NCBI GenBank assembly: GCA_029248525.1
Contig: JAQWJE010000008.1
Span: forward strand, 248,001-312,000
Reading direction: 5' to 3'
Source of the DNA: Candidatus Binatia bacterium
Lineage (GTDB): Bacteria; Desulfobacterota; Binatia; UBA12015
DNA: 64,000 nucleotides
Of this stretch, positions 1 to 64,000 are shown in pieces. The notes under the pieces are model-generated. The model ran no database searches. It was not told where the DNA came from and saw only the letters and a list, made by a program, of their open reading frames with translations. Position numbers and translations under genes: made by a program. How positions within the stretch are numbered: position 1 is the first letter of the stretch; the number at the start of each line of letters is the position of its first letter.

Positions 1-773
1 ACAATCGCCTGAATGACAGGTTTGCCGTCGACGAGACCTTCCCAGCAAAGTCGTTGGGCGGCGAGCCGTCCGGGTTCGATAATGCCGATCGGACATTCGA
101 TCGGGGCGGTCGCCGGAAAGACCTCGACCGTGGCCCGTTTCTTCTCGTCGAGCGAGAACTGCAACTCGTCCGCGATCATGTCGATCGACTGGTTGAAGCC
201 TCCGCTCATGATATCGAGCAGTGCGTTTTCCTTGGCTTCCTCAAGCGGTTTTCCGAAGTTCATCCAATCACGCAGCACATCCGGCGCTCCGTAGGTGCGG
301 CAGTCCGAGAATTCCTCGGCGCGAACCGAGGTGATTTGCTGCGAGAACGACGACAGCAGCAAGGGGAGCCTTTCGGTCATGCCGCCCGGGTGGATGCCGG
401 TGCCGTGGAGGGTTGCCTTGCCGCGGGCGCAAGCCTCCTTGATGCCCGTGGCGCCGATTCGCTTGGGATAGAACCAGTTCAGGGGCGTCACGACGTTGAT
501 GCCGGCGCTCAGAAGACGTTCGACCTCGTCATTGTTGGCAAAGAGGGGTGCGTAGAGGACGCAATCCGGTTTGAGTGCGAGGATATCGTCCATGGCGTTC
601 GTGGCCTTGACGCCGACCGGGTCGATCCCGGCGAGTGTTCCGGCGTCCATACCGGCTTTGTCCCCGGAATGAACCCAGACGCCGACCAGTTCCAGATCCG
701 GGTGGGCGGTGATGCCCTCGATCGCCGCTCGCCCAAGATTGCCTGTCGCCCATTGCACAACTCTGTATGTCAT
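1..773 (-). CDS. Dihydrodipicolinate-reductase-like NAD(P)-dependent dehydrogenase (partial)
   Basis: The gene starts at the ATG at 771-773 and runs off the left edge, so the C-terminus is missing; about 257 residues are visible. The N-terminus reads MTYRVVQWATGNLGRAAIEG, a Rossmann nucleotide-binding turn (GNLGRAA), followed by typical strands such as LELVGVWVHSG and PDCVLYAPL. This matches the family that includes 2,4-diaminopentanoate dehydrogenase and the many dihydrodipicolinate-reductase-like proteins of mycobacteria and some deltaproteobacterial lineages. It is not the lysine-pathway DapB, because the sequence lacks the usual DapB catalytic segment in the visible part. The substrate is unknown. 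No strong ribosome binding site precedes the ATG. It lies 44 bases downstream of the MFS gene on the same strand, so the two may be co-transcribed as part of a catabolic cluster. Confidence 0.72.
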   Translation of the reverse strand, partial: MTYRVVQWATGNLGRAAIEGITAHPDLELVGVWVHSGDKAGMDAGTLAGIDPVGVKATNAMDDILALKPDCVLYAPLFANNDEVERLLSAGINVVTPLNWFYPKRIGATGIKEACARGKATLHGTGIHPGGMTERLPLLLSSFSQQITSVRAEEFSDCRTYGAPDVLRDWMNFGKPLEEAKENALLDIMSGGFNQSIDMIADELQFSLDEKKRATVEVFPATAPIECPIGIIEPGRLAAQRLCWEGLVDGKPVIQAI

Positions 774-817
774 GGAGGGAAGATCTATCAGACGTTCGGC
801 CGAACGCGAACTGAATT

Positions 818-2029
818 TCAGCTTTGCTCGACAGGACTCGGAGCCCGGGTTCGGACCGCCGCCAAGGCCAGCACGGAGGTGATATTGAGGCAGGCGAAGG
901 CGAAAAAGATCCGCTCATAGCTCCCGAGAATATCATAGGTCCAACCGGCTGCGGCGGGACCGACGGCCGCGCCCGGGACAAGCGCGAGCAGAGCAACACC
1001 GTAGATCCCGGCGAGGTGGCGCGAGCCGAATCTTCGCCCGATCAGAAGAGGCACCACCACATCTTCGGCTGCTGTTGTGGCCCCGTGCAAGAGGAGAAAG
1101 ATCGGGATCGCCAGATAGGCATCGGGTGTGAGTATTAAAAAAGAGGCGATTGCCATCAGAATGAAATTGCCGAGCACGGCGGTTTTCGCGCCAATCCGGT
1201 CGGCGATCTGCCCGGCGCCAAGTTTGCCCGCGATCCCGATCCCGACCATCAGGCTGTAGGAGGCCGTCGCCAAACCTTCCGAATAGCCAGCATCACTCAG
1301 GTAGGCGACCAGCTGTGTGTTGACGCCGAGGCGGTAGAGATAGAATACGAAGATCGCCCAGAAAATCAGCCAGAAGTCTCGGGTCCGCAGGGCCGCCGAG
1401 ATGGCCGGGGCCTCCGGCGGATGTTCTTCCGACGAGGCTTCGTCCGGCGTTGCCGTCGTCCGATTTTGGACAAAGAAAAATGCGGGAATCACCAGCGTCC
1501 AGGCCAGAGCTCCGATGGTGAAATAACCCGATCGCCATCCCGCATAGGCCGCAATGGCGGTGGCGAGAACCGGACCGATCGCGCCGCCGATATTCGACCC
1601 GATATAGACAAAGGAGAGGGCGGTGCCGCGACGTTTTTCGAATCGTGAACTGATCGCGGCCGCGGTGGGCAGATCGCCGAGGCAGGCGACCGCAATCCCT
1701 GCGACGATCGCGATCGCATAGAATTGCCAGATCACCTGCATGCCACTGGCCGCGAGCAGGGCGAGGCTCATCAGGACCCCACCGGTCAGCAGGACGCCGC
1801 GGGGTTTTTTATCCGACAGTCTGCCGACGATCGGGCCGACCAGGGCTACGGAGGTGGCCAGAATCGGTTGAGCCACCGAGTAGGCGGTTCGCGACCAGCC
1901 GAGGTCCTCGGTGATCGGCTTCAGGAAAATAGGGAAGACATAGGCCCCAAAGCCCATGCCGATCTGGCAGGCCATGCAGGAGAGCACCAGTGTGAGATCC
2001 TCTCGTGATCGCGCTGGTGCTTTCGGCAT
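818..2029 (-). CDS. MFS transporter (monocarboxylate/oxalate-formate type)
   Basis: This 403-residue protein has about twelve hydrophobic segments and the MFS loop between helices 2 and 3 (GRLSDKKPRG), so it is an inner-membrane major facilitator. The N-terminus (LVLSCMACQIGMGFGAYVFP) resembles the monocarboxylate or oxalate/formate antiporter branch. An in-frame start 12 codons upstream exists, but a strong GGAGGG sits just before the ATG at 2027-2029, so the shorter form is chosen. The stop lies 44 bases before the dehydrogenase and the start lies 32 bases after the end of the formylglutamate-hydrolase-like gene, which suggests one minus-strand operon. The substrate cannot be read from the sequence; a small organic acid is a guess from the family. 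Confidence 0.85.
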   Translation of the reverse strand: MPKAPARSREDLTLVLSCMACQIGMGFGAYVFPIFLKPITEDLGWSRTAYSVAQPILATSVALVGPIVGRLSDKKPRGVLLTGGVLMSLALLAASGMQVIWQFYAIAIVAGIAVACLGDLPTAAAISSRFEKRRGTALSFVYIGSNIGGAIGPVLATAIAAYAGWRSGYFTIGALAWTLVIPAFFFVQNRTTATPDEASSEEHPPEAPAISAALRTRDFWLIFWAIFVFYLYRLGVNTQLVAYLSDAGYSEGLATASYSLMVGIGIAGKLGAGQIADRIGAKTAVLGNFILMAIASFLILTPDAYLAIPIFLLLHGATTAAEDVVVPLLIGRRFGSRHLAGIYGVALLALVPGAAVGPAAAGWTYDILGSYERIFFAFACLNITSVLALAAVRTRAPSPVEQS

Positions 2030-2033
2030 GCTG

Positions 2034-2039
2034 CCCTCC
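2034..2039 (-). promoter_or_regulatory. Ribosome binding site that fixes the MFS start
   Basis: On the minus strand the bases are GGAGGG, four bases before the ATG at 2029. This supports that ATG over the in-frame upstream start at 2065. Confidence 0.65.
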
Positions 2040-2061
2040 GTCTCTGATCTGGGGGAGGGAG

Positions 2062-3564
2062 TCAACCGCTTTGGGCGGGCGAGGTCTCCTGCGTGATGAC
2101 ACGAATCGATTCGATCAGGCCGATCGCTGTAGTCCCGTCGGTGAAATGGAATCGAGCGGGGCCGAACTCCAGGCGCGTCGCCCGATCGGGTTGTGTGCGC
2201 AGTACGGCAATTTGTGGGCCTGCTTCGATCCGGAATTGCCGCCCGTCGCCCGCCGTGCAGGTCTCGTCGAGCGAGCCTTCTGGCAGCTGCAGGTTCTCAC
2301 CCCTTCCATTCGCGTGAGCCAGATAGAGGCGACGCCCGGCGCGACGCCCAAACGGTCCTCCCGCCAGTGGTCCGGGCAGGCCTGTGGCTTGGAGCGAGTA
2401 GTGTTCGCCATCGACGCGCAGATCTCCGGTCACGGCGATTCCCAGATCGGTAGGGCGAGCCTCGCAATTCAGTTGTGCGGCGTGCAGAGGGGTCCGGCTC
2501 TGCTCGGTTTCGAATTGGAAGTAGCTCGCCGGCGCGGAGCTGAGATAGAGATGATTGTCGAAGTGGATCGAGAGGGTATCGTCCGACTGCTCGAGCGAGA
2601 AGCCATGGATTTCCAGCGCGCCGCGGGGGCGCCCATGACCGACAAATACGCCGACGCGCCCGTCGGGCAGGAAGATCATGAAGCGCGCGCCCATCGTGCG
2701 GTTCGGCATGAGCGCCATCCCGGCCAGCACTGCGAGGCCGGAGCGGGAATCGACAAACTGAAGTGTGGCTTGTTGCGGGTCTGGTTCCAGAACGGGTTTG
2801 GCCGCGGGTACCTCGATGGCGGTGGCGTTTGGCTCGGTCAGACTTTCGCGCAGCCGTTTGCGGAACTGATCGCATACAGAGCCTTCCCAGCGAAGCGGGG
2901 CTCCAAGTTCGAGTTGTATCGCATCGAGTTTTCCACGGGCGGCAATGCGTCGAATGGATTCGCACGCCTCGGGTACGTCGGCTCCGCCTGTGCGTCGGAA
3001 TAATTGCATCATATTATTGCGATGCGCCGCCGGCCATTGTTCGCCGCAGGTGGCTTCGATGCCGTCCGCATCGAGGTTGGCGCAGAGATGCGCCAGCGGG
3101 CCGCGCAGGAATTCCTCGGAGCAGGTCAGCCGATCAGCATCGGCTTTCTCGTCCCGAGCGCCCAGCAGCCGTTGGCCAAATCCGAAGTCCACTTTCGACT
3201 GGGTGATATGCCACCCGTGGACCACGAGGATCCGCACGCGTTCCCGAGATCTCAGCAAATTTTCGAGGTGGGTTTCGAGTGCCTCGAGAAACACCGGAGC
3301 GTCCCGAGCTGTTTGATCGATCCGGTTGAGATCGATGGCGTTCCGATCCAGAGAATCGTTGATCAGAAAGCTGGCCGAAAGTTCCTCGGCGAGGCGCAAG
3401 CCGAGGGCTGCCGTCCGAAGATCGTTGCCTTTTCGCGGCCAGGAGGAAGGCTGAAGGAGATCTTTCTCGGAGATGCCGCCATGGGGAGCCAGCACGAGGA
3501 TATTGCTGTCTCCGGTGCCCGAGACCAGCCAGGAAGGCAGTGTTTTGTTCACATCTCCTTCCAA
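2062..3564 (-). CDS. N-formylglutamate amidohydrolase-like protein with uncharacterised C-terminal half
   Basis: This is a 500-residue protein. Residues about 20-240 resemble the N-formylglutamate amidohydrolase fold: LAPHGG near residue 26, DLNR near 77 and LVVHGWH near 112 look like the zinc-binding and substrate-arginine motifs of that superfamily. The remaining 260 residues are rich in predicted beta strands with repeated GxFVGHG/GFSLEQ-like patterns and do not match a family I recognise. No signal peptide is evident, so it is probably cytoplasmic. It heads the minus-strand group with the MFS transporter and the dehydrogenase, and is divergent from the TonB receptor. The actual substrate is unknown: the family can act on amides and peptide-like compounds, but the fusion could have changed its role. 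Confidence 0.6.
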   Translation of the reverse strand: MEGDVNKTLPSWLVSGTGDSNILVLAPHGGISEKDLLQPSSWPRKGNDLRTAALGLRLAEELSASFLINDSLDRNAIDLNRIDQTARDAPVFLEALETHLENLLRSRERVRILVVHGWHITQSKVDFGFGQRLLGARDEKADADRLTCSEEFLRGPLAHLCANLDADGIEATCGEQWPAAHRNNMMQLFRRTGGADVPEACESIRRIAARGKLDAIQLELGAPLRWEGSVCDQFRKRLRESLTEPNATAIEVPAAKPVLEPDPQQATLQFVDSRSGLAVLAGMALMPNRTMGARFMIFLPDGRVGVFVGHGRPRGALEIHGFSLEQSDDTLSIHFDNHLYLSSAPASYFQFETEQSRTPLHAAQLNCEARPTDLGIAVTGDLRVDGEHYSLQATGLPGPLAGGPFGRRAGRRLYLAHANGRGENLQLPEGSLDETCTAGDGRQFRIEAGPQIAVLRTQPDRATRLEFGPARFHFTDGTTAIGLIESIRVITQETSPAQSG

Positions 3565-3634
3565 CGGGAACTGTCTCTCGCTTGCAAGTCAGCCAGCTTA
3601 GGGAGGGCCGCTTGTGGAGAATTAGAGCAATCGA

Positions 3635-3664
3635 TTGACCCGTGGGGCCTTGCGCTTGTATGGG
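3635..3664 (+). promoter_or_regulatory. Possible sigma70-type promoter of the TonB receptor gene
   Basis: In the 122-base divergent gap there is TTGACC (3635-3640), an 18-base spacer and TATGGG (3659-3664). The -35 box is a good match, the -10 box is weak. A transcript starting near 3671 would have a short leader before the ATG at 3687. Confidence 0.3.
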
Positions 3665-3686
3665 ACTGGGAGCTGGGGGGGGCGCC

Positions 3687-6107
3687 ATGCGAGGTCGAAT
3701 TCGAGTCGGGTCCACGGTAGTTTTGATGTTGTTGGGAGTCGCTGTCGCGGCGCAAGGCCAACCGGCCGCCGGGGGCAGCTATCTGGAGTCAGTGGAAGAT
3801 CCGGTCGCCGTCGGGGGAGAGGGCTCCGAGGTCGATTCGCTGGAGGCTCAAGCTGAGGCAATTGCCGATGGCGGGACTGCGGGGCTTACCAAGCCGGCGC
3901 TCAAGGCGATCGAGGAGATCGTGGTCAGCGCGCGAAAACGACAAGAATTGCTCGAGGACACCCCGATCTCGATTACTGCACTCGGCGTGGAAGAATTGCG
4001 CGAATCCAATGTCGAGCGTCTCGACGATATCGCACGCCTGGTCCCGAACCTGCAGATCGAGCGCGGTGCCGAGGGCTATTCCGCAAATATTGTCATTCGA
4101 GGCGTCGGCAATCCCTATGCTTCGGCGATCGCCTTTGATCCGGGCGTCGGCGTATACGTCGACGGCGTTTATATGGCGCGCGCCATGGGTGCGTTACTCG
4201 ATATTGTGGACGTCGAGCAGATCGAAGTGCTCCGCGGGCCTCAGGGAACGCTGTTCGGAAAAAATACTGTGGGCGGCGCGCTGAATATCACGACCAAAAA
4301 GCCGACCGGCGAGCTGGAGGGATTTGCTCTGGTCCGTCCGGGCAATCGCGGGACGCTCTTTACCCAGGCCATCCTGAACGTCCCGATCCTTCGGGATCGC
4401 CTTTTTGTGCGCGGCGCGTTTTCCTCGAACCAGGATCGCGGCTTCTCGAAAAATATTGACACCGGCAAATGGTATAGTGCGCGCAACTCGATCGCCTTTC
4501 TCGGAAGTCTGCGCTGGTTGGTGACCGATGACCTGACGCTGGATGTTTCGGGTACCTGGTCGCGTGAGCATACCGGAGGCGCGGGTGGCCAATGCATCTT
4601 CATCCAGCCCATCGGTCTGGGGAATCTGGTCGAGAACCCGCCCGGCATGCAGGACCCATGCGAGGAGTCCACGCCGCGCACGAACAGCTCGAATGTGCCG
4701 GGACTGGTGGATCTCCCCAGCTATGGTGCCTGGGCTACGGCGAGTTGGGATATCGGCGAGTTGGGTTTGCTGAGTGACCTCAGTGCGAAGTCGATTACGT
4801 CGTGGCGCGAACAGAACCCGCGCCTGCGCTCGGATGTCGACCAGACCCGAGCGCCCGCTCTGTGGCGCGACAGTACCGGGGGTGGGCCTCTGCAGGGCGT
4901 CGCCGGCGCGCAGCGCCAGATCAGTCAGGAGCTGCAGGTGGCAGCCGCGGCCTGGGAGGACCGATTTCATATCATCGCCGGGGCCTTCGGCTACTGGGAG
5001 ACGGGCACCGATGGCCAGGTGCTGGACGTCACGCCGATCGGGCTCACGACCCTGAACTTGCGTACGATCGATAACTGGAATTGGGCGCTCTTTACTCAGG
5101 CGACTCTGGATCCTGTCGAATGGCTGAGTCTGACTGCCGGGATTCGCTATACGGAGGATAAAAAGGGCCTGACCGCCCAGAACTTTGATGCGTTGGATTC
5201 GGAGAGTCCCATCTTCACCAAGGACGAGTCCGCGAAGTTTGATGCCGTGACGCCAATGGCTTCGGTCGCGCTCAGTATGCCTGAATCCTATCTGGTCGAT
5301 GGTCCATTCGATCATCTGATGGGCTATTTCAGCTACGCGCAAGGTTTCCGCGGGGGCGGCTTTAACGGTGTGATCGATCCGTCGATGACCAAACTGGATC
5401 AATTCGGGCCCGAGACTCTCGACTCCTTTGAAGTCGGGCTGAAGACCATCGCCTTCGATCAGCGCCTGACGTTCAATATGTCGCTGTTCATGGCCACCTA
5501 CGACGATATTCAGGTCACCACGCAGGTCGAGATCGAGGATCCGGGTGGCTCGGGGCTGACTATTGGTCAGGTCACGTCGAATGCCGCGCGAGCGGGCAAC
5601 CGCGGAGCCGAGTTCGAGGTGATAGCACTTCCTATCGAGGGCATGATCGTGCAGGCAACGCTCGGTCTGATGAACCCGCGTTATGCAGACTTCCGGGGTA
5701 GCACAAGTCAGCTGGACAGCGGTGAGAATCTGGTTCGTGACGGCGAGAGCTTCAACAATGCGCCGCAGGCGCAATCGCATATCGCGATCCAATACTCCCT
5801 GCCAGTGCGCCTGGAAGGAGCGATGTCCGGCTGGCTCACGCCGAGGCTGGAATGGGACTACCGGAGTTCGTTTCACAGCGCGTTCCCCGAGATCCGCCAG
5901 GGGGTTCAGCCTTCCTACAATCTGCTGCATGCGCGGCTGTCGTACGCCTTTCTTGACGATCGCGCGCAAATTGCATTCTGGGGGCGGAATTTGACCGACA
6001 AGGTCTATCTCAACTACGTGACGCCGGTGGCTTCGAGCTTCGGTTTCATCGTGAAGTATTACGATGCGCCGCGAACGTTCGGGGCCGAGCTTTCCTACAG
6101 CTTCTGA
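3687..6107 (+). CDS. TonB-dependent outer-membrane receptor
   Basis: This 806-residue protein begins with a signal peptide (MRGRIRVGSTVVLMLLGVAV, cleaved after an Ala-rich stretch). After a 45-residue linker comes a TonB-box-like EEIVVSARKRQE at about 76, then the plug domain (DTPISITALG, RGPQGTLFGKNTVGG) and a long beta-barrel ending in an aromatic terminal strand (SYSF). This architecture is the type common in sphingomonads and other degraders of hydrophobic or bulky compounds. It imports a ligand across the outer membrane using the ExbBD-TonB system, which is not in the window. An upstream in-frame start (3642) exists, but the signal peptide begins at 3687. The neighbouring SDR and minus-strand enzymes suggest uptake of a carbon source rather than iron, but this is inference. 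Confidence 0.92.
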   Translation: MRGRIRVGSTVVLMLLGVAVAAQGQPAAGGSYLESVEDPVAVGGEGSEVDSLEAQAEAIADGGTAGLTKPALKAIEEIVVSARKRQELLEDTPISITALGVEELRESNVERLDDIARLVPNLQIERGAEGYSANIVIRGVGNPYASAIAFDPGVGVYVDGVYMARAMGALLDIVDVEQIEVLRGPQGTLFGKNTVGGALNITTKKPTGELEGFALVRPGNRGTLFTQAILNVPILRDRLFVRGAFSSNQDRGFSKNIDTGKWYSARNSIAFLGSLRWLVTDDLTLDVSGTWSREHTGGAGGQCIFIQPIGLGNLVENPPGMQDPCEESTPRTNSSNVPGLVDLPSYGAWATASWDIGELGLLSDLSAKSITSWREQNPRLRSDVDQTRAPALWRDSTGGGPLQGVAGAQRQISQELQVAAAAWEDRFHIIAGAFGYWETGTDGQVLDVTPIGLTTLNLRTIDNWNWALFTQATLDPVEWLSLTAGIRYTEDKKGLTAQNFDALDSESPIFTKDESAKFDAVTPMASVALSMPESYLVDGPFDHLMGYFSYAQGFRGGGFNGVIDPSMTKLDQFGPETLDSFEVGLKTIAFDQRLTFNMSLFMATYDDIQVTTQVEIEDPGGSGLTIGQVTSNAARAGNRGAEFEVIALPIEGMIVQATLGLMNPRYADFRGSTSQLDSGENLVRDGESFNNAPQAQSHIAIQYSLPVRLEGAMSGWLTPRLEWDYRSSFHSAFPEIRQGVQPSYNLLHARLSYAFLDDRAQIAFWGRNLTDKVYLNYVTPVASSFGFIVKYYDAPRTFGAELSYSF

Positions 6108-6182
6108 TCGGTAGCGTGCGTCCGGTGGTAAATATTTTCGATCTGCTGGTCAGCGGCCGCGGAATATGATCGGTCTCGGACC

Positions 6183-6980
6183 ATGGGACGACTGGAGAAC
6201 AAGGTAGCGATTGTTACGGGCGCGGCGCAGGGTACCGGGGCCGTCATTGCCGAGACGTTTTTGCGCGAGGGTGCCCGCGTAGTTTTGGCCGATGTGAAAG
6301 AGGAGCAGGGTGCTTCTCTGGCCCGGGATCTGGGCTCGCAGGCTCGATTCGAGACCCTCGATGTGCGCCACCCCGAGAGTTGGGCGTCGGTGGTCTCTGC
6401 TGTGGGCGATGATTGGGGGGGCATCGATATTCTGATCAACAACGCGGCGGTCCTGTGGATCGCCTCGTTGGCGGATACGTCCCGCGAAGATTTTCTCCGC
6501 TGTGTCGAGGTAAACCAGCTCGGTCCGTTCCTCGGTATTCAGGCAGTGGCGTCTTCGATGCGAGAGCGCGGGGGTGGCGCGATCGTCAATATCGGCTCGA
6601 CTGATGGATTGCGCGGCATGAATGGTGTGGTCGCCTATGGGTCGAGCAAATGGGGTGCGCGCGGATTAGCCCGCAGCTCGGCGATGGAACTCGGACAGTA
6701 CCGCATTCGCGTAAACACGCTTTGCCCCGAAGCAGGCAACCCGAATATGAGCGCGCCGTTTTTTCCGGGAGCGCCGGACCTCTCGGACGTCCCGCACCAG
6801 ATGATGCAGCAGATCCTCAAGTCGCCTGAGGGAGCCGACTCGGCCAGCCGTCTGCGGGATGTGGCCGCAATGGCGCTGTTTCTGGCCTCGGACGAGAGCC
6901 AATCGTGCACCGGGCAGGATTTCATCGTCGACGCCGGGCTTACGGCGGGAATGATTCAGGAAGGACTTCCGCGCGGATGA
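6183..6980 (+). CDS. SDR-family short-chain dehydrogenase/reductase
   Basis: This is a 265-residue classical short-chain dehydrogenase. It has the cofactor motif TGAAQGTGAV at about 13, an Asp (VVLADV) at the end of beta 2 that favours NAD(H), the NNAA motif, a catalytic Ser (IGSTDG) and YGSSK (YxxxK). The layout resembles hydroxysteroid or cyclic-alcohol dehydrogenases, but the substrate is not determinable. It lies 75 bases after the TonB receptor on the same strand, so they may be co-expressed. It ends convergently with gspE. Confidence 0.88.
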   Translation: MGRLENKVAIVTGAAQGTGAVIAETFLREGARVVLADVKEEQGASLARDLGSQARFETLDVRHPESWASVVSAVGDDWGGIDILINNAAVLWIASLADTSREDFLRCVEVNQLGPFLGIQAVASSMRERGGGAIVNIGSTDGLRGMNGVVAYGSSKWGARGLARSSAMELGQYRIRVNTLCPEAGNPNMSAPFFPGAPDLSDVPHQMMQQILKSPEGADSASRLRDVAAMALFLASDESQSCTGQDFIVDAGLTAGMIQEGLPRG

Positions 6981-6991
6981 ATCGCCCGATG

Positions 6992-7021
6992 GCCTCGGCG
7001 CGTTGAGGCGCGTCCGGAGGC
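6992..7021. terminator. GC-rich imperfect hairpin between convergent genes
   Basis: The stem GCCTCGGCGCG pairs with CGCGtCCGGAGGC around a TTGAGG loop, with one bulged base. It lies in the 80-base gap between the SDR stop and the gspE stop. There is no T-run, so it may act only as a weak bidirectional terminator. Confidence 0.3.
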
Positions 7022-7060
7022 GCGGCTCCCGACGTTTCGGCGCTCCCCTGCGGAGGCGGT

Positions 7061-8647
7061 TTACTCTTCCTGCGTGACGCGCAGGACTTCCTCGGCCGAG
7101 GTGATGCCGGCGGCGATCTTGGCTGCCCCGTCCTGACGAAGAAGCTTCATATTGCGAGCGGTCGCCAGGCGCCGGAGGGCGGCGGCGTCGGCTCGGTCCA
7201 TGACCAGTTGTCGAATTTCGTCGTCGAGCAAAAGAAGTTCGTGGATGCCGGTTCGCCCCTGATAGCCGGTATCTTTGCAATCCGAACAACCGGGACCGGG
7301 TCGGAAGACGGGCGTGTCGGCGGACAGGCCCAACTCTTGTCGGGCGTTCTCGTCGAGCTGACCTGGCTGTCGGCAGGTCGGGCAGAGGCGGCGCACCAAT
7401 CGTTGCGCCATGATGCCCACCACCGACGAGGATACGAGGAAGGGTTCGATCCCCATATCGACAAGCCGGGTCACGGCGCCAAAAGAATCATTGGTATGCA
7501 GGGTGGAAAAGACGAGGTGGCCGGTAAGCGCGGACTGAATCGCGATTTCGGCAGTTTCACTGTCCCGGATTTCGCCCACCATCACGACATCAGGGTCCTG
7601 TCGGAGAACCGAGCGCAGCCCGCTGGCGAAGGTCAGGTCGATCTTCGGATTGACTTGAATCTGTCCGACACCATGCAGCTGATACTCAATCGGGTCTTCG
7701 ATGGTGATGATATTGCGCGTCGCAGCGTTGAGCCGCGAGAGGGCCGCGTAGAGTGTCGTCGTCTTGCCGCTGCCGGTGGGGCCGGTAACCAGCAGGATCC
7801 CGTGACTGGACTGGATCAGACCTTCGAGCTCCTCGAGGAGTTCGCCGCCGAGCCCAAGTTCCTCAAGGGAGAGAAGCCCTCCGGCGCGGTCGAGGAGGCG
7901 CAGCACAATACGCTCGCCGAACTGGGTCGGAACGGTCGAGACGCGGACGTCGACATCGCGTCCGGCGGCACGGAACCGAAACCTTCCGTCCTGGGGCAGG
8001 CGCTTCTCCGCGATATCGAGTCCGGCAAGAATCTTGATGCGCGCGGTGGTCGTCGGATGATACCGACGCGGCGGCTTGAGGATATCGTATAGGATCCCGT
8101 CGATCCGGAAGCGGATTGCGAGTTCGCGCTCGAAGGGCTCTATATGAATATCGGAGGCGCGATCCTTCAATGCCTGAAAGAGAAGCGAGTTTACGAGCCG
8201 GATGATGGGTGCCTCATCGTCGGCATCGAGCAGGTCGCGCGGCTCTTCGAGTTCATGAGCGACGTCATCGAGAGCTTCCGTCTCGATATCGTCCATGACG
8301 GCTTCCGCGCTGCCCTGTGTCTTGTCGTAGGTCTTGTTGATCGTGTCGAGAATCGCGCTCGCAGGCACGACTACCGGGTGGATCCGGCATTGGAAGAGCG
8401 CGCGCAGGTCGGCCGTTGCCTCCAGCGAACGAGGGTCGCCAACCGCGACTTCGAGACCACCCTCGGCTGTTTCGGCCAGAGGCAGGCAGGCGCTGCGACG
8501 AGCCCAGGCGATCGGCACCCGCGCGACCAAATTCGGGTTGATTTCAGCGGCTGCCAGACTTTCTCGAAAGGGCAGTCCGAAGGAGGCTGCCAGTTCGGCC
8601 GCTTCCTTCGCATCGGGCAGGCTGGCTTCTGTTTCGGCTTTGGGCAT
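7061..8647 (-). CDS. gspE: Type II secretion system ATPase GspE
   Basis: This 528-residue protein powers pseudopilus assembly at the inner membrane. Residues about 1-110 form the N-terminal GspE/PilB N1-type domain. The ATPase core follows, with Walker A GPTGSGKTTT near 288, an Asp box (IIRLVNSLL..ASDIHIEP) and Walker B VVMVGEIRD. A four-cysteine zinc motif (CPTC near 424, CSDC) is present before the C-terminal segment, as in typical GspE. Its start overlaps the gspD stop by one base (TGATG), so the two are translationally coupled. It is the last gene of the minus-strand operon. Confidence 0.95.
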   Translation of the reverse strand: MPKAETEASLPDAKEAAELAASFGLPFRESLAAAEINPNLVARVPIAWARRSACLPLAETAEGGLEVAVGDPRSLEATADLRALFQCRIHPVVVPASAILDTINKTYDKTQGSAEAVMDDIETEALDDVAHELEEPRDLLDADDEAPIIRLVNSLLFQALKDRASDIHIEPFERELAIRFRIDGILYDILKPPRRYHPTTTARIKILAGLDIAEKRLPQDGRFRFRAAGRDVDVRVSTVPTQFGERIVLRLLDRAGGLLSLEELGLGGELLEELEGLIQSSHGILLVTGPTGSGKTTTLYAALSRLNAATRNIITIEDPIEYQLHGVGQIQVNPKIDLTFASGLRSVLRQDPDVVMVGEIRDSETAEIAIQSALTGHLVFSTLHTNDSFGAVTRLVDMGIEPFLVSSSVVGIMAQRLVRRLCPTCRQPGQLDENARQELGLSADTPVFRPGPGCSDCKDTGYQGRTGIHELLLLDDEIRQLVMDRADAAALRRLATARNMKLLRQDGAAKIAAGITSAEEVLRVTQEE

Positions 8648-10938
8648 CAGGAGGGCGAGCGTCCGGCACTGGTGGCGCCAACGGGAGCGGTGCCCGGAAC
8701 GGCGGGGAGAAGAATGCCCCCGGACCGGGCTTTCGTCGCTCGCGGTCGTGCCCGAGGCAGAAGGCGTCCGGAGGTTCCTCGGACGTTGGCGCCGCCTTTC
8801 ATGGAGCGGTGAAAGCGCGACCGCTGTTCGTCACTGACCAGCATCATATCTCCTGCGTCGCTGACGATCTGTGGGGTCAGCAGGATGATCAGGTTGACCT
8901 TTTCCTTGCGCTTGGACTGGCTTTTGAAGAGCCAGCCCAGCACGGGGATATCCATCAGGAAGGGAACGCCGGTTTCGGTGGTCGAGACTCGATCGGATAT
9001 CAATCCACCGATAGCCACCGTCTCTCCATGGTCCACAACCACGGTCGTGGTTGCAGATCGCACAGTGGTGGTCGGGCCGAGTTGGAGCGTTTGCGTTTCG
9101 CTGGTGTCGACGAGATCGGAGACCTCCTGGAAGACCGAAAGGCGGACCGAGTCGCCTTCGGTAATCTGTGGGGTGATGCGGAGCGTGATGCCGACATCCC
9201 GGCGATCGACCTGCGAGAAGGTGTTCGAGAGATTCGTCTCGTTGGTCGAGCGGCTGGTCACGAAGGGTACATTTTTGCCGACCACAATTTCAGCCTCTTC
9301 ATTATCGGTGGTCAGAATATTGGGTGCCGAGAGAACGTTGACGTCGCTGTCTCCCTGAAGGGCCGTGACCAGCGCCACACCGGCCGGGATGGACGTGCCA
9401 TCGGCCAGGAGGAGACTCTGCTGGCTGACCAGCGCACCAAGCGCTCCCGTGATGGCATTCAATCCGCTGACGTCACCTGTTGCGAGGGCCTGATTCACGG
9501 CCCCCAGGTTTTTATAGTTGGTCCGGCCGAGAAGAACTCCCTTGTCGCCGAGGACCTCGGCTCCGCCCTGAAGTTCGATCCCGAGCTCTTGTCCGCGCTG
9601 CAGTGTCACCTCGAAAAGGATGGCCTCAACCAGAACCTGTTTCCGCGGAATGTCGAGTTGTTCAATGACCGAGGCGAGTGTCTCGTAGTCCTGCGGCAGG
9701 GCGCTGATCACCAATGCGTTGGTTGCCGGATCCGCGGTGATGCGAATATTTCCCTCGAATTCGAATCCGCCTTCCGTGCTGCCCGCGCCGGCAACCGCTG
9801 AATTACCGCGGCCGCTGCTGGCTGTGGGTGCACGGCGCCCGCCCAGCCCGCCAAGGCTGCCCGCGGACGGATTGGAAATGACGCTGCGTCCGAGGGAATT
9901 TTGGCTATTGCCGCCGCGTCCGAAGCGGCCGCCTCCCTCGGTCATCGAGCGTCCCGGCATTCGGGTGCGTTGCGGTGAGGAACTCGAAATTCCGATCAGA
10001 TCCGCGAGGACCTGGACCAACTCGACCGAGTCGCCGTGTTTGAGGAAGAATACCTGGATCCGTCCCGTGTCTCGGGGCAACTCGATATCGATTTTTTGCA
10101 GGAGAGTCCGGACATGACGAATCTCGAAGGGGTTCCCGATCACCAGGATCGAATTGGACCGTATCTCGGGAATAATCTGCAGGCGTGCCGTGCCGACATT
10201 TTTCGAGGTGGCGCGATTCTTCGCGGTCGCCGTTTTCACCTTGGTGGAGCCCTGCGGGTCGGTGTCGACGGCCTCGAGGAGGATCTTGGTGATATCCGTG
10301 GCATAGGCGTGCTCGAGGGGAATGACTTCGACCGTGCGCTCCTGACCGGCGACGTCCAGATCTTCGAGGATCAGAAAGAGCCGCTCGATGTTCGCCGCCG
10401 AGTCCACAACGACCAGCGAGTTGGTCGGTGCGTAGGCGCTGATCAGTCCGTCCTTCGAGACCAGCGGTGCCAGAAGGCGGGAGGCTGCTTCGGAATCCAG
10501 ATGTTCGAGAGGGAGAATCTGGGTCACGATCCGATCGGAAGGAACTTCGCCCCGTCGCTCGAGCGGCAAGCCGGATTGTCGAGCGTTCTTGATCTGTATG
10601 ATCTTGGTGACCGGGCCGGTGTCGACCACCGTGAATCCCTTGACCTGGAGGCCGGACTGGAACATGCGGTAGGCTTCGGCGACGGTAATCTCGGAGGGGG
10701 CAATCAGCGAGAGCCTTCCCTTGATCTTTTCGTCGAGAACGAAGTTGCGACCCGTGATCTCGCTGATGAACTTCACCAGCGTCGGGATCTCCACATTCTG
10801 GAAATCCATGCGGACGAGGTCATCGGGGCCGAGGGGAATCGGCGCACCATCGGCTTCAGTCTCCTGCGCCGGGGCAAGGGAGGGAACGCCCGCAAGACCG
10901 AGGGTCAGTGCGGTTATCAGAAGGAAAATAATTCTCAT
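8647..10938 (-). CDS. gspD: Type II secretion secretin GspD
   Basis: This 763-residue outer-membrane secretin forms the exit channel. It has a signal peptide (MRIIFLLITALTLGLAGVPS), an N0 domain (VRMDFQNVEIPTLVKFISEI), N1 and N2 repeats, an N3 domain and the secretin core with VPFLMDIPVLGWLF near residue 665. A Gly/Ser/Arg/Asn-rich insert of about 80 residues (from about 325 to 405) interrupts N3, between PQRTRMPGRS and EFEGNIRITAD. A tail of about 60 residues rich in Arg, Pro and Ala follows the core and could be the pilotin-binding S-domain. It overlaps gspC by 4 bases and gspE by 1. Secreted substrates are not identifiable. Confidence 0.95.
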   Translation of the reverse strand: MRIIFLLITALTLGLAGVPSLAPAQETEADGAPIPLGPDDLVRMDFQNVEIPTLVKFISEITGRNFVLDEKIKGRLSLIAPSEITVAEAYRMFQSGLQVKGFTVVDTGPVTKIIQIKNARQSGLPLERRGEVPSDRIVTQILPLEHLDSEAASRLLAPLVSKDGLISAYAPTNSLVVVDSAANIERLFLILEDLDVAGQERTVEVIPLEHAYATDITKILLEAVDTDPQGSTKVKTATAKNRATSKNVGTARLQIIPEIRSNSILVIGNPFEIRHVRTLLQKIDIELPRDTGRIQVFFLKHGDSVELVQVLADLIGISSSSPQRTRMPGRSMTEGGGRFGRGGNSQNSLGRSVISNPSAGSLGGLGGRRAPTASSGRGNSAVAGAGSTEGGFEFEGNIRITADPATNALVISALPQDYETLASVIEQLDIPRKQVLVEAILFEVTLQRGQELGIELQGGAEVLGDKGVLLGRTNYKNLGAVNQALATGDVSGLNAITGALGALVSQQSLLLADGTSIPAGVALVTALQGDSDVNVLSAPNILTTDNEEAEIVVGKNVPFVTSRSTNETNLSNTFSQVDRRDVGITLRITPQITEGDSVRLSVFQEVSDLVDTSETQTLQLGPTTTVRSATTTVVVDHGETVAIGGLISDRVSTTETGVPFLMDIPVLGWLFKSQSKRKEKVNLIILLTPQIVSDAGDMMLVSDEQRSRFHRSMKGGANVRGTSGRLLPRARPRATKARSGGILLPAVPGTAPVGATSAGRSPS

Positions 10939-11795
10939 CGGATCTCGTAGGTCAGGGTGCGAGGTTCCTTGCCGCGCAGCACGTCGATGGTGAGGCGGTT
11001 CTCGCCCTTCAAATCTTCCAACAGGCCCATGGCACGGGCGGGGTCATTCAGGTCCATTCCATTGACGCGCTGGACCACATCATTGTTTTTGAGTCCGAGT
11101 TTCTGAAAGAGGCTGTTGCGTCGAATCGCGAAGATTCGGAATCCGTTGGCGGCACCGTCCTTCATATTGGGGACAGCGCGCATTTGGGTGAAGAGCGTTC
11201 CCAGATTCTCCAACTGGTGTTCGACTTCGGTCTGAGCGACCATCCAGCGGTCATCGCCCAACTCCTGAATATTGCTGTTTTTCGAAGTTTTCTTGGTCGT
11301 CTTTTTGGCAGATTCCACAGCGACATCGGGCGGCACCACGAGGAGTTCCTCAACGCCGCCCCGGCGCAACACAGCTCGCCGCCAGCCAATCCGGGCGAGT
11401 TCCGCCCCGTTGAGTTCCTCGCCGATCCCGACAACGACTTGCTCCTTGCCGGATTTATCCTCGACGATCGCAAAACCGGCGCGACCGCTCCCGCCTGTCC
11501 CGAGCAAGCGCATATCGGTGGGGCCCGCTGGAATTCCCCCGCCAAAGTTGGCGACGTCGGGTTCGTCCGACGGTGCCGCAAAAAGGTCTCGTTTGGTCAT
11601 CACGAGATAATCCGAAACGGGACGCACTTTCGCGGAATCCTTGGGCTGAGTGACGCCGACCGAGGCGTCACTCGAAGACCGTTGAAGCCTGCTTTGAACA
11701 ATGCCGGAGATGCCGCTCGCGAGATACCAGGCGGCAATCCCCAGCAGGGCCAGTTGGCAGACGACCCAGTAGGGGCGGCTGATGCGTGTAATCAC
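10935..11795 (-). CDS. gspC: Type II secretion protein GspC (PDZ type)
   Basis: This 286-residue inner-membrane protein links the platform to the secretin. It has one N-terminal transmembrane helix (WVVCQLALLGIAAWYLASGI), then a periplasmic HR domain (RDLFAAP..., LRLLGTG-like strand near residue 95), a low-complexity Lys linker (KKTTKKTSKNS) and a C-terminal PDZ domain (LGLKNNDVVQRVNGMDLNDP). The start is a GTG at 11793-11795 with only a weak ribosome binding site. It opens the gspC-D-E operon and is divergent from lysS. Confidence 0.85.
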   Translation of the reverse strand: MITRISRPYWVVCQLALLGIAAWYLASGISGIVQSRLQRSSSDASVGVTQPKDSAKVRPVSDYLVMTKRDLFAAPSDEPDVANFGGGIPAGPTDMRLLGTGGSGRAGFAIVEDKSGKEQVVVGIGEELNGAELARIGWRRAVLRRGGVEELLVVPPDVAVESAKKTTKKTSKNSNIQELGDDRWMVAQTEVEHQLENLGTLFTQMRAVPNMKDGAANGFRIFAIRRNSLFQKLGLKNNDVVQRVNGMDLNDPARAMGLLEDLKGENRLTIDVLRGKEPRTLTYEIR

Positions 11796-11976
11796 TCATT
11801 AAATTGCCTATGCGAAGGTGCACTGACGTGCAAGGAAGCGCGCAGGGATCTCGGAAAATCGTTAATATTTCCGGGTTCATTTTCCCTACGGGTGGCAAGC
11901 GGGAGCGACGCCAGATAGGGAACGCTACTGAATAGTGCTGTCCGGAGGGGGCAGCCCACCTGAGGGGCGAGGGACC
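11796..11976. promoter_or_regulatory. Divergent control region between gspC and lysS
   Basis: This 181-base gap must hold the promoters of both the gsp operon and the lysS-led operon. An AT-rich stretch near 11858-11885 stands out against the GC-rich background. I could not assign confident -10/-35 pairs or an operator. An in-frame GTG at 11935 could extend lysS into this gap by 14 codons. Confidence 0.4.
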
Positions 11977-13458
11977 GTGAGCGAAGATGATTTGACCCAG
12001 GCGCGGCGCGCCAAGCTGGAAACCCTGCGGGCTGCAGGGAATCCCTACCCGAACGATTTCTCTCCCGAACATCGGGCGGGCACTTTGCAGGCCGAGGCTG
12101 AAGAGCTCTCGGCGGACGCGCTGGCCGAAGCGGCTCGAACCGTCGTTGTCGCGGGGCGGGTGATGGCCAAACGCAGCTTCGGGAAAGCTTTGTTCCTTGT
12201 TCTCGAAGATGATTCGGGTCGTATTCAGATCTACCTCCGCAAAAATGATCTCCCCGAAGAAGTATTTGCGCAGGCCAAACAGACCGATGTGGGAGACCGA
12301 ATCGGGGTCGTGGGACGTCTGATGCGCACCCGAACGGGAGAGTTGACGGTCGCCGCAGCGGAGCTTGCGCTGATTGCCAAATGTCTCCATCCTCTGCCCG
12401 AGAAATGGCATGGCTTGACGGATGTCGAGGTTCGTTATCGTCAGCGTTATCTCGATCTGGTGGCGACCCCGGGCGGCCGTGATGTTTTCCGAAAACGGGC
12501 CCGCATTCTCACCGGCATCCGCGATTTTCTGACCGAGCGGGATTATATCGAAGTCGAAACCCCGATTCTGCAGAGCATCGCCGGCGGAGCTGCGGCGCGC
12601 CCCTTCCTGACCCATCACAACACTCTGGACATGCCGCTGCAGTTGCGGATTGCTCCGGAACTCTTTCTCAAAAGGCTTCTGGTCGGAGGGTTCGAGCGAG
12701 TTTTCGAGATCGGGCGAAACTTTCGCAACGAAGGAATTTCCGCGCAGCATAATCCCGAGTTCACCATGCTCGAATTTTACCAGGCCTACGGAACCTGCGC
12801 GGACCTCTTGCCGATGGTGGAAACCCTCGTGGCGGGACTCGCGGAGGCCGTCGCCGGGGGTACGAAGATCGCCTATGGTGACGATGAGATCGATTTGACG
12901 CCACCTTGGACAAGGCTGGACCTGCTCGATGCGACCGCCGAGAAGGCGGCTTGCGATGCTGGCGATTTGCGCGATCCCGCGAAGGCAAAGGCGATCGCGG
13001 AGCGGCACGGGGTGCATCCCCCTCCGGGTGCAGGTGCTGGTGGGATTGCGACGGCCTTGTTCGAGGAATTGGTCGAGCCAGAGTTGCTCCAGCCAACGTT
13101 TGTGACCGGTTTCCCTGCCGAGGTGTCGCCGCTGGCGCGCCCCAATGATGACGACCCCTTTGTGGTCGACCGATTCGAGCTCTACGTGACGCGGCGAGAG
13201 ATGGCGAACGGCTTTTCGGAGCTGAACGACCCGGATTTGCAGCGCGAACGCTTCGAGGCGCAACTTGCCAATCGCGCGTCAGGCGACGACGAGGCGCACC
13301 CGATGGATGCCGACTATGTGCATGCTCTCGAATACGCGATGCCACATGCGGCCGGCTGCGGCATCGGTCTGGACCGATTGGTCATGCTTCTATGTGATCT
13401 CCCATCGATTCGAGATGCGATTCTCTTCCCGCTGTTGCGCAAGTCGGTGGAAGAGTAG
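11977..13458 (+). CDS. lysS: Lysyl-tRNA synthetase, class II
   Basis: The 493-residue enzyme charges tRNA-Lys. It has an N-terminal OB anticodon-binding domain (VVVAGRVMAKRSFGK near 57) and class II core motifs: motif 1 near YIEVETPILQ, motif 2 FRNEGISAQHNPEFTMLEF and motif 3 GCGIGLDRLVMLL. Two GTG starts fit the frame (11935 and 11977). The later one gives the usual MSxxxLxxxRRxKLExLRxxG beginning and is preferred. It leads the long outer-membrane operon, with lolC starting 9 bases after its stop, an order shared with several proteobacteria. Confidence 0.95.
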   Translation: MSEDDLTQARRAKLETLRAAGNPYPNDFSPEHRAGTLQAEAEELSADALAEAARTVVVAGRVMAKRSFGKALFLVLEDDSGRIQIYLRKNDLPEEVFAQAKQTDVGDRIGVVGRLMRTRTGELTVAAAELALIAKCLHPLPEKWHGLTDVEVRYRQRYLDLVATPGGRDVFRKRARILTGIRDFLTERDYIEVETPILQSIAGGAAARPFLTHHNTLDMPLQLRIAPELFLKRLLVGGFERVFEIGRNFRNEGISAQHNPEFTMLEFYQAYGTCADLLPMVETLVAGLAEAVAGGTKIAYGDDEIDLTPPWTRLDLLDATAEKAACDAGDLRDPAKAKAIAERHGVHPPPGAGAGGIATALFEELVEPELLQPTFVTGFPAEVSPLARPNDDDPFVVDRFELYVTRREMANGFSELNDPDLQRERFEAQLANRASGDDEAHPMDADYVHALEYAMPHAAGCGIGLDRLVMLLCDLPSIRDAILFPLLRKSVEE

Positions 13459-13467
13459 GTCTGCGGA

Positions 13468-14745
13468 GTGGGGAAGAGCTTTGTCTCCTGGCCGGTCCGA
13501 ATCGGCTGGCGTTTTTTGCGGGCCCGCAGGCGCGAGAGGTTTGTCTCCTTCATCTCGTTGATCGCCGGCGGCGGGGTCGCGATCGGTGTCATGACGATCT
13601 GCATTGTTCAGGCGGTCATGACGGGGTTCGAGGAGGATCTGCGTGCTCGGATTCTCGGATTCAATCCGCAGATCGTTCTGATGAGTCACGCGGGACTCGT
13701 GCGCGATCCGGATGGCCTCGAGTCGGTGGTGGAGGCGGTTCCGGGAGTCGCTGCCGCTTCTCCTTTCGTCTACGGCCAGGTGATGTTGGCCTCCGAGACC
13801 GGCGTGATGGGAGGTATCGTTCGAGGCGTTGTGCCGACCAAGATCGATGATGTTGTCGAGATCCGCCGGCATATTACTCAAGGCGATGCGGATCAGCTCG
13901 GCCAGCCCATGGCTGTGGAGGTGTTGCTCGATGACCGGGTCGAGACTCTCGAGGTCCCGCAGATCATGCTCGGGTTTGAACTGGCAGCCTCTCTGGGCGT
14001 ACGCGTCGGGGACTGGATCAATCTGATGTCGCCGGCGGCGACACCGACAGCGCTGGGCGCGATTCCGCGGATCAAACGCTACGCGGTCGGGAGTATCTTC
14101 GATTCGGGTATGTACGACTACGATGCCACCGTGATCTTTCTCGCGCTGCCGGATGCGCAGGCTTTTCTGAAGATGGGGGATACGGTCACCGGGCTCGAGG
14201 TCCGGGTATCGGACCTCGATCTGACCCGCGAGACGGCCCGCGCCATCGAGGCCGAGGCGGGGTTTCCGATTTATGCGCGTGATTGGCTGGAGGTGAACCG
14301 CAATCTGTTCGTCGCCTTCGAGCTGGAAAAGCTGGTCCAATTCATCGTCTTGCTGCTCATCGTGACGGTCGCTGCGTTCAATATTGCGGCCACCTTGATC
14401 ATGGTCGTCATGGAAAAACGCAAAGATATTGCAGTCTTGAAGGCCATGGGTGCGACCAATCGGGCTATCGCGACCATTTTTGTCTTCAAGGGGGCGATGA
14501 TCGGGATTACCGGGACCCTTGCGGGGGTTCTCGGCGGCCTCGCGGGCTCGCTGCTTCTGGAGCGCTATCAATTCATCGATCTGCCGAAGGACGTTTTTTA
14601 CGTCTCCACGGTGCCGATCCATCTGGAATTGGGGAATTTTCTGGCTGTGGCCGGGGCCAGCATTCTGATTTGCGTCCTCGCGACTTTGTATCCAGCCTGG
14701 CAGGCCGCTCGCCTCGCTCCGGTGGAAGTGATTCGTTACGAGTAG
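13468..14745 (+). CDS. lolC: Lipoprotein-releasing ABC permease LolC/LolE
   Basis: This 425-residue permease releases outer-membrane lipoproteins from the inner membrane for LolA. It has one N-terminal helix (FVSFISLIAGGGVAIGVMTI), a large periplasmic domain (about 45-270) and three C-terminal helices with the conserved cytoplasmic coupling region MVVMEKRKDIAVLKAMG, the MacB/FtsX-like signature. It ends in the common APVEVIRYE. The start is a GTG. A single permease gene next to lolD suggests a homodimeric (LolF-like) transporter rather than LolC plus LolE; a second permease could be elsewhere. Confidence 0.93.
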   Translation: MGKSFVSWPVRIGWRFLRARRRERFVSFISLIAGGGVAIGVMTICIVQAVMTGFEEDLRARILGFNPQIVLMSHAGLVRDPDGLESVVEAVPGVAAASPFVYGQVMLASETGVMGGIVRGVVPTKIDDVVEIRRHITQGDADQLGQPMAVEVLLDDRVETLEVPQIMLGFELAASLGVRVGDWINLMSPAATPTALGAIPRIKRYAVGSIFDSGMYDYDATVIFLALPDAQAFLKMGDTVTGLEVRVSDLDLTRETARAIEAEAGFPIYARDWLEVNRNLFVAFELEKLVQFIVLLLIVTVAAFNIAATLIMVVMEKRKDIAVLKAMGATNRAIATIFVFKGAMIGITGTLAGVLGGLAGSLLLERYQFIDLPKDVFYVSTVPIHLELGNFLAVAGASILICVLATLYPAWQAARLAPVEVIRYE

Positions 14746-14763
14746 GAGTGGGTGAGTAGCGGG

Positions 14764-15435
14764 ATGCAAATCGAAGCAATTGGACTGCACAAGGAGTACC
14801 GGGACGGCGCTCGCCGGGTGTCGGTCCTCGCTGATGTCGATCTGTGCGTGGAACCCGGGGAACGCCTGGGCATTATCGGCGAGTCGGGGATCGGAAAAAG
14901 CACACTCCTGCATCTTCTCGGAGGGTTGGACCGCCCGTCCGGTGGCACAGTTCGGATCGGCGATACCGACCTTAATAAGTGTGATGATCGGGAGCTGGCT
15001 CATCTGCGCAATCACAGGATCGGCTTTGTGTTCCAGTTCCATCACCTTCTGGGCGATTTCACCGCGCAGGAAAATGTCATGATGCCATCGCTGATTGCGG
15101 GGGCTTCCCCCGAAGAGGCCGCCCGGCGCAGCCGTGAATTGCTGGCCCGCGTCGGTCTGGAAGACCGTCTGTCACATCGCCCGGGTGAGCTCAGCGGCGG
15201 AGAACAGCAGCGGGTCGCTGTCGCCCGGGCGATTGTTCGATCGCCAGCACTCGTTCTCGCCGACGAACCGACCGGGAACCTCGACCCCCAAACCGCCGCC
15301 GAGGTGGAAGATCTCCTGCGAGAGCTGAACCGGGAACAGGGTCTGACCCTTGTGGTCGTGACACATAGCGAGCGTCTGGCGCGAGAAATGGATCGCTGTC
15401 TGCGGTTGCGCGGCGGAAAGCTGGAAGCGGCATGA
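14764..15435 (+). CDS. lolD: Lipoprotein-releasing ABC ATPase LolD
   Basis: A 223-residue ABC ATPase. It has Walker A GESGIGKST, Q-loop FVFQFHHLLGDFTAQENVMM, signature LSGGEQQR, Walker B ALVLADEPTGNLD and the switch His (VTHS). Together these are typical of the LolD/MacB group. A GTG at 14752 is the alternative start; GGTGAG seven bases before the ATG at 14764 favours the ATG. The stop overlaps the bamA start by 4 bases (ATGA), coupling lipoprotein export to outer-membrane assembly genes. Confidence 0.93.
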   Translation: MQIEAIGLHKEYRDGARRVSVLADVDLCVEPGERLGIIGESGIGKSTLLHLLGGLDRPSGGTVRIGDTDLNKCDDRELAHLRNHRIGFVFQFHHLLGDFTAQENVMMPSLIAGASPEEAARRSRELLARVGLEDRLSHRPGELSGGEQQRVAVARAIVRSPALVLADEPTGNLDPQTAAEVEDLLRELNREQGLTLVVVTHSERLAREMDRCLRLRGGKLEAA

Positions 15436-17804
15436 GAATGAAGCAGTTTTTGCGCAGCATGATGCTCCTGGCGCTCGTCCTCGGCTTGGGCCTTGGGGGG
15501 CCGACAACGCTGATCGCCGCGGATCCGACGATCAGCGCGATTCGGATTCGCGGCAACGATCGCGTGGACGAACAGGCCATTCTGATTCATATGAAGATGG
15601 AGGCCGGCGACGTCTATACGCCGAAGGGGGCTGACGAAGATCTCCGAGCAGTCTGGGACCTGGGCTTCTTCAACGACGTCCAGATTCATATCGACCCCAC
15701 GCCGAACAAGCGTGGCCAGATTATCCTCACGCTGGAAGTAGTCGAACGACCGCTGATCGACGGGGTTTCGATCGAGGGCGATCACGACGTGGATGCAACC
15801 AAACTCGATCAGGCCCTCGGCGTTCGGGCACGAACGATTTACGACCCCGAAAAGGTGCGCAAGGGGATTGTCCGGGCGGACAAGCTGTTTGAAGAGGACG
15901 GCTATCTCGACGCTTCGATCAAGGCCCGATTGGACCCCGGCGAACAAAAGGGTGAAATCGAACTCGTCTACGTCATCGATCAGGGTCAGCCCGTCCGAGT
16001 TTCGGATATTCGATTCGAAGGCAATGAGGAATTCAGCAGTCGTGAGCTTCGGGGCGTCATGGAAACCAAGGAGGCCTGGTTCCTCTCCTGGCTTCTTGAT
16101 TCGGGCATGCTCAAGAATGAAATTCTCGACACGGATATGGAGCGTCTGAAGGCGTTCTATTACGACAGCGGATACGTCAATGTGCGAATCGATACCCCCG
16201 AGGTCGAGCGCAAGGATGATGGAATCGAAGTTCTGATTCGGATTTCCGAAGGCGAGCAATTCGAGTTCGGAGAGATCCGCTTCGTTGGCGATACCAGCAC
16301 CGAGCATCCGATGGAGGAGGCCGAGCTCTTCAAGGAGGTCGAGAGTCAGTCGGGCAAGACCTTTCGGGCAAGTTTCCTGCGCAAGGATGTCGAGTCCCTG
16401 ACCGATTTCTTTGGTGACCAAGGGTACGCTTTTGCCAACGTGGAACCCGAGACGACCGTCCGCCCGGACGAACGGAAGGTGGACGTACGTTTCCGCGTCG
16501 ATCGCGGACGACCGGTGAAGATCGCACGCATCGACGTGACCGGTAACAGCAAAACACGGGACAAGGTCATTCGGCGGGAGCTCAAGGTCGGCGAGCAGGA
16601 GACCTTCTCGGCAACCAAGTTGAAAAAAAGTCAGGACGCGCTCAACCGGACCGGGTTCTTCCAGAACGTCAATGTGACGACACGGAAGTCCGACAGCGAC
16701 GACGCAATCAACCTTCTCGTGGACGTGAAAGAGGGCTCGACGGGAACCTTCAGTGCGGGCGCCGGGTTCAGTTCGGATGATCGGTTCTTGTTCAACGTTC
16801 GAGTTTCGGAGAACAACCTTTTCGGACGTGGTCTCCGCGTGGTGCTCAACGTCGATGTGGGCTCGATTCGGCGCAATATCTACGTTTCGGCAACCGACCC
16901 ATATTTTCTCGACACAAAGTTCCTGACCACCGCGACGGTGTTCGACTACCGACTGGAATTCCCGGACTTCTCACGTGAGGCTCTCGGGTTCTCGGTTCGG
17001 GCGCTCTATCCAATCGAGGCGCTCGGGATTACCCATATCGGGCCGATCTCCTTCGAAGACAGTCGCATCGGCTTCGAGTATCGATTGGAACAGGCCCGCA
17101 TTTCGAATATTTCCCTTTTTGCGCCGCCGGATGTCTACGCATCGGGTGGTCGAGAGGTGATCAGCGCACTGGCACCTTCGTTCCTCCGCAACACTCTCAA
17201 CCACGCGTTTGATCCGACCGAGGGCTCTTATCAGGACGTTTCTCTCGAATTTGCCGGCATTGGCGGGGATACGACGTACTTTCGAGCCGAAGCGCGAGCA
17301 CGCTGGTTTATCCCGATTCTGGAAGTGGGTTCACTTGGCCCGCTCGTCTTCTCGTCCGGCGGCCGGATTGGCTGGGGCATTGGCGAGGCGGGCGTCTCGG
17401 GGCGTGAGATCCCTCTGATCGAGCGATATTTCCCGGGTGGGATCAACAGTGTACGTGGCTACCAGGTCCGTACACTCGGTCCGCGTGAGGAAGTCTTTGG
17501 TCCGCAGGGCCAATCTCTCGGCTACGAGCCCGTTGGCGGAACCAACCAGCTGATCGTCCAAAGCGAATTCATTATCCCCCTGGTGCCGCAGTTAGGCCTG
17601 CGCGGAGTGGTCTTTTTTGACATGGGCAACGCCTGGCTGCAAAAAGATGGGATTGATTTTGGGGATTTACGTTACTCCGTTGGAGGCGGGGTCCGTTGGC
17701 TCTCGCCTTTCGGACCGTTAAGGATTGAATTCGGCGTTCCGTTGAACCTCGGCGAGTTCGAGCAGAAAGAGGGGATTCTCTTCTCTTTCGGAGCACCTTT
17801 ATAA
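15432..17804 (+). CDS. bamA: Outer-membrane assembly factor BamA
   Basis: This 790-residue protein has a signal peptide (MRMKQFLRSMMLLALVLGLG), five POTRA domains (about 30-430, starting ISAIRIRGNDRVDEQAIL) and a C-terminal beta-barrel. The signature RYFPGGINSVRGY near residue 666 is the VRGY-type barrel lid motif of BamA, and the last residues FGAPL form the final strand. It is the central insertase for outer-membrane proteins. Upstream lolCD and downstream skp are its usual neighbours. Confidence 0.97.
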   Translation: MRMKQFLRSMMLLALVLGLGLGGPTTLIAADPTISAIRIRGNDRVDEQAILIHMKMEAGDVYTPKGADEDLRAVWDLGFFNDVQIHIDPTPNKRGQIILTLEVVERPLIDGVSIEGDHDVDATKLDQALGVRARTIYDPEKVRKGIVRADKLFEEDGYLDASIKARLDPGEQKGEIELVYVIDQGQPVRVSDIRFEGNEEFSSRELRGVMETKEAWFLSWLLDSGMLKNEILDTDMERLKAFYYDSGYVNVRIDTPEVERKDDGIEVLIRISEGEQFEFGEIRFVGDTSTEHPMEEAELFKEVESQSGKTFRASFLRKDVESLTDFFGDQGYAFANVEPETTVRPDERKVDVRFRVDRGRPVKIARIDVTGNSKTRDKVIRRELKVGEQETFSATKLKKSQDALNRTGFFQNVNVTTRKSDSDDAINLLVDVKEGSTGTFSAGAGFSSDDRFLFNVRVSENNLFGRGLRVVLNVDVGSIRRNIYVSATDPYFLDTKFLTTATVFDYRLEFPDFSREALGFSVRALYPIEALGITHIGPISFEDSRIGFEYRLEQARISNISLFAPPDVYASGGREVISALAPSFLRNTLNHAFDPTEGSYQDVSLEFAGIGGDTTYFRAEARARWFIPILEVGSLGPLVFSSGGRIGWGIGEAGVSGREIPLIERYFPGGINSVRGYQVRTLGPREEVFGPQGQSLGYEPVGGTNQLIVQSEFIIPLVPQLGLRGVVFFDMGNAWLQKDGIDFGDLRYSVGGGVRWLSPFGPLRIEFGVPLNLGEFEQKEGILFSFGAPL

Positions 17805-17824
17805 CTTGGAAGGATACGATCTAG

Positions 17825-18340
17825 ATGAAACTTACGCAGATGATTTTCGCTCTTCTCCTCGGTTTTTTCCTGGCAAACCCGGGAACAGCATCGGCCGAAG
17901 GGAAAATTGCTTTCGTGAACTTGCAGCGTGCCGTTGAGGAGTCTGCGGCGGGGAAAGCGGCCCTCGCGGAGTTCCAGACCTACGTGGCGAACAAGCGCAC
18001 GGAGATCGAGGCGGACCAGAAATCCCTCACCACGCTTCAGGAAGACATTGAGCGCAAGGCTGTCGTGATGAATGAGGACGAGAAGCGCAAGCTCGTTCGT
18101 GAGTTCGAAGACAAGCAGATTGACTTCCGACGCAAGGTGGAAGAGGCGCAGGTTGATCTCCAGGCACGCCAGCAGTCCGTCTACAACGAACTTGGCGGCA
18201 AGGTGAAGCAGGAGGTGCTGAAGCTCGGCACCAGTGGCGGCTATACCGCAATTCTTGATTCGGGAGCAGCGCTCTATTCGGATTCGGCTTCGGATGTGAC
18301 GGATCAGATCATCAAGGCGTTCGACGCCAATAATGGATAA
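17825..18340 (+). CDS. skp: Periplasmic chaperone Skp/OmpH
   Basis: A 171-residue protein with a signal peptide (MKLTQMIFALLLGFFLANPG, then TASA) followed by the OmpH domain: IAFVNLQRAVEESAAGKAAL, a long coiled coil rich in Lys and Glu, and a C-terminal GGYTAILDSGAALYSD strand. It holds unfolded outer-membrane proteins on their way to BamA. A GGAAGGA site precedes the ATG. Its neighbours (bamA upstream, fabZ/lpxA downstream) are the classical order, except that lpxD is missing. Confidence 0.95.
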   Translation: MKLTQMIFALLLGFFLANPGTASAEGKIAFVNLQRAVEESAAGKAALAEFQTYVANKRTEIEADQKSLTTLQEDIERKAVVMNEDEKRKLVREFEDKQIDFRRKVEEAQVDLQARQQSVYNELGGKVKQEVLKLGTSGGYTAILDSGAALYSDSASDVTDQIIKAFDANNG

Positions 18341-18354
18341 GTGAGGGCAGGCCC

Positions 18355-19620
18355 TTGTCGGGCATTGAACATTTGCCAATCGAGCTGCTTCCTCATAAAT
18401 ACCCCTTCCTCCTGATCGACAGGGTGGTTGAGGTAGAGCCGGGGAAGCGGCTTGTGGCGCTCAAGAATATCACTCGGAACGAGCCGCAATTCAGCGGTCA
18501 TTTTCCGGACCGACCGATCATGCCGGGAGTGCTTCTCTGCGAAGCGATGGCACAGGCCGGGGGGATGCTGGTCCACGGAACCCTCAATGATGGTTTCGAT
18601 ATCGACCGGGCGGTTCAGGAGTTGTTCCTGGTCCTGACGACGCTGGAGCATGTCCGGTTTCGTCGCCAGGTCGTGCCGGGGGATCAAGTTCGTGTGGAAG
18701 TGGAACTGGTGCGCAAGCACCGACCTCTCTGGAAACTCAAGGGTCGTGCGACGGTCGAGGGTCAAGTCTGCGCACAGGCGGAGTTTTCGACCGTCGAGAT
18801 CGATCCTTCAATTACACCCGGCGGTCCCGAGAAACCGACCTCGGTGGACATCCATGAAACCGCAGTGGTCGCCAAGGGCGCCGAGCTCGAGGCGGGTGTT
18901 GTTGTCGGTCCATACTCGATTATCGGCGCCAACGTTCATTTGGGGCCCGACGTTCGGGTGGAATCCCATGTGACGATCGATGGTCATACCACCATCGGTC
19001 GGGAAAGTGTGATCTCTCCCTATGCGAGCGTGGGTTCCGTCCCGCAGGACTTGAAGTTCCACGGCGAGGATTCGCGATTGGTGATCGGGGAGAGAAACCG
19101 GATTCGCGAGTCGGCGACTCTGAGCATCGGTACCGAAGCGGGTGGCATGGAAACCACTGTCGGGAACGACAATCTCTTCATGAATTTCAGTCACGTGGCG
19201 CATGACTGCAAGGTCGGTGACAACTGCGTTCTGGCAAACGGCGCGCAGGTGGCCGGCCATGTCTCGCTGGAGGACCGCGTCATTGTTTCGGGACTCGCTG
19301 CGATCGCTCAGTTTATCCGCGTGGGCGAATCGGCTTTTCTCGGCGGTGGCTCGATGGTCGTGAAGGATATTCCTCCGTTTTGTCTGGCCAGTGGCGATCG
19401 GGCCCGCCTGGTCGGTTTGAATGTGGTCGGCCTCGAGCGGCGCGGTTTTGCCGCCGAGGAGGTTTCAGCCTTGAAGCAGGCTTATCGTGTCTTGTTCCGC
19501 TCCAAGCGTGTTCTGAAGGAAGCGCTTGCGGAGGTGCGGCAGGACATGGGGGCATGGCCGCGGGCGGTACAGTTGGTCGAGTTCGTGGAGGCGTGCGAGC
19601 GCGGCGTAACGCGCCCCTAG
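18355..19620 (+). CDS. fabZ-lpxA: FabZ-LpxA fusion: 3-hydroxyacyl-ACP dehydratase / UDP-GlcNAc acyltransferase
   Basis: One 421-residue open frame encodes two enzymes. Residues 1 to about 150 are FabZ: catalytic His in LLPHKYPFLLIDRV and catalytic Glu in GHFPDRPIMPGVLLCEAMAQ. Residues about 163-421 are LpxA: left-handed beta-helix hexapeptides (VVVGPYSIIGANVHLGPDVR), the catalytic-His segment SHVAHD near residue 279 and a helical C-terminal domain. FabZ makes acyl-ACP for fatty acid synthesis, and LpxA uses 3-hydroxyacyl-ACP for the first step of lipid A, so the fusion links two users of the same intermediate. I see no stop or internal start signal at the junction. The start codon is TTG. The usual lpxD before fabZ is absent. 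Confidence 0.95.
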   Translation: MSGIEHLPIELLPHKYPFLLIDRVVEVEPGKRLVALKNITRNEPQFSGHFPDRPIMPGVLLCEAMAQAGGMLVHGTLNDGFDIDRAVQELFLVLTTLEHVRFRRQVVPGDQVRVEVELVRKHRPLWKLKGRATVEGQVCAQAEFSTVEIDPSITPGGPEKPTSVDIHETAVVAKGAELEAGVVVGPYSIIGANVHLGPDVRVESHVTIDGHTTIGRESVISPYASVGSVPQDLKFHGEDSRLVIGERNRIRESATLSIGTEAGGMETTVGNDNLFMNFSHVAHDCKVGDNCVLANGAQVAGHVSLEDRVIVSGLAAIAQFIRVGESAFLGGGSMVVKDIPPFCLASGDRARLVGLNVVGLERRGFAAEEVSALKQAYRVLFRSKRVLKEALAEVRQDMGAWPRAVQLVEFVEACERGVTRP

Positions 19621-19629
19621 GCTGTATTT

Positions 19630-20454
19630 GTGGGAGAAGCCAAGCTCGCCTTGATAGCCGGAAACGGCGTGTTTCCGGTTCTGGTCGCTCGCGGAGCCCG
19701 AGCTTGCGGTGTGACGGTCGTCGCGGTCGCGCATCGAGACGAGACCGACCCCTCGATCGAGGAGGAGGTCGACTCCTGCACTTGGGTGAAAGTGGGTGAG
19801 CTCGGCCGAACCATTCGAACGTTCGTCGCCGCCGGCTGCGATCACGCGGTGATGGCGGGAGGCATTGGCAAGGTGCAGGCTCTTAGTTCGGTACGACCGG
19901 ACTGGCGGGGTGCCGCATTTCTTTTGCGCATGCGCACCTTGCAGGACGATCGCTTGTTGCGAGGGATCGCCGAGGAAATCGAAAAGGAAGGCATGCCTGT
20001 CGTGTCTTCAACCAGATATTTACCCGACCTCGTGCCGACTCCCGGGAACCTGACGAAAAAAAAGCCCTCGGCGAGTCAGATTCGGGACATCGAATTCGGA
20101 CGCCGGGTTCTTGCGGCGACCGGACCCTTCGAAATTGGCCAAACCGTCGTGGTCAAGGACGGTCTGGTCTTCGCGCTCGAGGCGGTGGAAGGGACCGACG
20201 CCGCGATTCGGCGGGGGTCGGAGCTCGCGAGCGGCGGTGCTGTGGTGGTGAAGGCCGCGAAGCCGGAGCAGGACCTCAGATTTGATGTGCCCGCGATTGG
20301 TCCCGAGACCATTGCTCTGATGAAGGAAGTCAATGCTTCTGTTCTTGCGGTCGAGGCGGGAAGAACCATTATTCTGGAACGGGACACGGTGCTTGCGGCC
20401 GCCGAGGCCGCCTCCATTCGGATTCTGGCATTTGATGCGGAGAAGGATTCATGA
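19630..20454 (+). CDS. lpxI: UDP-2,3-diacylglucosamine pyrophosphatase LpxI
   Basis: A 274-residue LpxI, the DUF1009 enzyme that hydrolyses UDP-2,3-diacylglucosamine to lipid X, replacing LpxH. Seen features: LALIAGNGVFPVLVARGAR at the start, the MAGGIGK turn, STRYLPDLV, and RFDVPAIGPETIALM near residue 215, the region carrying the catalytic Asp. It starts with GTG, 9 bases after the fabZ-lpxA stop, and overlaps the next gene by 4 bases. LpxI is the form known from alpha- and many deltaproteobacteria. Confidence 0.93.
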   Translation: MGEAKLALIAGNGVFPVLVARGARACGVTVVAVAHRDETDPSIEEEVDSCTWVKVGELGRTIRTFVAAGCDHAVMAGGIGKVQALSSVRPDWRGAAFLLRMRTLQDDRLLRGIAEEIEKEGMPVVSSTRYLPDLVPTPGNLTKKKPSASQIRDIEFGRRVLAATGPFEIGQTVVVKDGLVFALEAVEGTDAAIRRGSELASGGAVVVKAAKPEQDLRFDVPAIGPETIALMKEVNASVLAVEAGRTIILERDTVLAAAEAASIRILAFDAEKDS

Positions 20455-21389
20455 GTTCGAATAAAGCGCGCGCGGCCGTGGTTGGCACCGGTCATCTGGG
20501 AACCTTCCATGCCGAGAAGTATGCGGCTATCGAAGCCTGTGATCTCGTCGGCGTTGTCGATGTGGACCACGAGCGCGCACGCGCTTTGGCTGATCGTCTT
20601 TCCTGCAAGGCTTTTTCGTCGCCGATGGATTTGGTCGGCAAGGTGGACTGCGTGAGTGTTGCCGTTCCGACCACGCTGCATCGCTCTGTTGCCGGCGAAC
20701 TTCTCGAGGCAGGAGTGGATTGTCTCGTGGAAAAACCCCTGGCTGCGAGCGGTGCCGAGGCCGACGAGTTGGTGGCCCTCGCGCGAGAGCACGGCTGCAT
20801 CCTGCAGGTCGGCCATCTCGAGCGTTTCAACCCGGCGTTGATTCGTCTGGCGGGGATGATTCGCAAACCGCGGTTTGTAGAATGTCATCGTCTGGCCCCA
20901 TTTACGCCGCGCGGCGCCGACGTCGACGTCGTGCGGGATCTGATGATTCATGATCTGGATCTGATCGGGCTGCTCCAGCCGGCGGAAATTGTACATATCG
21001 ACAGTGTGGGCATTCCGGTGCTGACGCCAAACGTCGACCTGGCCAATGTTCGAATTCGTTTCGCCGACCGATGCGTGGCCAATGTGACCGCGAGTCGGGT
21101 GTCGGGCAAGCGGGAGCGCAAGTTACGTTTGTTTCAGGAGGATCTCTATCTCGCTATCGATTTGGGGGAGCGCAAGGCGCAAGTGGCACATCGTCGATCC
21201 GGCACCGATGCTGCGCTCGAGATAGACTGGGAAGAGTTGGATCTGGGGGAGGGGGACGCTCTGGAAGCTCAGATTCGGGCGTTTGTCGCCTCCGTTCAGA
21301 CCCGCGCGCGGGCGGCAACCACCGGGGAAGATGGGAGCCGGGCGCTCCATCTTTGTGAGAGAATTCTCACCTCGATGGAGACCGAGTGA
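20451..21389 (+). CDS. Gfo/Idh/MocA-family oxidoreductase (GnnA-like)
   Basis: This 312-residue NAD(P)-dependent sugar dehydrogenase has a Rossmann motif (AAVVGTGHLGTFHAEKYAAI), the conserved EKPLA motif near residue 98 and a substrate His region (DLMIHDLDLI). Its place between lpxI and lpxB is shared with Gfo/Idh genes of other lipid A clusters. In Acidithiobacillus, GnnA of this family, with transaminase GnnB, makes UDP-GlcNAc3N, which lets lipid A carry amide-linked chains at the 3 position. No GnnB-like transaminase lies nearby, so a GnnA role is possible but not shown. It overlaps both neighbours by 4 bases. Confidence 0.8.
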   Translation: MSSNKARAAVVGTGHLGTFHAEKYAAIEACDLVGVVDVDHERARALADRLSCKAFSSPMDLVGKVDCVSVAVPTTLHRSVAGELLEAGVDCLVEKPLAASGAEADELVALAREHGCILQVGHLERFNPALIRLAGMIRKPRFVECHRLAPFTPRGADVDVVRDLMIHDLDLIGLLQPAEIVHIDSVGIPVLTPNVDLANVRIRFADRCVANVTASRVSGKRERKLRLFQEDLYLAIDLGERKAQVAHRRSGTDAALEIDWEELDLGEGDALEAQIRAFVASVQTRARAATTGEDGSRALHLCERILTSMETE

Positions 21390-22522
21390 GCGGGTCGCCG
21401 CATGTGTTGCTGGTCGCCGGGGAGTCCTCCGGGGACCTTCGCGGGGCGGAACTGGTCCGCGCCCTGCGAGACAAGGTCCCCGGCATCACCTTTTCCGGCG
21501 TCGGCGGAGACCGTTTGAGGGCTGAGGGAATGGAGATCCTGGTTGCGGCTGAAGAGCTGTCGATCATGGGCTTGACCGAGGTGGTCGGACAAGCGGGAAC
21601 GATCCTGAGTTCCTATCGAAAGATACGGCGTGCCATTCTTGGCAAAGACGGCGCTCGACCCGACTTGGTGATCCTGATCGATTTTCCGGATTTCAATCTG
21701 CGGTTGGCAGGGGTGGCGAAACGAAATGGGATTCCGGTCTTTTACTATGTGGGTCCGCAGGTCTGGGCCTGGCGTCGGTACCGGATCGGAACTCTTGCCC
21801 GGCGTGTTGATCGCCTCGCGGTCGTGTTTCCCTTCGAAGCAGATCTCTACAAGGGTCTGACCCGGGTGGATTTCGTCGGGCATCCTGCGTTGGAGACCGT
21901 ACGGGCTGATTCCACGCGATCATTTGTACGCGCAGAATTGGGTCTTTCCGAGGAGCAGCGTCTGGTCGCCGTCCTCCCGGGCAGTCGCCGCGCCGAAATC
22001 AACAGCCTCCTGCCGATTTTTCAGGGTGCGTTGGCCAGGCAACGTGACGTCCGGGGTGTGATTGCCCTGGCGGGCGAGGAACTGCGTCCGACAGCGGAGT
22101 CTCTGGCGGACCCCGACCTGCCGATTTTAACTGGTCGGACCTGGGATCTGGTGGCCGCAGCCGATTTGGTTTTGCTCTCGTCGGGTACCGCGACTCTCGA
22201 GACAGCCTTGCTTGGGACACCGATGGTGGTGGCCTATCAGCTTTCTCCGCTGAGTTTCGCCATTGCCAAACGTCTGGTGCAGGTCGACCATATCGCCATG
22301 CCCAACCTGATTCTCGAGCGTCGGGCGGTTCCGGAATTGGTGCAGGACGAGGTGACCGTCGACCGGGTGGCGGCTGCTGCCAGCGAGATTCTGGAGGACC
22401 CGGAACTCTCCGCAAGAATGCGTCGAGATCTGGCTTTGGTTCGTGAAAGGCTAGGAACCCCGGGGGCTGCAGACCGCGCCGCCGACATTGCGATCGAAAT
22501 GCTCAGGCCCGCGAATGTCTAG
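21386..22522 (+). CDS. lpxB: Lipid-A-disaccharide synthase LpxB
   Basis: This 378-residue GT19 glycosyltransferase condenses lipid X with UDP-diacylglucosamine to form the tetraacyl disaccharide 1-phosphate. Motifs include the N-terminal VAGESSGDLRGAELVRAL, YYVGPQVWAWRRYR, the FVGHP and LPGSR motifs, and SSGTATLETALLGTPMVVAYQ. It begins with GTG overlapping the upstream stop (GTGA). LpxC and LpxD are the acyl-chain steps not found here. Confidence 0.95.
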   Translation: MSGSPHVLLVAGESSGDLRGAELVRALRDKVPGITFSGVGGDRLRAEGMEILVAAEELSIMGLTEVVGQAGTILSSYRKIRRAILGKDGARPDLVILIDFPDFNLRLAGVAKRNGIPVFYYVGPQVWAWRRYRIGTLARRVDRLAVVFPFEADLYKGLTRVDFVGHPALETVRADSTRSFVRAELGLSEEQRLVAVLPGSRRAEINSLLPIFQGALARQRDVRGVIALAGEELRPTAESLADPDLPILTGRTWDLVAAADLVLLSSGTATLETALLGTPMVVAYQLSPLSFAIAKRLVQVDHIAMPNLILERRAVPELVQDEVTVDRVAAAASEILEDPELSARMRRDLALVRERLGTPGAADRAADIAIEMLRPANV

Positions 22523-22578
22523 CCAGTTGCGTGGTCTTTTGGACCGCGGGCCTCGAATCCGCTAGGCAAAGGCTGCCG

Positions 22579-24345
22579 ATGCCGGAGCGTTCCAACTATA
22601 AGCGCCTTCTGGCGTATCTCAGGCCCTATGTCTGGCCGAGGTTCGTCGTTGCCCTCTTCGCGACCGTTCTGTTCAGCGCCACCAATGGCGCCGTGCCTTT
22701 TCTGATTCGCTTCATCTACGACGATATCTTCGAGAATCGCGATGCACAGATGCTCACTCTGATGCCCTTTGCTGTTTTCGGTCTTTTTGTGTTCCGCGGC
22801 GTGGCGAATTTTACCAGCAGCTATCTAACGGAGTGGGTCGGTCAGCGGGTCATCGCCGACCTTCGAGCCGACCTGAATCGAGCGATTCAATACCTGCCCT
22901 TGTCGTTCTTCAACCGGACGCCAAGCGGAACGATCGTCTCGCGCATGACGAGCGATGTCGCACAGGTGAGTGCTGCGGTTACGCAAGCTTCGATCGTGAT
23001 CCTGCGCGATACCGCGTCACTAATCGCGACGATTACGGCAGCCTTTCTCATGGATTGGGTTCTGGCTCTGATTGCCTTTGTCGTGTTTCCGGTGGCGGTC
23101 CTCCCGGTTCTCAGTCTCTCGAGGCGGCTCAGGAAATATTGGAAGAAGGGACAGGAGACGCTGGGAGGACTGGCCTCGCTGGTTCAGGAAACGGTTCAGG
23201 GGAATCGAATCGTAAAAGCCTTCGGCATGGAGGATTATGAAGAGAGCCGATTCGGCGCGGAAAACGAGCGTCTCTTCAAGTTTTACGTAAAAGCGGCTCG
23301 CTCGCGCTCGCTGGTCCAACCGATCATGGAGGTGCTCGCGGCGGTCGGGATCGCTGCTGTCCTCTGGTACGGCGGCTACAGCGTGATTCATGGGGAACGA
23401 ACGACGGGTGCCTTCATGGGCTTCGTGGCCGCGCTGATTCTGGTCTACGACCCATTCAAGGGACTCGCTCGAGTCAATGCGACGATTCAGCAGGGGATGG
23501 GGTCCGCGGATCGGGTCTTTGAGATTATTGACGAAGAGACCGATGTCCCGGATCTGCCCGAGGCACCAGCGGTGAAGCCCTTTGCTGGGGAAATGATCTT
23601 CGAGAAAGTCTCCTTCTCCTATCCCCCGCGGGAAGGTGAAGCGGTCGCTTCACCGGCTCTTCGCGGGATTGATTTGAGAATTGCTCGCGGCGAGGTCGTG
23701 GCGTTGGTGGGGGCGAGCGGCAGCGGGAAGTCGACCCTGAGCGACTTGCTGGCCAGGTTTTATGATCCGACCGAGGGGCGAATTCTGTTCGATGGGACAG
23801 ACCTCCGGGAGGTTTCGTTGAAATCCCTGCGGGCTCAGATCGGTGTGGTCACGCAGCAGACGTTTCTTTTTGACGATACGGTCGGGGCCAATATTGCTTA
23901 TGGTGGCGACGCGTCCAGTCTTGAAAAACTCGAGGCTGCGGCGCTGGCTGCGCATGCCAGCGAATTCGTTCATAAACTTCCATCCGGGTTCGCCACGGAA
24001 ATCGGCGAAGCCGGGGTGGCCTTGTCGGGCGGGCAACGACAGCGCCTGGCCATCGCACGCGCCTTGCTGAAGGATGCTCCGATTTTGATTCTCGATGAGG
24101 CGACTTCGGCTCTGGATTCGGAATCGGAGAGGTTGGTGCAGGCAGCGATCGATCATCTGATGACCGGGCGGACAAGTCTGGTGATTGCGCATCGCCTCTC
24201 GACGATCCGACGTGCCGACCGGATCGTTGTTTTGAGCGACGGACGGATTGTGGAAGAGGGTACGCACGAAGCCTTGTTGGCCCTCGGGGGACAATATCGG
24301 CGCTTGCATGACCAGCAGCAGCTTTTCTCGGAGCCATCCGAGTGA
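22579..24345 (+). CDS. msbA: Lipid A flippase MsbA (ABC transporter)
   Basis: A 588-residue half-transporter with an N-terminal six-helix domain and an ATPase domain: Walker A GASGSGKSTL near 377, signature LSGGQRQR, Walker B ILILDEATSALD and the switch His (IAHRLSTI). Length and position in the lipid A operon support MsbA, which flips core-lipid A to the periplasmic leaflet. The frame allows a GTG start at 22531; the ATG at 22579 gives the typical N-terminus and is preferred. It is followed by the acyltransferase gene with a 4-base overlap (GTGA). Confidence 0.93.
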   Translation: MPERSNYKRLLAYLRPYVWPRFVVALFATVLFSATNGAVPFLIRFIYDDIFENRDAQMLTLMPFAVFGLFVFRGVANFTSSYLTEWVGQRVIADLRADLNRAIQYLPLSFFNRTPSGTIVSRMTSDVAQVSAAVTQASIVILRDTASLIATITAAFLMDWVLALIAFVVFPVAVLPVLSLSRRLRKYWKKGQETLGGLASLVQETVQGNRIVKAFGMEDYEESRFGAENERLFKFYVKAARSRSLVQPIMEVLAAVGIAAVLWYGGYSVIHGERTTGAFMGFVAALILVYDPFKGLARVNATIQQGMGSADRVFEIIDEETDVPDLPEAPAVKPFAGEMIFEKVSFSYPPREGEAVASPALRGIDLRIARGEVVALVGASGSGKSTLSDLLARFYDPTEGRILFDGTDLREVSLKSLRAQIGVVTQQTFLFDDTVGANIAYGGDASSLEKLEAAALAAHASEFVHKLPSGFATEIGEAGVALSGGQRQRLAIARALLKDAPILILDEATSALDSESERLVQAAIDHLMTGRTSLVIAHRLSTIRRADRIVVLSDGRIVEEGTHEALLALGGQYRRLHDQQQLFSEPSE

Positions 24346-25082
24346 GGCTGCTGCCCGCGGGATCTCGCCGGGAACGAGCTTTCGTCTGGATGGGAGGTCT
24401 GCTCATCTTTCTCGTCCTCCAATTCCTGCGTTGGACGACGCGATCTTCTTTCGAGGGAGAAGAGGAACTTTTCTCGCGCTTTGCGTCTGAGGAGCCTGTG
24501 ATCCTGGCTTTCTGGCACGGCCGGCTTGCGATGATGCCCTTTGCTTATCGAGGTCGCGGTGCCTGCATCATGAATAGCCGTCATCGCGACGGTGCATTGG
24601 TCTCTCGGGCGATCGAACGCCTGGGGATCGAGGTCGTGCACGGTTCGAGCACTCGGGGGTGGGTGGGTGGATTGAAGGGCCTGCTTGCGGCGCATGAACG
24701 CGGTCTCGATATCGTGGTCGTCCCTGACGGGCCAAAAGGCCCGCGCTGCAAGGCCAAGCCGGGCATTCTGCAACTGGCGCGCGCGACTGGTGCGCCGATT
24801 TATCCAGTTGGCTATTCGGCAACGAGTTTTGGATTTCTGTCCCGCAGCTGGGATCGACTTCTGCTCCCCAAGCCGCTCTCTCATGTGCACTATGTCGCGG
24901 GCGATTGCGTGCGGGTTCCGGCAGCGGCAAGTGCCGCCGAGATGGAAGAAGCTCGACGTCTCCTCGAGGCGCGCTTGGTGGGCGTGGCCGCGCGCGCCGA
25001 CGAACTTGCCGGTATTCCAGCGGCCCTGTCGGCGGAATGGTTGGCGACAGCACCCGCGCCTTCGGCGGGATCAAAGGGCTGA
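24342..25082 (+). CDS. DUF374 lysophospholipid acyltransferase-like, possible lipid A late acyltransferase
   Basis: A 246-residue protein with one N-terminal hydrophobic stretch and the DUF374 core: AFWHGRLAMMPF (HX4-type catalytic block), the HRDGALVSRAIERLG strand, VVVPDGPKGPRCKAKPGILQLA near residue 127 and GAPIYPVGY. DUF374 proteins include LpxJ, a Campylobacter/Helicobacter acyltransferase that adds a secondary chain to the lipid A precursor before Kdo. Position between msbA and waaA fits that role. Substrate and order are not shown by sequence. It starts with GTG overlapping the msbA stop and ends in a 1-base overlap with waaA. Confidence 0.83.
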   Translation: MRLLPAGSRRERAFVWMGGLLIFLVLQFLRWTTRSSFEGEEELFSRFASEEPVILAFWHGRLAMMPFAYRGRGACIMNSRHRDGALVSRAIERLGIEVVHGSSTRGWVGGLKGLLAAHERGLDIVVVPDGPKGPRCKAKPGILQLARATGAPIYPVGYSATSFGFLSRSWDRLLLPKPLSHVHYVAGDCVRVPAAASAAEMEEARRLLEARLVGVAARADELAGIPAALSAEWLATAPAPSAGSKG

Positions 25083-26365
25083 TGGCTAAATTTCCGGCAC
25101 CTCTGGTTTTGCGGCTTTATAACCTGCTTCTCGCACTCGTGGGGATGATGAGCCTGCCTCTCGTCCTGCTTGGTCTGCTCTGGCGGGCTGAAGCACGCCG
25201 GGGTCTCGCTGCGAGACTCGGTTTCGGTTGGCCTGCGGGAACCCCGGGTGAACTTCTCTGGGCGCACGGAGCTTCGGTGGGGGAGGTGGAAGCACTGGCC
25301 CCTCTGGTCCGTCGCTGGCAGGTCGCGCATCCCCAAGCGCCGGTCGTGGTCACTGCATTGACACTGACGGGAGTCGCAACGGCCCGCCGACTCCTTCCCG
25401 GCATTCATGCGATTACGGCACCGCTGGATTTTCCGCTGGTGACCGGTCGGCTCGTCCGGCGGCTTCGCCCATCGCTTTTTCTGTTCACCGAAAATGAATT
25501 ATGGCCTAACCTCCTGTTGGCCCTGCGCCGGAAAGGGGTGCCCTCGGTGCAGGTCAGTGGGCGTGTTTCGGCCGGTGCTGCGAGTGGGCTCGCGATGTTT
25601 CCCCGATTCTCTCGCGCGGTCCTCGAATGCGTCTCGCGCTTTTTACTGCAATCCGAAGCGGACCGGAGCCGTCTCCTGTCTCTCGGGGTCGATGCGGAAC
25701 GACTTTTTGTCACGGGCTCCTTGAAGGGAAGCGGGGAGGTTCAGGAGCCTCCCGCGGTGCTTGCCAGCCTGGCCTCCCGAGAGCTGGTCGTGGCGGGCTC
25801 GACCCATGCCGGTGAGGAATTGCTTTTGGCGGAAGCGCTGCAGTCGCTGCAACGAACCCATCGAGATCTCCTCCTCATTTTGGCCCCGCGTCATCCGGAG
25901 CGCTTCGTGGAGGTAGCGGATCAATTATCCGATATGGAAATCCCGTTCCTGCGCAGGAGCGAACTCGTGGGCGCCAGGTTCCCGAAAGGCCCGCAGGTGC
26001 TGCTGCTCGATACGCTGGGAGAGTTGGCGGGCTGCTACGGGATGGCGCGAGTCGCATTCGTGGGCGGTAGTTTGGTGCCCGTGGGTGGGCACAACCTTCT
26101 CGAGCCGGCGCGCTTTGGCGTCCCCATCGTGGTGGGGCCTCATATCGAATCCGTGGCTGAGTTGGCAGACCGGCTGGAAGCTGCAGGCGGACTCCGTCGC
26201 GCGGCAACTGCTGCCGAATTGGCAGTGGAGATCGAGCATTTTCTTCATGTCCGCGATCCGGAGGCGGCCACCGCAGCGCGTGCGATGGCGGCAGAGCTCT
26301 CCGGTGCGCTCGACGATACCTGGAGGGCACTCGAGGTACCGCTGAATGGAAGGTCGCTGGTATGA
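25082..26365 (+). CDS. waaA: Kdo transferase WaaA (KdtA)
   Basis: This 427-residue GT30 enzyme adds Kdo from CMP-Kdo to lipid IVA. It has an N-terminal membrane anchor (LYNLLLALVGMMSLPLVLLGL), the conserved WAHGASVGEVEALAPL with the proposed catalytic Glu, the FTENELWPNLL block and the C-terminal GGSLVPVGGHNLLEPA. The ATG overlaps the previous stop as TGATG. A longer upstream frame reaches 24905, but this would overlap the previous gene and lacks the family start. Confidence 0.95.
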   Translation: MAKFPAPLVLRLYNLLLALVGMMSLPLVLLGLLWRAEARRGLAARLGFGWPAGTPGELLWAHGASVGEVEALAPLVRRWQVAHPQAPVVVTALTLTGVATARRLLPGIHAITAPLDFPLVTGRLVRRLRPSLFLFTENELWPNLLLALRRKGVPSVQVSGRVSAGAASGLAMFPRFSRAVLECVSRFLLQSEADRSRLLSLGVDAERLFVTGSLKGSGEVQEPPAVLASLASRELVVAGSTHAGEELLLAEALQSLQRTHRDLLLILAPRHPERFVEVADQLSDMEIPFLRRSELVGARFPKGPQVLLLDTLGELAGCYGMARVAFVGGSLVPVGGHNLLEPARFGVPIVVGPHIESVAELADRLEAAGGLRRAATAAELAVEIEHFLHVRDPEAATAARAMAAELSGALDDTWRALEVPLNGRSLV

Positions 26366-27450
26366 GGGTGGACCAGGAAAGCGGACTGCGCGAGCGCGTG
26401 CTCGTCGGATGGCGTCATCGAGGTGCCTTGCGAGTCCTCCTTGCGCCGGCAGCACTTTTATTTGGCCTCGCTGTTCGCCTCCGGGGAGCGGCCTATCGTT
26501 TTGGACTTTTCCGAACCCATGCGGTCGACGTGCCGATTGTCAGCATCGGGAATTTGACGGTGGGTGGAACTGGCAAGACTCCTTTTGCGCTGTGGCTTGC
26601 GGAACGTCTCTGCGCGCGTGGCTATCGACCGGCGATCGTCACACGTGGTTATGGGGGGGTGCTCAAGGGGCGGGTGGTGATGGTCGGTAACGGCTCTGAG
26701 CTCAGCGAAGATGTTTCAGAAGTCGGGGATGAGGCGGTGCTGCTGGCCGAGCGCGCCGGTGTTCCTGTGGTTTGCGGAGCGGATCGGGTGGCGGCTGCGC
26801 AAAAAGCTGCCTCGACAAACGAGGTCGACCTGATTGTTCTTGATGATGGTTTCCAGCATCGCCGTCTGGGGCGATCGATGGATATCGTGTTGGTGGATGG
26901 CCGGGCAGGCTTCGGAAATGGAGGGCTACTGCCGGCAGGTCCCTTGCGCGAGCCTCTGGCGGCGCTTCGGCGTGCAGATGCTGTCGTGGTCACGAAGACT
27001 CGGGAGCCTGGCGATGTCGGTGCACGGGTTTCGGCAGCGGTTCCGGGCGTTCCGGTCTTTACCGCGGGCTTCGCCCCGGCCGCAGTGATCCATTATGAGG
27101 ACGGTGAGACAATGGTCCGGCCACTCGGCACCATTGTCGGCCGCAAGATCGTGACGGTGTCCGCGATCGCTGACCCTACATCTTTTTATGAACTGCTCGG
27201 TGATCTCGAAGTCCAACCGATCGACGTGCTGGAGTATCCCGACCATCACGATTTTGACCAAGCCGACTGGCAGCAGATCTCGAAGGTTGCTCATGCGGCG
27301 GACCTGATCGTCTGCACGGAGAAAGACCTGGTGAAGTTGAGACGCTTTCCCTTCGCGCGGGGGCGCTTGGTGGCGCTTCGTCTGGAGCTGCGGATGCCTC
27401 CGGACGAGGAGGCCGATCTTCTTTCCCTGTTGGCGAGGCGGACCGCCTAG
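26362..27450 (+). CDS. lpxK: Tetraacyldisaccharide 4'-kinase LpxK
   Basis: A 362-residue P-loop kinase that phosphorylates the 4' position of the lipid A disaccharide. The P-loop VGGTGKTPF lies near residue 67, with the LDDGFQHRRLGR motif near 158 and a C-terminal domain (EKDLVKLRRF). It overlaps waaA by 4 bases (ATGA) and ends the near-continuous outer-membrane series that starts at lysS. In the usual pathway LpxK acts before WaaA; gene order here does not reflect reaction order. Confidence 0.95.
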   Translation: MRVDQESGLRERVLVGWRHRGALRVLLAPAALLFGLAVRLRGAAYRFGLFRTHAVDVPIVSIGNLTVGGTGKTPFALWLAERLCARGYRPAIVTRGYGGVLKGRVVMVGNGSELSEDVSEVGDEAVLLAERAGVPVVCGADRVAAAQKAASTNEVDLIVLDDGFQHRRLGRSMDIVLVDGRAGFGNGGLLPAGPLREPLAALRRADAVVVTKTREPGDVGARVSAAVPGVPVFTAGFAPAAVIHYEDGETMVRPLGTIVGRKIVTVSAIADPTSFYELLGDLEVQPIDVLEYPDHHDFDQADWQQISKVAHAADLIVCTEKDLVKLRRFPFARGRLVALRLELRMPPDEEADLLSLLARRTA

Positions 27451-27525
27451 CGCTTGGCGCAGGACAAAACTGTCTATGGGCAATGCCTGCGGGATGTGGT
27501 TAAACTCAGGCCCGAGGATTTCAGA

Positions 27526-28464
27526 ATGTTGATTTTAGTTACAGGATGCGCAGGGTTTATCGGTTCACAGATTGTAGATGCTCTTTTGCTGCGCGGCGAT
27601 CAGGTGCGTGGGCTCGATTGCTTTCTGGATTATTATCCGCGCGAGCGTAAAGAGAAAAACATCGAGAACGCTATAGGAAATCCCAACTTTACGTTTCTCG
27701 AAGAAGATTTGATGACGGCCGATCTGAATTCGATTTGTGCGGATGTGGATGCGGTAATTCATCTCGCCGCTCAAGCCGGGGTGCGTGCGAGTTGGGGGCA
27801 GGATTTTTCGATCTACTGCAACTCAAATATTCAGGGAACGCAGAGGTTGCTGGAGGCCTGTCTGGCGAGGAAAACAAGGGTTGTCTATTCCTCGTCCTCT
27901 TCCATCTACGGCGATGCGAAGGATTTCCCGACCAGCGAAGAGACGCTTCCGCAGCCAATTTCCCCCTACGGAGTCAGCAAGCTGGCTGGGGAGCATCTTT
28001 CACGGCTCTACACGGTTTCCGCTGGCGTCCCGACGATTTCTCTCCGCTACTTTACGGTTTACGGTCCTCGCCAACGTCCGGATATGGCTTTCCATAAATT
28101 CCTTCGAGCCCAACTCGAGGGGTCTGAAATTACTCTTTATGATGATGGCGAGCAGACACGAGATTTCACTTTTGTGGGTGACGTGGTCCGCGCCAACCTG
28201 CTGGCTCTCGAAAATGGCACGCCCGGAACCGCCTACAATATCGGCGGGGGCTCGCGAGTGACCGTGAATCATGTGCTGGAGATGATCGGTCGGATCACGG
28301 GCATCGCGCCTCGGGTGGAACGTCTGGGCAAGCAACTCGGTGATGTCCGGCACACGCACGCTGCGGCGGAGTTGGCTGCATCGGAATTGCAGTGGTCGCC
28401 GCGGACCGGCCTCGAAGAGGGCCTTCAGGCTGAGTACGACTGGCTCAAGCAAGAGATCTGCTGA
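27526..28464 (+). CDS. NAD-dependent epimerase/dehydratase
   Basis: A 312-residue extended SDR. It begins MLILVTGCAGFIGSQIVDAL (TGxxGFIG), has DVDAVIHLAAQAGVRAS, SSSSIYGD, the catalytic YxxxK in SPYGVSK and RYFTVYGPRQRPDM, so it acts on a UDP- or CDP-sugar such as UDP-glucuronate or UDP-glucose. The first 400 bases are clearly lower in GC (about 50%) than the surroundings. The upstream in-frame ATG region at 27454 gives a 24-residue tail that does not match the family, so 27526 is chosen (GAGG nine bases before). Its 75-base gap from lpxK suggests a new transcript. Product could be a galactose, glucuronate or galacturonate donor for the core or surface polysaccharide. Confidence 0.88.
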   Translation: MLILVTGCAGFIGSQIVDALLLRGDQVRGLDCFLDYYPRERKEKNIENAIGNPNFTFLEEDLMTADLNSICADVDAVIHLAAQAGVRASWGQDFSIYCNSNIQGTQRLLEACLARKTRVVYSSSSSIYGDAKDFPTSEETLPQPISPYGVSKLAGEHLSRLYTVSAGVPTISLRYFTVYGPRQRPDMAFHKFLRAQLEGSEITLYDDGEQTRDFTFVGDVVRANLLALENGTPGTAYNIGGGSRVTVNHVLEMIGRITGIAPRVERLGKQLGDVRHTHAAAELAASELQWSPRTGLEEGLQAEYDWLKQEIC

Positions 28465-28528
28465 GTGCAGAGATCTTCCATGAGGCACGCCCAGGTGCAT
28501 GGCTCTGCCAGCCTTTTGCGAGGTTAGG

Positions 28529-29599
28529 ATGCTCGACGGGGGCGCGCCGAAAAAGATTCTCCTGATTCAGACAGCCTTTCTGGGTGACGTCGTCTTGGCG
28601 ACGGCTCTGCAGCGACGGCTCTCGGAGGCTTTTCCGGAAGCGGAAATTCATTGGCTGGTGCGGCCCGACGCCGAGGCGATTGTGGCACCACTGGTCCCTT
28701 CCGGCAGGGTCCTGGTGTATGCCAAGCGAGCCGAGGCGCGTGGTGCCGGAGGATTTTTCAGGATGGCCAGAATTCTCGCCGAACGAGAATTCGATGCCGC
28801 TGTTGCCGTGCAGCGCTCGTTTAGGACCGCTGCGCTGCTGTGGCAGGCTGGAATTCCCCTTCGAATCGGCTTCGCCGGTGCGGGCGGCTGGTTTTTCTAC
28901 AATCGGCGCGTGCCTCATCAGGGCCTCCATGCGCGCGATCGAATGGTGCGTCTCGTCGAGGGGTTTGGTGTTTCGGCAGCCGATCCACCCGAGCCCTATC
29001 TCCGGGTCGCTACGGATGCTCGGGAGGCGGTTCTTGCTCGTTTGGCAGCCGCAGGTGTGGGGTCGCGAGAGCGTTTGGTGATCCTCGCGCCCGGATCTGC
29101 GTGGCGAACGAAGCAATGGCCGGCGCGATACTTTGGCCGCGTGGCGGGTGATCTTCTCGCGAAAGGCTTTGATCGCGGGATTGTGGTGGGCGGTGGTGGC
29201 GATGGCATGCTGGCCGCGGAAGTGGCGGATGCTGCGGGCGAGGGCGCTTCGCGGATTCTGGATTGGACGGGGCAGACAACCGCTGCCGAATTGGTCGCGA
29301 CGATTGCGCATGCGCAGTTCTGTATCGCCAATGATTCGGCACCCGGTCATATTGCGGGCGCGGTCGACACGCCGTTGGTGGCGATTTTCGGGCCGACCAC
29401 ACCGGAGATGGGATTCGTGCCTCTGGGCCGTTGGGTGACCATCGCGGGACACCAGGCTCTCGCTTGTCGGCCCTGTTCCCGCCACGGCTCGATGCATTGT
29501 CCGGTCGGGACCCATGCCTGCATGGAGGAGTTGGACCCGGTTAGGGTGTCGCGGGTCGCATTGCAGTTGGATTTCGAAACCGGATCCCGGGGCGTCTGA
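28529..29599 (+). CDS. waaF: Heptosyltransferase, WaaF/GT9 family
   Basis: A 356-residue GT9 glycosyltransferase, likely LPS heptosyltransferase II. It has ILLIQTAFLGDVVLATAL at the N-terminus, GSAWRTKQWPARYFGRVA in the middle, ANDSAPGHIAGAVDTPLVAIFGPTTPE at the nucleotide-binding C-domain and a Cys-rich end region (CRPCSRHGSMHCPVG). It adds L-glycero-D-manno-heptose to the inner core. The ATG at 28529 is preferred over the longer start at 28499. The product of the downstream kinase supplies its sugar donor pathway. Confidence 0.88.
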   Translation: MLDGGAPKKILLIQTAFLGDVVLATALQRRLSEAFPEAEIHWLVRPDAEAIVAPLVPSGRVLVYAKRAEARGAGGFFRMARILAEREFDAAVAVQRSFRTAALLWQAGIPLRIGFAGAGGWFFYNRRVPHQGLHARDRMVRLVEGFGVSAADPPEPYLRVATDAREAVLARLAAAGVGSRERLVILAPGSAWRTKQWPARYFGRVAGDLLAKGFDRGIVVGGGGDGMLAAEVADAAGEGASRILDWTGQTTAAELVATIAHAQFCIANDSAPGHIAGAVDTPLVAIFGPTTPEMGFVPLGRWVTIAGHQALACRPCSRHGSMHCPVGTHACMEELDPVRVSRVALQLDFETGSRGV

Positions 29600-29758
29600 C
29601 CTTGGTGGCCGAGGCTCGGTACTTCCGGGAAACTGCTCCCTGCGGATCCTTGGAAATGGGCGTCTCGACATGATTTTGAAGAAAAACGCCAGTGAATCGG
29701 TCTTCCTCGTTGTCAACCATGGCACTCGAAGCAGTTCCGTTGTACGAACACGCCCGGA
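29600..29758. other. Short intergenic stretch, waaF to hldA
   Basis: This 159-base gap has no convincing gene. A weak hairpin (GGGA at 29627-29630 with TCCC at 29637-29640) is the only structure I could see. It may hold a promoter for the next operon. Confidence 0.3.
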
Positions 29759-30766
29759 ATGATGACATCACGAAGGCTTTCCGGATTGATCGCGGGATTT
29801 CCCCGGGCTCGAGTTCTGGTGGTGGGCGATCTGATGTTGGATCGCTTCATCTGGGGAGAGGTGCAACGGATTTCGCCGGAAGCTCCCGTGCCGGTCGTTC
29901 GCGTCATGGAAGAGAGCAACCACCCTGGAGGCGCGGGGAATGTGGTGGCAAATCTCGCCGCTCTTGGCGCAGAGCCGATGGTCGCAGGTTGGGTCGGTCG
30001 CGATGCGGCCGGCCGAACGATTTGTGATGGTCTGAAACAGCGGGGTGCGGATACTCGGGGAATTGTGATGAGCAGCCGCGCTGTCTCGATCGAGAAGACC
30101 CGCATCGTGGCCCAGCGGCAGCAACTGGTTCGTCTGGATCGTGAGCCGGATCGGCCCGGCCAGGACCTGATCCGCAGGATCTCTCGGTCGGTCGAGAAAC
30201 TGCTGCCCGGTGCCGATGCCGTGATCGTATCGGACTACGGCAAGGGCACGATTGGTCCCGAGTTGCTGGATTTGCTGGCCAACGCACGCCCGAAACTGGG
30301 TTTTGCCTATTTGATCGATCCGAAGCAGCCGAACTACGAGCACTATCGTGGTGCCACGCTGGTGAAGCCCAATGCCGCCGAGGCGGAAGCTGCAGCCGGA
30401 TTGAAGCCGGATAGTGCTTCGGCGTTGCGTTCGGTGGGCAAGAGCCTGCTGGAAAAATGGCAGAGCGAGACAGTTCTGGTTTCCCGAGGGGAGCAAGGCA
30501 TGGCGTTATGCCGACCCAATCGAGCACCGGTTTCCTTTGCCGCACATGCGCGGGAGGTTTTTGACGTGACGGGTGCGGGCGATACGGTTTTGGCGACGGC
30601 GGCACTGTGCCTCGCCTCACAGGGGACGCCGGAGGAAGCCGCCGAGCTTGCCAACCATGCGGCAGGAGTGGTCGTGGGCAAGGTCGGTACCGCGACCCTG
30701 ACCCGTGCCGAATTGTCCCGCGCTGCGCGCGGTCAAGCAATATTACGAAGGAGTAAAGGGCGATGA
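29759..30766 (+). CDS. rfaE1: D-glycero-beta-D-manno-heptose-7-phosphate kinase (RfaE1)
   Basis: A 335-residue PfkB/ribokinase-family kinase: VLVVGDLMLDRFIWGEVQRI near residue 20, NHPGGAGNVVANLAALG, DYGKGTI and the anion-hole motif DVTGAGDTVLATAA near 269. It phosphorylates heptose-7-phosphate at C1. In many bacteria this domain is fused to the cytidylyltransferase (HldE); here the second domain is the separate gene at 34901-35404. A second ATG three bases on (29762) is an equal start. It overlaps yicC by 4 bases. Confidence 0.92.
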   Translation: MMTSRRLSGLIAGFPRARVLVVGDLMLDRFIWGEVQRISPEAPVPVVRVMEESNHPGGAGNVVANLAALGAEPMVAGWVGRDAAGRTICDGLKQRGADTRGIVMSSRAVSIEKTRIVAQRQQLVRLDREPDRPGQDLIRRISRSVEKLLPGADAVIVSDYGKGTIGPELLDLLANARPKLGFAYLIDPKQPNYEHYRGATLVKPNAAEAEAAAGLKPDSASALRSVGKSLLEKWQSETVLVSRGEQGMALCRPNRAPVSFAAHAREVFDVTGAGDTVLATAALCLASQGTPEEAAELANHAAGVVVGKVGTATLTRAELSRAARGQAILRRSKGR

Positions 30767-31641
30767 GAAGTATGACTGGCTTCGGCCGCGCACGTGCGCA
30801 GGTTTCAGGTGGTTTTTTGACCGCCGAAGTTCGTAGCATCAACTCGCGGTTTCTGGAGTTGAAGATTGCCTTGCCGCGAGAATATCAGGCTCTCGAACCG
30901 GATCTTCGAAAGAAGGTCGCGGAATGGCAGGAGCGCGGTCGTGTGGATATCACCATCCGACGAGACGCCAACGAGCAGCGGGCACGAGCGGTGGAATTGG
31001 ACTTGCCTCTCGCGCGGGAGTCCGTGCGGGCATGGACACGACTGCAGAAGGAATTGGGATTGCCCGGGGAGATTGATCTCGCTCTGCTGCGCCGGACCGC
31101 ACCCGACGTCGTGCGGCTGCGCGAGCGAGCGGTCCCTGTCAAGTCCGAGGAGGCGGCTTTGCGCAAGGCTCTGGACCGTGCTCTCAAGGCGCACGACCGA
31201 GAACGCCGTCGGGAAGGTTCGCACCTTGCCGGAGACATGCGGGGTCGTTTGCGGGTGCTCGATGCGTTGCGCCGTCGAATGCGCGATATCTCGGCCGAGA
31301 TGCGACCTATTTTTCAGGAGCGGATGGCCAAGCGATTGCGCAAGGTGCTCGGTAATCAGACTCCCGAGCCCGAACGTTTGGTTCCCGAGATTGCGATCGT
31401 CCTGGACAAGGCGGATGTGAGTGAGGAGATGACCCGATTGGATGCTCATCTGCAGGCTTTCAGAGGCCTCCTTCGCGAGAAGGCCGCCAGCGGCAAACGC
31501 ATCGAATTTCTTCTGCAAGAGATTCTTCGCGAAGTGAATACCACCGGGTCCAAAGCCAACCATCTGCCTCTGACGCAATGCGTTCTCGAGGCGAAGGCCG
31601 AACTCGAGAAGTTGCGAGAGCAGGCGGCGAACGTCGAATGA
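30763..31641 (+). CDS. yicC: YicC-family endoribonuclease-like protein
   Basis: A 292-residue member of the YicC/DUF1732 family, linked in E. coli to RNA turnover. The N-terminus MRSMTGFGRARAQVSGGFLT and the C-terminal block RIEFLLQEILREVNTTGSKA followed by LREQAANVE are typical. It overlaps rfaE1 by 4 bases and gmk by 4 bases, and the yicC-gmk order is common in proteobacteria. The exact RNA target is not known from sequence. Confidence 0.93.
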   Translation: MRSMTGFGRARAQVSGGFLTAEVRSINSRFLELKIALPREYQALEPDLRKKVAEWQERGRVDITIRRDANEQRARAVELDLPLARESVRAWTRLQKELGLPGEIDLALLRRTAPDVVRLRERAVPVKSEEAALRKALDRALKAHDRERRREGSHLAGDMRGRLRVLDALRRRMRDISAEMRPIFQERMAKRLRKVLGNQTPEPERLVPEIAIVLDKADVSEEMTRLDAHLQAFRGLLREKAASGKRIEFLLQEILREVNTTGSKANHLPLTQCVLEAKAELEKLREQAANVE

Positions 31642-32252
31642 GTGCGCGCCGTCGGGGGATCCTGCTCGTGGTATCGGCTCCTTCCGGAGGCGGCAAAACC
31701 ACGCTTGTGAAATCGGCGATGTCGGCTGAACCCTCCTTGCAGCTTTCGGTTTCCTGCACGACCCGCCAACCCCGCGAAGGAGAGGTGGACGGTGTGGATT
31801 ATAGATTCGTTTCTCAGCAGAGCTTTCGCGATTTTTTGACGGAAGGGGAGTTTGTCGAGTCGGCCGAGGTCTTTGACCATGCCTATGCCACGCCGCGAAC
31901 CCCGCTGGATGCCGCGATTGCCGAGGGCCGCGATATGCTTCTCGACGTGGATATTCAGGGAGCTCGCTCGCTCAAGAGGGCATACCCGAAGGATGCTGTC
32001 GGTATTTTCGTCATGCCGCCGTCTGCGGCCGCCCTCGAGAGCCGTCTGCGTGCCCGCGGCACGGACGATGAAGCGCAGATCGCGCGACGTCTATCTCGAG
32101 TCCGGGAGGAGATTACCGCAGCCCGGGAAGTGGGCGTATACGATTATCTGATTGTGAATGATGATCGCGAAAGAGCAGCAGCCGACCTCCTCTCGATCGT
32201 TCGTGCGGAGCGTTGTCGGCAGGGACGTCTGTCGCCACCGGAACTGGAATAG
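31638..32252 (+). CDS. gmk: Guanylate kinase
   Basis: A 204-residue guanylate kinase converting GMP to GDP. P-loop APSGGGKTTL near residue 14 (the usual form has GAGKSS), the SVSCTTRQPREGEVDGVDY GMP-binding block, and DIQGARSL. The upstream frame adds 20 residues from yicC sequence and is discounted. rpoZ, its common neighbour, is not found before rel. A 59-base gap separates it from rel. Confidence 0.95.
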   Translation: MSARRRGILLVVSAPSGGGKTTLVKSAMSAEPSLQLSVSCTTRQPREGEVDGVDYRFVSQQSFRDFLTEGEFVESAEVFDHAYATPRTPLDAAIAEGRDMLLDVDIQGARSLKRAYPKDAVGIFVMPPSAAALESRLRARGTDDEAQIARRLSRVREEITAAREVGVYDYLIVNDDRERAAADLLSIVRAERCRQGRLSPPELE

Positions 32253-32311
32253 AGTCATATTTTCTCCCCGCCTCTGGGCAATGGGGTGTATTCCCGGATA
32301 AGGTCGAAGCA

Positions 32312-34456
32312 GTGAAACTCGACGGACTTCTCAAGAAGGTGGAGGATTACCTTCCCGCAGCACCTCTGGATGTGGTTCGTCGCGCCTACGAGTTTTCCGC
32401 GGAGAAGCATAAAAACCAACGCCGCGCGTCCGGCGAGCCGTATGTCACCCACCCTCTGGAGGTGGCCAATATCATCGCAGACCTGCGTCTGGACGTCCCC
32501 AGTATCGCGACCGGTCTTTTGCACGATACGGTCGAAGATACCCTCACGACACTCGAGAATATCGAAGCGGGGTTCGGACCGGAAGTCGCAAGCCTTGTAG
32601 ATGGCGTGACCAAGATCAGCCAGATCAATTTCGCGAGTCGTGAGGAGCAGGAAGCCGAGAATTTCCGCAAGATGATCCTGGCCATGTCCAAGGATGTGCG
32701 GGTGATTCTGATCAAGCTGGCGGACCGGACACATAATATGCGGACCCTGAGCGCCTTGTCACCGGCACGGCGTCGCAAGATTGCGCAGGAAACTCTGGAT
32801 ATATACGCGCCTCTCGCGCACCGGCTCGGCATCTACTGGATGAAGAGCGAGATGGAGGATGCTGCATTGCAGGCCCTGCATCCCGAAATCTATTACCAGC
32901 TGAAAAGGTTTGTTTCGCAGAAAAAGACGGAGCGCGAGAAATATATTCGCGAAGTCCATCGGTTGCTCGAGCGCCAGTTGGCTGGCTCGGGCATCGAGGC
33001 AACCGTATCGGGGCGCCCCAAGCATTTCTATTCCATTTATCAAAAAATGGTGAACCAGAACCTGCTCTATGAGCAGTTGTTTGATCTCGTGGCCTTCCGA
33101 ATTGTCGTCGACTCCAAAAGAGATTGTTACGAGGCTCTCGGTTGCGTTCATGAGCAGTGGCGACCCATCCCGGGTCGTTTCAAGGACTATATCGCCTTAC
33201 CCAAGGCGAACGGATACCAGTCTCTGCATACCGCGGTGCTCGGGCCTCAGGCGGAGCGCATCGAGGTGCAGATCCGCACGACCGATATGCACCGGATCGC
33301 CGAGGAAGGTGTTGCGGCTCATTGGAAGTACAAAGGCGGCTACGCCGGCGCGCAAAAAGAACTGCAACGTTTCCAGTGGCTCCGGCAGATGTTGGATTGG
33401 CAGCAGCAGGTCAAGGATCCTGAAGAGTTCCTCGATGGCTTCAAGGAAGATCTCTTTGCCGATGAGGTCTATGTCTTTACGCCCAAAGGCGATTTACGTC
33501 ACTTTCCCAAGGGAGCGACAGTTGTCGACTTCGCCTACCGGATCCACTCCGAAGTCGGGCATCGTTGCACTGGCGCGCGGGTTGGGGGACGCTTGGTGCC
33601 GCTCCGCTACCAGTTGCAGAACGGCGATATGGTGGAAATCATTACCACCCAGAAGCAGACGCCCTCGCGCGATTGGTTGAAGTTCGTTCGCACCCCTCGG
33701 GCCAAAGAGCGAGTTCGTGCGTGGATCAAGGAGCAGCAGGCTTCTCGGTCGTTGGAGGTCGGGCGCGAGATCCTGACCCGCGACCTCGCCCGGGTCGGAC
33801 TCGATTTGGGGCGACTTCTGCGGGAGGGCGTCCTGGCGCGGGTCGCCGAGGGGCTTGAGCAAAAAGACGCCGATAGTCTGATCGCGCAGGTGGGTTACGG
33901 CCGGATGACTTCCCGGGAGATCCTGGCAGAGATTGATCCCGAGGCGGACCTCGACCATCCGGTAGAACCGGGTCGACTCGAGCGAATGATCCGGTCCGTC
34001 AGTCGTCGGTCGGCGGAAGGCGGTGTGCGCGTTTCCAGTCTGCCGGATGTGCTGGTTCGATTTGCGCGTTGTTGCGACCCGATCCCCGGAGAGCGAATCG
34101 CTGGTTTTCTGACCCGTGGACGAGGCGTGACGGTGCATGCCACCGTATGCTCGCGCGTGTTGGAAGCTGATCCCCTGCGTCGCGTGGACTGCGTCTGGGA
34201 CACCGAGACCACTGCGAATCGACCCGTGAAGATTGAAGTCGCCTGTGTGGATGAGCGCGGTCAGTTGGCCGGAATCTCGCGGGCCATTGCCGCTGCCGGA
34301 ATCAATATCCGTAAGGCTGAATCCCGGGCGATCGAGGACGGGAAGGCGATCAATACCTTCGAAGTCCTGGTCGAGAACATAGATGATCTGGCTCGGTTGA
34401 TCCGTCGATTGACCAAGCTCAAGGGCGTGATCTCGGTGGAGCGTATTCGCGCCTGA
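32312..34456 (+). CDS. spoT: Bifunctional (p)ppGpp synthetase/hydrolase Rel (SpoT/RelA)
   Basis: This 714-residue stringent response enzyme has an N-terminal HD hydrolase domain (THPLEVANII near 46; HDTVEDT near 70), a synthetase domain with RFKDYIALPKANGYQSLHT near 288, a TGS domain (VYVFTPKGDLRHFPKGATVVD) and a C-terminal ACT domain. The RXKD form at the synthetase motif is the one seen in bifunctional Rel/SpoT proteins; the intact HD motif supports hydrolase activity too. The start is a GTG with AAGG upstream; the longer frame to 32213 overlaps gmk and is discounted. Confidence 0.95.
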   Translation: MKLDGLLKKVEDYLPAAPLDVVRRAYEFSAEKHKNQRRASGEPYVTHPLEVANIIADLRLDVPSIATGLLHDTVEDTLTTLENIEAGFGPEVASLVDGVTKISQINFASREEQEAENFRKMILAMSKDVRVILIKLADRTHNMRTLSALSPARRRKIAQETLDIYAPLAHRLGIYWMKSEMEDAALQALHPEIYYQLKRFVSQKKTEREKYIREVHRLLERQLAGSGIEATVSGRPKHFYSIYQKMVNQNLLYEQLFDLVAFRIVVDSKRDCYEALGCVHEQWRPIPGRFKDYIALPKANGYQSLHTAVLGPQAERIEVQIRTTDMHRIAEEGVAAHWKYKGGYAGAQKELQRFQWLRQMLDWQQQVKDPEEFLDGFKEDLFADEVYVFTPKGDLRHFPKGATVVDFAYRIHSEVGHRCTGARVGGRLVPLRYQLQNGDMVEIITTQKQTPSRDWLKFVRTPRAKERVRAWIKEQQASRSLEVGREILTRDLARVGLDLGRLLREGVLARVAEGLEQKDADSLIAQVGYGRMTSREILAEIDPEADLDHPVEPGRLERMIRSVSRRSAEGGVRVSSLPDVLVRFARCCDPIPGERIAGFLTRGRGVTVHATVCSRVLEADPLRRVDCVWDTETTANRPVKIEVACVDERGQLAGISRAIAAAGINIRKAESRAIEDGKAINTFEVLVENIDDLARLIRRLTKLKGVISVERIRA

Positions 34457-34478
34457 TCCGCCTGAGGAAAGGAATCTT

Positions 34479-34865
34479 ATGAGTATCGTAGAATCGGTTT
34501 CGACTCCGGCGGCCCCCGCAGCCATCGGCCCCTATGCGCAAGCGACTGCCGCCGGCGGCATGATTTTCTGTTCGGGACAGATCGGATTGTCCCCGGAGGA
34601 TGGCGCTCTGGTTGAGGGAGGGGTCGCGGCCGAGACCCGGCAGGCCCTGCTCAATTTATCAGCAGTGCTCAAGGCGTCGGGCGCCAGCTTTGGCGATGTG
34701 ACCAAGACGACTCTCTATCTGGTTCAGATGAGCGATTTCGCTGTTGTGAACGAGATTTACGCCGAGTTTCTCGGCGAATCGCGCCCGGCTCGGGCGACGG
34801 TCGCGGTTTGCGAATTGCCCAAAGGGGCTCTGTTCGAGATCGACGCGATCGCCTGCCTGCGCTGA
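34479..34865 (+). CDS. ridA: RidA-family enamine/imine deaminase
   Basis: A 128-residue RidA (YjgF/YER057c) protein that removes reactive 2-aminoacrylate-like enamines. The N-terminus IGPYAQATAAGGMIFCSGQIG is typical, as is the C-terminal RPARATVAVCELPKGALFEIDAIA with the key Arg. An AGGAAAGGA site lies before the ATG. It is the last gene of this operon; a hairpin follows before the convergent rfaE2. Confidence 0.95.
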   Translation: MSIVESVSTPAAPAAIGPYAQATAAGGMIFCSGQIGLSPEDGALVEGGVAAETRQALLNLSAVLKASGASFGDVTKTTLYLVQMSDFAVVNEIYAEFLGESRPARATVAVCELPKGALFEIDAIACLR

Positions 34866-34870
34866 GGGTG

Positions 34871-34885
34871 GACCCCGCTGGGGTC
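34871..34885. terminator. Hairpin between ridA and rfaE2
   Basis: GACCCC pairs perfectly with GGGGTC around a GCT loop, in the 35-base gap between two convergent stops. It lacks a T-run on either side, so it may be a weak bidirectional terminator. Confidence 0.45.
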
Positions 34886-34900
34886 GCGGCGCACCGGCTC

Positions 34901-35404
34901 TCAGTCGCGAGCCTTCTCGACCAGGTTGGAGGTCGAATGCCCCTCGACTAATTGAATTCTCGCAACTTTACCGCCCCATGCCCGTACCTCGGTGCCTCCG
35001 ATAATCTCCTCCGCCGCCCAATCCGCTCCTTTGGCCAGGACGTCCGGTTTGGTTGCGAGAATCAGATTCAGGGGATTGTCCTCGGGGAAGATCACTACGT
35101 GACCGACGCAGGCGAGAGCTGCGAGTACCTCGGCGCGAGCGGCCTCTCCTTGTAGCGGTCGGGATGCTCCCTTGAGCCGTCGGACACTGGCGTCTGCGTT
35201 GAGTCCGACCACCAGGATGTCTCCGAGCGCGCGCGCCATTGCGAGGTAGCGAACATGGCCCGGGTGGAGAAGATCGAAGCACCCATTGGTAAAGACGATA
35301 CGACGAGAGGCTTTGCGATAGTCTTCGCAGGCCAATCTGGCTTCCTCGAGTGTGCTGATTTTTCTCTGGTAGGCGAGTGCTTCGGACAGCTTGTCTTCCG
35401 GCAT
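34901..35404 (-). CDS. rfaE2: D-glycero-beta-D-manno-heptose 1-phosphate adenylyl/cytidylyltransferase (RfaE2)
   Basis: A 167-residue nucleotidyltransferase with RIVFTNGCFDLLHPGHVRYL (the HxGH motif), VVGLNADASVRRLKG, and DVLAKGADW in the C-terminal part. It activates heptose-1-phosphate for heptosyltransferases such as WaaF. It equals the C-terminal domain of HldE, here separate and on the opposite strand. The ATG at 35402-35404 fits the usual family length; an ATG at 35503 would overlap mutL. The ribosome binding site is weak. It is the only gene on the minus strand between ridA and the esterase. Confidence 0.93.
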   Translation of the reverse strand: MPEDKLSEALAYQRKISTLEEARLACEDYRKASRRIVFTNGCFDLLHPGHVRYLAMARALGDILVVGLNADASVRRLKGASRPLQGEAARAEVLAALACVGHVVIFPEDNPLNLILATKPDVLAKGADWAAEEIIGGTEVRAWGGKVARIQLVEGHSTSNLVEKARD

Positions 35405-35489
35405 ATCCGACTTGTAGCACGAGGGGGGCAGGTGGTACGAGGAGTGTTCGAGTTCCGGATGATCGGGACCAAAGCGCAGGTGCGGTGGT

Positions 35490-37382
35490 TTGGGTAATTC
35501 CATTGAAATTTTATCGGCGGTCGTGGCGAACCAGATTGCTGCAGGCGAGGTGATCGAGAGGCCTGCTTCGATTGTGAAAGAGCTTGTGGAGAACGCTCTG
35601 GATGCCGGCGCTCGACGGATTGATGTGTCGGTACGCGAGGGGGGCCGGGAGGAAATCATCGTGCAGGATGATGGTTCGGGCATGGCGCGTGCGGATGCGG
35701 AGCGGGCCTGCTTGCGCCATGCGACGAGCAAGCTTCGCGAGATCGACGAGATCGAGCGGATTGCCAGTTACGGTTTCCGCGGCGAGGCGTTGGCGAGTAT
35801 TTCCTCCATCTCGAAAACCACGATCGAGACCTGCGAAAATCGCGCAGCTGAAGGTACCTGTATTCGGGTTCAGCAGGGGAAGGTCCTGGAGGTTTTGCCG
35901 GCAGGAGTGCCCGAGGGGACCAAGATCACGGTAAGGGAGTTGTTTGCCTCTGTGCCGGCGCGGCGGAAGTTCTTGCGCACAGCCCAGACAGAGTTGGCCC
36001 ATATCTCGGATTGGTTGTTGCGCGCCGCACTCGCGCGCCCGGAGGTGGCTTTTTCTTTGACGCACGGGGCGCGGGAGGTATTTCGACATCCCGCGGTCGC
36101 TGATCCCGGAGAGCGGCTGCGCCAAGTTCAGGGCGCGACGCGAGCGGGCGAAATGCTGGCGTGTTCGGGTGAGGCTCATGGGATTCGCGTCACGGGTTGG
36201 GTCTCGCGCGCGGGCAAGAGCTATCCGCAGTCCAAGGCGATTCTTTCCTACGTGGGAGGCCGGGTGGTGCGGGACCGAGTCCTGACGCGAGCGGTTCTGG
36301 ATGCTTATCGGGCCCTGCTGCCTCAGGGGCGCTACCCGGCAGCCGTGCTCTTTCTCGAGCTCCCTCCCGGAGAAGTCGATGTGAATGTGCATCCGGGTAA
36401 AGTTGAAGTTCGTTTTGCCAATGGCGACCAGGTGTATAGCGCGGTTTTGCGCACCATTCGCCAGGCTCTCGAGGACGGAATTCAGGCACCGGCCGCCCTG
36501 GAAACGCGGGGCGACGTGGCGTCGACTCAGGAGAGTTCCCCCTCGAGGGTGAGGGGCGCCAGCGGCGGTTCCGAGGTTTCGGCTCGCGTGGAGGAGTCGC
36601 TTGCCCGCTATGCCGCTCGCCCGGGATCGCGGGAAACACGCTCCTATACGATTCGGTCGACGGAGCAGGCCACTGATAGGCGCGATCGCGCCGGTGTGTC
36701 GGTGCCCGGCGGTAGTGACCGTCAGGACGCGATGGAATTTGCCGCAAAAGGCGATGCCGAGCCTTCGTCGGATGGGCGCCCCGCAGGACTTCCACGGTTT
36801 GCCGACCTTCGTGTGCTGGGCCAGGCGATGAACGGTTATATCGTGACGGAATCGAGGGATGGTCTGGTCCTGATCGACCAGCATGCCGCTCACGAACGGG
36901 TTCGCTTCGAACGCTTGCGAGCACAGGCAGCGACAACCATTGCGAGCCAGCAGTTACTGGTGCCTTCGGTGGTGGAGTTGGATCCGACTGCGCTAGCTGC
37001 TCTGGAGGCCAATGCCGACCAATTGCGGGCCGGCGGTTTCGAGATCGACAGCTTCGGCACCGGCCGGGTGGTGCTCCGGGCGCTTCCAGCCTCGTTGGAT
37101 GTCTCGACGGACGTGGAGGTCCTGTTGGCCGAACTCGCGCGCGAGTTTGCCGAAATGGGGAGCCGCGGAACCGAGGAGCGGATTCTCGCAGCGCGAGATA
37201 CCCTCCTGGCGCGGGTCGCTTGTCACGGAGCGGTGCGGGTGGGTGATCCCTTGACGATGGACGAAATGAAGCAATTGGTCGCAGATCTCGATACGATCCC
37301 GTTTGCCGCAACCTGTCCGCACGGTCGGCCGATGGTGGCGCCGATCCCTCGCGGGGAAATCGAACGGCGCGTTCTCCGCTAG
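35490..37382 (+). CDS. mutL: DNA mismatch repair protein MutL (endonuclease type)
   Basis: A 630-residue MutL. The N-terminal GHKL ATPase has ANQIAAGEVIERPASIVKEL, DDGSGM and GFRGEALASI. The C-terminal part has DQHAAHERVRFE near residue 462, matching the metal-binding DQHAx2Ex4E endonuclease motif, plus CPHGRP near the end. This is the latent-endonuclease form used by bacteria without MutH. The start is TTG at 35490; no better ATG is available. mutS lies 14 kb downstream. It is divergent from rfaE2 with 85 bases between starts. Confidence 0.94.
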   Translation: MGNSIEILSAVVANQIAAGEVIERPASIVKELVENALDAGARRIDVSVREGGREEIIVQDDGSGMARADAERACLRHATSKLREIDEIERIASYGFRGEALASISSISKTTIETCENRAAEGTCIRVQQGKVLEVLPAGVPEGTKITVRELFASVPARRKFLRTAQTELAHISDWLLRAALARPEVAFSLTHGAREVFRHPAVADPGERLRQVQGATRAGEMLACSGEAHGIRVTGWVSRAGKSYPQSKAILSYVGGRVVRDRVLTRAVLDAYRALLPQGRYPAAVLFLELPPGEVDVNVHPGKVEVRFANGDQVYSAVLRTIRQALEDGIQAPAALETRGDVASTQESSPSRVRGASGGSEVSARVEESLARYAARPGSRETRSYTIRSTEQATDRRDRAGVSVPGGSDRQDAMEFAAKGDAEPSSDGRPAGLPRFADLRVLGQAMNGYIVTESRDGLVLIDQHAAHERVRFERLRAQAATTIASQQLLVPSVVELDPTALAALEANADQLRAGGFEIDSFGTGRVVLRALPASLDVSTDVEVLLAELAREFAEMGSRGTEERILAARDTLLARVACHGAVRVGDPLTMDEMKQLVADLDTIPFAATCPHGRPMVAPIPRGEIERRVLR

Positions 37383-37386
37383 CCGA

Positions 37387-37409
37387 TCCCGGCGGGTGTT
37401 CGACCGGGA
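37387..37409. terminator. Hairpin after mutL
   Basis: TCCCGG (37387-37392) pairs perfectly with CCGGGA (37404-37409) across an 11-base loop, starting 5 bases after the mutL stop. No T-run follows, so this is a weak terminator candidate in the 145-base gap before miaA. Confidence 0.3.
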
Positions 37410-37527
37410 GGCGGATTGAAAAATGGGTACGAGTCCATAAGTAGGGATGCTGGATGGTAACGCCGACGAAAAAGAGGAACTCCAGCGCTCGCGGAGCGCC
37501 GTGCTCTTCGATGCCGAGGGGGGTTGC

Positions 37528-38460
37528 ATGAGCGGTGGCTCGGGCCGGTTGCCTCTGGTGGCGATTGTGGGCCCGACAGCTGCCGGAAAAAGCGCTCTGG
37601 CACTCGAGCTTGCCTTGACGGGGCAGGCCGAGGTCGTCTCGGTCGACTCTCGCCAGATCTTCCGGCATCTGGATATTGGCACAGCGAAGCCGACGGCCGA
37701 GATGTGTGCTCAGGTTCCGCATCACCTGATTGATGTGGCCGAGCCTGACGAGTCTTACGATGCCGGTCGCTTTGGACGCGAGGCGACCGCAGCGGTTCGA
37801 GAGATACGGGGGCGTGGTTGCGCACCAATCCTATGTGGTGGCAGCGGGCTATATTTGCGCGCCCTCGCGGAGGGGATGCCGGACCTGCCCGAGCCGGATC
37901 CGATCCTCCGTGAGCAATTGAAGCATGAAGCCGATGGGCGTGGGGACGCGGAGATGCACGAGGAACTCTCCAGCCTCGACCCTGGAGTCGCCGCGCGCGT
38001 TGCGGTGGGGGATCGCCGGCGGGTGTTGCGTGCATTGGAGGTGTTCCGCCAGACAGGCAGGCCGCTTGGAGAGTGGCAGGAGGAGCATGCCCGCCGGCCT
38101 CGGCCATTTGAAGTTCTGACGGTCGTGCTCTCCCCTTCTCGGGAGATTCTTGAATCCCGCATCCGGGAGCGTGCCGAGGCGATGTGGGCCGAAGGGTTGG
38201 TCGCCGAAACGCGGGGGATCCTCGACCGTGGATTCTCCGGAGAGCTGGCTTCGTTGCAGTCGATTGGATACCGCGAGGCGCAGGCCTTCCTTCGGGGCGA
38301 GCTCTCGGAGGAAGCAGCTATCGAGGCGATCGTCCTGACCTCTCGGCAATATGCCAAGCGCCAGAGGACCTGGTTTCGAGGCATTGCGGGGGCCCATTGG
38401 CTTGAGGAGGCTCGTTGGCCAGTGTCTCTCCAGCGCAAGGTTCTCGATTGTCTGGGATGA
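37528..38460 (+). CDS. miaA: tRNA dimethylallyltransferase MiaA
   Basis: A 310-residue enzyme that adds a dimethylallyl group to A37 of tRNAs reading UNN codons. It has a P-loop VGPTAAGKSALALELA near residue 12, SVDSRQIFRHLDIGTAKPT, CGGSGLYLRAL and SIGYREAQ near 247. An ATG at 37528 is preceded by GAGGGGGG; the upstream in-frame start at 37447 is discounted. mutL-miaA is a common order. Confidence 0.95.
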   Translation: MSGGSGRLPLVAIVGPTAAGKSALALELALTGQAEVVSVDSRQIFRHLDIGTAKPTAEMCAQVPHHLIDVAEPDESYDAGRFGREATAAVREIRGRGCAPILCGGSGLYLRALAEGMPDLPEPDPILREQLKHEADGRGDAEMHEELSSLDPGVAARVAVGDRRRVLRALEVFRQTGRPLGEWQEEHARRPRPFEVLTVVLSPSREILESRIRERAEAMWAEGLVAETRGILDRGFSGELASLQSIGYREAQAFLRGELSEEAAIEAIVLTSRQYAKRQRTWFRGIAGAHWLEEARWPVSLQRKVLDCLG

Positions 38461-38524
38461 GGAATCCCTCGACAAATGGAGCTTGGTGCCGGATTGTGCT
38501 TTGAATAACGAACGAAGGCGGGGC

Positions 38525-39661
38525 TTGGAATTGGCTAAAAAGGACACAAAAGACAAGGCGGCACCGACCAGAGGACAAGCCTCGTTGGCGGTTTTTCGTC
38601 GCCGCTTGGACCGAATCGACGCCGAGCTGCTGAAGTTGCTGAGCGAGCGAACCAGCGTGGTGCTGCAGGTCAAAGAGGCCAAGCAGGCAACGGGTGGGCG
38701 AATCTGGGTGCCCGAGCGCGAAGCTGCCCAACTCCAGCGATTGAGCCGGCTCAATCGAAAAAGTGAGACCCCGGTTCCCGAGGGTGCTCTTTCCTCGATT
38801 TTTGGGGAGGTCCTTTCGGCCTCGCGGGCGCTCCAGCGTGATTTGCGCGTGGCCTATCTTGGCCCGCAAGGAACATACTCCGAACTGGCGGCTCACGAAC
38901 ATTTCGGTTCGCAGGCCGAATTTGTGCCGGTTTCGAATATTGCCGCGATCTTTGATGCGGTGGAAAAAAAACAGGTCGAACTGGGCGTTGTTCCTTTCGA
39001 GAACTCAACGGAAGGGATCGTGGGGCAGGCGATCGATGCCTTCGTCGAGAGCCCTTTGCGTATCTTGGGCGAACGACAGCTGGATATTCGTCATGCGTTG
39101 CTGGGGCATACGAAAAATCTCGGACAGGTGCGGCGTGTGCTGGCGCATCCACAGGCGATTGCGCAATGCCGTAATTGGCTCGAGGTCCATTTGCCGCATG
39201 CGGAGTTGCGTGAGGTTTCCAGCAATGCGGCGGCGGCGCAGCAGGCGGCCCGGACCAAGAGCAGTGCGGCCATCGCCTCGGCGTCCGCAGCCAGTCGCTA
39301 CCGCCTGGAAGTGCTTCAGGAAGGGATTCAGGACCTTTCCCGAAACGTCACCCGATTTGTCGTCGTGGGCGACGCGGATCAAGTCGCCCCGGTACCGGGG
39401 GAGAAAATATCCATCCTGTTTTCGGTGAAGAATGAGGTTGGGGTTCTGGCCCGAATCCTGGCGCCCCTCGCGCGCGCCGGTATCGATGTCTTGAAGGTCG
39501 AGTCTCGACCCAAGCGCGGCCATTTGTGGGATTATGTCTTCTTCATGGATCTTTGCGGCGACCTGGAGGACCGGAATGTCGGTCGTGCGGTGGCCGCGAT
39601 CCGCAAGCATTGCGTTTGGCTGAAGGTTTTGGGGAGTTATGCAGCCGCGCAACCGAAGTGA
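38525..39661 (+). CDS. pheA: Chorismate mutase/prephenate dehydratase PheA
   Basis: A fused enzyme of about 378 residues. The N-terminal AroQ chorismate mutase helix begins VFRRRLDRIDAELLKLL; the prephenate dehydratase starts LRVAYLGPQGTYSELAA and includes the catalytic Thr-Arg-Phe motif (NVTRFVVVG); a regulatory ACT domain with KVESRPKRG ends the protein, so phenylalanine feedback is likely. The start is uncertain: no ATG is found near the family start and TTG at 38525 fits best, with GTG/TTG options from 38483. It overlaps hisC by 23 bases. Confidence 0.9.
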   Translation: MELAKKDTKDKAAPTRGQASLAVFRRRLDRIDAELLKLLSERTSVVLQVKEAKQATGGRIWVPEREAAQLQRLSRLNRKSETPVPEGALSSIFGEVLSASRALQRDLRVAYLGPQGTYSELAAHEHFGSQAEFVPVSNIAAIFDAVEKKQVELGVVPFENSTEGIVGQAIDAFVESPLRILGERQLDIRHALLGHTKNLGQVRRVLAHPQAIAQCRNWLEVHLPHAELREVSSNAAAAQQAARTKSSAAIASASAASRYRLEVLQEGIQDLSRNVTRFVVVGDADQVAPVPGEKISILFSVKNEVGVLARILAPLARAGIDVLKVESRPKRGHLWDYVFFMDLCGDLEDRNVGRAVAAIRKHCVWLKVLGSYAAAQPK

Positions 39662-40814
39662 GAAGGGCGGCGCCGAGGTCTCCCCGGCTTCGCTGGTCGC
39701 CGGACACCTCCGCGACCTCTCGCCCTACGTGCCTGGCCGGGCGATCGCCGAGATCGAACGGGAGTTCGGGCTCGACACCGTGGTGAAGCTTGCTTCCAAC
39801 GAGAACCCGGTCGGCATGAGCCCATTGGCCCGCGAAGCCTATGTCGCGGCCGCCACAGAGATGCACCGATATCCCGAGGGGGGCTCTCCCGAGCTGCAGC
39901 AGGCACTTGCTGAGCACCATCAGGTAGATCCCTCGCGGGTGCTTCTGGGGAACGGGTCCAACGAAGTCTTGACACTTCTGGCACGATTGTTTTTGTCGCC
40001 GGGGGATGAGGTCGTTGTTTCCGAGGGGGCTTTTGCCATCTATGCACTCTCCGCCAAGGCGCAGGGGGCTGACGTCGTTACGGTGGCCGCGCCTGCCTAC
40101 ACCCACGATCCGATCGGCATGATTGATGCGGTGACCGAGCGCACGAAAATCCTCTACCTATGCAATCCGAATAACCCGACCGGTACGATGTTCGGGCGGG
40201 ATGTATGGGAGAAATTTCTGGCGAGCGTGCCGCAGGACATTCTTGTGGTTTGCGATAATGCGTACGCGGAATACGTCGACCATCCGGATTTTCCGGATGC
40301 CATGCTCGATCGAGATCGCCACCCCGGTCTGGTCGTCCTGCGTACCTTCTCCAAGATCTATGGGATGGGCGGTCTGCGGATCGGCTATGGGGTCGGACCT
40401 GATTGGCTCGGTGATTTCTACCATCGCCTGCGCGATCCCTTTAACGTGAATCTGGCAGCGGAAAAGGCTGCTGTCGCGGCTCTGCGCGACGAGGCGCATG
40501 TCATATCGAGTCGTCGGGTGAATGCCGAAGGTCGGAAGTTCCTGCGTCGGGCCGTCAAGATTCTGGGGCTCGCGGCCTTGCCGAGTGAGACAAACTTTCT
40601 CACGATCGAAGTCGGCTACGGGGGTGACGTCGCAGATTCTCTCCAGCGGGCCGGTATCATTGTGCGGCCTCTCGGGGGCTATGGCATGCCGGCCCATATC
40701 CGCGTATCGATCGGACTGCCCGAGGAAAATACCGCATTCGCGCAAACTTTGGCGGCTCTGCTGGGTTTCAGCGGGCCTGGCGCACCCTTGCTGCGTCAGG
40801 AAGAGACCTCATGA
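39639..40814 (+). CDS. hisC: Histidinol-phosphate/aromatic aminotransferase (HisC type)
   Basis: A 391-residue fold type I PLP aminotransferase. It has VVKLASNENPVGMSPLA near the N-terminus, CNPNNPTGTMF, the catalytic Lys in TFSKIYGMGGLRIGYGVG near residue 240 and a conserved Arg near the end (HIRVSIG). Between pheA and tyrA in this supra-operon it probably transaminates phenylpyruvate or prephenate-derived keto acids as well as, or instead of, histidinol phosphate. Other his genes are not nearby. It overlaps tyrA-aroA by 4 bases. Confidence 0.92.
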   Translation: MQPRNRSEKGGAEVSPASLVAGHLRDLSPYVPGRAIAEIEREFGLDTVVKLASNENPVGMSPLAREAYVAAATEMHRYPEGGSPELQQALAEHHQVDPSRVLLGNGSNEVLTLLARLFLSPGDEVVVSEGAFAIYALSAKAQGADVVTVAAPAYTHDPIGMIDAVTERTKILYLCNPNNPTGTMFGRDVWEKFLASVPQDILVVCDNAYAEYVDHPDFPDAMLDRDRHPGLVVLRTFSKIYGMGGLRIGYGVGPDWLGDFYHRLRDPFNVNLAAEKAAVAALRDEAHVISSRRVNAEGRKFLRRAVKILGLAALPSETNFLTIEVGYGGDVADSLQRAGIIVRPLGGYGMPAHIRVSIGLPEENTAFAQTLAALLGFSGPGAPLLRQEETS

Positions 40815-42949
40815 TTCGAAAGTTGGGGATCGTCGGCGTCGGTTTGATCGGCGGATCTGCGGCCATGGCCGCCCGGCGAGCGGGTTTTGCGGCGGAGGTT
40901 GTCGGTCTCGGACGGACGCAGGAGAATCTTGATACCGCACTTTCCCGCGGCATTGTGGATGCAGCGAGCCGAGATCCGGAGATTTTGGCCGACTGCGATC
41001 TGGTTCTGCTGGCGACCCCTGTCCGGACTCTCGCATTGAATGCCGAACAGATTGTCGGCCAGTTGCGTCCGGACACGGTCGTCACCGATGGTGGCAGTGT
41101 AAAGGTCGAGGTCGTGCGCGATTGCGAAGCGATTCTGGGCTCCCGGTTTGTCGGTAGCCATCCGATTGCCGGCACCGAAGATTCCGGTGCAGCAGCGGCG
41201 GATGAGTCGCTTTTTCTCGACGCGGTATGCGTCGTGACGCCCAGTTCGGAAACGGATCCCGCCGCAACGGTACTGGTCCGACAATTTTGGGAAGCTCTGG
41301 GAATGCGGGTGGTCTCCATGGACCCGCCGTCGCACGACCGAGCGTTGGGAGTCACCAGCCATCTGCCGCACCTTTTGGCTTTTGCGCTGGCTGGCGTTGC
41401 CGCGGGTGAGCGCACCGCAATCGGAGAATTGCTGGGTCCGTCGTTTCGAGACATGACCCGGATCGCCGCGAGTTCGCCCGAAATGTGGCGGGATATTCTT
41501 CTGGCGAATGCCAGCACGCTCAGTGACGTTGCCGGACGCTTTGCCGAAGAACTCGAAGCGCTTCGGCTGGCCGCGACGCGGGGGGACGGGGCGGCGCTGG
41601 AGAGTCGGATTCGCCGAGCCGGGGACTGGAAGCGTCAGACCACCGGAGGAACCGAAACCACTGCTGAAATCCAGCCCTCCTCGACGCCCCTGCAGGGCAA
41701 TGTTCGCGTGCCGGGAGATAAATCAATCGGCCACCGGGCTCTTTTGTTCGGAGGAATTGCCCAGGGTGTGACCCGGGTCCGCGGGCTCTCGCCCGGTGCG
41801 GATAATGCGAGCACGGTCGAGGTCCTCCGGGGTCTCGGGATTCAGGTGGATCGCAATGGTGACGAGGCGCTGGTGCACGGCGGGGGATTCGAGGGCCTCC
41901 GCATGCCCGCGGCGACACTGGACTGCGGAAATTCGGGAACGACGATGCGGCTCTGTGCCGGGTTGTTGGCGGGCCGTCCTTTTTCTTCACGACTCGATGG
42001 CGACGCATCCCTCCGCTCGCGGCCGATGGCCCGTGTGCAGGGCCCGTTGGCCGCGTTGGGGGCGGTGATCGAAACCGAGGATGGGCATGCGCCGCTGGTG
42101 GTCCGCGGACGCTCACTCAAAGGGGCCGACGTTACGCTTTCCGTGGCGAGCGCCCAACTCAAGACATCCGTGCTTCTGGCGGGCTTGCAGGCAGAGGGGC
42201 GAACCGTGGTTCGCGAACCCTTGCGTAGCCGCGATCACACCGAGCGCCTGCTGCCGCATTTTGGTGTTTTGGTCGAAGTGGCCAACGACGGGGGAATCGC
42301 AGTTCAGGGGCCCGTGACTTTACGTGCGGCGGACGTCGACGTCCCTGGCGATCCGAGCGCGGCGGCCTTCTGGGCGGTCGCAGCGTCGATTGTGCCCGGC
42401 TCCGAAGTCCACATCCCGGACGTGGCCATGAACCCGACCCGCATCGGAGCTCTCGATGTTCTCGTCGCGATGGGCGCCGATTTGACCCGAACCGACAAGC
42501 CGTCCGTGGGAGCTGAGCCGGTAGCCGATCTAACCGTCCGTTACGCAGCGCTGCGGGGCGTCGAGGTGGCCGGCGAGACCATGGTCCGGGCGATCGATGA
42601 ATTCCCGATTCTTGCGGTGGCGGCAGCGTTCGCGGATGGCGAAACGGTTTTCGCAGATGGTGCCGAGTTGCGTCACAAGGAAAGCGATCGTCTGGCGACG
42701 ATGGCGGCAGGGCTCCAGCGAATGGGGGTGGCTGTGCGGGAGCAGCCAGATGGGCTTGTGGTTGAGGGCGGCGGCCGCCTTGCGGGTGCGACCGTCGAAA
42801 CTTTTGGCGACCACCGAATCGCGATGGCCTTCGCGGTGGCCGCCCTCGGGGCGAGCGGTCCGGTCCGGATCGAGGATGCCGACTCGATTGCGGTATCGGA
42901 TCCACGATTTCTGGCCGTGCTCGAGACTCTGCGCGCGGAGCTCCGGTAA
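40811..42949 (+). CDS. tyrA-aroA: TyrA-AroA fusion: prephenate dehydrogenase / EPSP synthase
   Basis: A single 712-residue protein with two enzymes. Residues 1 to about 285 are TyrA: nucleotide-binding GIVGVGLIGGSAA, HPIAGTEDSG and the RDMTRIAASSPEMW block. Residues about 292-712 are AroA (5-enolpyruvylshikimate-3-phosphate synthase): GDKSIGHRALLFGG near 302, LDCGNSGTTMRL, LDGDASLRSRPM near 393 and ETFGDHRIAMA near the end. AroA precedes chorismate and TyrA acts after it, so the fusion links both ends. The same fusion occurs in pseudomonads, next to the same neighbours. It overlaps hisC by 4 bases and cmk by 1 base. Confidence 0.96.
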   Translation: MIRKLGIVGVGLIGGSAAMAARRAGFAAEVVGLGRTQENLDTALSRGIVDAASRDPEILADCDLVLLATPVRTLALNAEQIVGQLRPDTVVTDGGSVKVEVVRDCEAILGSRFVGSHPIAGTEDSGAAAADESLFLDAVCVVTPSSETDPAATVLVRQFWEALGMRVVSMDPPSHDRALGVTSHLPHLLAFALAGVAAGERTAIGELLGPSFRDMTRIAASSPEMWRDILLANASTLSDVAGRFAEELEALRLAATRGDGAALESRIRRAGDWKRQTTGGTETTAEIQPSSTPLQGNVRVPGDKSIGHRALLFGGIAQGVTRVRGLSPGADNASTVEVLRGLGIQVDRNGDEALVHGGGFEGLRMPAATLDCGNSGTTMRLCAGLLAGRPFSSRLDGDASLRSRPMARVQGPLAALGAVIETEDGHAPLVVRGRSLKGADVTLSVASAQLKTSVLLAGLQAEGRTVVREPLRSRDHTERLLPHFGVLVEVANDGGIAVQGPVTLRAADVDVPGDPSAAAFWAVAASIVPGSEVHIPDVAMNPTRIGALDVLVAMGADLTRTDKPSVGAEPVADLTVRYAALRGVEVAGETMVRAIDEFPILAVAAAFADGETVFADGAELRHKESDRLATMAAGLQRMGVAVREQPDGLVVEGGGRLAGATVETFGDHRIAMAFAVAALGASGPVRIEDADSIAVSDPRFLAVLETLRAELR

Positions 42950-43659
42950 TGGCGCGTCTGGTCGTGACCATCGATGGCCCGGCCGGAGCCGGAAAAAGCA
43001 CGGTCAGTCGAAGCCTGGCTGCACTTCTGGGCTATACCTATCTCGATACGGGAGCCATCTACCGCACATTGGGGCTCTCGGTCGGGGCGTTCGAGGCGCT
43101 CGCCGCAAGACTCGACGCTTGCGCCGATCCGGAGGCTCTACCGCCTGAGGACCGCGAACGGCTCGCCGGCATTGCAAGGTCTCTCGAAATTACCTTCGAG
43201 GATGCCGGAACCCGAGTTTTTCTGCATGGGGATGAGGTCACATCGGCGATTCGTACGCCGGCTGCGGGCGAGCGTGCGTCGCGCGTTTCGGCTGTCCCGG
43301 AGGTGCGAGCGGCTCTTCTCGAATTGCAGCGTGCGCTGGGTGCCAGCGGTGGCGTTGTTGTCGAAGGGCGCGATACAGGCAGCATTATTTTCCCGCAGGC
43401 CGAAGCGAAATTCTTTCTGACCGCATCGGTGGCCTGCCGGGCAGGTCGGCGCACGGCGGAGCTTCGTTCGCGTGGCCTCGCGGCGGAAGAAGCTGATGTT
43501 GCAAGGGAAATTTCGGCTCGGGATGCCCGCGACGCCGGTCGATCGGTGGCGCCATTGGTTCGTCCGGAGGGTTCCATGGAGGTCGACTCGTCAAATATGG
43601 GGGTCGATGAAGTTGTCGCAGAAATGGCGGCCAGAGTTCGAGGCCTTGAGGCCTCTTGA
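42949..43659 (+). CDS. cmk: Cytidylate kinase
   Basis: A 236-residue (d)CMP kinase. It has the P-loop TIDGPAGAGKSTVSRSLA near residue 9, TGAIYRTLGLSVG, the VVEGRDTGSIIFPQAEAKFFL CMP-binding block and the Asp-rich LID region (ARDARDAGRSVAPL). It starts by sharing an A with the tyrA-aroA stop (TAATG). A perfect hairpin lies over its last codons before rpsA. Confidence 0.95.
   Translation: MARLVVTIDGPAGAGKSTVSRSLAALLGYTYLDTGAIYRTLGLSVGAFEALAARLDACADPEALPPEDRERLAGIARSLEITFEDAGTRVFLHGDEVTSAIRTPAAGERASRVSAVPEVRAALLELQRALGASGGVVVEGRDTGSIIFPQAEAKFFLTASVACRAGRRTAELRSRGLAAEEADVAREISARDARDAGRSVAPLVRPEGSMEVDSSNMGVDEVVAEMAARVRGLEAS
43640..43655 (+). terminator. Perfect hairpin at the cmk 3' end
   Basis: GAGGCC pairs with GGCCTC around a TTGA loop, overlapping the last cmk codons, followed by TTGAAAA. 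It could attenuate or stabilise the transcript between cmk and rpsA. It is not a full Rho-independent terminator. Confidence 0.35.
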
Positions 43660-43731
43660 AAAGCGCTATCTTCACGAGTAAGCCTAGCGTCAGCACATCT
43701 GCCTGCGTATGGCATTCGTGTATCCCCGTTT

Positions 43732-43737
43732 AGGAGG
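43732..43737 (+). promoter_or_regulatory. Strong ribosome binding site of rpsA
   Basis: AGGAGG, eleven bases before the ATG at 43749. This is one of the few consensus-strength sites in the window and fits a highly expressed ribosomal gene. Confidence 0.7.
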
Positions 43738-43748
43738 CAGTAACTGGA

Positions 43749-45482
43749 ATGATGAGTGAAAACGACGATCCGTCGATGCTTGACGACGATTTCAGCAAGC
43801 TCTTCGAGGAGAGCCTGAAGTCCGTGAAGCCGGGCGAGGTTGTCACTGGAGAAGTGGTTCAGGTTTTGAACGGCTTCGTGACAGTTGATATCGGTTATAA
43901 ATCTGAAGGTCAGGTTCCCATTGCGGAGTTCCGGGACCGGGAAGGTAACGCCGAGGTTGAAGTAGGCAGCCAGATCGAGGTCTTCTTTGAAGGCAGTGAC
44001 GGCGAAACGGGGATTGTGAAGCTTTCCCGGATCAAGGCTGAGCAGGCCAAGGTCTGGGGCGAAGTGGAAATAGCCTACAACGAAGGTCGGCCCGTCGAGG
44101 GTCTGATCGTCGGTAAGGTCAAGGGTGGACTCAAGGTCGATATCGGCGTTGGAGCCTTCCTGCCCGGGTCGCATGCCGACCTGCGCCCGACCCGAAACCT
44201 GGATCGATTTATTGGTCAGCGTGGCCGGTTCGCGATCCTGAAGTTCAACCGTCAACGGGGTAATGTCGTTGTGTCTCGACGTAGCGTGCTCGAGACGGAA
44301 AGAGCTTCCCTCAAGGAAGAGACCCTGCGCGTGCTCGAAGAGGGGATTATCCTCGAGGGCACGGTCAAGAATATCACCGATTACGGCGCCTTCGTTGATC
44401 TCGGTGGCATCGATGGTCTGCTGCATATCACGGATATGTCGTGGGGCCGGATCTCGCACCCCTCCGAGGTGATCGAGGCGGGTGATCAGGTCAAAGTCGT
44501 TGTACTGAAATACGATCCCGAGCGAGAGCGTGTTTCTCTGGGGATGAAGCAGATTCAGCCGGATCCCTGGGTGGAGGCCGCAGGCCGCTATCCGATCGGT
44601 GGCCGCGCCACCGGCAAGGTCGTCAGCCTCACCGACTACGGTGCCTTCATCGAGTTGGAAAAGGGTGTCGAGGGATTGATCCACGTTTCGGAGATGTCCT
44701 GGACCAAGCGGGTCACGCACCCGTCCAAGCTTCTGGAACTCCAGGCCGAGGTCGAAGTTCAGGTCCTCGATGTGGACCCCGCGAACCGCAGGATTTCGCT
44801 CGGTCTCAAGCAGGTCGAGCCCAACCCCTGGGAGACGGTTCGTCTCAACCACCCGATTGGGAGCCAGATCAAGGGTGTGGTCAAGAGCATTACGGACTTC
44901 GGTGTTTTCGTCGGAGTCGAGGACGGCATCGACGGTCTGGTGCATATCTCGGATCTGCAGTGGACCAAGAAGATCCGCCACCCGTCGGAACTCTTCAACA
45001 AGGGCGACGAGATCGATGCGATCGTGCTGGGAGTGGACGTCGAGAACGAGCGCGTCTCTCTCGGTGTGAAGCAATTGTCGAACGACCCTTGGGAGGGTCT
45101 CGAGAGTCGTTTCCCGAATGGCTCCAAGATTACCGGTCCGGTCACGAGCGTGACGGATTTTGGTGTCTTCGTTCAAATCGAAGAAGGCATCGAGGGTCTG
45201 GTGCACGTTTCGCAGATCGCCAACGAGCGCATCGATCGACCAGCAGAGCATTTTCAGGTCGGCGAAGTCATCGAATGCGAGATCCTCAATATCGATCTGC
45301 GGGAACGCAAGATCGGGTTGTCGGTGCGGGCATTGCGCCGGACCGAAGAGCGGGCCGAGATGGCCGCTTATATGGATCGCGAGGGCGAGGGCGGACGCTT
45401 TACGCTCGGGGATTCTCTTGGTGAACAGCTGCAAAGCGTGACGCCAAGGAAAACCGAGGGCGAGCCCGAGTCGGACGGCTGA
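43749..45482 (+). CDS. rpsA: 30S ribosomal protein S1
   Basis: This 577-residue protein has six S1 OB-fold repeats, beginning near residues 30, 114, 199, 284, 371 and 456, each with a strand of the form G.v..(D/T)(Y/F)GxFv, for example NITDYGAFVDLG. It helps the ribosome bind mRNAs with structured leaders. The last 40 residues are acidic and Gly-rich. A second ATG at 43752 is an alternative start. Its place after cmk is conserved across proteobacteria. A minus-strand 791-codon shadow runs opposite it because of the repeats. Confidence 0.97.
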   Translation: MMSENDDPSMLDDDFSKLFEESLKSVKPGEVVTGEVVQVLNGFVTVDIGYKSEGQVPIAEFRDREGNAEVEVGSQIEVFFEGSDGETGIVKLSRIKAEQAKVWGEVEIAYNEGRPVEGLIVGKVKGGLKVDIGVGAFLPGSHADLRPTRNLDRFIGQRGRFAILKFNRQRGNVVVSRRSVLETERASLKEETLRVLEEGIILEGTVKNITDYGAFVDLGGIDGLLHITDMSWGRISHPSEVIEAGDQVKVVVLKYDPERERVSLGMKQIQPDPWVEAAGRYPIGGRATGKVVSLTDYGAFIELEKGVEGLIHVSEMSWTKRVTHPSKLLELQAEVEVQVLDVDPANRRISLGLKQVEPNPWETVRLNHPIGSQIKGVVKSITDFGVFVGVEDGIDGLVHISDLQWTKKIRHPSELFNKGDEIDAIVLGVDVENERVSLGVKQLSNDPWEGLESRFPNGSKITGPVTSVTDFGVFVQIEEGIEGLVHVSQIANERIDRPAEHFQVGEVIECEILNIDLRERKIGLSVRALRRTEERAEMAAYMDREGEGGRFTLGDSLGEQLQSVTPRKTEGEPESDG

Positions 45483-45493
45483 GCGAAGGGACC

Positions 45494-46459
45494 GTGGCAG
45501 GTACTCCCTCGAGAAGGGCCTTTGGCCTGCTCTTTGGTTTTGTCCTTCTCTTTTTCCTCTCGGCCTATCTTGTAGGCCGAGTGGGAAAAGGCGGAGACTC
45601 GTCGTGGTCTGCCGGCCCGTCGATTGGGGTTGTGCACCTTACCGGCGAGATTGCATCGTCTGATGATTTCGTCAGCTCGATCCAGAGTGCCCGGGACGAT
45701 GCTTCCGTAAAGGCGGTCATCGTTCGCGTTGATTCACCTGGTGGGCAGGTGGCCCCGTCGCAGGAGATGTATCAGGCCCTGCGCGAACTCAGTGACCTGA
45801 AACCGACAATCGCCAGTCTCGGCTCGGTGGCTGCTTCGGGCGGGTATTACGTGGCTGCCGCCGCGAACACTGTGGTTGCCAACCCGGGTTCCTTGACGGG
45901 TTCGATCGGGGTCATCCTCTCTCTCACTAATGTGACTGGTCTGATGGAAAAAGTCGGCGTCCAGTCCGAAGTGATCACGGCCGGCCGACTCAAGGATATG
46001 GGCTCTCCTTTTCGCCGATCGACCGATGCCGAACGCGAAATCTTTCAGGCGATGGCTGACGAGATCCATCAGCAGTTTATTGACGATGTAAAGACCGTCC
46101 GGCCTCTGACCCCTGATCAGATCGAGATCGTCAGCACAGGCAGGATCTTCACCGGTGCCGAAGCTCAACGAGTGGGCCTGGTGGACGTGCTCGGTGGATA
46201 CGAGGATGCGATCGCTCTTGCCGCGCAGGAAAGCGGGATTGAGGGCGTTCCCAATATCGTCCATTTCCGTGAGGCAAAAGGGCCCTGGTGGTTGCAGGCC
46301 ATTATGGAGGGATCCGCGCAGAACGCTCTGCTCCCCAAGGGCTTGATGGGCTTTCTCACCGCTCTGGATGGAGCACCAGCTACCAACACGACAACTTTGC
46401 TGTGGCGGATGCCGATTCTTTCCGATGGGTTCCTGTCGGCCTCGGAGCTTGAGCGATGA
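45494..46459 (+). CDS. sppA: Signal peptide peptidase SppA
   Basis: A 321-residue S49 serine protease anchored by an N-terminal helix (AFGLLFGFVLLFFLSAYLVG). It has the catalytic Ser in SLGSVAASGGYYVAAAANT and the catalytic Lys in GRLKDMGSPFR. It digests cleaved signal peptides in the membrane. Start is GTG. It sits between rpsA and the ihfB-like gene, which it overlaps by 4 bases. Confidence 0.92.
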   Translation: MAGTPSRRAFGLLFGFVLLFFLSAYLVGRVGKGGDSSWSAGPSIGVVHLTGEIASSDDFVSSIQSARDDASVKAVIVRVDSPGGQVAPSQEMYQALRELSDLKPTIASLGSVAASGGYYVAAAANTVVANPGSLTGSIGVILSLTNVTGLMEKVGVQSEVITAGRLKDMGSPFRRSTDAEREIFQAMADEIHQQFIDDVKTVRPLTPDQIEIVSTGRIFTGAEAQRVGLVDVLGGYEDAIALAAQESGIEGVPNIVHFREAKGPWWLQAIMEGSAQNALLPKGLMGFLTALDGAPATNTTTLLWRMPILSDGFLSASELER

Positions 46460-46797
46460 CCAAGCGCGAACTGATCGAGCAAGTCATTGCCGCACAGGCA
46501 GATCTCCCTCGGGTGGAAGTCGAAGGTTTGGTAAATGCCGTTTTCGAGACGCTCTCCGGCTCCATGGTGCGCGGCGAAAGAATCGAGATTCGCGGCTTCG
46601 GTAGTTTTATCGTGAAGAATCGCGATGCTCGAACTGGTCTGAACCCGAAGACGGGCGCTTCAGTCGAAGTTCCGGCCAAGCGGGTACCTTTCTTCAAGGC
46701 AGGCAAGGAACTCCGGGAACGAGTGGATGCCGAAACCGAGGCTCCCAGCATAGAGCCCTCCAGTCCGCTGGATTCTTCCGGGGAAGAGGCGATCTAG
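46456..46797 (+). CDS. ihfB: Integration host factor beta-like DNA-binding protein
   Basis: A 113-residue member of the HU/IHF family. MTKRELIEQVIAAQADLPRV, the IEIRGFGSFIVKNRDARTG arm start, and NPKTGASVEVPAKRVPFFKAGKELRERV agree with the beta chain of IHF, including the bending Pro. The C-terminal 18 residues are an acidic/Ser-rich extension. Its position after rpsA is the typical ihfB site. ihfA is not in the window. Confidence 0.85.
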   Translation: MTKRELIEQVIAAQADLPRVEVEGLVNAVFETLSGSMVRGERIEIRGFGSFIVKNRDARTGLNPKTGASVEVPAKRVPFFKAGKELRERVDAETEAPSIEPSSPLDSSGEEAI

Positions 46798-46798
46798 A

Positions 46799-47281
46799 GT
46801 GCCGGAGTCTCCGCTCTGGGCGCCTTGGCGCATGGAGTACGTTGGCGACGATGGTCCAAAGCCGGCTTGTATCTTTTGCGAGTTGCCGCACTCTTCGGAT
46901 TTGCGCTCCGCGCTGGTGCTCTCTGTCGAAGAAGACTTCGTGGTGATGCTTAACCGGTTTCCCTACAATAATGGGCATCTGATGGTGGCTCCCCGCCAAC
47001 ATACGGCCGACCTCACGGCGATCTCCGTGGACAGCTATCAGGCTCTGATGTCAGGTCTGCGTCGAGCCTGCGACGTGGTTCGCGCGGTGCTTTCGCCCGA
47101 TGGGATGAACGTGGGTATCAATCTCGGAGCGGTCGCTGGAGCAGGAATTGCGGATCACCTCCATTGGCATATCGTCCCGCGTTGGAACGGCGACACCAAC
47201 TTCATGCCGGTGCTGGGGGAGACGCGTGTGATGCCGCAGCATCTCGAAGCCAGCTACGATATGTTTCGCCCCCACTTCTGA
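46799..47281 (+). CDS. HIT-family nucleotide phosphorylase/hydrolase-like protein
   Basis: A 160-residue protein with the HIT signature HLHWHIVPRW and an N-terminal CIFCELP motif that often binds zinc. Its length and the WAPWRMEYV start fit the AP4A-phosphorylase-like HIT group. The start is GTG one base after the ihfB-like stop. Physiological substrate is not shown. Confidence 0.85.
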   Translation: MPESPLWAPWRMEYVGDDGPKPACIFCELPHSSDLRSALVLSVEEDFVVMLNRFPYNNGHLMVAPRQHTADLTAISVDSYQALMSGLRRACDVVRAVLSPDGMNVGINLGAVAGAGIADHLHWHIVPRWNGDTNFMPVLGETRVMPQHLEASYDMFRPHF

Positions 47282-47321
47282 TCGTCTTGCTCTGACCCCG
47301 CCGCTCGCGGCATGATGGTGC

Positions 47322-48767
47322 ATGGATGATTCCAACCCGTCGAATTCCGCCCGACCTGTGTCCCTCGGAGCCCTCCGGAGCTCGGACTACCAATCTCGCC
47401 CGATCCGTCAGGAACTCCGTGAGAATCTGATTCGTCGGATGGAATCGGGAGTTGGTCTGGCGGGTGGCTTGTTGGGGTACGAGGAGAGTGTTTTTCCCGA
47501 GATTGAAAACGCAATTCTCTCCGGTCACCATATGGTGCTTCTAGGGGAGCGTGGGCAGGGGAAATCACGACTGATACGTGCCTTGGTCTCTCTTTTGGAT
47601 GCCGAAGCACCGATCGTGGCGGGTTGCGATCTTCATTGCGACCCGCTCGCCCCGATTTGCAGAGCGTGTCGAGAAAAAATCGCGGCTCTGGGCGACGCAA
47701 CAGAAGTCGCCTGGGTTTCGCGGGAGGATCGTTATAACGAGAAATTGGCGACCCCGGACGTGACGATGGCCGATTTGATCGGTGAAGTTGATCCGATCAA
47801 GATAGCCGAGGGACGACATCTCGATGATGAGGAGGCGATCCATTTCGGGCTGGTCCCCAGAGCTCATCGCGGCATCTTTGCGATCAATGAACTGCCGGAC
47901 CTGATGGAGAAAATTCAGGTGGGTTTGTTTAACCTGATGGAGGAGCGCGATGTGCAGATTCGTGGATTTTCGGTGCGACTCCCGGTCGATGTGCTCGTGC
48001 TCGCGACTGCGAACCCGGAGGACTACACCAGCAGGGGTCGTATCATCACCCCGCTCAAGGACCGTTTTGACGCACAGATTCGGACCCACTACCCGAGAGA
48101 TCTTGCGACAGAGATCGCCATCCTCAATCAGGAGGTTGATCTGGAGTCTCGCGGCGACCGCACCGTGCTTGTGCCGGATTTCATGAAGTCGATTATCGCT
48201 CGGCTCACGTTCGCGGCGCGTGAAGCTCCCGAGATCAACCAGAGCTCCGGCGTGAGTGTCCGGGTGACCATCAACAACTTCGAGACATTGCTCGCAAACG
48301 CAGAGCGACGATCCGTCCGAAACAGCGAGTCGGTGATCGTCCCGCGTGTCTCCGACCTTCCTGCCGTGGCGGCTTCAATGCTCGGAAAGGTGGAGCTGGA
48401 GTACGGGGCCGAGGGTTTGGGCGATGATGTGCGCCTGCTGGAGAGGCTTTTGGGTTGTGCTGTGCGCGACGAGTTCGAGAAACTCCCGCCGATGGAGGGG
48501 TTGGCGGCAGTCCAGGAATGGTTTGCTGCGGGTGGCGGGGTTGAGGTTTCGGATGCAATGCCTTCGGATGAATATGGTGAGGCTCTCGAGGGAATCGAGG
48601 GGCTGGGCGATGCGGTTCGTCACCTTGCCGTTACCGAAGAGCCGGCGATACTGGCGTCCTGGGTCGAGTTTCTCCTCGAAGGTCTTCATCTGAACGAGAA
48701 ACTCAACAAGGAATCTTTCGGGACGCGCGCTGACAAGGTCCGCTACGGTGAAACGGTTACGGCCTGA
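47322..48767 (+). CDS. MoxR-like AAA+ ATPase with Cys4 insert (magnesium-chelatase-like)
   Basis: A 481-residue AAA+ ATPase. Walker A GERGQGKSRLI lies near residue 75, Walker B-like GIFAINELPDL near 186 and sensor LATANPED near 226. Between Walker A and B is a C-x3-C-x6-C-x2-C cluster (CDLHCDPLAPICRAC, about 102-116), which looks like a metal site. The protein resembles MoxR/ChlI proteins that work with a VWA partner, and such a partner follows 2 bases after the stop. From memory it resembles the mycobacterial Rv0958/Rv0959 pair. The target is unknown; assembly or metal insertion for a partner protein is typical of the family. Confidence 0.75.
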   Translation: MDDSNPSNSARPVSLGALRSSDYQSRPIRQELRENLIRRMESGVGLAGGLLGYEESVFPEIENAILSGHHMVLLGERGQGKSRLIRALVSLLDAEAPIVAGCDLHCDPLAPICRACREKIAALGDATEVAWVSREDRYNEKLATPDVTMADLIGEVDPIKIAEGRHLDDEEAIHFGLVPRAHRGIFAINELPDLMEKIQVGLFNLMEERDVQIRGFSVRLPVDVLVLATANPEDYTSRGRIITPLKDRFDAQIRTHYPRDLATEIAILNQEVDLESRGDRTVLVPDFMKSIIARLTFAAREAPEINQSSGVSVRVTINNFETLLANAERRSVRNSESVIVPRVSDLPAVAASMLGKVELEYGAEGLGDDVRLLERLLGCAVRDEFEKLPPMEGLAAVQEWFAAGGGVEVSDAMPSDEYGEALEGIEGLGDAVRHLAVTEEPAILASWVEFLLEGLHLNEKLNKESFGTRADKVRYGETVTA

Positions 48768-48769
48768 TC

Positions 48770-50365
48770 ATGCGGGTTGCACGATATATTGCCTGGGACG
48801 GGCGACAGGAATTACGGCTCGATCCGGACGAGATTTTTCAGGCGTTTGCCGATGCCTTGTCCCGGACCGACGATGCGACGGCCGCTCTGGAGATGCTGCT
48901 CCGTGACGGTTTTGACGGGGCCGAGGCGCGGCTCATCGGCCTCGATGAACTTCGCGAAGAGTTGGCTGAGGAACGGCGCCGACTCGAAGAATCCGTGAAT
49001 CTGGACCGTGCGCTGGACGAGCTTCGCGAGCGCTTCGACGAGGCAGTGCGCAGCGAGAGACAAGCTCGTGAAACCTCGGCGGGAGATGAGGCGCGTCGCC
49101 GAGAGGAACAAGCCTTTCTCGATGACCTGGGCGGTAAGCTTTCGACCGCGTTGGAGCGGATCCTTGCGAGGCATGAGTTTGCCGAAGCGGAAGCCCAACG
49201 GGAGTTGGAAAGAATGGCGTCGGATCTGGACTCGATTCGGCGGGTAGAGGAGGCCCAGCGGCGCCTCTCGCGACGATTGCGCGGGCCCGAGTCCCTGGAT
49301 TTCGAACAGACGCTGGAGTTTCTCGACCGTCTCGAGGCCCTTGAGCGGCTGGAGGAGGCGTTGGCCAACGGCGATCTATCGTCTGTCGATCCGGCCGACC
49401 TGGGAAGCCTGCTCGGAGCCGAGGCGCAGGCGGGGCTCGAGGCTCTGCAGGGTATGGTTCTGATGCTTCAGGAGTCTGGGCACCTGCGGGAGAGAGAAGG
49501 GCGTGTTGAGTTGACCCCGCAGGCGGTGCGAAAGCTTGGTCAGTTGGCATTGCGCGATATTTACGAGGACTTGATGCGCGATCGATCGGGTGGACACGAG
49601 TCGCGACAGACAGGAGCCGGCGCGCCGTCTCTCGAGCGTGTGAGGCCGTGGGACTTTGGCGACCCCTTGCGATTGGCACTCGTGCCGACATTGATGGGGG
49701 CGGTGCGACGAGGGGGCGGAAGTCCGCTCAACCTCGAACCCTCGGATTTTGTGATTCGGGAAACAGAGCAGGAGACATCGGTCGCGACGGTCCTGCTTCT
49801 GGACATGAGCTGGTCGATGAGCTGGGAGGGCCGCTTTGTGGCAGCGAAGAAGGTCGCGCTGGCGCTCGAAACATTGGTGCGGACTCGGTTTCCCAATGAT
49901 TATTTTGGAATGGTCGGGTTCTATACAAAGGCCGTCGAGCTGACGCCGTTGACGCTGCCTGAGGCGACCTGGAGCATGGGCGACCCCTTTACCAATCTGC
50001 AGGATGGTCTGAGGATGGCGGGGCGCCTCTTGCAGCGTCACGCCGGCCGGAACCAGCAAATTATTGTCATCACCGATGGGCAGCCCACGGCATATTATGT
50101 GGGCGGGCAACTCCACTGCGAGTGGCCGATGTCCATGGGCGGCGTATCGCGACGGGCCGCCGAGGCCACCTTGGGAGAGGTCGCGCGCCTCACGCGACGC
50201 GGCGTCACCATCAATACCTTCATGCTGGACGATTCTGCCGGGTTGCGGGCCTTCGTGGACGAGATGACAAGAATTAATCGGGGCCGCGCGCTCTATACCC
50301 GGCCCGACCAGCTGGGATCCTACCTGATGGTCGATTATCTGGGCCGAAAGACCAAAAGGCTTTAA
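48770..50365 (+). CDS. VWA-domain protein, partner of MoxR-like ATPase
   Basis: This 531-residue protein has a long helical, Glu/Arg-rich N-terminal part (about 1-230), consistent with a coiled coil, and a C-terminal von Willebrand A domain with MIDAS DMSWSMS near residue 344, a second metal-binding Thr region and ITDGQPTAYYV. It probably works with the preceding ATPase as a CoxE/BchD-like pair. There is no signal peptide. It ends in TTAA, shared with the convergent esterase stop. Confidence 0.78.
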   Translation: MRVARYIAWDGRQELRLDPDEIFQAFADALSRTDDATAALEMLLRDGFDGAEARLIGLDELREELAEERRRLEESVNLDRALDELRERFDEAVRSERQARETSAGDEARRREEQAFLDDLGGKLSTALERILARHEFAEAEAQRELERMASDLDSIRRVEEAQRRLSRRLRGPESLDFEQTLEFLDRLEALERLEEALANGDLSSVDPADLGSLLGAEAQAGLEALQGMVLMLQESGHLREREGRVELTPQAVRKLGQLALRDIYEDLMRDRSGGHESRQTGAGAPSLERVRPWDFGDPLRLALVPTLMGAVRRGGGSPLNLEPSDFVIRETEQETSVATVLLLDMSWSMSWEGRFVAAKKVALALETLVRTRFPNDYFGMVGFYTKAVELTPLTLPEATWSMGDPFTNLQDGLRMAGRLLQRHAGRNQQIIVITDGQPTAYYVGGQLHCEWPMSMGGVSRRAAEATLGEVARLTRRGVTINTFMLDDSAGLRAFVDEMTRINRGRALYTRPDQLGSYLMVDYLGRKTKRL

Positions 50366-51288
50366 TCGAGGAGCCGATCGTCGGGCTTCGTCTCGCGCAG
50401 TTCAAGGTCGGCCAAGCCGTTGCCGAATGCTTTACCGAGGTCGATATAGCCGGCTGCGTTGAAGTGCCAGAAGTCCGAGAACCCGTATCCGTCGCTGCTG
50501 GTGATCAGGACGGTGTTTTCGTCTTCGCGGGCAAAGTGAGTTTGAGCCGCCCTGATTCGATCGAGATGCTTCCAGAAATGTTCGGGGAGTTGAGACGGAG
50601 AGACACGCCCGATTGCAACGTCCAAGTCGTCCTTGCCGAGAGTCCGCCGGACCTCTCCAAGTAAGTGGCTCAGGTTGGCATGATAGCGGTCGGCGATTTC
50701 CGGCGTATGGTTGGCGTCGCTTTCCCCTTGCATCCAGGCGATTCCTGTCGGGATCAATTTGTCCGGTTCCCCATCGCCGTCAATATCCTTGTCTGCGCTT
50801 GCTGGGTGGAGGGCTTTGAGAAAATGATCAAACTGGTTCGTTGGTTCGAAGGACGGGTCCCAGCAGCCGAACTTCTTGGCGGCGGCGGGGTCGATGGAGG
50901 TCCCGCCGTTGGCATATTTCAGGATGGCGATCCGTCTGTCGGGGAAGCGTCCAGCGATCGTTTGGGCAAAAGTTAATTCCATCCCGAAGCGATCAGAGTA
51001 TTTGTTGCTGGTGCCGTCGGATCGAAATCGATGACCGTGTCCGGGTCTCAGTGTTGCCCAAATGCCGTTTCCTCCGGCGGGGGAACCGTCTGCGGCAGCA
51101 TTGCCGTGAAAGATCAGAACTTCATTTTGTGGCTGGGCAAGCGTGGGAGGGAGTTTATCGATCAGCCCGAACCCTTCCATGTTGGATTGTCCCGACAGGA
51201 GATAGAGGTGGAAGTCGGTGGCATCGGCGGATGTTGATGTCACGGAAATTGCCAACAAACCCGCGAGCAAGCGCAAACTCATTGTCAT
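50362..51288 (-). CDS. Sialate O-acetylesterase-like secreted esterase (SASA family)
   Basis: A 308-residue protein with a signal peptide (MTMSLRLLAGLLAISVTSTS) and the SASA esterase domain: nucleophile block LYLLSGQSNMEGFG, ILKYANGGTSI, WMQGESDA and DFWHFNAAGY near the C-terminus with the catalytic Asp/His. A DIDGDGEPDK segment looks like a calcium-binding loop. It may deacetylate a carbohydrate. The start is ATG at 51288 or two codons later at 51282. It is single, on the minus strand, and ends by overlapping the VWA gene. Confidence 0.85.
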   Translation of the reverse strand: MTMSLRLLAGLLAISVTSTSADATDFHLYLLSGQSNMEGFGLIDKLPPTLAQPQNEVLIFHGNAAADGSPAGGNGIWATLRPGHGHRFRSDGTSNKYSDRFGMELTFAQTIAGRFPDRRIAILKYANGGTSIDPAAAKKFGCWDPSFEPTNQFDHFLKALHPASADKDIDGDGEPDKLIPTGIAWMQGESDANHTPEIADRYHANLSHLLGEVRRTLGKDDLDVAIGRVSPSQLPEHFWKHLDRIRAAQTHFAREDENTVLITSSDGYGFSDFWHFNAAGYIDLGKAFGNGLADLELRETKPDDRLLD

Positions 51289-51306
51289 ATACTGTATCCG
51301 TATACG
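51289..51306. promoter_or_regulatory. Two adjacent palindromes before the esterase start
   Basis: ATACTGTAT (51289-51297) and CGTATACG (51299-51306) are each palindromic and are separated by one base, directly upstream of the esterase ATG. They could be an operator for a TetR-like repressor or part of a promoter. No such regulator is in the window. Confidence 0.35.
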
Positions 51307-51495
51307 ATTCTCACTAATCGCCATAGCGGATTTCGCTCGGGGGCCGGGGTTTTTGCGGGATCAAGGTGGGTAGAATCCCTCTGGCAGGGCGCGGCGGTCG
51401 ATGCACGGGCCGGTGAAAAGTCGAGTACCAAACCAAATTGCCCCCGGCGTTTGCGGATAGTATCTCTGCAAGGCAAACAGAAGCAGGTTGATTTG

Positions 51496-54153
51496 GTGGG
51501 AGCAGGCGCACAGACAAGCAAGGCCGAAAAAGACGGGGGCCGACGTAAAAAGAAGCTCACTCCGATGCTCGCCCAATACCTGAGCATCAAGGAGCAGGCC
51601 GGCGATGCGATCCTGTTTTTCCGCCTTGGTGATTTCTACGAATTATTCTTCGAAGACGCCGAACGGGCCGCTCCGATCCTCGAGGTAACACTGACCTCCC
51701 GCAACAAGGGCGATCCCAATCCGATCCCGATGTGTGGCGTCCCCTATCATGCTGTCGAAGGCTATATTTCCAAGCTGCTTGCGGCCGATTTGAATGTGGC
51801 GATTTGTGATCAAGTGAGCGACCCTGCGGCTGCGCCCGGGCTGGTGGAGAGAGATCTCGTTCGAATCATTACGCCCGCAACGGTTCTCGAGGAGGGCGAA
51901 GGACTCGTTCAGACGCGCCAGAACCACCTGACTGCAATGGTTCGTCACAGCGACGGAAATGCTGTCGGTATCGCGACTGTGGAGATCTCGACGGGGGAGT
52001 TGCGGGTCTGTCTGGCGCCCGGCCTGGAAGCTGCCCGCGAAGAACTCGGACGGATCGCTCCTCGCGAAGTTCTCTTCCCGCCGGACGATACGGATCTGGA
52101 AGGACTCGCCAGCAGCGTGACGCCAGCAGTCTCGCCGCGAGGGGCGCCGGATGCGCGATGGGCGCCACGCGTTGACGACGAGATCGACAGGCATCTGGAA
52201 GGGCGCAGGGACGAGTTCTCTCCGGCCGAGCGGGAAGCCTTGCGAAGAGCATTGGCCTATATCGCCGAGACCTTGCGTTGCGGCTTCGAGCATCTGCGCG
52301 CGCCGATTCGTTATGAGATGTCCGATCATCTTCTTCTCGACGAGCGCTCGCGCCGGAATCTGGCGGTGGTCGAGGGAGGTTCGGGTACCGCCCATGGCTC
52401 GCTGTGGTGGGTTCTTGATGAGACCTGCACCTCGATGGGTTCGCGGCATTTGCGCGATTGGCTCCTTTACCCGCTGCAGGACCTCGGCCGAATCAGCGAG
52501 CGTCTGGATGCCATCGAGAGCCTGATCGAGTCTCCGGGGCTGCGGCGCGAACTGGGCACCCAGCTGAAAGCCATCGGCGATTTCGAACGCCTGGTGGCGC
52601 GCTTTGGTGTTGGTCGCGCCGGTCCGCGCGAGGCCGCGCGTTTGGGGCGGGCTCTGGACGCGGCGGCGTCGGTTCCTGAGCTTCTGATCGAATCGGGCAA
52701 GACATCCCTGCTGGTCTCTCTCGCCGATTCGGCACAGAGCCCGGCAGGGCTCGGTGCGCACCTTGCAGCTATGCTCGCAGATGAATTGCCCGTGCACGCG
52801 ACCGATGGCGGGGTTGTTCGTCCGGGGGCGGATGCCGAGGTCGATCGATTGCGCGGGTTGGGTCGTGACGCCGAGCAATTGCTGGCGGAGCTTGAATCCC
52901 GAGAGCGGTCGTCGACCGGGATCAGCTCGCTCAAGATCCGTCACCATCGCGTTCTGGGTTATTTTTTCGACGTCACCAAGCCGAACCTTTCGCTGGTTCC
53001 TGATCATTTTGTTCGCAGGCAATCGCTTGCCTCGAGCGAGAGATTCTCAACCCCGGAGCTACAGGATCTCGAGCAGCAACTGAGCACGGCGGACGCACGC
53101 TGTCGCGAACGCGAGGCCGAAATTTTTCAGGAAGTCCTCGAGCTGGTTCGTGGTCAGGAGGTGCACCTGACCGCACAGGCGGCGGCCCTGGCGGTTGTGG
53201 ATGTTCTCCTCGGCTTGGCCGATGTCGCACATCAACGCAACTATGTCCGACCCGAACTGCATCGCGGGACTTCGCTCGACGTTCGGGAGGGGCGGCATCC
53301 TGTCGTGGAGCGCACCTCGGCGGCCGGGTCGTTTGTCTCGAATGACACGCAGTTGGACGAGACCGATCGACAGCTGATGATCATTACGGGCCCCAATATG
53401 GCCGGTAAGAGTACATACCTCCGCCAAGTCGCCCTGATTACCCTGATGGCGCATGCCGGCAGTTTTGTCCCTGCCGCCTCGGCACGGATCTCTCTGACCG
53501 ATCGAATTTGGACCCGCGTCGGCGCGGGCGATGATCTGGTCGCAGGGGACTCGACCTTCATGGTGGAAATGAAGGAAACCGCCGCAATTCTGTCCAATCT
53601 CACTTCGCGAACGCTGGTGATTCTCGATGAGATTGGCCGGGGGACGAGTACCTACGACGGGATCGCTATCGCATGGGCTGTGGCTGAATTCCTGCATGAT
53701 TTCGAGCCGGCACCGGGGGCGCATGCAAAGACGCTCTTCGCGACGCATTTTCATGAACTGGTGGCCCTCGCACAGAGCCATCCCCGGGTCGTGAATGCAT
53801 CGGTCACGGTGCGTGAATGGAAAGACGATGTGCTTTTTCTCCGCAAGGTTGTGGATGGTCCCGCGAGTCGGAGCTACGGGATCGCGGTGGCTCGTCTGGC
53901 CGGGGTGCCTGACCCCGTGGTGGCGAGAGCCCGCGACTTGTTGCGGAAATTGGAATCGGGAGAAGGACCAGGTGGAGCCGAAGGCCTCGCTTCGGCCACG
54001 AGTGCGCCCACCGCGCAGATCGAGCTGTTCAGCGGTCCCGAAGAAACCCTTCGTCAGTCGGTTGCTTCGATCGAAGTGGATGCCATGACACCGCTGGAGG
54101 CCTTGAACCGACTGCACGCTCTCGTGACGGAGGCTCGTCGTGAAGATTTCTAG
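51496..54153 (+). CDS. mutS: DNA mismatch repair protein MutS
   Basis: About 885 residues. The N-terminal mismatch-binding domain has GDFYELFFEDA (the F-x-E motif), then connector, lever and clamp domains, and an ABC-type ATPase: Walker A GPNMAGKSTYLRQ near 630, STFMVEM and Walker B LVILDEIGRGTSTYDG near 707, with a helix-turn-helix end. The start is uncertain: GTG at 51496 is chosen with AGG eight bases before; TTG at 51493 and 51451 and ATG at 51565 are other options. It partners with MutL. It overlaps amiC by 14 bases. Confidence 0.95.
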   Translation: MGAGAQTSKAEKDGGRRKKKLTPMLAQYLSIKEQAGDAILFFRLGDFYELFFEDAERAAPILEVTLTSRNKGDPNPIPMCGVPYHAVEGYISKLLAADLNVAICDQVSDPAAAPGLVERDLVRIITPATVLEEGEGLVQTRQNHLTAMVRHSDGNAVGIATVEISTGELRVCLAPGLEAAREELGRIAPREVLFPPDDTDLEGLASSVTPAVSPRGAPDARWAPRVDDEIDRHLEGRRDEFSPAEREALRRALAYIAETLRCGFEHLRAPIRYEMSDHLLLDERSRRNLAVVEGGSGTAHGSLWWVLDETCTSMGSRHLRDWLLYPLQDLGRISERLDAIESLIESPGLRRELGTQLKAIGDFERLVARFGVGRAGPREAARLGRALDAAASVPELLIESGKTSLLVSLADSAQSPAGLGAHLAAMLADELPVHATDGGVVRPGADAEVDRLRGLGRDAEQLLAELESRERSSTGISSLKIRHHRVLGYFFDVTKPNLSLVPDHFVRRQSLASSERFSTPELQDLEQQLSTADARCREREAEIFQEVLELVRGQEVHLTAQAAALAVVDVLLGLADVAHQRNYVRPELHRGTSLDVREGRHPVVERTSAAGSFVSNDTQLDETDRQLMIITGPNMAGKSTYLRQVALITLMAHAGSFVPAASARISLTDRIWTRVGAGDDLVAGDSTFMVEMKETAAILSNLTSRTLVILDEIGRGTSTYDGIAIAWAVAEFLHDFEPAPGAHAKTLFATHFHELVALAQSHPRVVNASVTVREWKDDVLFLRKVVDGPASRSYGIAVARLAGVPDPVVARARDLLRKLESGEGPGGAEGLASATSAPTAQIELFSGPEETLRQSVASIEVDAMTPLEALNRLHALVTEARREDF

Positions 54154-55372
54154 CCGGTCTTTCTTGTTTTGGGTGGGAATAACCCTGACGACCTTGCTCG
54201 GTGGGGATGTTCGTGCGGCTAAAATCCGCCATCAGGCAATTGTCGAACGTGTGGGCTGGGAGGTCAGTGGCGGATCCGCCCAGATCGTGGTCAGCGTGAA
54301 GGGGGCGGTCGATTTCAGTTCCCATACCGCGCCGCCGGACAAGGCTCGGGGTCTGCCTCCTCGTGCCTATGTCGACTTGAAGCCGGCACGTCTGGGTTCG
54401 GCGATCGCGCGGCAGCCAATCAAGGTCGAGGACGGACTCGTCGAGAGAATTCGGATCGGTCAATTCGACAAGACCACTGTGCGTATCGTCGTCGACCTGC
54501 GCCAACCTGCGCTCTTTGATGTGCGGACAGCCGCAAACCCCCCACGTTTGATTCTTTCGCTGCGCCAACCCCCGCCAAAGGCCTCGGGGGCCAGGGTATC
54601 GAAAGCCGAGCAAAAGTCGCCGTCGAAACCGGAAGCCTCGAAGTCGGCTGAGGTGGTAGCGACACGTCCATTTCGTGTCGTTCTCGATCCGGGTCATGGC
54701 GGTCGGGACCCTGGTGCCGTCGGTGTTTCGGGAGAGTCCGAGAAGAAAGTGACTCTGCGGATCGCGGAGTTGTTGGCGCAACGACTGGGCGCCGATCCGC
54801 AGATCAATGTGACCCTGACGCGAGACAGTGATCGCTCGGTTTCGCTCGAGGATCGCGCGGGGATAGCAAATGCGCGGAGTGCAGATCTCTTTATTTCTCT
54901 CCACGCGAACGCGACGGCCGATGGACTGGCGCGCGGGATCGAGACCTACACTCTGAACAATACGGATGATCAGGCCACCAACCGCCTTGCCGCTCTGGAG
55001 AATGGTCTGGCGTTGACAGGAGCCAAGGGGAAGAAAGGCGATCTGGCGTTCATTCTCAGCGATATGCTGCAGACCGGAAAGGCCAAGGAGTCCTGGAGTC
55101 TCGCGGAGGCGGTACAGGAGGAGACCACCAGCTATTTATCCTCCCGCTGGAAGTCTGTAGAGAATCTGGGCGTAAAAAAGGGACCTTTTTACGTGCTGGT
55201 CGGCGCCTATATGCCGTGTATTCTCGTAGAAGTGGGATTTTTGACACATCCGGTCGAAGGGCAACGCCTTTCGACCCGGCGCTACCAGAATGATCTCGCC
55301 GAAGGACTTGCGCGCGGCATCAAACGATTCCTCCGTTCCTCGGCCGGCGTATCGTCTCTGGAGAACCTCTGA
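54140..55372 (+). CDS. amiC: N-acetylmuramoyl-L-alanine amidase AmiC-type
   Basis: A 410-residue periplasmic cell-wall amidase that separates daughter cells. It has a signal peptide, an AMIN domain (about 28-145), a charged linker and an Amidase_3 domain with the zinc ligands in DPGHGGRDPGA, the Glu (GESEKKV), FISLHANA and the catalytic Glu in ILVEVGFLTH. The start is GTG at 54140. An EnvC/NlpD activator was not found here. It overlaps glnD by 1 base. Confidence 0.92.
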   Translation: MKISSRSFLFWVGITLTTLLGGDVRAAKIRHQAIVERVGWEVSGGSAQIVVSVKGAVDFSSHTAPPDKARGLPPRAYVDLKPARLGSAIARQPIKVEDGLVERIRIGQFDKTTVRIVVDLRQPALFDVRTAANPPRLILSLRQPPPKASGARVSKAEQKSPSKPEASKSAEVVATRPFRVVLDPGHGGRDPGAVGVSGESEKKVTLRIAELLAQRLGADPQINVTLTRDSDRSVSLEDRAGIANARSADLFISLHANATADGLARGIETYTLNNTDDQATNRLAALENGLALTGAKGKKGDLAFILSDMLQTGKAKESWSLAEAVQEETTSYLSSRWKSVENLGVKKGPFYVLVGAYMPCILVEVGFLTHPVEGQRLSTRRYQNDLAEGLARGIKRFLRSSAGVSSLENL

Positions 55373-58125
55373 TGGCGACTTCCGGAACGGCTCCGAGCGA
55401 GGCACCTGAGGGGGTCTCGCTGCCACCACCGGAATCGGCGGGGGAGTTGGGGGGGATCGCGCTGGCCTACATTCAGGAACTGCGCGAGAAGGCGGAGGAG
55501 TGGCATCGAGCGGGTGCCGGGGGCAGCGCGGTCGTCGAGTATTACACGAAAAACTTCGACTTGCTGATCTGTTTCCTTTTTGACGCTGCCGCCTGCACCT
55601 GGCGCAAGCGCTATGTGCAGGGTGGGGAGGAGTTGGCCGTTCTGGCGCAGGGTGGGTATGGACGGGCGGAACTGAATCCTTACTCGGATATCGACCTTCT
55701 GATTCTCCTGCCGCACAAGATCACTCCATTTGCGGAAGCGACGACTGAGAGCATCCTCTACGCGCTTTGGGACGCGCGGGTGCAGGTCGGTCATGCGGTG
55801 CGAAACTCGAAAGATTGCGTGCGGTTGGCGGCGACCGACCTGAAGATCAAAACCTCGTTATTGGATGCTCGATATCTATGCGGCTCGGAGAGTCTCACGG
55901 AGCAATTCGAGCAAGCGTTGCAGCGTGATATTGTAGGCAAGGCCCCCTCGCGATTTTTTCGGGACAAGCTGGATGAAAGTACCCAGCGCCACGAGGAGTT
56001 TGGAGATTCCATTTATCTATTGGAGCCTCAGATCAAGGAGGGGCGTGGGGGGCTGCGAGACTACCATACCGCGCTTTGGCTATCGAAGGTGCACTTCGGT
56101 ATTCGGGCAATTGAAGATCTGGTCAGCAAGGACGTCCTGACCGCCGGGGAACTCCTCGAGATTCTGGCGGCGCGGGATTATTTGTTCAGGACGCGAAACT
56201 CTCTGCATTTCCTGACTGCCTCTCATGCAGATCAATTGACCTTCGAGCTTCAGGATCGAGTGGCCGCCGACCTGGGGTATGGCGAGGTGACGCCAAGTTT
56301 TTTCGAGCCTGTCGAAAACTTCCTCGGAGATTACTACCGTAATGCCTCGGTCATCACGCGATTTGCTGAGCGCATCGTCGAGAACGTCATGAACCCGGCA
56401 CCTCCCTATCGTTTGATCGGGAAGGTCATGGCCCGAACGATCCGGCCAGGTGTGCAGATCGTGAACAATGCGTTGGAAGTGTCATCTGTTTCTATTTTCC
56501 GGGAGGATCCGCTGGAAATGTTGCGTGTCGTGCGCGATGCGCAGCGGCATGGCGTCAAATTGGCGGCGAGTCTGCAGTCGGCGCTTCGCGAGAACGCCCA
56601 CCTCTTTGGGGAAGACGAGCGCGCCGATCCCCGCACCGCCGAAAACTTTCTGGCAATTCTTCGTTCCCCATGGCGTGTTTACGAGACCGTCCACCAACTG
56701 CACAGGCTCCGGTTGCTGGAGCGAGTTCTTCCGGAATGGGAGCATCTTGTCTGCCTCGTGCGCCGGAACCATTTCCATATTTATACCGTCGACGAACATT
56801 CGCTGATGGGCATTCGTGAGCTTGAGCGACTGCGTCGAGGTGATCTGGCGGAAGAATTACCATTGCTCACGGAGGTCATGCGCGAGGTGGAAGACCCCGG
56901 CCTGCTTTTCCTCGCGATGATGTTGCATGATGCCGGAAAGGGATTGCGCGGCGACCATTCTGAAATCGGTGAGAAGATGGCCGGTGAAATCGGCAAGCGT
57001 CTCGGGCTGGATGACGACTCATGTGCCGAGATCCAATTCCTTGTGCGCCATCATCTCGTACTGGCGCTCTTTGCCCAGCAACGAGATATGAACGATGAGA
57101 AAACGGTCCTTGAATTGGCGCGAATGGTCGGGTCTCCCGAGACATTGCGTCGACTCTTTCTGCTCACCTACGGGGATATGCGGGCGACCAATCCCAAGAT
57201 GTGGAATCAGTGGAAAGACCTGCTGCTCAGTGAGGCGTATCTTCGATCCTCGGAGGTCTTCACGCGCGGTTTTGAGCCCGAGGACCGGAACCTGCGTGTG
57301 GAGCGCATCCGAACCCGCGCGTTGGCTGACGCGCACGGGGAAGGGGGCGCCGCCGCCGAAAAGGCTTTGGCGTCGTTTCTGGACCAAATGGATGACGCTT
57401 ACGTGGTGGCCACGCCGGAGACTTCTTTTGCCGATCACGCCGACTTGGTGGTCGCGGCGGAGGCGCAGGGTTTTGCCTCGCAGGTTCGTCACGTTCCCGA
57501 GCGGGGTTTTACCGAGTTCTCCGTAGCTCTTCCGGATCGGGCTGGATTATTTGCTGTTCTGACCGGGGCTCTGGCGGCGTTTGGCATGAGCGTTCTGACG
57601 GCGCGAATTTCCACGACACGCGGCCGGCTTGCTTTGGATTCTTTTCGCATTTCGCACGCGGATGGGCCGGAACTGGCTATGGACGACGAACGCTGGTCCC
57701 GTTTGGTTGTCTTCCTGCGGGAAGTTCTGGCGGGGGAGGCCGATATTGGCGCCCGCCTTCGCAAGGTTCGCGAATCGGGCCTGCTGCGGCGCAAGCGACC
57801 CAGCCGGGCGATCACAACGATCGTCGCGGACGCCGATTCCTCTGAGGAAAATCTCCTGCTCGACGTATATGCGCCGGATCGGGTGGGTCTCTTGCATCGG
57901 GTAGCCGAAGCAATACACGACCTTGGCTTGAAAGTTCATCTGGCGAAGATTGCGACCAACGTGGGACAGGCGGTGGATATCTTCTTCGTGCGCGAGTTGG
58001 ACGGATCCAAACCGACGCGCGAGGCAGAAATTCGCGAATCCTTGATGCAGTCTCTGGAAAGTTTCGAAGCGGAGTATCAGGATAGCGAAGCCTTGAAGAG
58101 TAGTTCGGGCGGCAGCGGGAGCTGA
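55372..58125 (+). CDS. glnD: PII uridylyltransferase/uridylyl-removing enzyme GlnD
   Basis: This 917-residue nitrogen sensor modifies PII. It has the nucleotidyltransferase motif GGYGRAELNPYSDIDLLI near residue 95, an HD domain with HDAGKGLRGDHSEIG, and two C-terminal ACT domains (GLFAVLTGALAAFGMSVLTA and GLLHRVAEAIHDLGLKVHLA) that sense glutamine. PII genes (glnB/glnK) are not in the window. It begins in a 1-base overlap with amiC (TGATG) and is followed by xerD 7 bases later. Confidence 0.95.
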   Translation: MATSGTAPSEAPEGVSLPPPESAGELGGIALAYIQELREKAEEWHRAGAGGSAVVEYYTKNFDLLICFLFDAAACTWRKRYVQGGEELAVLAQGGYGRAELNPYSDIDLLILLPHKITPFAEATTESILYALWDARVQVGHAVRNSKDCVRLAATDLKIKTSLLDARYLCGSESLTEQFEQALQRDIVGKAPSRFFRDKLDESTQRHEEFGDSIYLLEPQIKEGRGGLRDYHTALWLSKVHFGIRAIEDLVSKDVLTAGELLEILAARDYLFRTRNSLHFLTASHADQLTFELQDRVAADLGYGEVTPSFFEPVENFLGDYYRNASVITRFAERIVENVMNPAPPYRLIGKVMARTIRPGVQIVNNALEVSSVSIFREDPLEMLRVVRDAQRHGVKLAASLQSALRENAHLFGEDERADPRTAENFLAILRSPWRVYETVHQLHRLRLLERVLPEWEHLVCLVRRNHFHIYTVDEHSLMGIRELERLRRGDLAEELPLLTEVMREVEDPGLLFLAMMLHDAGKGLRGDHSEIGEKMAGEIGKRLGLDDDSCAEIQFLVRHHLVLALFAQQRDMNDEKTVLELARMVGSPETLRRLFLLTYGDMRATNPKMWNQWKDLLLSEAYLRSSEVFTRGFEPEDRNLRVERIRTRALADAHGEGGAAAEKALASFLDQMDDAYVVATPETSFADHADLVVAAEAQGFASQVRHVPERGFTEFSVALPDRAGLFAVLTGALAAFGMSVLTARISTTRGRLALDSFRISHADGPELAMDDERWSRLVVFLREVLAGEADIGARLRKVRESGLLRRKRPSRAITTIVADADSSEENLLLDVYAPDRVGLLHRVAEAIHDLGLKVHLAKIATNVGQAVDIFFVRELDGSKPTREAEIRESLMQSLESFEAEYQDSEALKSSSGGSGS

Positions 58126-58132
58126 TTCCGTC

Positions 58133-59062
58133 ATGACTCTGGAGGACGCGACAGCACGGCATCTCGCTTTTCTTCGCGCGGAGAAGGGTGCATCCCCTCA
58201 CACGATTTCTGCTTATGCCACGGACTTCTCGCGGTTCCTTGCCTTCGCGAGCGAGACGTATGCAATCGAGGACCTGGAGCGAGTCAGTCGCGAGTTGATG
58301 ATCAGCTTTCAGCAGGCCGAGGCGACGCGCGGGGTAGGCGCCCGAACTCAGGCAAGGCGGCTCTCTTCGCTGCGTGGGCTCTTCCGCCATGCCTTGGAGG
58401 AGAAATGGCTGGACCAGAACCCTCTTGCGGATATCCGTCAGCCTCGCCAGCCGAGAAAGTTGCCGCGCATTCTTTCCACTGAAGATGTCGAGGCGATGTT
58501 GGAGGCCTGCGCGCGCACGCCGACTCCGTTTCGCGATTTGGCAATACTGGAAGTTCTTTACGGTGGCGGCTTGCGGGTCAGCGAGGCAATTTCCCTGACT
58601 CTGGATCGTTTGCATTTACCCCAGAAAGCCTTGCGGGTCGTGGGGAAGGGGGACCGAGAGCGCATGGTGCCCTTGGGGCAACCAGCCTGCCAGGCGATGG
58701 AGCGGTATCTGGAGGGGGAGCGATCGAAACTCTTGCGGAAGGGTCGGCGCGACGAGGTTTTTCTGTCTCCACGGGGATCCGGCCTGACGCGGCAGGCGGT
58801 ATTCGCGTTGATCCGCCGACTGGCGGCCCGTGCCGGCCTCGATGAGGCCCCGTCGCCCCATGATTTGCGCCATGCCTTCGCGACGCATCTGGTCGAACAT
58901 GGTGCGGACCTGCGCGCCGTGCAGACCTTGCTCGGACATGCCAACATCTCAACCACCGAGGTCTATACGCACGTGAGCCGGAGTCATCTCAGCCGCATGC
59001 ATGAGGCGCACCATCCACGCGAACGAGAGAATTTTGGTGCGGGACGCGGAAAGAAAGAATGA
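58133..59062 (+). CDS. xerD: Tyrosine recombinase XerD
   Basis: A 309-residue site-specific recombinase for dimer resolution at dif. It has the N-terminal SAM-like domain and catalytic residues: Arg in GGGLRVSEA, Lys in VVGKGDRER, His-x-x-Arg in SPHDLRHAFATHL, His in LLGHANIST and the nucleophile Tyr in TEVYTHVS. The end (SHLSRMHEAHHPRE) is typical of XerC/XerD rather than phage integrases. No attachment sites or mobile genes are near. Confidence 0.93.
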   Translation: MTLEDATARHLAFLRAEKGASPHTISAYATDFSRFLAFASETYAIEDLERVSRELMISFQQAEATRGVGARTQARRLSSLRGLFRHALEEKWLDQNPLADIRQPRQPRKLPRILSTEDVEAMLEACARTPTPFRDLAILEVLYGGGLRVSEAISLTLDRLHLPQKALRVVGKGDRERMVPLGQPACQAMERYLEGERSKLLRKGRRDEVFLSPRGSGLTRQAVFALIRRLAARAGLDEAPSPHDLRHAFATHLVEHGADLRAVQTLLGHANISTTEVYTHVSRSHLSRMHEAHHPRERENFGAGRGKKE

Positions 59063-59155
59063 AATCCATGACGAAGGATGGCTCAGGTCGAGGTGTCGAC
59101 CAGCCCGAGATCCGGGACCAAGGCCCCTGCTGCACTGAGAGTTGAGAGGGAAGCG

Positions 59156-60121
59156 ATGCGAGTACTTTCGGGAATTCAGCCGACCGGTCGATTTCATTGG
59201 GGAAACTATTTCGGAGCGATCCAGCAGTATATCAATCTGCAGACCGAGGATGAGGCCTACTATTTTATCGCGAACCTGCATGCCCTCACCACGATTCGCG
59301 ACAGGGAGCGTCTCGAAACTCTGACTTACGAATCTGCGCTGGACTTGCTCGCTCTGGGTCTGGATCCGGACCAGGCTTCGTTGTTTGTGCAATCGGATGT
59401 GCCCGAAATTTCCGAGCTGACATGGATTCTGATGACGGGAACCCCAATGGGACTTCTCGAGCGGTGCCATGCGTACAAGGAGAAGCGAGAGAAGGGGATC
59501 AATGCCGATGCCGGTCTTTTCACCTATCCGGTGCTCATGGCGGCAGACATTCTGGGCTACGACTCGAATATCGTGCCCGTGGGACAGGATCAGGTGCAAC
59601 ATATTGAGGTGGCTCGCGATATCGCGAAGAGTTTCAACCACCATTTTGGCGAGTGCTTTGTCCTCCCCAAGGCGAAACTTCTGGACGCATCGGCGAAGGT
59701 GCCGGGTAGCGACGGCGAGAAAATGTCGAAGAGCTACGACAACACCATCGAGATCTTCGGTTCCGAGAAGGCGATCAAGAAGAAGATCATGCGCATCGTC
59801 ACGGATTCGCGTCCGATGGAGGAGCCCAAGGAGCCTGACGAAGACCATCTCTATCAACTCTACAGTTTGTTTGCTTCCGAGGAGCAGCGCAACGAGTTGG
59901 CGGCCACGTATCGTGAGGGCGGGTTTGCTTACGGTCATGTGAAACTCAGAATCGCCGAGGCCTCGGCTGACTATTTTCGCGATGCCTGGAACCGTCGTGA
60001 AACACTGGAGAAGGATTCCGGGTACGTGCGAGATGTTCTGGATGCGGGCGCCCGGCAGGCCCGCGCCAAATCAGGAGCTGTGCTGGAGAGGGCCCGACAG
60101 GCCACTGGGTTGGTCCGCTAA
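59156..60121 (+). CDS. trpS: Tryptophanyl-tRNA synthetase
   Basis: A 321-residue class I synthetase. It has the [20 protein letters not shown] start with the HWGN form of [31 protein letters not shown] and the KMSKS loop. An AGAGGGAAG site precedes ATG 59156; the in-frame start at 59078 adds 26 atypical residues and is discounted. It is followed by a 201-base gap. Confidence 0.95.
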
Positions 60122-60322
60122 TCCGTCCCGGAACTGCTCTTTCGCTCAGCTCGACTTCCGTCCCGGCAGGCAAACTTGGAGGCCCCTGAGCGCTCAGATC
60201 TCGAAATCCGCGCTGCGGTGCTCGATTCCACGCGCCCGAGGCCCGAAAGTTGAAGCAAATCAGGCTTTTTTAGCCTCCCGAGCTTCGCGCGTTTGGGTCG
60301 CTGTGCTAGAGAACCTGCACCC
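60122..60322. other. Gap between trpS and scpA
   Basis: This 201-base stretch has no gene. It contains a short hairpin at 60262-60276 (AGGCT, TTTTT loop, AGCCT), the nearest thing to a terminator or promoter element. A piece near 60200-60240 looks slightly like a tRNA T-arm but does not fold as one. Confidence 0.35.
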
Positions 60323-61096
60323 ATGTCCGAGGCCTACAGCGTCAAGCTCGAGCAGTTCGAGGGTCCCCTCGATCTGCTCCTTCATTTGATCAAAAAACAC
60401 GAGGTGGATCTCTACCAGCTCTCGGTCTCCGAGATCACGGACCAATACCTCGCCTATATGACGGAAGCCGAGGACTTGAACCTGGATTTGGCCGGAGAAT
60501 TCCTGGTCATGGCCGCAACCCTGATTTACCTCAAATCGCGTGCTCTCCTTCCAGCCGACGAGCGCGAAGACCTGGAGGATGAGGAACCGCTGGATCCCGA
60601 GGCCCAGCTGATCGAACAATTGCTCGAGCATGAGCGCTTTCAGAAAGCCGGTCAGGCGCTGGCCGAGCGCCATGTGCTCGGACGAGATATTTTCGAGCGC
60701 TCCGTGATCGAGACGCAGCCCGGGAATTTCATTGAGCCAACGCGCCCCATGGCCGTGCAGGATCTCCTCGGAGCTCTCGAGCGACTGTTGGCTCGTCGCG
60801 CAAAAAATCTCGCCCATCAGGTCTCGATCGAAAGGTTGTCCCTGCGTGATGGGATCGAAAGTGTCGTCGAACAATTGCGCGCGCGGCAGCGCTGTCGTTT
60901 CGAAGACCTTTTCCCGGAGTCGGCCTCGCGCGTGCGCATTATTGTCACGTTTCTCGCGATTCTCGAATTGGTAAAATCGGGTGCCGTGACGGCAACGCAG
61001 ACAGAGACGCACGCCGAGATCGACATTCTCCTTCTTCGTGAGGTGAATCCGGATGATGTACTCGCAATCGAAGATGTGGAGGAGATGCAGGCATGA
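60323..61096 (+). CDS. scpA: Segregation and condensation protein ScpA
   Basis: A 257-residue kleisin that bridges SMC heads. YSVKLEQFEGPLDLLLHLIK at the N-terminus and LYLKSRALLP-type helix (ATLIYLKSRALLPADER) are characteristic. The C-terminal winged helix follows after a variable centre. The ATG at 60323 is chosen over an upstream start at 60293. It overlaps scpB by 4 bases. Confidence 0.94.
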   Translation: MSEAYSVKLEQFEGPLDLLLHLIKKHEVDLYQLSVSEITDQYLAYMTEAEDLNLDLAGEFLVMAATLIYLKSRALLPADEREDLEDEEPLDPEAQLIEQLLEHERFQKAGQALAERHVLGRDIFERSVIETQPGNFIEPTRPMAVQDLLGALERLLARRAKNLAHQVSIERLSLRDGIESVVEQLRARQRCRFEDLFPESASRVRIIVTFLAILELVKSGAVTATQTETHAEIDILLLREVNPDDVLAIEDVEEMQA

Positions 61097-62196
61097 CGAC
61101 GGCTGGCACAGAGGAAGTCCCGACGACTGAGGAACCGACGACTGAGGAACCAAGGACGGCCGAGGACGGTATTCTCGAACTCGCCGAGGAACCAGTCGAC
61201 GAGGAAACGGCGGGCGAGCCTTCGGACGAAGCCCCGGAGTTGGAGGCAAGCGATACGGACGCGAGCGAGGAAGAAGACGCGATTCCCGAGGCCGAGCTCC
61301 GATCTGCTTTGGAAGCCCTTCTTTTTGCGGCGGCCGAGCCGCTTCCCCTGCAGCGCCTGTCCCGTCTTTTTCAGGGGCAGGGCCGCGGTGCGGTCAAGAA
61401 GGCGCTGGCTGCCCTGCAGGAGGAGCTGGCGGCCAACGAACGTGGCATTCGACTCGTGGAGGTTTCGTCCGGGTATCAGTTTCGCTCGGCACCCGAACAC
61501 GCGCCCTGGTTGAGACGCTTCTTCGCCGAGAAACCGCCGCGCCTTTCTCGAGCCCTGCTCGAGACCATTTCGATCATTGCATACCGCCAGCCCGTAACGC
61601 GTGGGGAGATCGAGTCTATCCGCGGCGTCAATTGTGACGCGATTCTCACAGCTCTCCAGAACCGCGACTTGATTCTCGCGACCGGTCGTCGTGATACTCC
61701 GGGGCGGCCCGTCGAATACGGCACCACCGCCGAATTTCTCGAGTTGTTCACGATGCGTGATCTTTCCGAATTACCACCTCTCCCCGACGCAGAGTCACTT
61801 GCGAATCTCCTCAAGGAGGATGCGGTGCAAGAGGAGTCGGAGGCTTCGGCCGATGGCGAGGAGCTCGCTACAAATATGGACGCGGGGAGCGGAGAAGGAG
61901 AGTCGCTTCCTGACGGAGGGACCGATGGCGGGCCCGGCGGCCAGCAGGCAGCAGCCGGTGAAGGTGAGATCGCCGGCGACTCTTCGGATGATCCGGATGA
62001 CGATGCCGAGCAAGAAACGCCCAAGGTCAGGGCAATGGCGGCAGCCGCGGGGGTTGGCGGCACAGGTGAGGAGCCGTCGGTAATCGATCAAGCTTCGGAG
62101 AGCGGGCAAGCAGATGGAACGGATGGAGCGGATTCAGAAGATTCTCAGCCGAGCGGGGGTGGCCTCGCGCCGAGCGGCCGAGGACCTGATTCGTGA
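61093..62196 (+). CDS. scpB: Segregation and condensation protein ScpB with acidic extensions
   Basis: A 367-residue protein that pairs with ScpA and SMC. The core (about 65-235) has LRSALEALLFAAAEPLPLQRL, GYQFRSAPEHAPWL and ISIIAYRQPVTRGEIESIRG followed by GRPVEYGTT. The ends are unusual: a 60-residue N-terminal Glu/Thr-rich extension containing an exact 15-base tandem repeat, and a Gly/Asp/Glu-rich C-terminal tail of about 120 residues. Its last 83 bases overlap rluB in another frame. Confidence 0.9.
   Translation: MTTAGTEEVPTTEEPTTEEPRTAEDGILELAEEPVDEETAGEPSDEAPELEASDTDASEEEDAIPEAELRSALEALLFAAAEPLPLQRLSRLFQGQGRGAVKKALAALQEELAANERGIRLVEVSSGYQFRSAPEHAPWLRRFFAEKPPRLSRALLETISIIAYRQPVTRGEIESIRGVNCDAILTALQNRDLILATGRRDTPGRPVEYGTTAEFLELFTMRDLSELPPLPDAESLANLLKEDAVQEESEASADGEELATNMDAGSGEGESLPDGGTDGGPGGQQAAAGEGEIAGDSSDDPDDDAEQETPKVRAMAAAAGVGGTGEEPSVIDQASESGQADGTDGADSEDSQPSGGGLAPSGRGPDS
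61121..61150 (+). repeat. Exact tandem repeat, 2 x 15 bases in scpB
   Basis: CGACGACTGAGGAAC occurs twice head to tail, encoding TTEEP twice. It probably expanded the acidic N-terminal extension by slippage. Confidence 0.85.
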
Positions 62197-62944
62197 GGGA
62201 CGTGTCCGGCTGAACGGGAAAGTTGTTGAGCACCTCGGCACCCGAGCGGATCCGATCTCGGACAAGCTTACGGTGGACGGACGCCCGGCAGTTTTGAATC
62301 GCCTGCGATACTACCTCTACCACAAGCCGGTTGGGGTGATCTCGAGCATGTCGGACCCCGAGGGGCGTCAGTCGATTGGTCAGGTGGTACGCGAGAGCCG
62401 CGAGCATCTCTTTCCGGTGGGGCGTCTCGACTACGACTCCAGCGGTTTGGTTTTGCTCACCAACGACGGCGAACTCGCACAGATGCTGACACATCCCAAA
62501 TATGGGGTGGCAAAGGTCTATCGGGTGAAGGTTCGAGGGCATATGGAGGAGAAGACTCTCGACCGTCTTGCCAGTGGCGTCCGGCTCGAAGATGGAATGA
62601 CGTTGCCTGCTCAGGTCACCCTGGAGGCGCGGCTGGACAAAAAAACCAGATTCGTGATGACCTTGCACGAAGGGCGTCAACGACAGATCCGCCGCATGTG
62701 CGAAGCGGTCGGTCACCCGGTCGACAAACTCTCACGCGTGTCGATCGGCACCTTGAAGCTCGGGCGCTTGCCGCCTGGTCAAAAGCGCGAACTCCATCAG
62801 GAAGAAATTTTGGCCCTGTGGGAGTTCACGCGTCGTTCGCGACCCGAATCGGCGGCCCCAAAAGTCAAGGGAGGAAGGAAACCTGCTTCGTTGCAGCGAA
62901 AACCTCCTGCCAAGCCGCGTACTGGCGGTCGTAGGCGTCCCTGA
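62114..62944 (+). CDS. rluB: Ribosomal large-subunit pseudouridine synthase RluB-type
   Basis: A 276-residue pseudouridine synthase. It has an N-terminal S4 RNA-binding domain (RIQKILSRAGVASRRAAEDL), the catalytic Asp in GRLDYDSSGLVLLTNDG near residue 110 and a basic C-terminal tail rich in Arg, Lys and Pro. It likely modifies 23S rRNA near position 2605. The scpA-scpB-rluB order is common. It starts within the end of scpB and its tail overlaps the minus-strand kinase by 80 bases. Confidence 0.92.
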   Translation: MERMERIQKILSRAGVASRRAAEDLIREGRVRLNGKVVEHLGTRADPISDKLTVDGRPAVLNRLRYYLYHKPVGVISSMSDPEGRQSIGQVVRESREHLFPVGRLDYDSSGLVLLTNDGELAQMLTHPKYGVAKVYRVKVRGHMEEKTLDRLASGVRLEDGMTLPAQVTLEARLDKKTRFVMTLHEGRQRQIRRMCEAVGHPVDKLSRVSIGTLKLGRLPPGQKRELHQEEILALWEFTRRSRPESAAPKVKGGRKPASLQRKPPAKPRTGGRRRP

Positions 62945-64000
62945 GTTCCGGATCGGGAGGGATCACTGTCACCTGAACCATCTCGTGAACGGCCGCCTTG
63001 CGATCTCCATGCAGGCCCACCCCGACACTTGCCAGAATGGCCGCACCGAGTGCCGTGGCTTCCGGTTCTGCCGAGAGGTGCAGTGGAAGATGGAGAGAGC
63101 GGGCGATCTCGACCTGCAGACTCCGACTACGAGACATTCCACCCGAGAGGGTGCAGCGGTTCGGAGGTCCCGGAAGTTTTTCCTCGAGTTGCTCGAGATT
63201 CCCGCGGATCGCAAAGGCGATATTGCGCAGGAAAGATCGCAGGACTTGCCCCCGCCCAGGCCCTACGGGTCCGCGAAAGGCGCTTTGGCGAAAGCCGAAG
63301 CCTACCATCCGGTGAGGGTTGTATTGGTCGAGATCAAAGACCTGAGGGTGGCCGAAGGAGACGACTGCAGAATCCCGTTCGTCGTCGGCCGTGACTTCGG
63401 CCATCAGGTTCTCGGCAACCTCGTAACGGTCGGCTCCATGAATCCCGAGAAGGTCGAGAATCCAGTCCCAGGCGGATCCGGTTTCGCCGGCATTGCTCTC
63501 GAGGGTCCAGCGCTCGGGGAGCACGTGGCATCCAGCCCACACTTTACCGGTGAGGTCGACACATGGCGTATCGCTGATGGCCATCACGGGTGCAGTGGTG
63601 CCCAAAACAACTCCTGCCTCGAATGGATCGACGACGCCGGATCCGAGAAGGGCGCATTGCGTGTCCGCACCCCCCAGGAACACCGGAGTGCCCGATTTCA
63701 GAGACGTCGCTGCTGCGGCGGCGGTGTGTATGGAGCCGATCCGTGCACCATTGGCGCTGATCGGGGGCAGGACGGACGGCGAGATTCCGGCGGCCTCGAG
63801 TAGTTCCTGGCTCCATCTGCGCTCGGCGATGTCGAGGAGAAAGGACTCTCCGGCGTTGGAGAGTTCCGAGGTAATCTCTCCGGTCAATCGGTAGCCCAGC
63901 CAATCACTCAGACTGAGGACATGCGCTACCGGCTCGGCCGTAGGCTCCTTTTGGTAGGTGATCAGCCGCGCCGCACTCGAGAGAAAGGGCGGCCAATGGC
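62865..64000 (-). CDS. FGGY-family sugar kinase (xylulokinase-like, partial)
   Basis: The frame is open to the right edge, so the N-terminus is missing; about 378 residues are visible. The C-terminal ATPase fold is clear: GGADTQCALLGSGV, GTTAPVMAIS phosphate loop, LSGGMSRSRSLQVEIARSL and EATALGAAILAS near the end. A SDWLGYRLTGE block at about 63900 fits FGGY kinases. Candidate substrates are xylulose, glycerol or another sugar. Its 3' end runs 80 bases into rluB. Confidence 0.85.
   Translation of the reverse strand, partial: HWPPFLSSAARLITYQKEPTAEPVAHVLSLSDWLGYRLTGEITSELSNAGESFLLDIAERRWSQELLEAAGISPSVLPPISANGARIGSIHTAAAAATSLKSGTPVFLGGADTQCALLGSGVVDPFEAGVVLGTTAPVMAISDTPCVDLTGKVWAGCHVLPERWTLESNAGETGSAWDWILDLLGIHGADRYEVAENLMAEVTADDERDSAVVSFGHPQVFDLDQYNPHRMVGFGFRQSAFRGPVGPGRGQVLRSFLRNIAFAIRGNLEQLEEKLPGPPNRCTLSGGMSRSRSLQVEIARSLHLPLHLSAEPEATALGAAILASVGVGLHGDRKAAVHEMVQVTVIPPDPELRDAYDRQYAAWQEVFAATKQVSFLP

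Follow-up and report, generated by a model that had tools for sequence, protein, structure and literature searches.

A single gene in the genome of an uncultured member of the class Binatia encodes FabZ and LpxA on one polypeptide chain, and this FabZ-LpxA protein is likely to be a genuine bifunctional enzyme that ties together, at a ratio of 1:1, two competing users of (R)-3-hydroxyacyl-ACP. The gene is located at 18355-19620 (+) of the window (the whole stretch of 64,000 nucleotides analysed here), where a single frame runs through 421 codons from a TTG start, uninterrupted by stops; in genome coordinates it is G000:C8:266355-267617, in a stop-free open frame of 428. Both activities, the fixed ratio and any benefit are inferred.

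The architecture of the fusion is a full FabZ, followed by a short linker and a full LpxA, all on the + strand. The FabZ (3-hydroxyacyl-ACP dehydratase) domain occupies 18355..18792 (residues 1-146), with Pfam FabA at residues 12-142 (111.1 bits; cut-off 23) and both NCBIfam FabZ models passed (TIGR01750, 165.1 bits, cut-off 155.15; NF000582, 163.8 bits, cut-off 113). The linker spans 18793..18843 (residues 147-163; 13 residues by profile ends). The LpxA (UDP-GlcNAc 3-O-acyltransferase) domain, at 18844..19614 (residues 164-420), passes both NCBIfam LpxA models (NF003657, 339.7 bits, cut-off 226; TIGR01852, 321.9 bits, cut-off 231.05), contains Pfam Hexapep repeats (80.6 bits; cut-off 27) and Acetyltransf_11, the LpxA C-terminal domain (residues 338-418; 91.6 bits, cut-off 24.5), and aligns without gaps to residues 5-262 of E. 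coli LpxA (1lxa). Also found are His49 (18499-18501) and Glu63 (18541-18543), which we take to be the catalytic pair of the FabZ hotdog active site, and the motif SHVAHD, whose His283 (19201-19203) presumably corresponds to the catalytic His125 of E. coli LpxA. The original prediction of a complete FabZ and a complete LpxA in one frame is thus confirmed by all four NCBIfam cut-offs, and the domain search of the full protein that it had called for recovered both domains above their cut-offs. Compared with stand-alone FabZ, the fusion has the same whole domain, with its His and Glu and its cut-offs passed, but lacks the stop at the end and continues into LpxA; compared with stand-alone E. coli LpxA, it has the same whole chain but adds the N-terminal FabZ and, in the window's own family, carries Ala at the position of His160.

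An AlphaFold2 single-chain model of the fusion, built from 43 aligned rows, has a mean pLDDT of 88.6 and a pTM of 0.68, with low-confidence residues at 1-17, 46-48 (beside His49) and 154-158 (linker); the linker block 151-160 has a pLDDT of 51. In Foldseek, LpxA structures matched one half of the model with a target TM of at most 0.98, and FabZ structures matched the other half with 0.82-0.88. Among solved structures, those nearest in sequence include 4eqy and E. coli 1lxa, both LpxA chains, as well as chains of FabZ. The fusion is modelled as two separate folds with a low-confidence join, and the relative placement of the halves is not set by a single-chain model. Since LpxA forms C3 trimers and FabZ often forms D3 hexamers, one hexamer of FabZ with an LpxA trimer at each end would fit the symmetry. 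Such a natural fusion is suited to structural work on FabZ and LpxA.

The gene is part of a run that reads, from upstream to downstream, FtsX-type permease, ABC ATPase, BamA, Skp, FabZ-LpxA, LpxI, Gfo/Idh/MocA oxidoreductase, LpxB, MsbA, DUF374 protein, Kdo transferase and LpxK; judging by position, we take the permease and the ATPase to be LolE/LolD-like. The BamA-type outer membrane assembly protein (15432..17804, +; Pfam Omp85 and POTRA, the latter in five stretches) is followed by Skp/OmpH (17825..18340, +; Pfam OmpH), directly upstream of the fusion, with 14 bases between its stop and the fusion start. Downstream, also on the + strand, are LpxI, the UDP-2,3-diacylglucosamine diphosphatase (19630..20454; Pfam LpxI_N and LpxI_C over cut-off, the NCBIfam LpxI model below it, at 143 against 400), the oxidoreductase (20451..21389; Pfam GFO_IDH_MocA), LpxB, the lipid-A-disaccharide synthase (21386..22522; NCBIfam TIGR00215, 295.2 bits, cut-off 190.25), MsbA, the lipid A exporter (22531..24345; NCBIfam TIGR02203, 631.7 bits, cut-off 602), Kdo transferase (24905..26365; Pfam Glycos_transf_N) and LpxK, the tetraacyldisaccharide 4'-kinase (26362..27450; Pfam LpxK). 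The oxidoreductase between LpxI and LpxB is possibly GnnA-like, its best NCBIfam model being UDP-GlcNAc 3-dehydrogenase (183.4 bits, below the cut-off of 450), so that a 3-amino lipid A sugar, and a corresponding LpxA acceptor, is possible. A scan for promoters and terminators gave no excess over shuffles. Gene order and neighbours are the same as in clusters with fabZ and lpxA as neighbouring separate genes, except that LpxD is missing from the window's run; an LpxD-like gene is located on G000:C14. Unfused Binatia loci have the same surrounding gene order as the fusion: a separate FabZ gene stands just before LpxA in the same run in 14 of 20, with LpxD preceding FabZ in eight, and in the other six the interval from Skp to LpxA yielded no FabZ.

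We propose that the N-terminal FabZ half would dehydrate (R)-3-hydroxyacyl-ACP for fatty acid elongation, and that the C-terminal LpxA half would use that substrate to acylate UDP-GlcNAc (or a 3-amino relative), the first step of lipid A synthesis. Because both halves would compete for one substrate, the fusion would not channel a product from one step into the next. Instead, it would fix the competitors at 1:1, couple their synthesis and degradation, and place both beside the same ACP pool. The interpretation given with the original prediction, that one chain carries the dehydratase and the acyltransferase of this branch point, is supported, and both halves would be expected to act. Competitors for a shared precursor that are covalently tied in two distant bacterial groups offer a natural construct for asking whether ratio sets balance.

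LpxC is the deacetylase of the second lipid A step and is not known to use acyl-ACP. In the bifunctional LpxC-FabZ protein (NF009667/PRK13188) of Bacteroidetes, Chlorobi and Verrucomicrobia, FabZ is C-terminal and its partner is LpxC, whereas in FabZ-LpxA it is N-terminal and its partner, LpxA, is a direct competitor for acyl-ACP. The window protein was rejected as an LpxC-FabZ, since it reaches only 145.5 bits against the NF009667 cut-off of 465, with the FabZ part alone matching, and there is no LpxC domain among its Pfam matches. The fusion previously known at this branch point is LpxC-FabZ, as had been stated at the outset and as the publications describing it indicate (PMC3087551, PMC516016); the two fusions have in common that FabZ is joined to an early lipid A enzyme encoded by an adjacent gene of one cluster. 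FabZ-LpxA is a second lipid A fusion beside LpxC-FabZ. No account of it was found in the accessible text of the literature searched, a scope that leaves out most subscription journals, and in the available parts of published cluster descriptions (including PMC12152623) fabZ-lpxA appears as neighbouring genes or as a plasmid name, not as a fusion. The architecture is probably listed in automatic domain databases.

A stop-free full fusion is present in 24 of 148 genomes of the class Binatia, in three families only: f1, to which the window belongs (11/14), f6 (6/6) and f8 (7/7). The f1 genome G010 has, in addition to these 24, a fusion interrupted by a contig end, and nothing under the E-value limit of 1e-80 was obtained from G004 (88% complete) or G118 (63% complete). 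Separate genes with an identical junction region in close relatives had been named as a finding that would count against the fusion; apart from these two of the 14, the same-family genomes are fused, and no split FabZ/LpxA pair was seen inside the three families. Binatia was surveyed as a class and five other phyla as samples. The phylum of the Terriglobia record L034, i.e. Acidobacteriota, has the fusion in 43 of 396 sampled genomes (limit 1e-110); the 76 with any row comprise these 43, 30 in which stops separate the two genes within one stretch, and three with LpxA alone. The phylum of a SeepSRB2 record yielded it in one of 297 (limit 1e-115), at the same locus as in the Binatia genome G019. 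It was not found in the samples of the phyla of a Proteobacteria record (0/398; limit 1e-115), a Bacteroidetes record (0/296; 1e-100) and an Oligoflexia record (0/290; 1e-90). All of these surveys, that of Binatia included, score only the best few candidates per genome, so that weak fusions could escape them, and the phyla are named after record titles. The view that the pairing is uncommon is correct only in part: it stands for these last three samples, but not for the three Binatia families, in which it is frequent, or for Acidobacteriota.

The fusion seems to have arisen separately in Binatia and Acidobacteriota, to judge by LpxA. Trees were built for 87 LpxA domains and 81 FabZ domains and included 18 of the 24 Binatia fusions and 20 of the 43 from Acidobacteriota. 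All the fusions from Acidobacteriota group together, with a support of 87 for LpxA and 98 for FabZ. The LpxA tree nests them among unfused as well as fused Acidobacteriota, in a starred group (98), and places those from Binatia in a second starred group (96), which takes in every Binatia row plus a single one from Desulfobacterota. A single clade of all fusions was rejected on LpxA (p-AU 0.0002); on FabZ, with 142 columns only, it was not rejected (p 0.27), which counts against the separate origins in our account. Binatia fusions as one clade were not rejected by LpxA (0.61), by FabZ (0.63) or by five neighbour genes (0.128). In the free tree of the five neighbour genes, f1 is apart from f6 and f8, fused and unfused families are interleaved, and f1 is sister to families in which no FabZ precedes LpxA at the locus, so that loss of a once-fused FabZ is possible there. 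If LpxA is trusted, there would be at least two origins, possibly three. Most likely, the stop between adjoining operon genes disappeared a single time in Acidobacteriota and at least once in Binatia, after which the fusion was retained.

A serious rival, with a substantial chance of being right if one short of even, is that drift removed the stop between these co-transcribed genes and that such a stop is hard to regain, so that both enzymes work and their link has no function. This disputes the purpose of the fusion and not its bifunctionality, and overlaps with our own explanation. It is favoured by the adjacency of FabZ and LpxA in the 14 unfused Binatia loci mentioned above, by the interleaving of fused and unfused families in the neighbour-gene tree, and by a linker that is 0-23 residues long and weakly constrained in sequence. 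Measured from profile ends, Binatia linkers have 13-23 residues in eight f1 rows, 13 in L162 (f6) and 0-3 in the other nine, and those of Acidobacteriota have 1-3 in 23 of 26 rows and 6, 6 and 14 in the remainder. The repeated origin at the same gene pair suggested by the LpxA trees, and the lack of split pairs within the three fused families, speak against drift only weakly, because adjacency alone makes repeats likely.

That both halves are active enzymes is consistent with their residues, which were counted in 44 fusions (18 of 24 from Binatia and 26 of 43 from Acidobacteriota). FabZ His49, Glu63 and Gln67 are identical in all 44, as are twelve LpxA positions (E. coli 73, 74, 76, 122, 125, 126, 143, 144, 161, 191, 198 and 204). 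Over seven fusion pairs, dN/dS was 0.035-0.24 for the FabZ half and 0.032-0.42 for the LpxA half (the FabZ dS of the window pair, 2.5, being saturated), the FabZ value being the smaller one in three pairs and exceeding that of LpxA in the other four, by a slight to a clear margin; the linker gave 0.24-1.2 in the six pairs with a value (7-20 codons). These ratios point to constraint on both domains, and to a far weaker one on the linker. The residue aligned to E. coli LpxA position 173, the acyl-length ruler, is Gly in the window protein and in every row of f1 and f6; the six f8 rows and 14 of 20 unfused Binatia have Ala there instead. Gly at this position would suit a long acyl chain.

Two features of the sequences tell against bifunctionality throughout. 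The position of E. coli LpxA His160 is Ala in all eight f1 rows (Ala318 in the window, 19306-19308, +), whereas it is His in 77 of 79 other LpxA rows, the exceptions being L140 (Leu) and L133 (Arg). His is the usual residue at this position and is not known to be a defining one; a literature search found no paper on LpxA His160. The second feature is the f8 FabZ half, which is about 15 residues shorter than that of f1 (128-133 residues in L165-L170 against 147-150) and scores 67.6-75.5 bits in PF07977 (FabA/FabZ); in one f8 row the shortening is mostly between the central helix and the next strand, and the His and Glu are retained.

It is improbable that one half, most plausibly FabZ, is catalytically dead and acts only as an oligomer scaffold or regulator, an idea in keeping with the shortened f8 domain but opposed by the invariant His49 and Glu63 and by the resemblance of FabZ dN/dS to that of LpxA. 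Searches with PF07977 bear on it in both directions. The fusion is the only PF07977 match in eight of the 24 fused Binatia genomes, which argues against a dead FabZ, and in two of seven fused Acidobacteriota genomes tested; a further match accompanies it in the other 16 Binatia genomes (that of G002 below the cut-off), a point against our preferred bifunctional enzyme. On the other hand, no PF07977 match was obtained in 10 of 23 unfused Binatia genomes, 17 of which had been picked from families without FabZ beside LpxA; all ten (G015, G021, G027, G034, G041, G056, G103, G112, G115 and G117, most >94% complete) are among these 17, and none is among the other six. Another dehydratase presumably serves fatty acid synthesis in those ten, so FabZ is replaceable within Binatia and cells may not depend on the fused copy, which favours the dead half over our reading. 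The same result weakens the notion that the fused FabZ, as sole dehydratase, must serve all fatty acid synthesis.

It is very unlikely that the one frame yields two proteins, whether through an internal translation start at LpxA or through linker cleavage. The window has an in-frame GTG at the LpxA boundary, and some in-frame ATG, GTG or TTG occurs nearby in 13 of the 18 fusions from Binatia and 20 of the 26 from Acidobacteriota; however, such a start is absent from the remaining 5/18 and 6/26, and one with a Shine-Dalgarno-like stretch exists in only 1/18 and 6/26, respectively. An assembly or sequencing error that deleted a stop, against which the original prediction had cautioned, is practically negligible: although the genome of the window is a 59-contig assembly, the same join in 23 further Binatia genomes leaves no credible case for a stop lost by chance from a single assembly, and it recurs in 43 genomes of the Acidobacteriota sample; among the contigs that carry it are those of 6.47 and 7.48 million bases, each almost a whole genome.

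Most knowledge of the balance between lipid A and phospholipid comes from E. coli and concerns the control of LpxC. A bolder version of the bifunctional reading, which we hold to be doubtful, is that FabZ-LpxA is a convergent, hard-wired branch-point enzyme, in which a hexamer with two trimers would partition (R)-3-hydroxyacyl-ACP between lipid A and phospholipid at a ratio set by the protein and would replace part of the control by FtsH proteolysis of LpxC that operates in E. coli. In that species, according to one report, FabZ and LpxA compete for (R)-3-hydroxymyristoyl-ACP and FtsH restrains LpxC (PMC6339880). In a second report, neither lpxA nor lpxC deletion suppresses the loss of fabZ in P. 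aeruginosa, although in E. coli and in K. pneumoniae disruption of fabZ is reported to suppress a defect in either lpxA or lpxC (PMC12152623).

The genome of the window also encodes a second, stand-alone LpxA-like protein of 260 amino acids (L172:7463-8242; G000:C35:137474-138235), which is around 40% identical. Its motif is SHAAHN, with Asn replacing Asp after the catalytic-type His. Second LpxA-like matches of this kind (approximately 36-45% identity) are common among the relatives searched.
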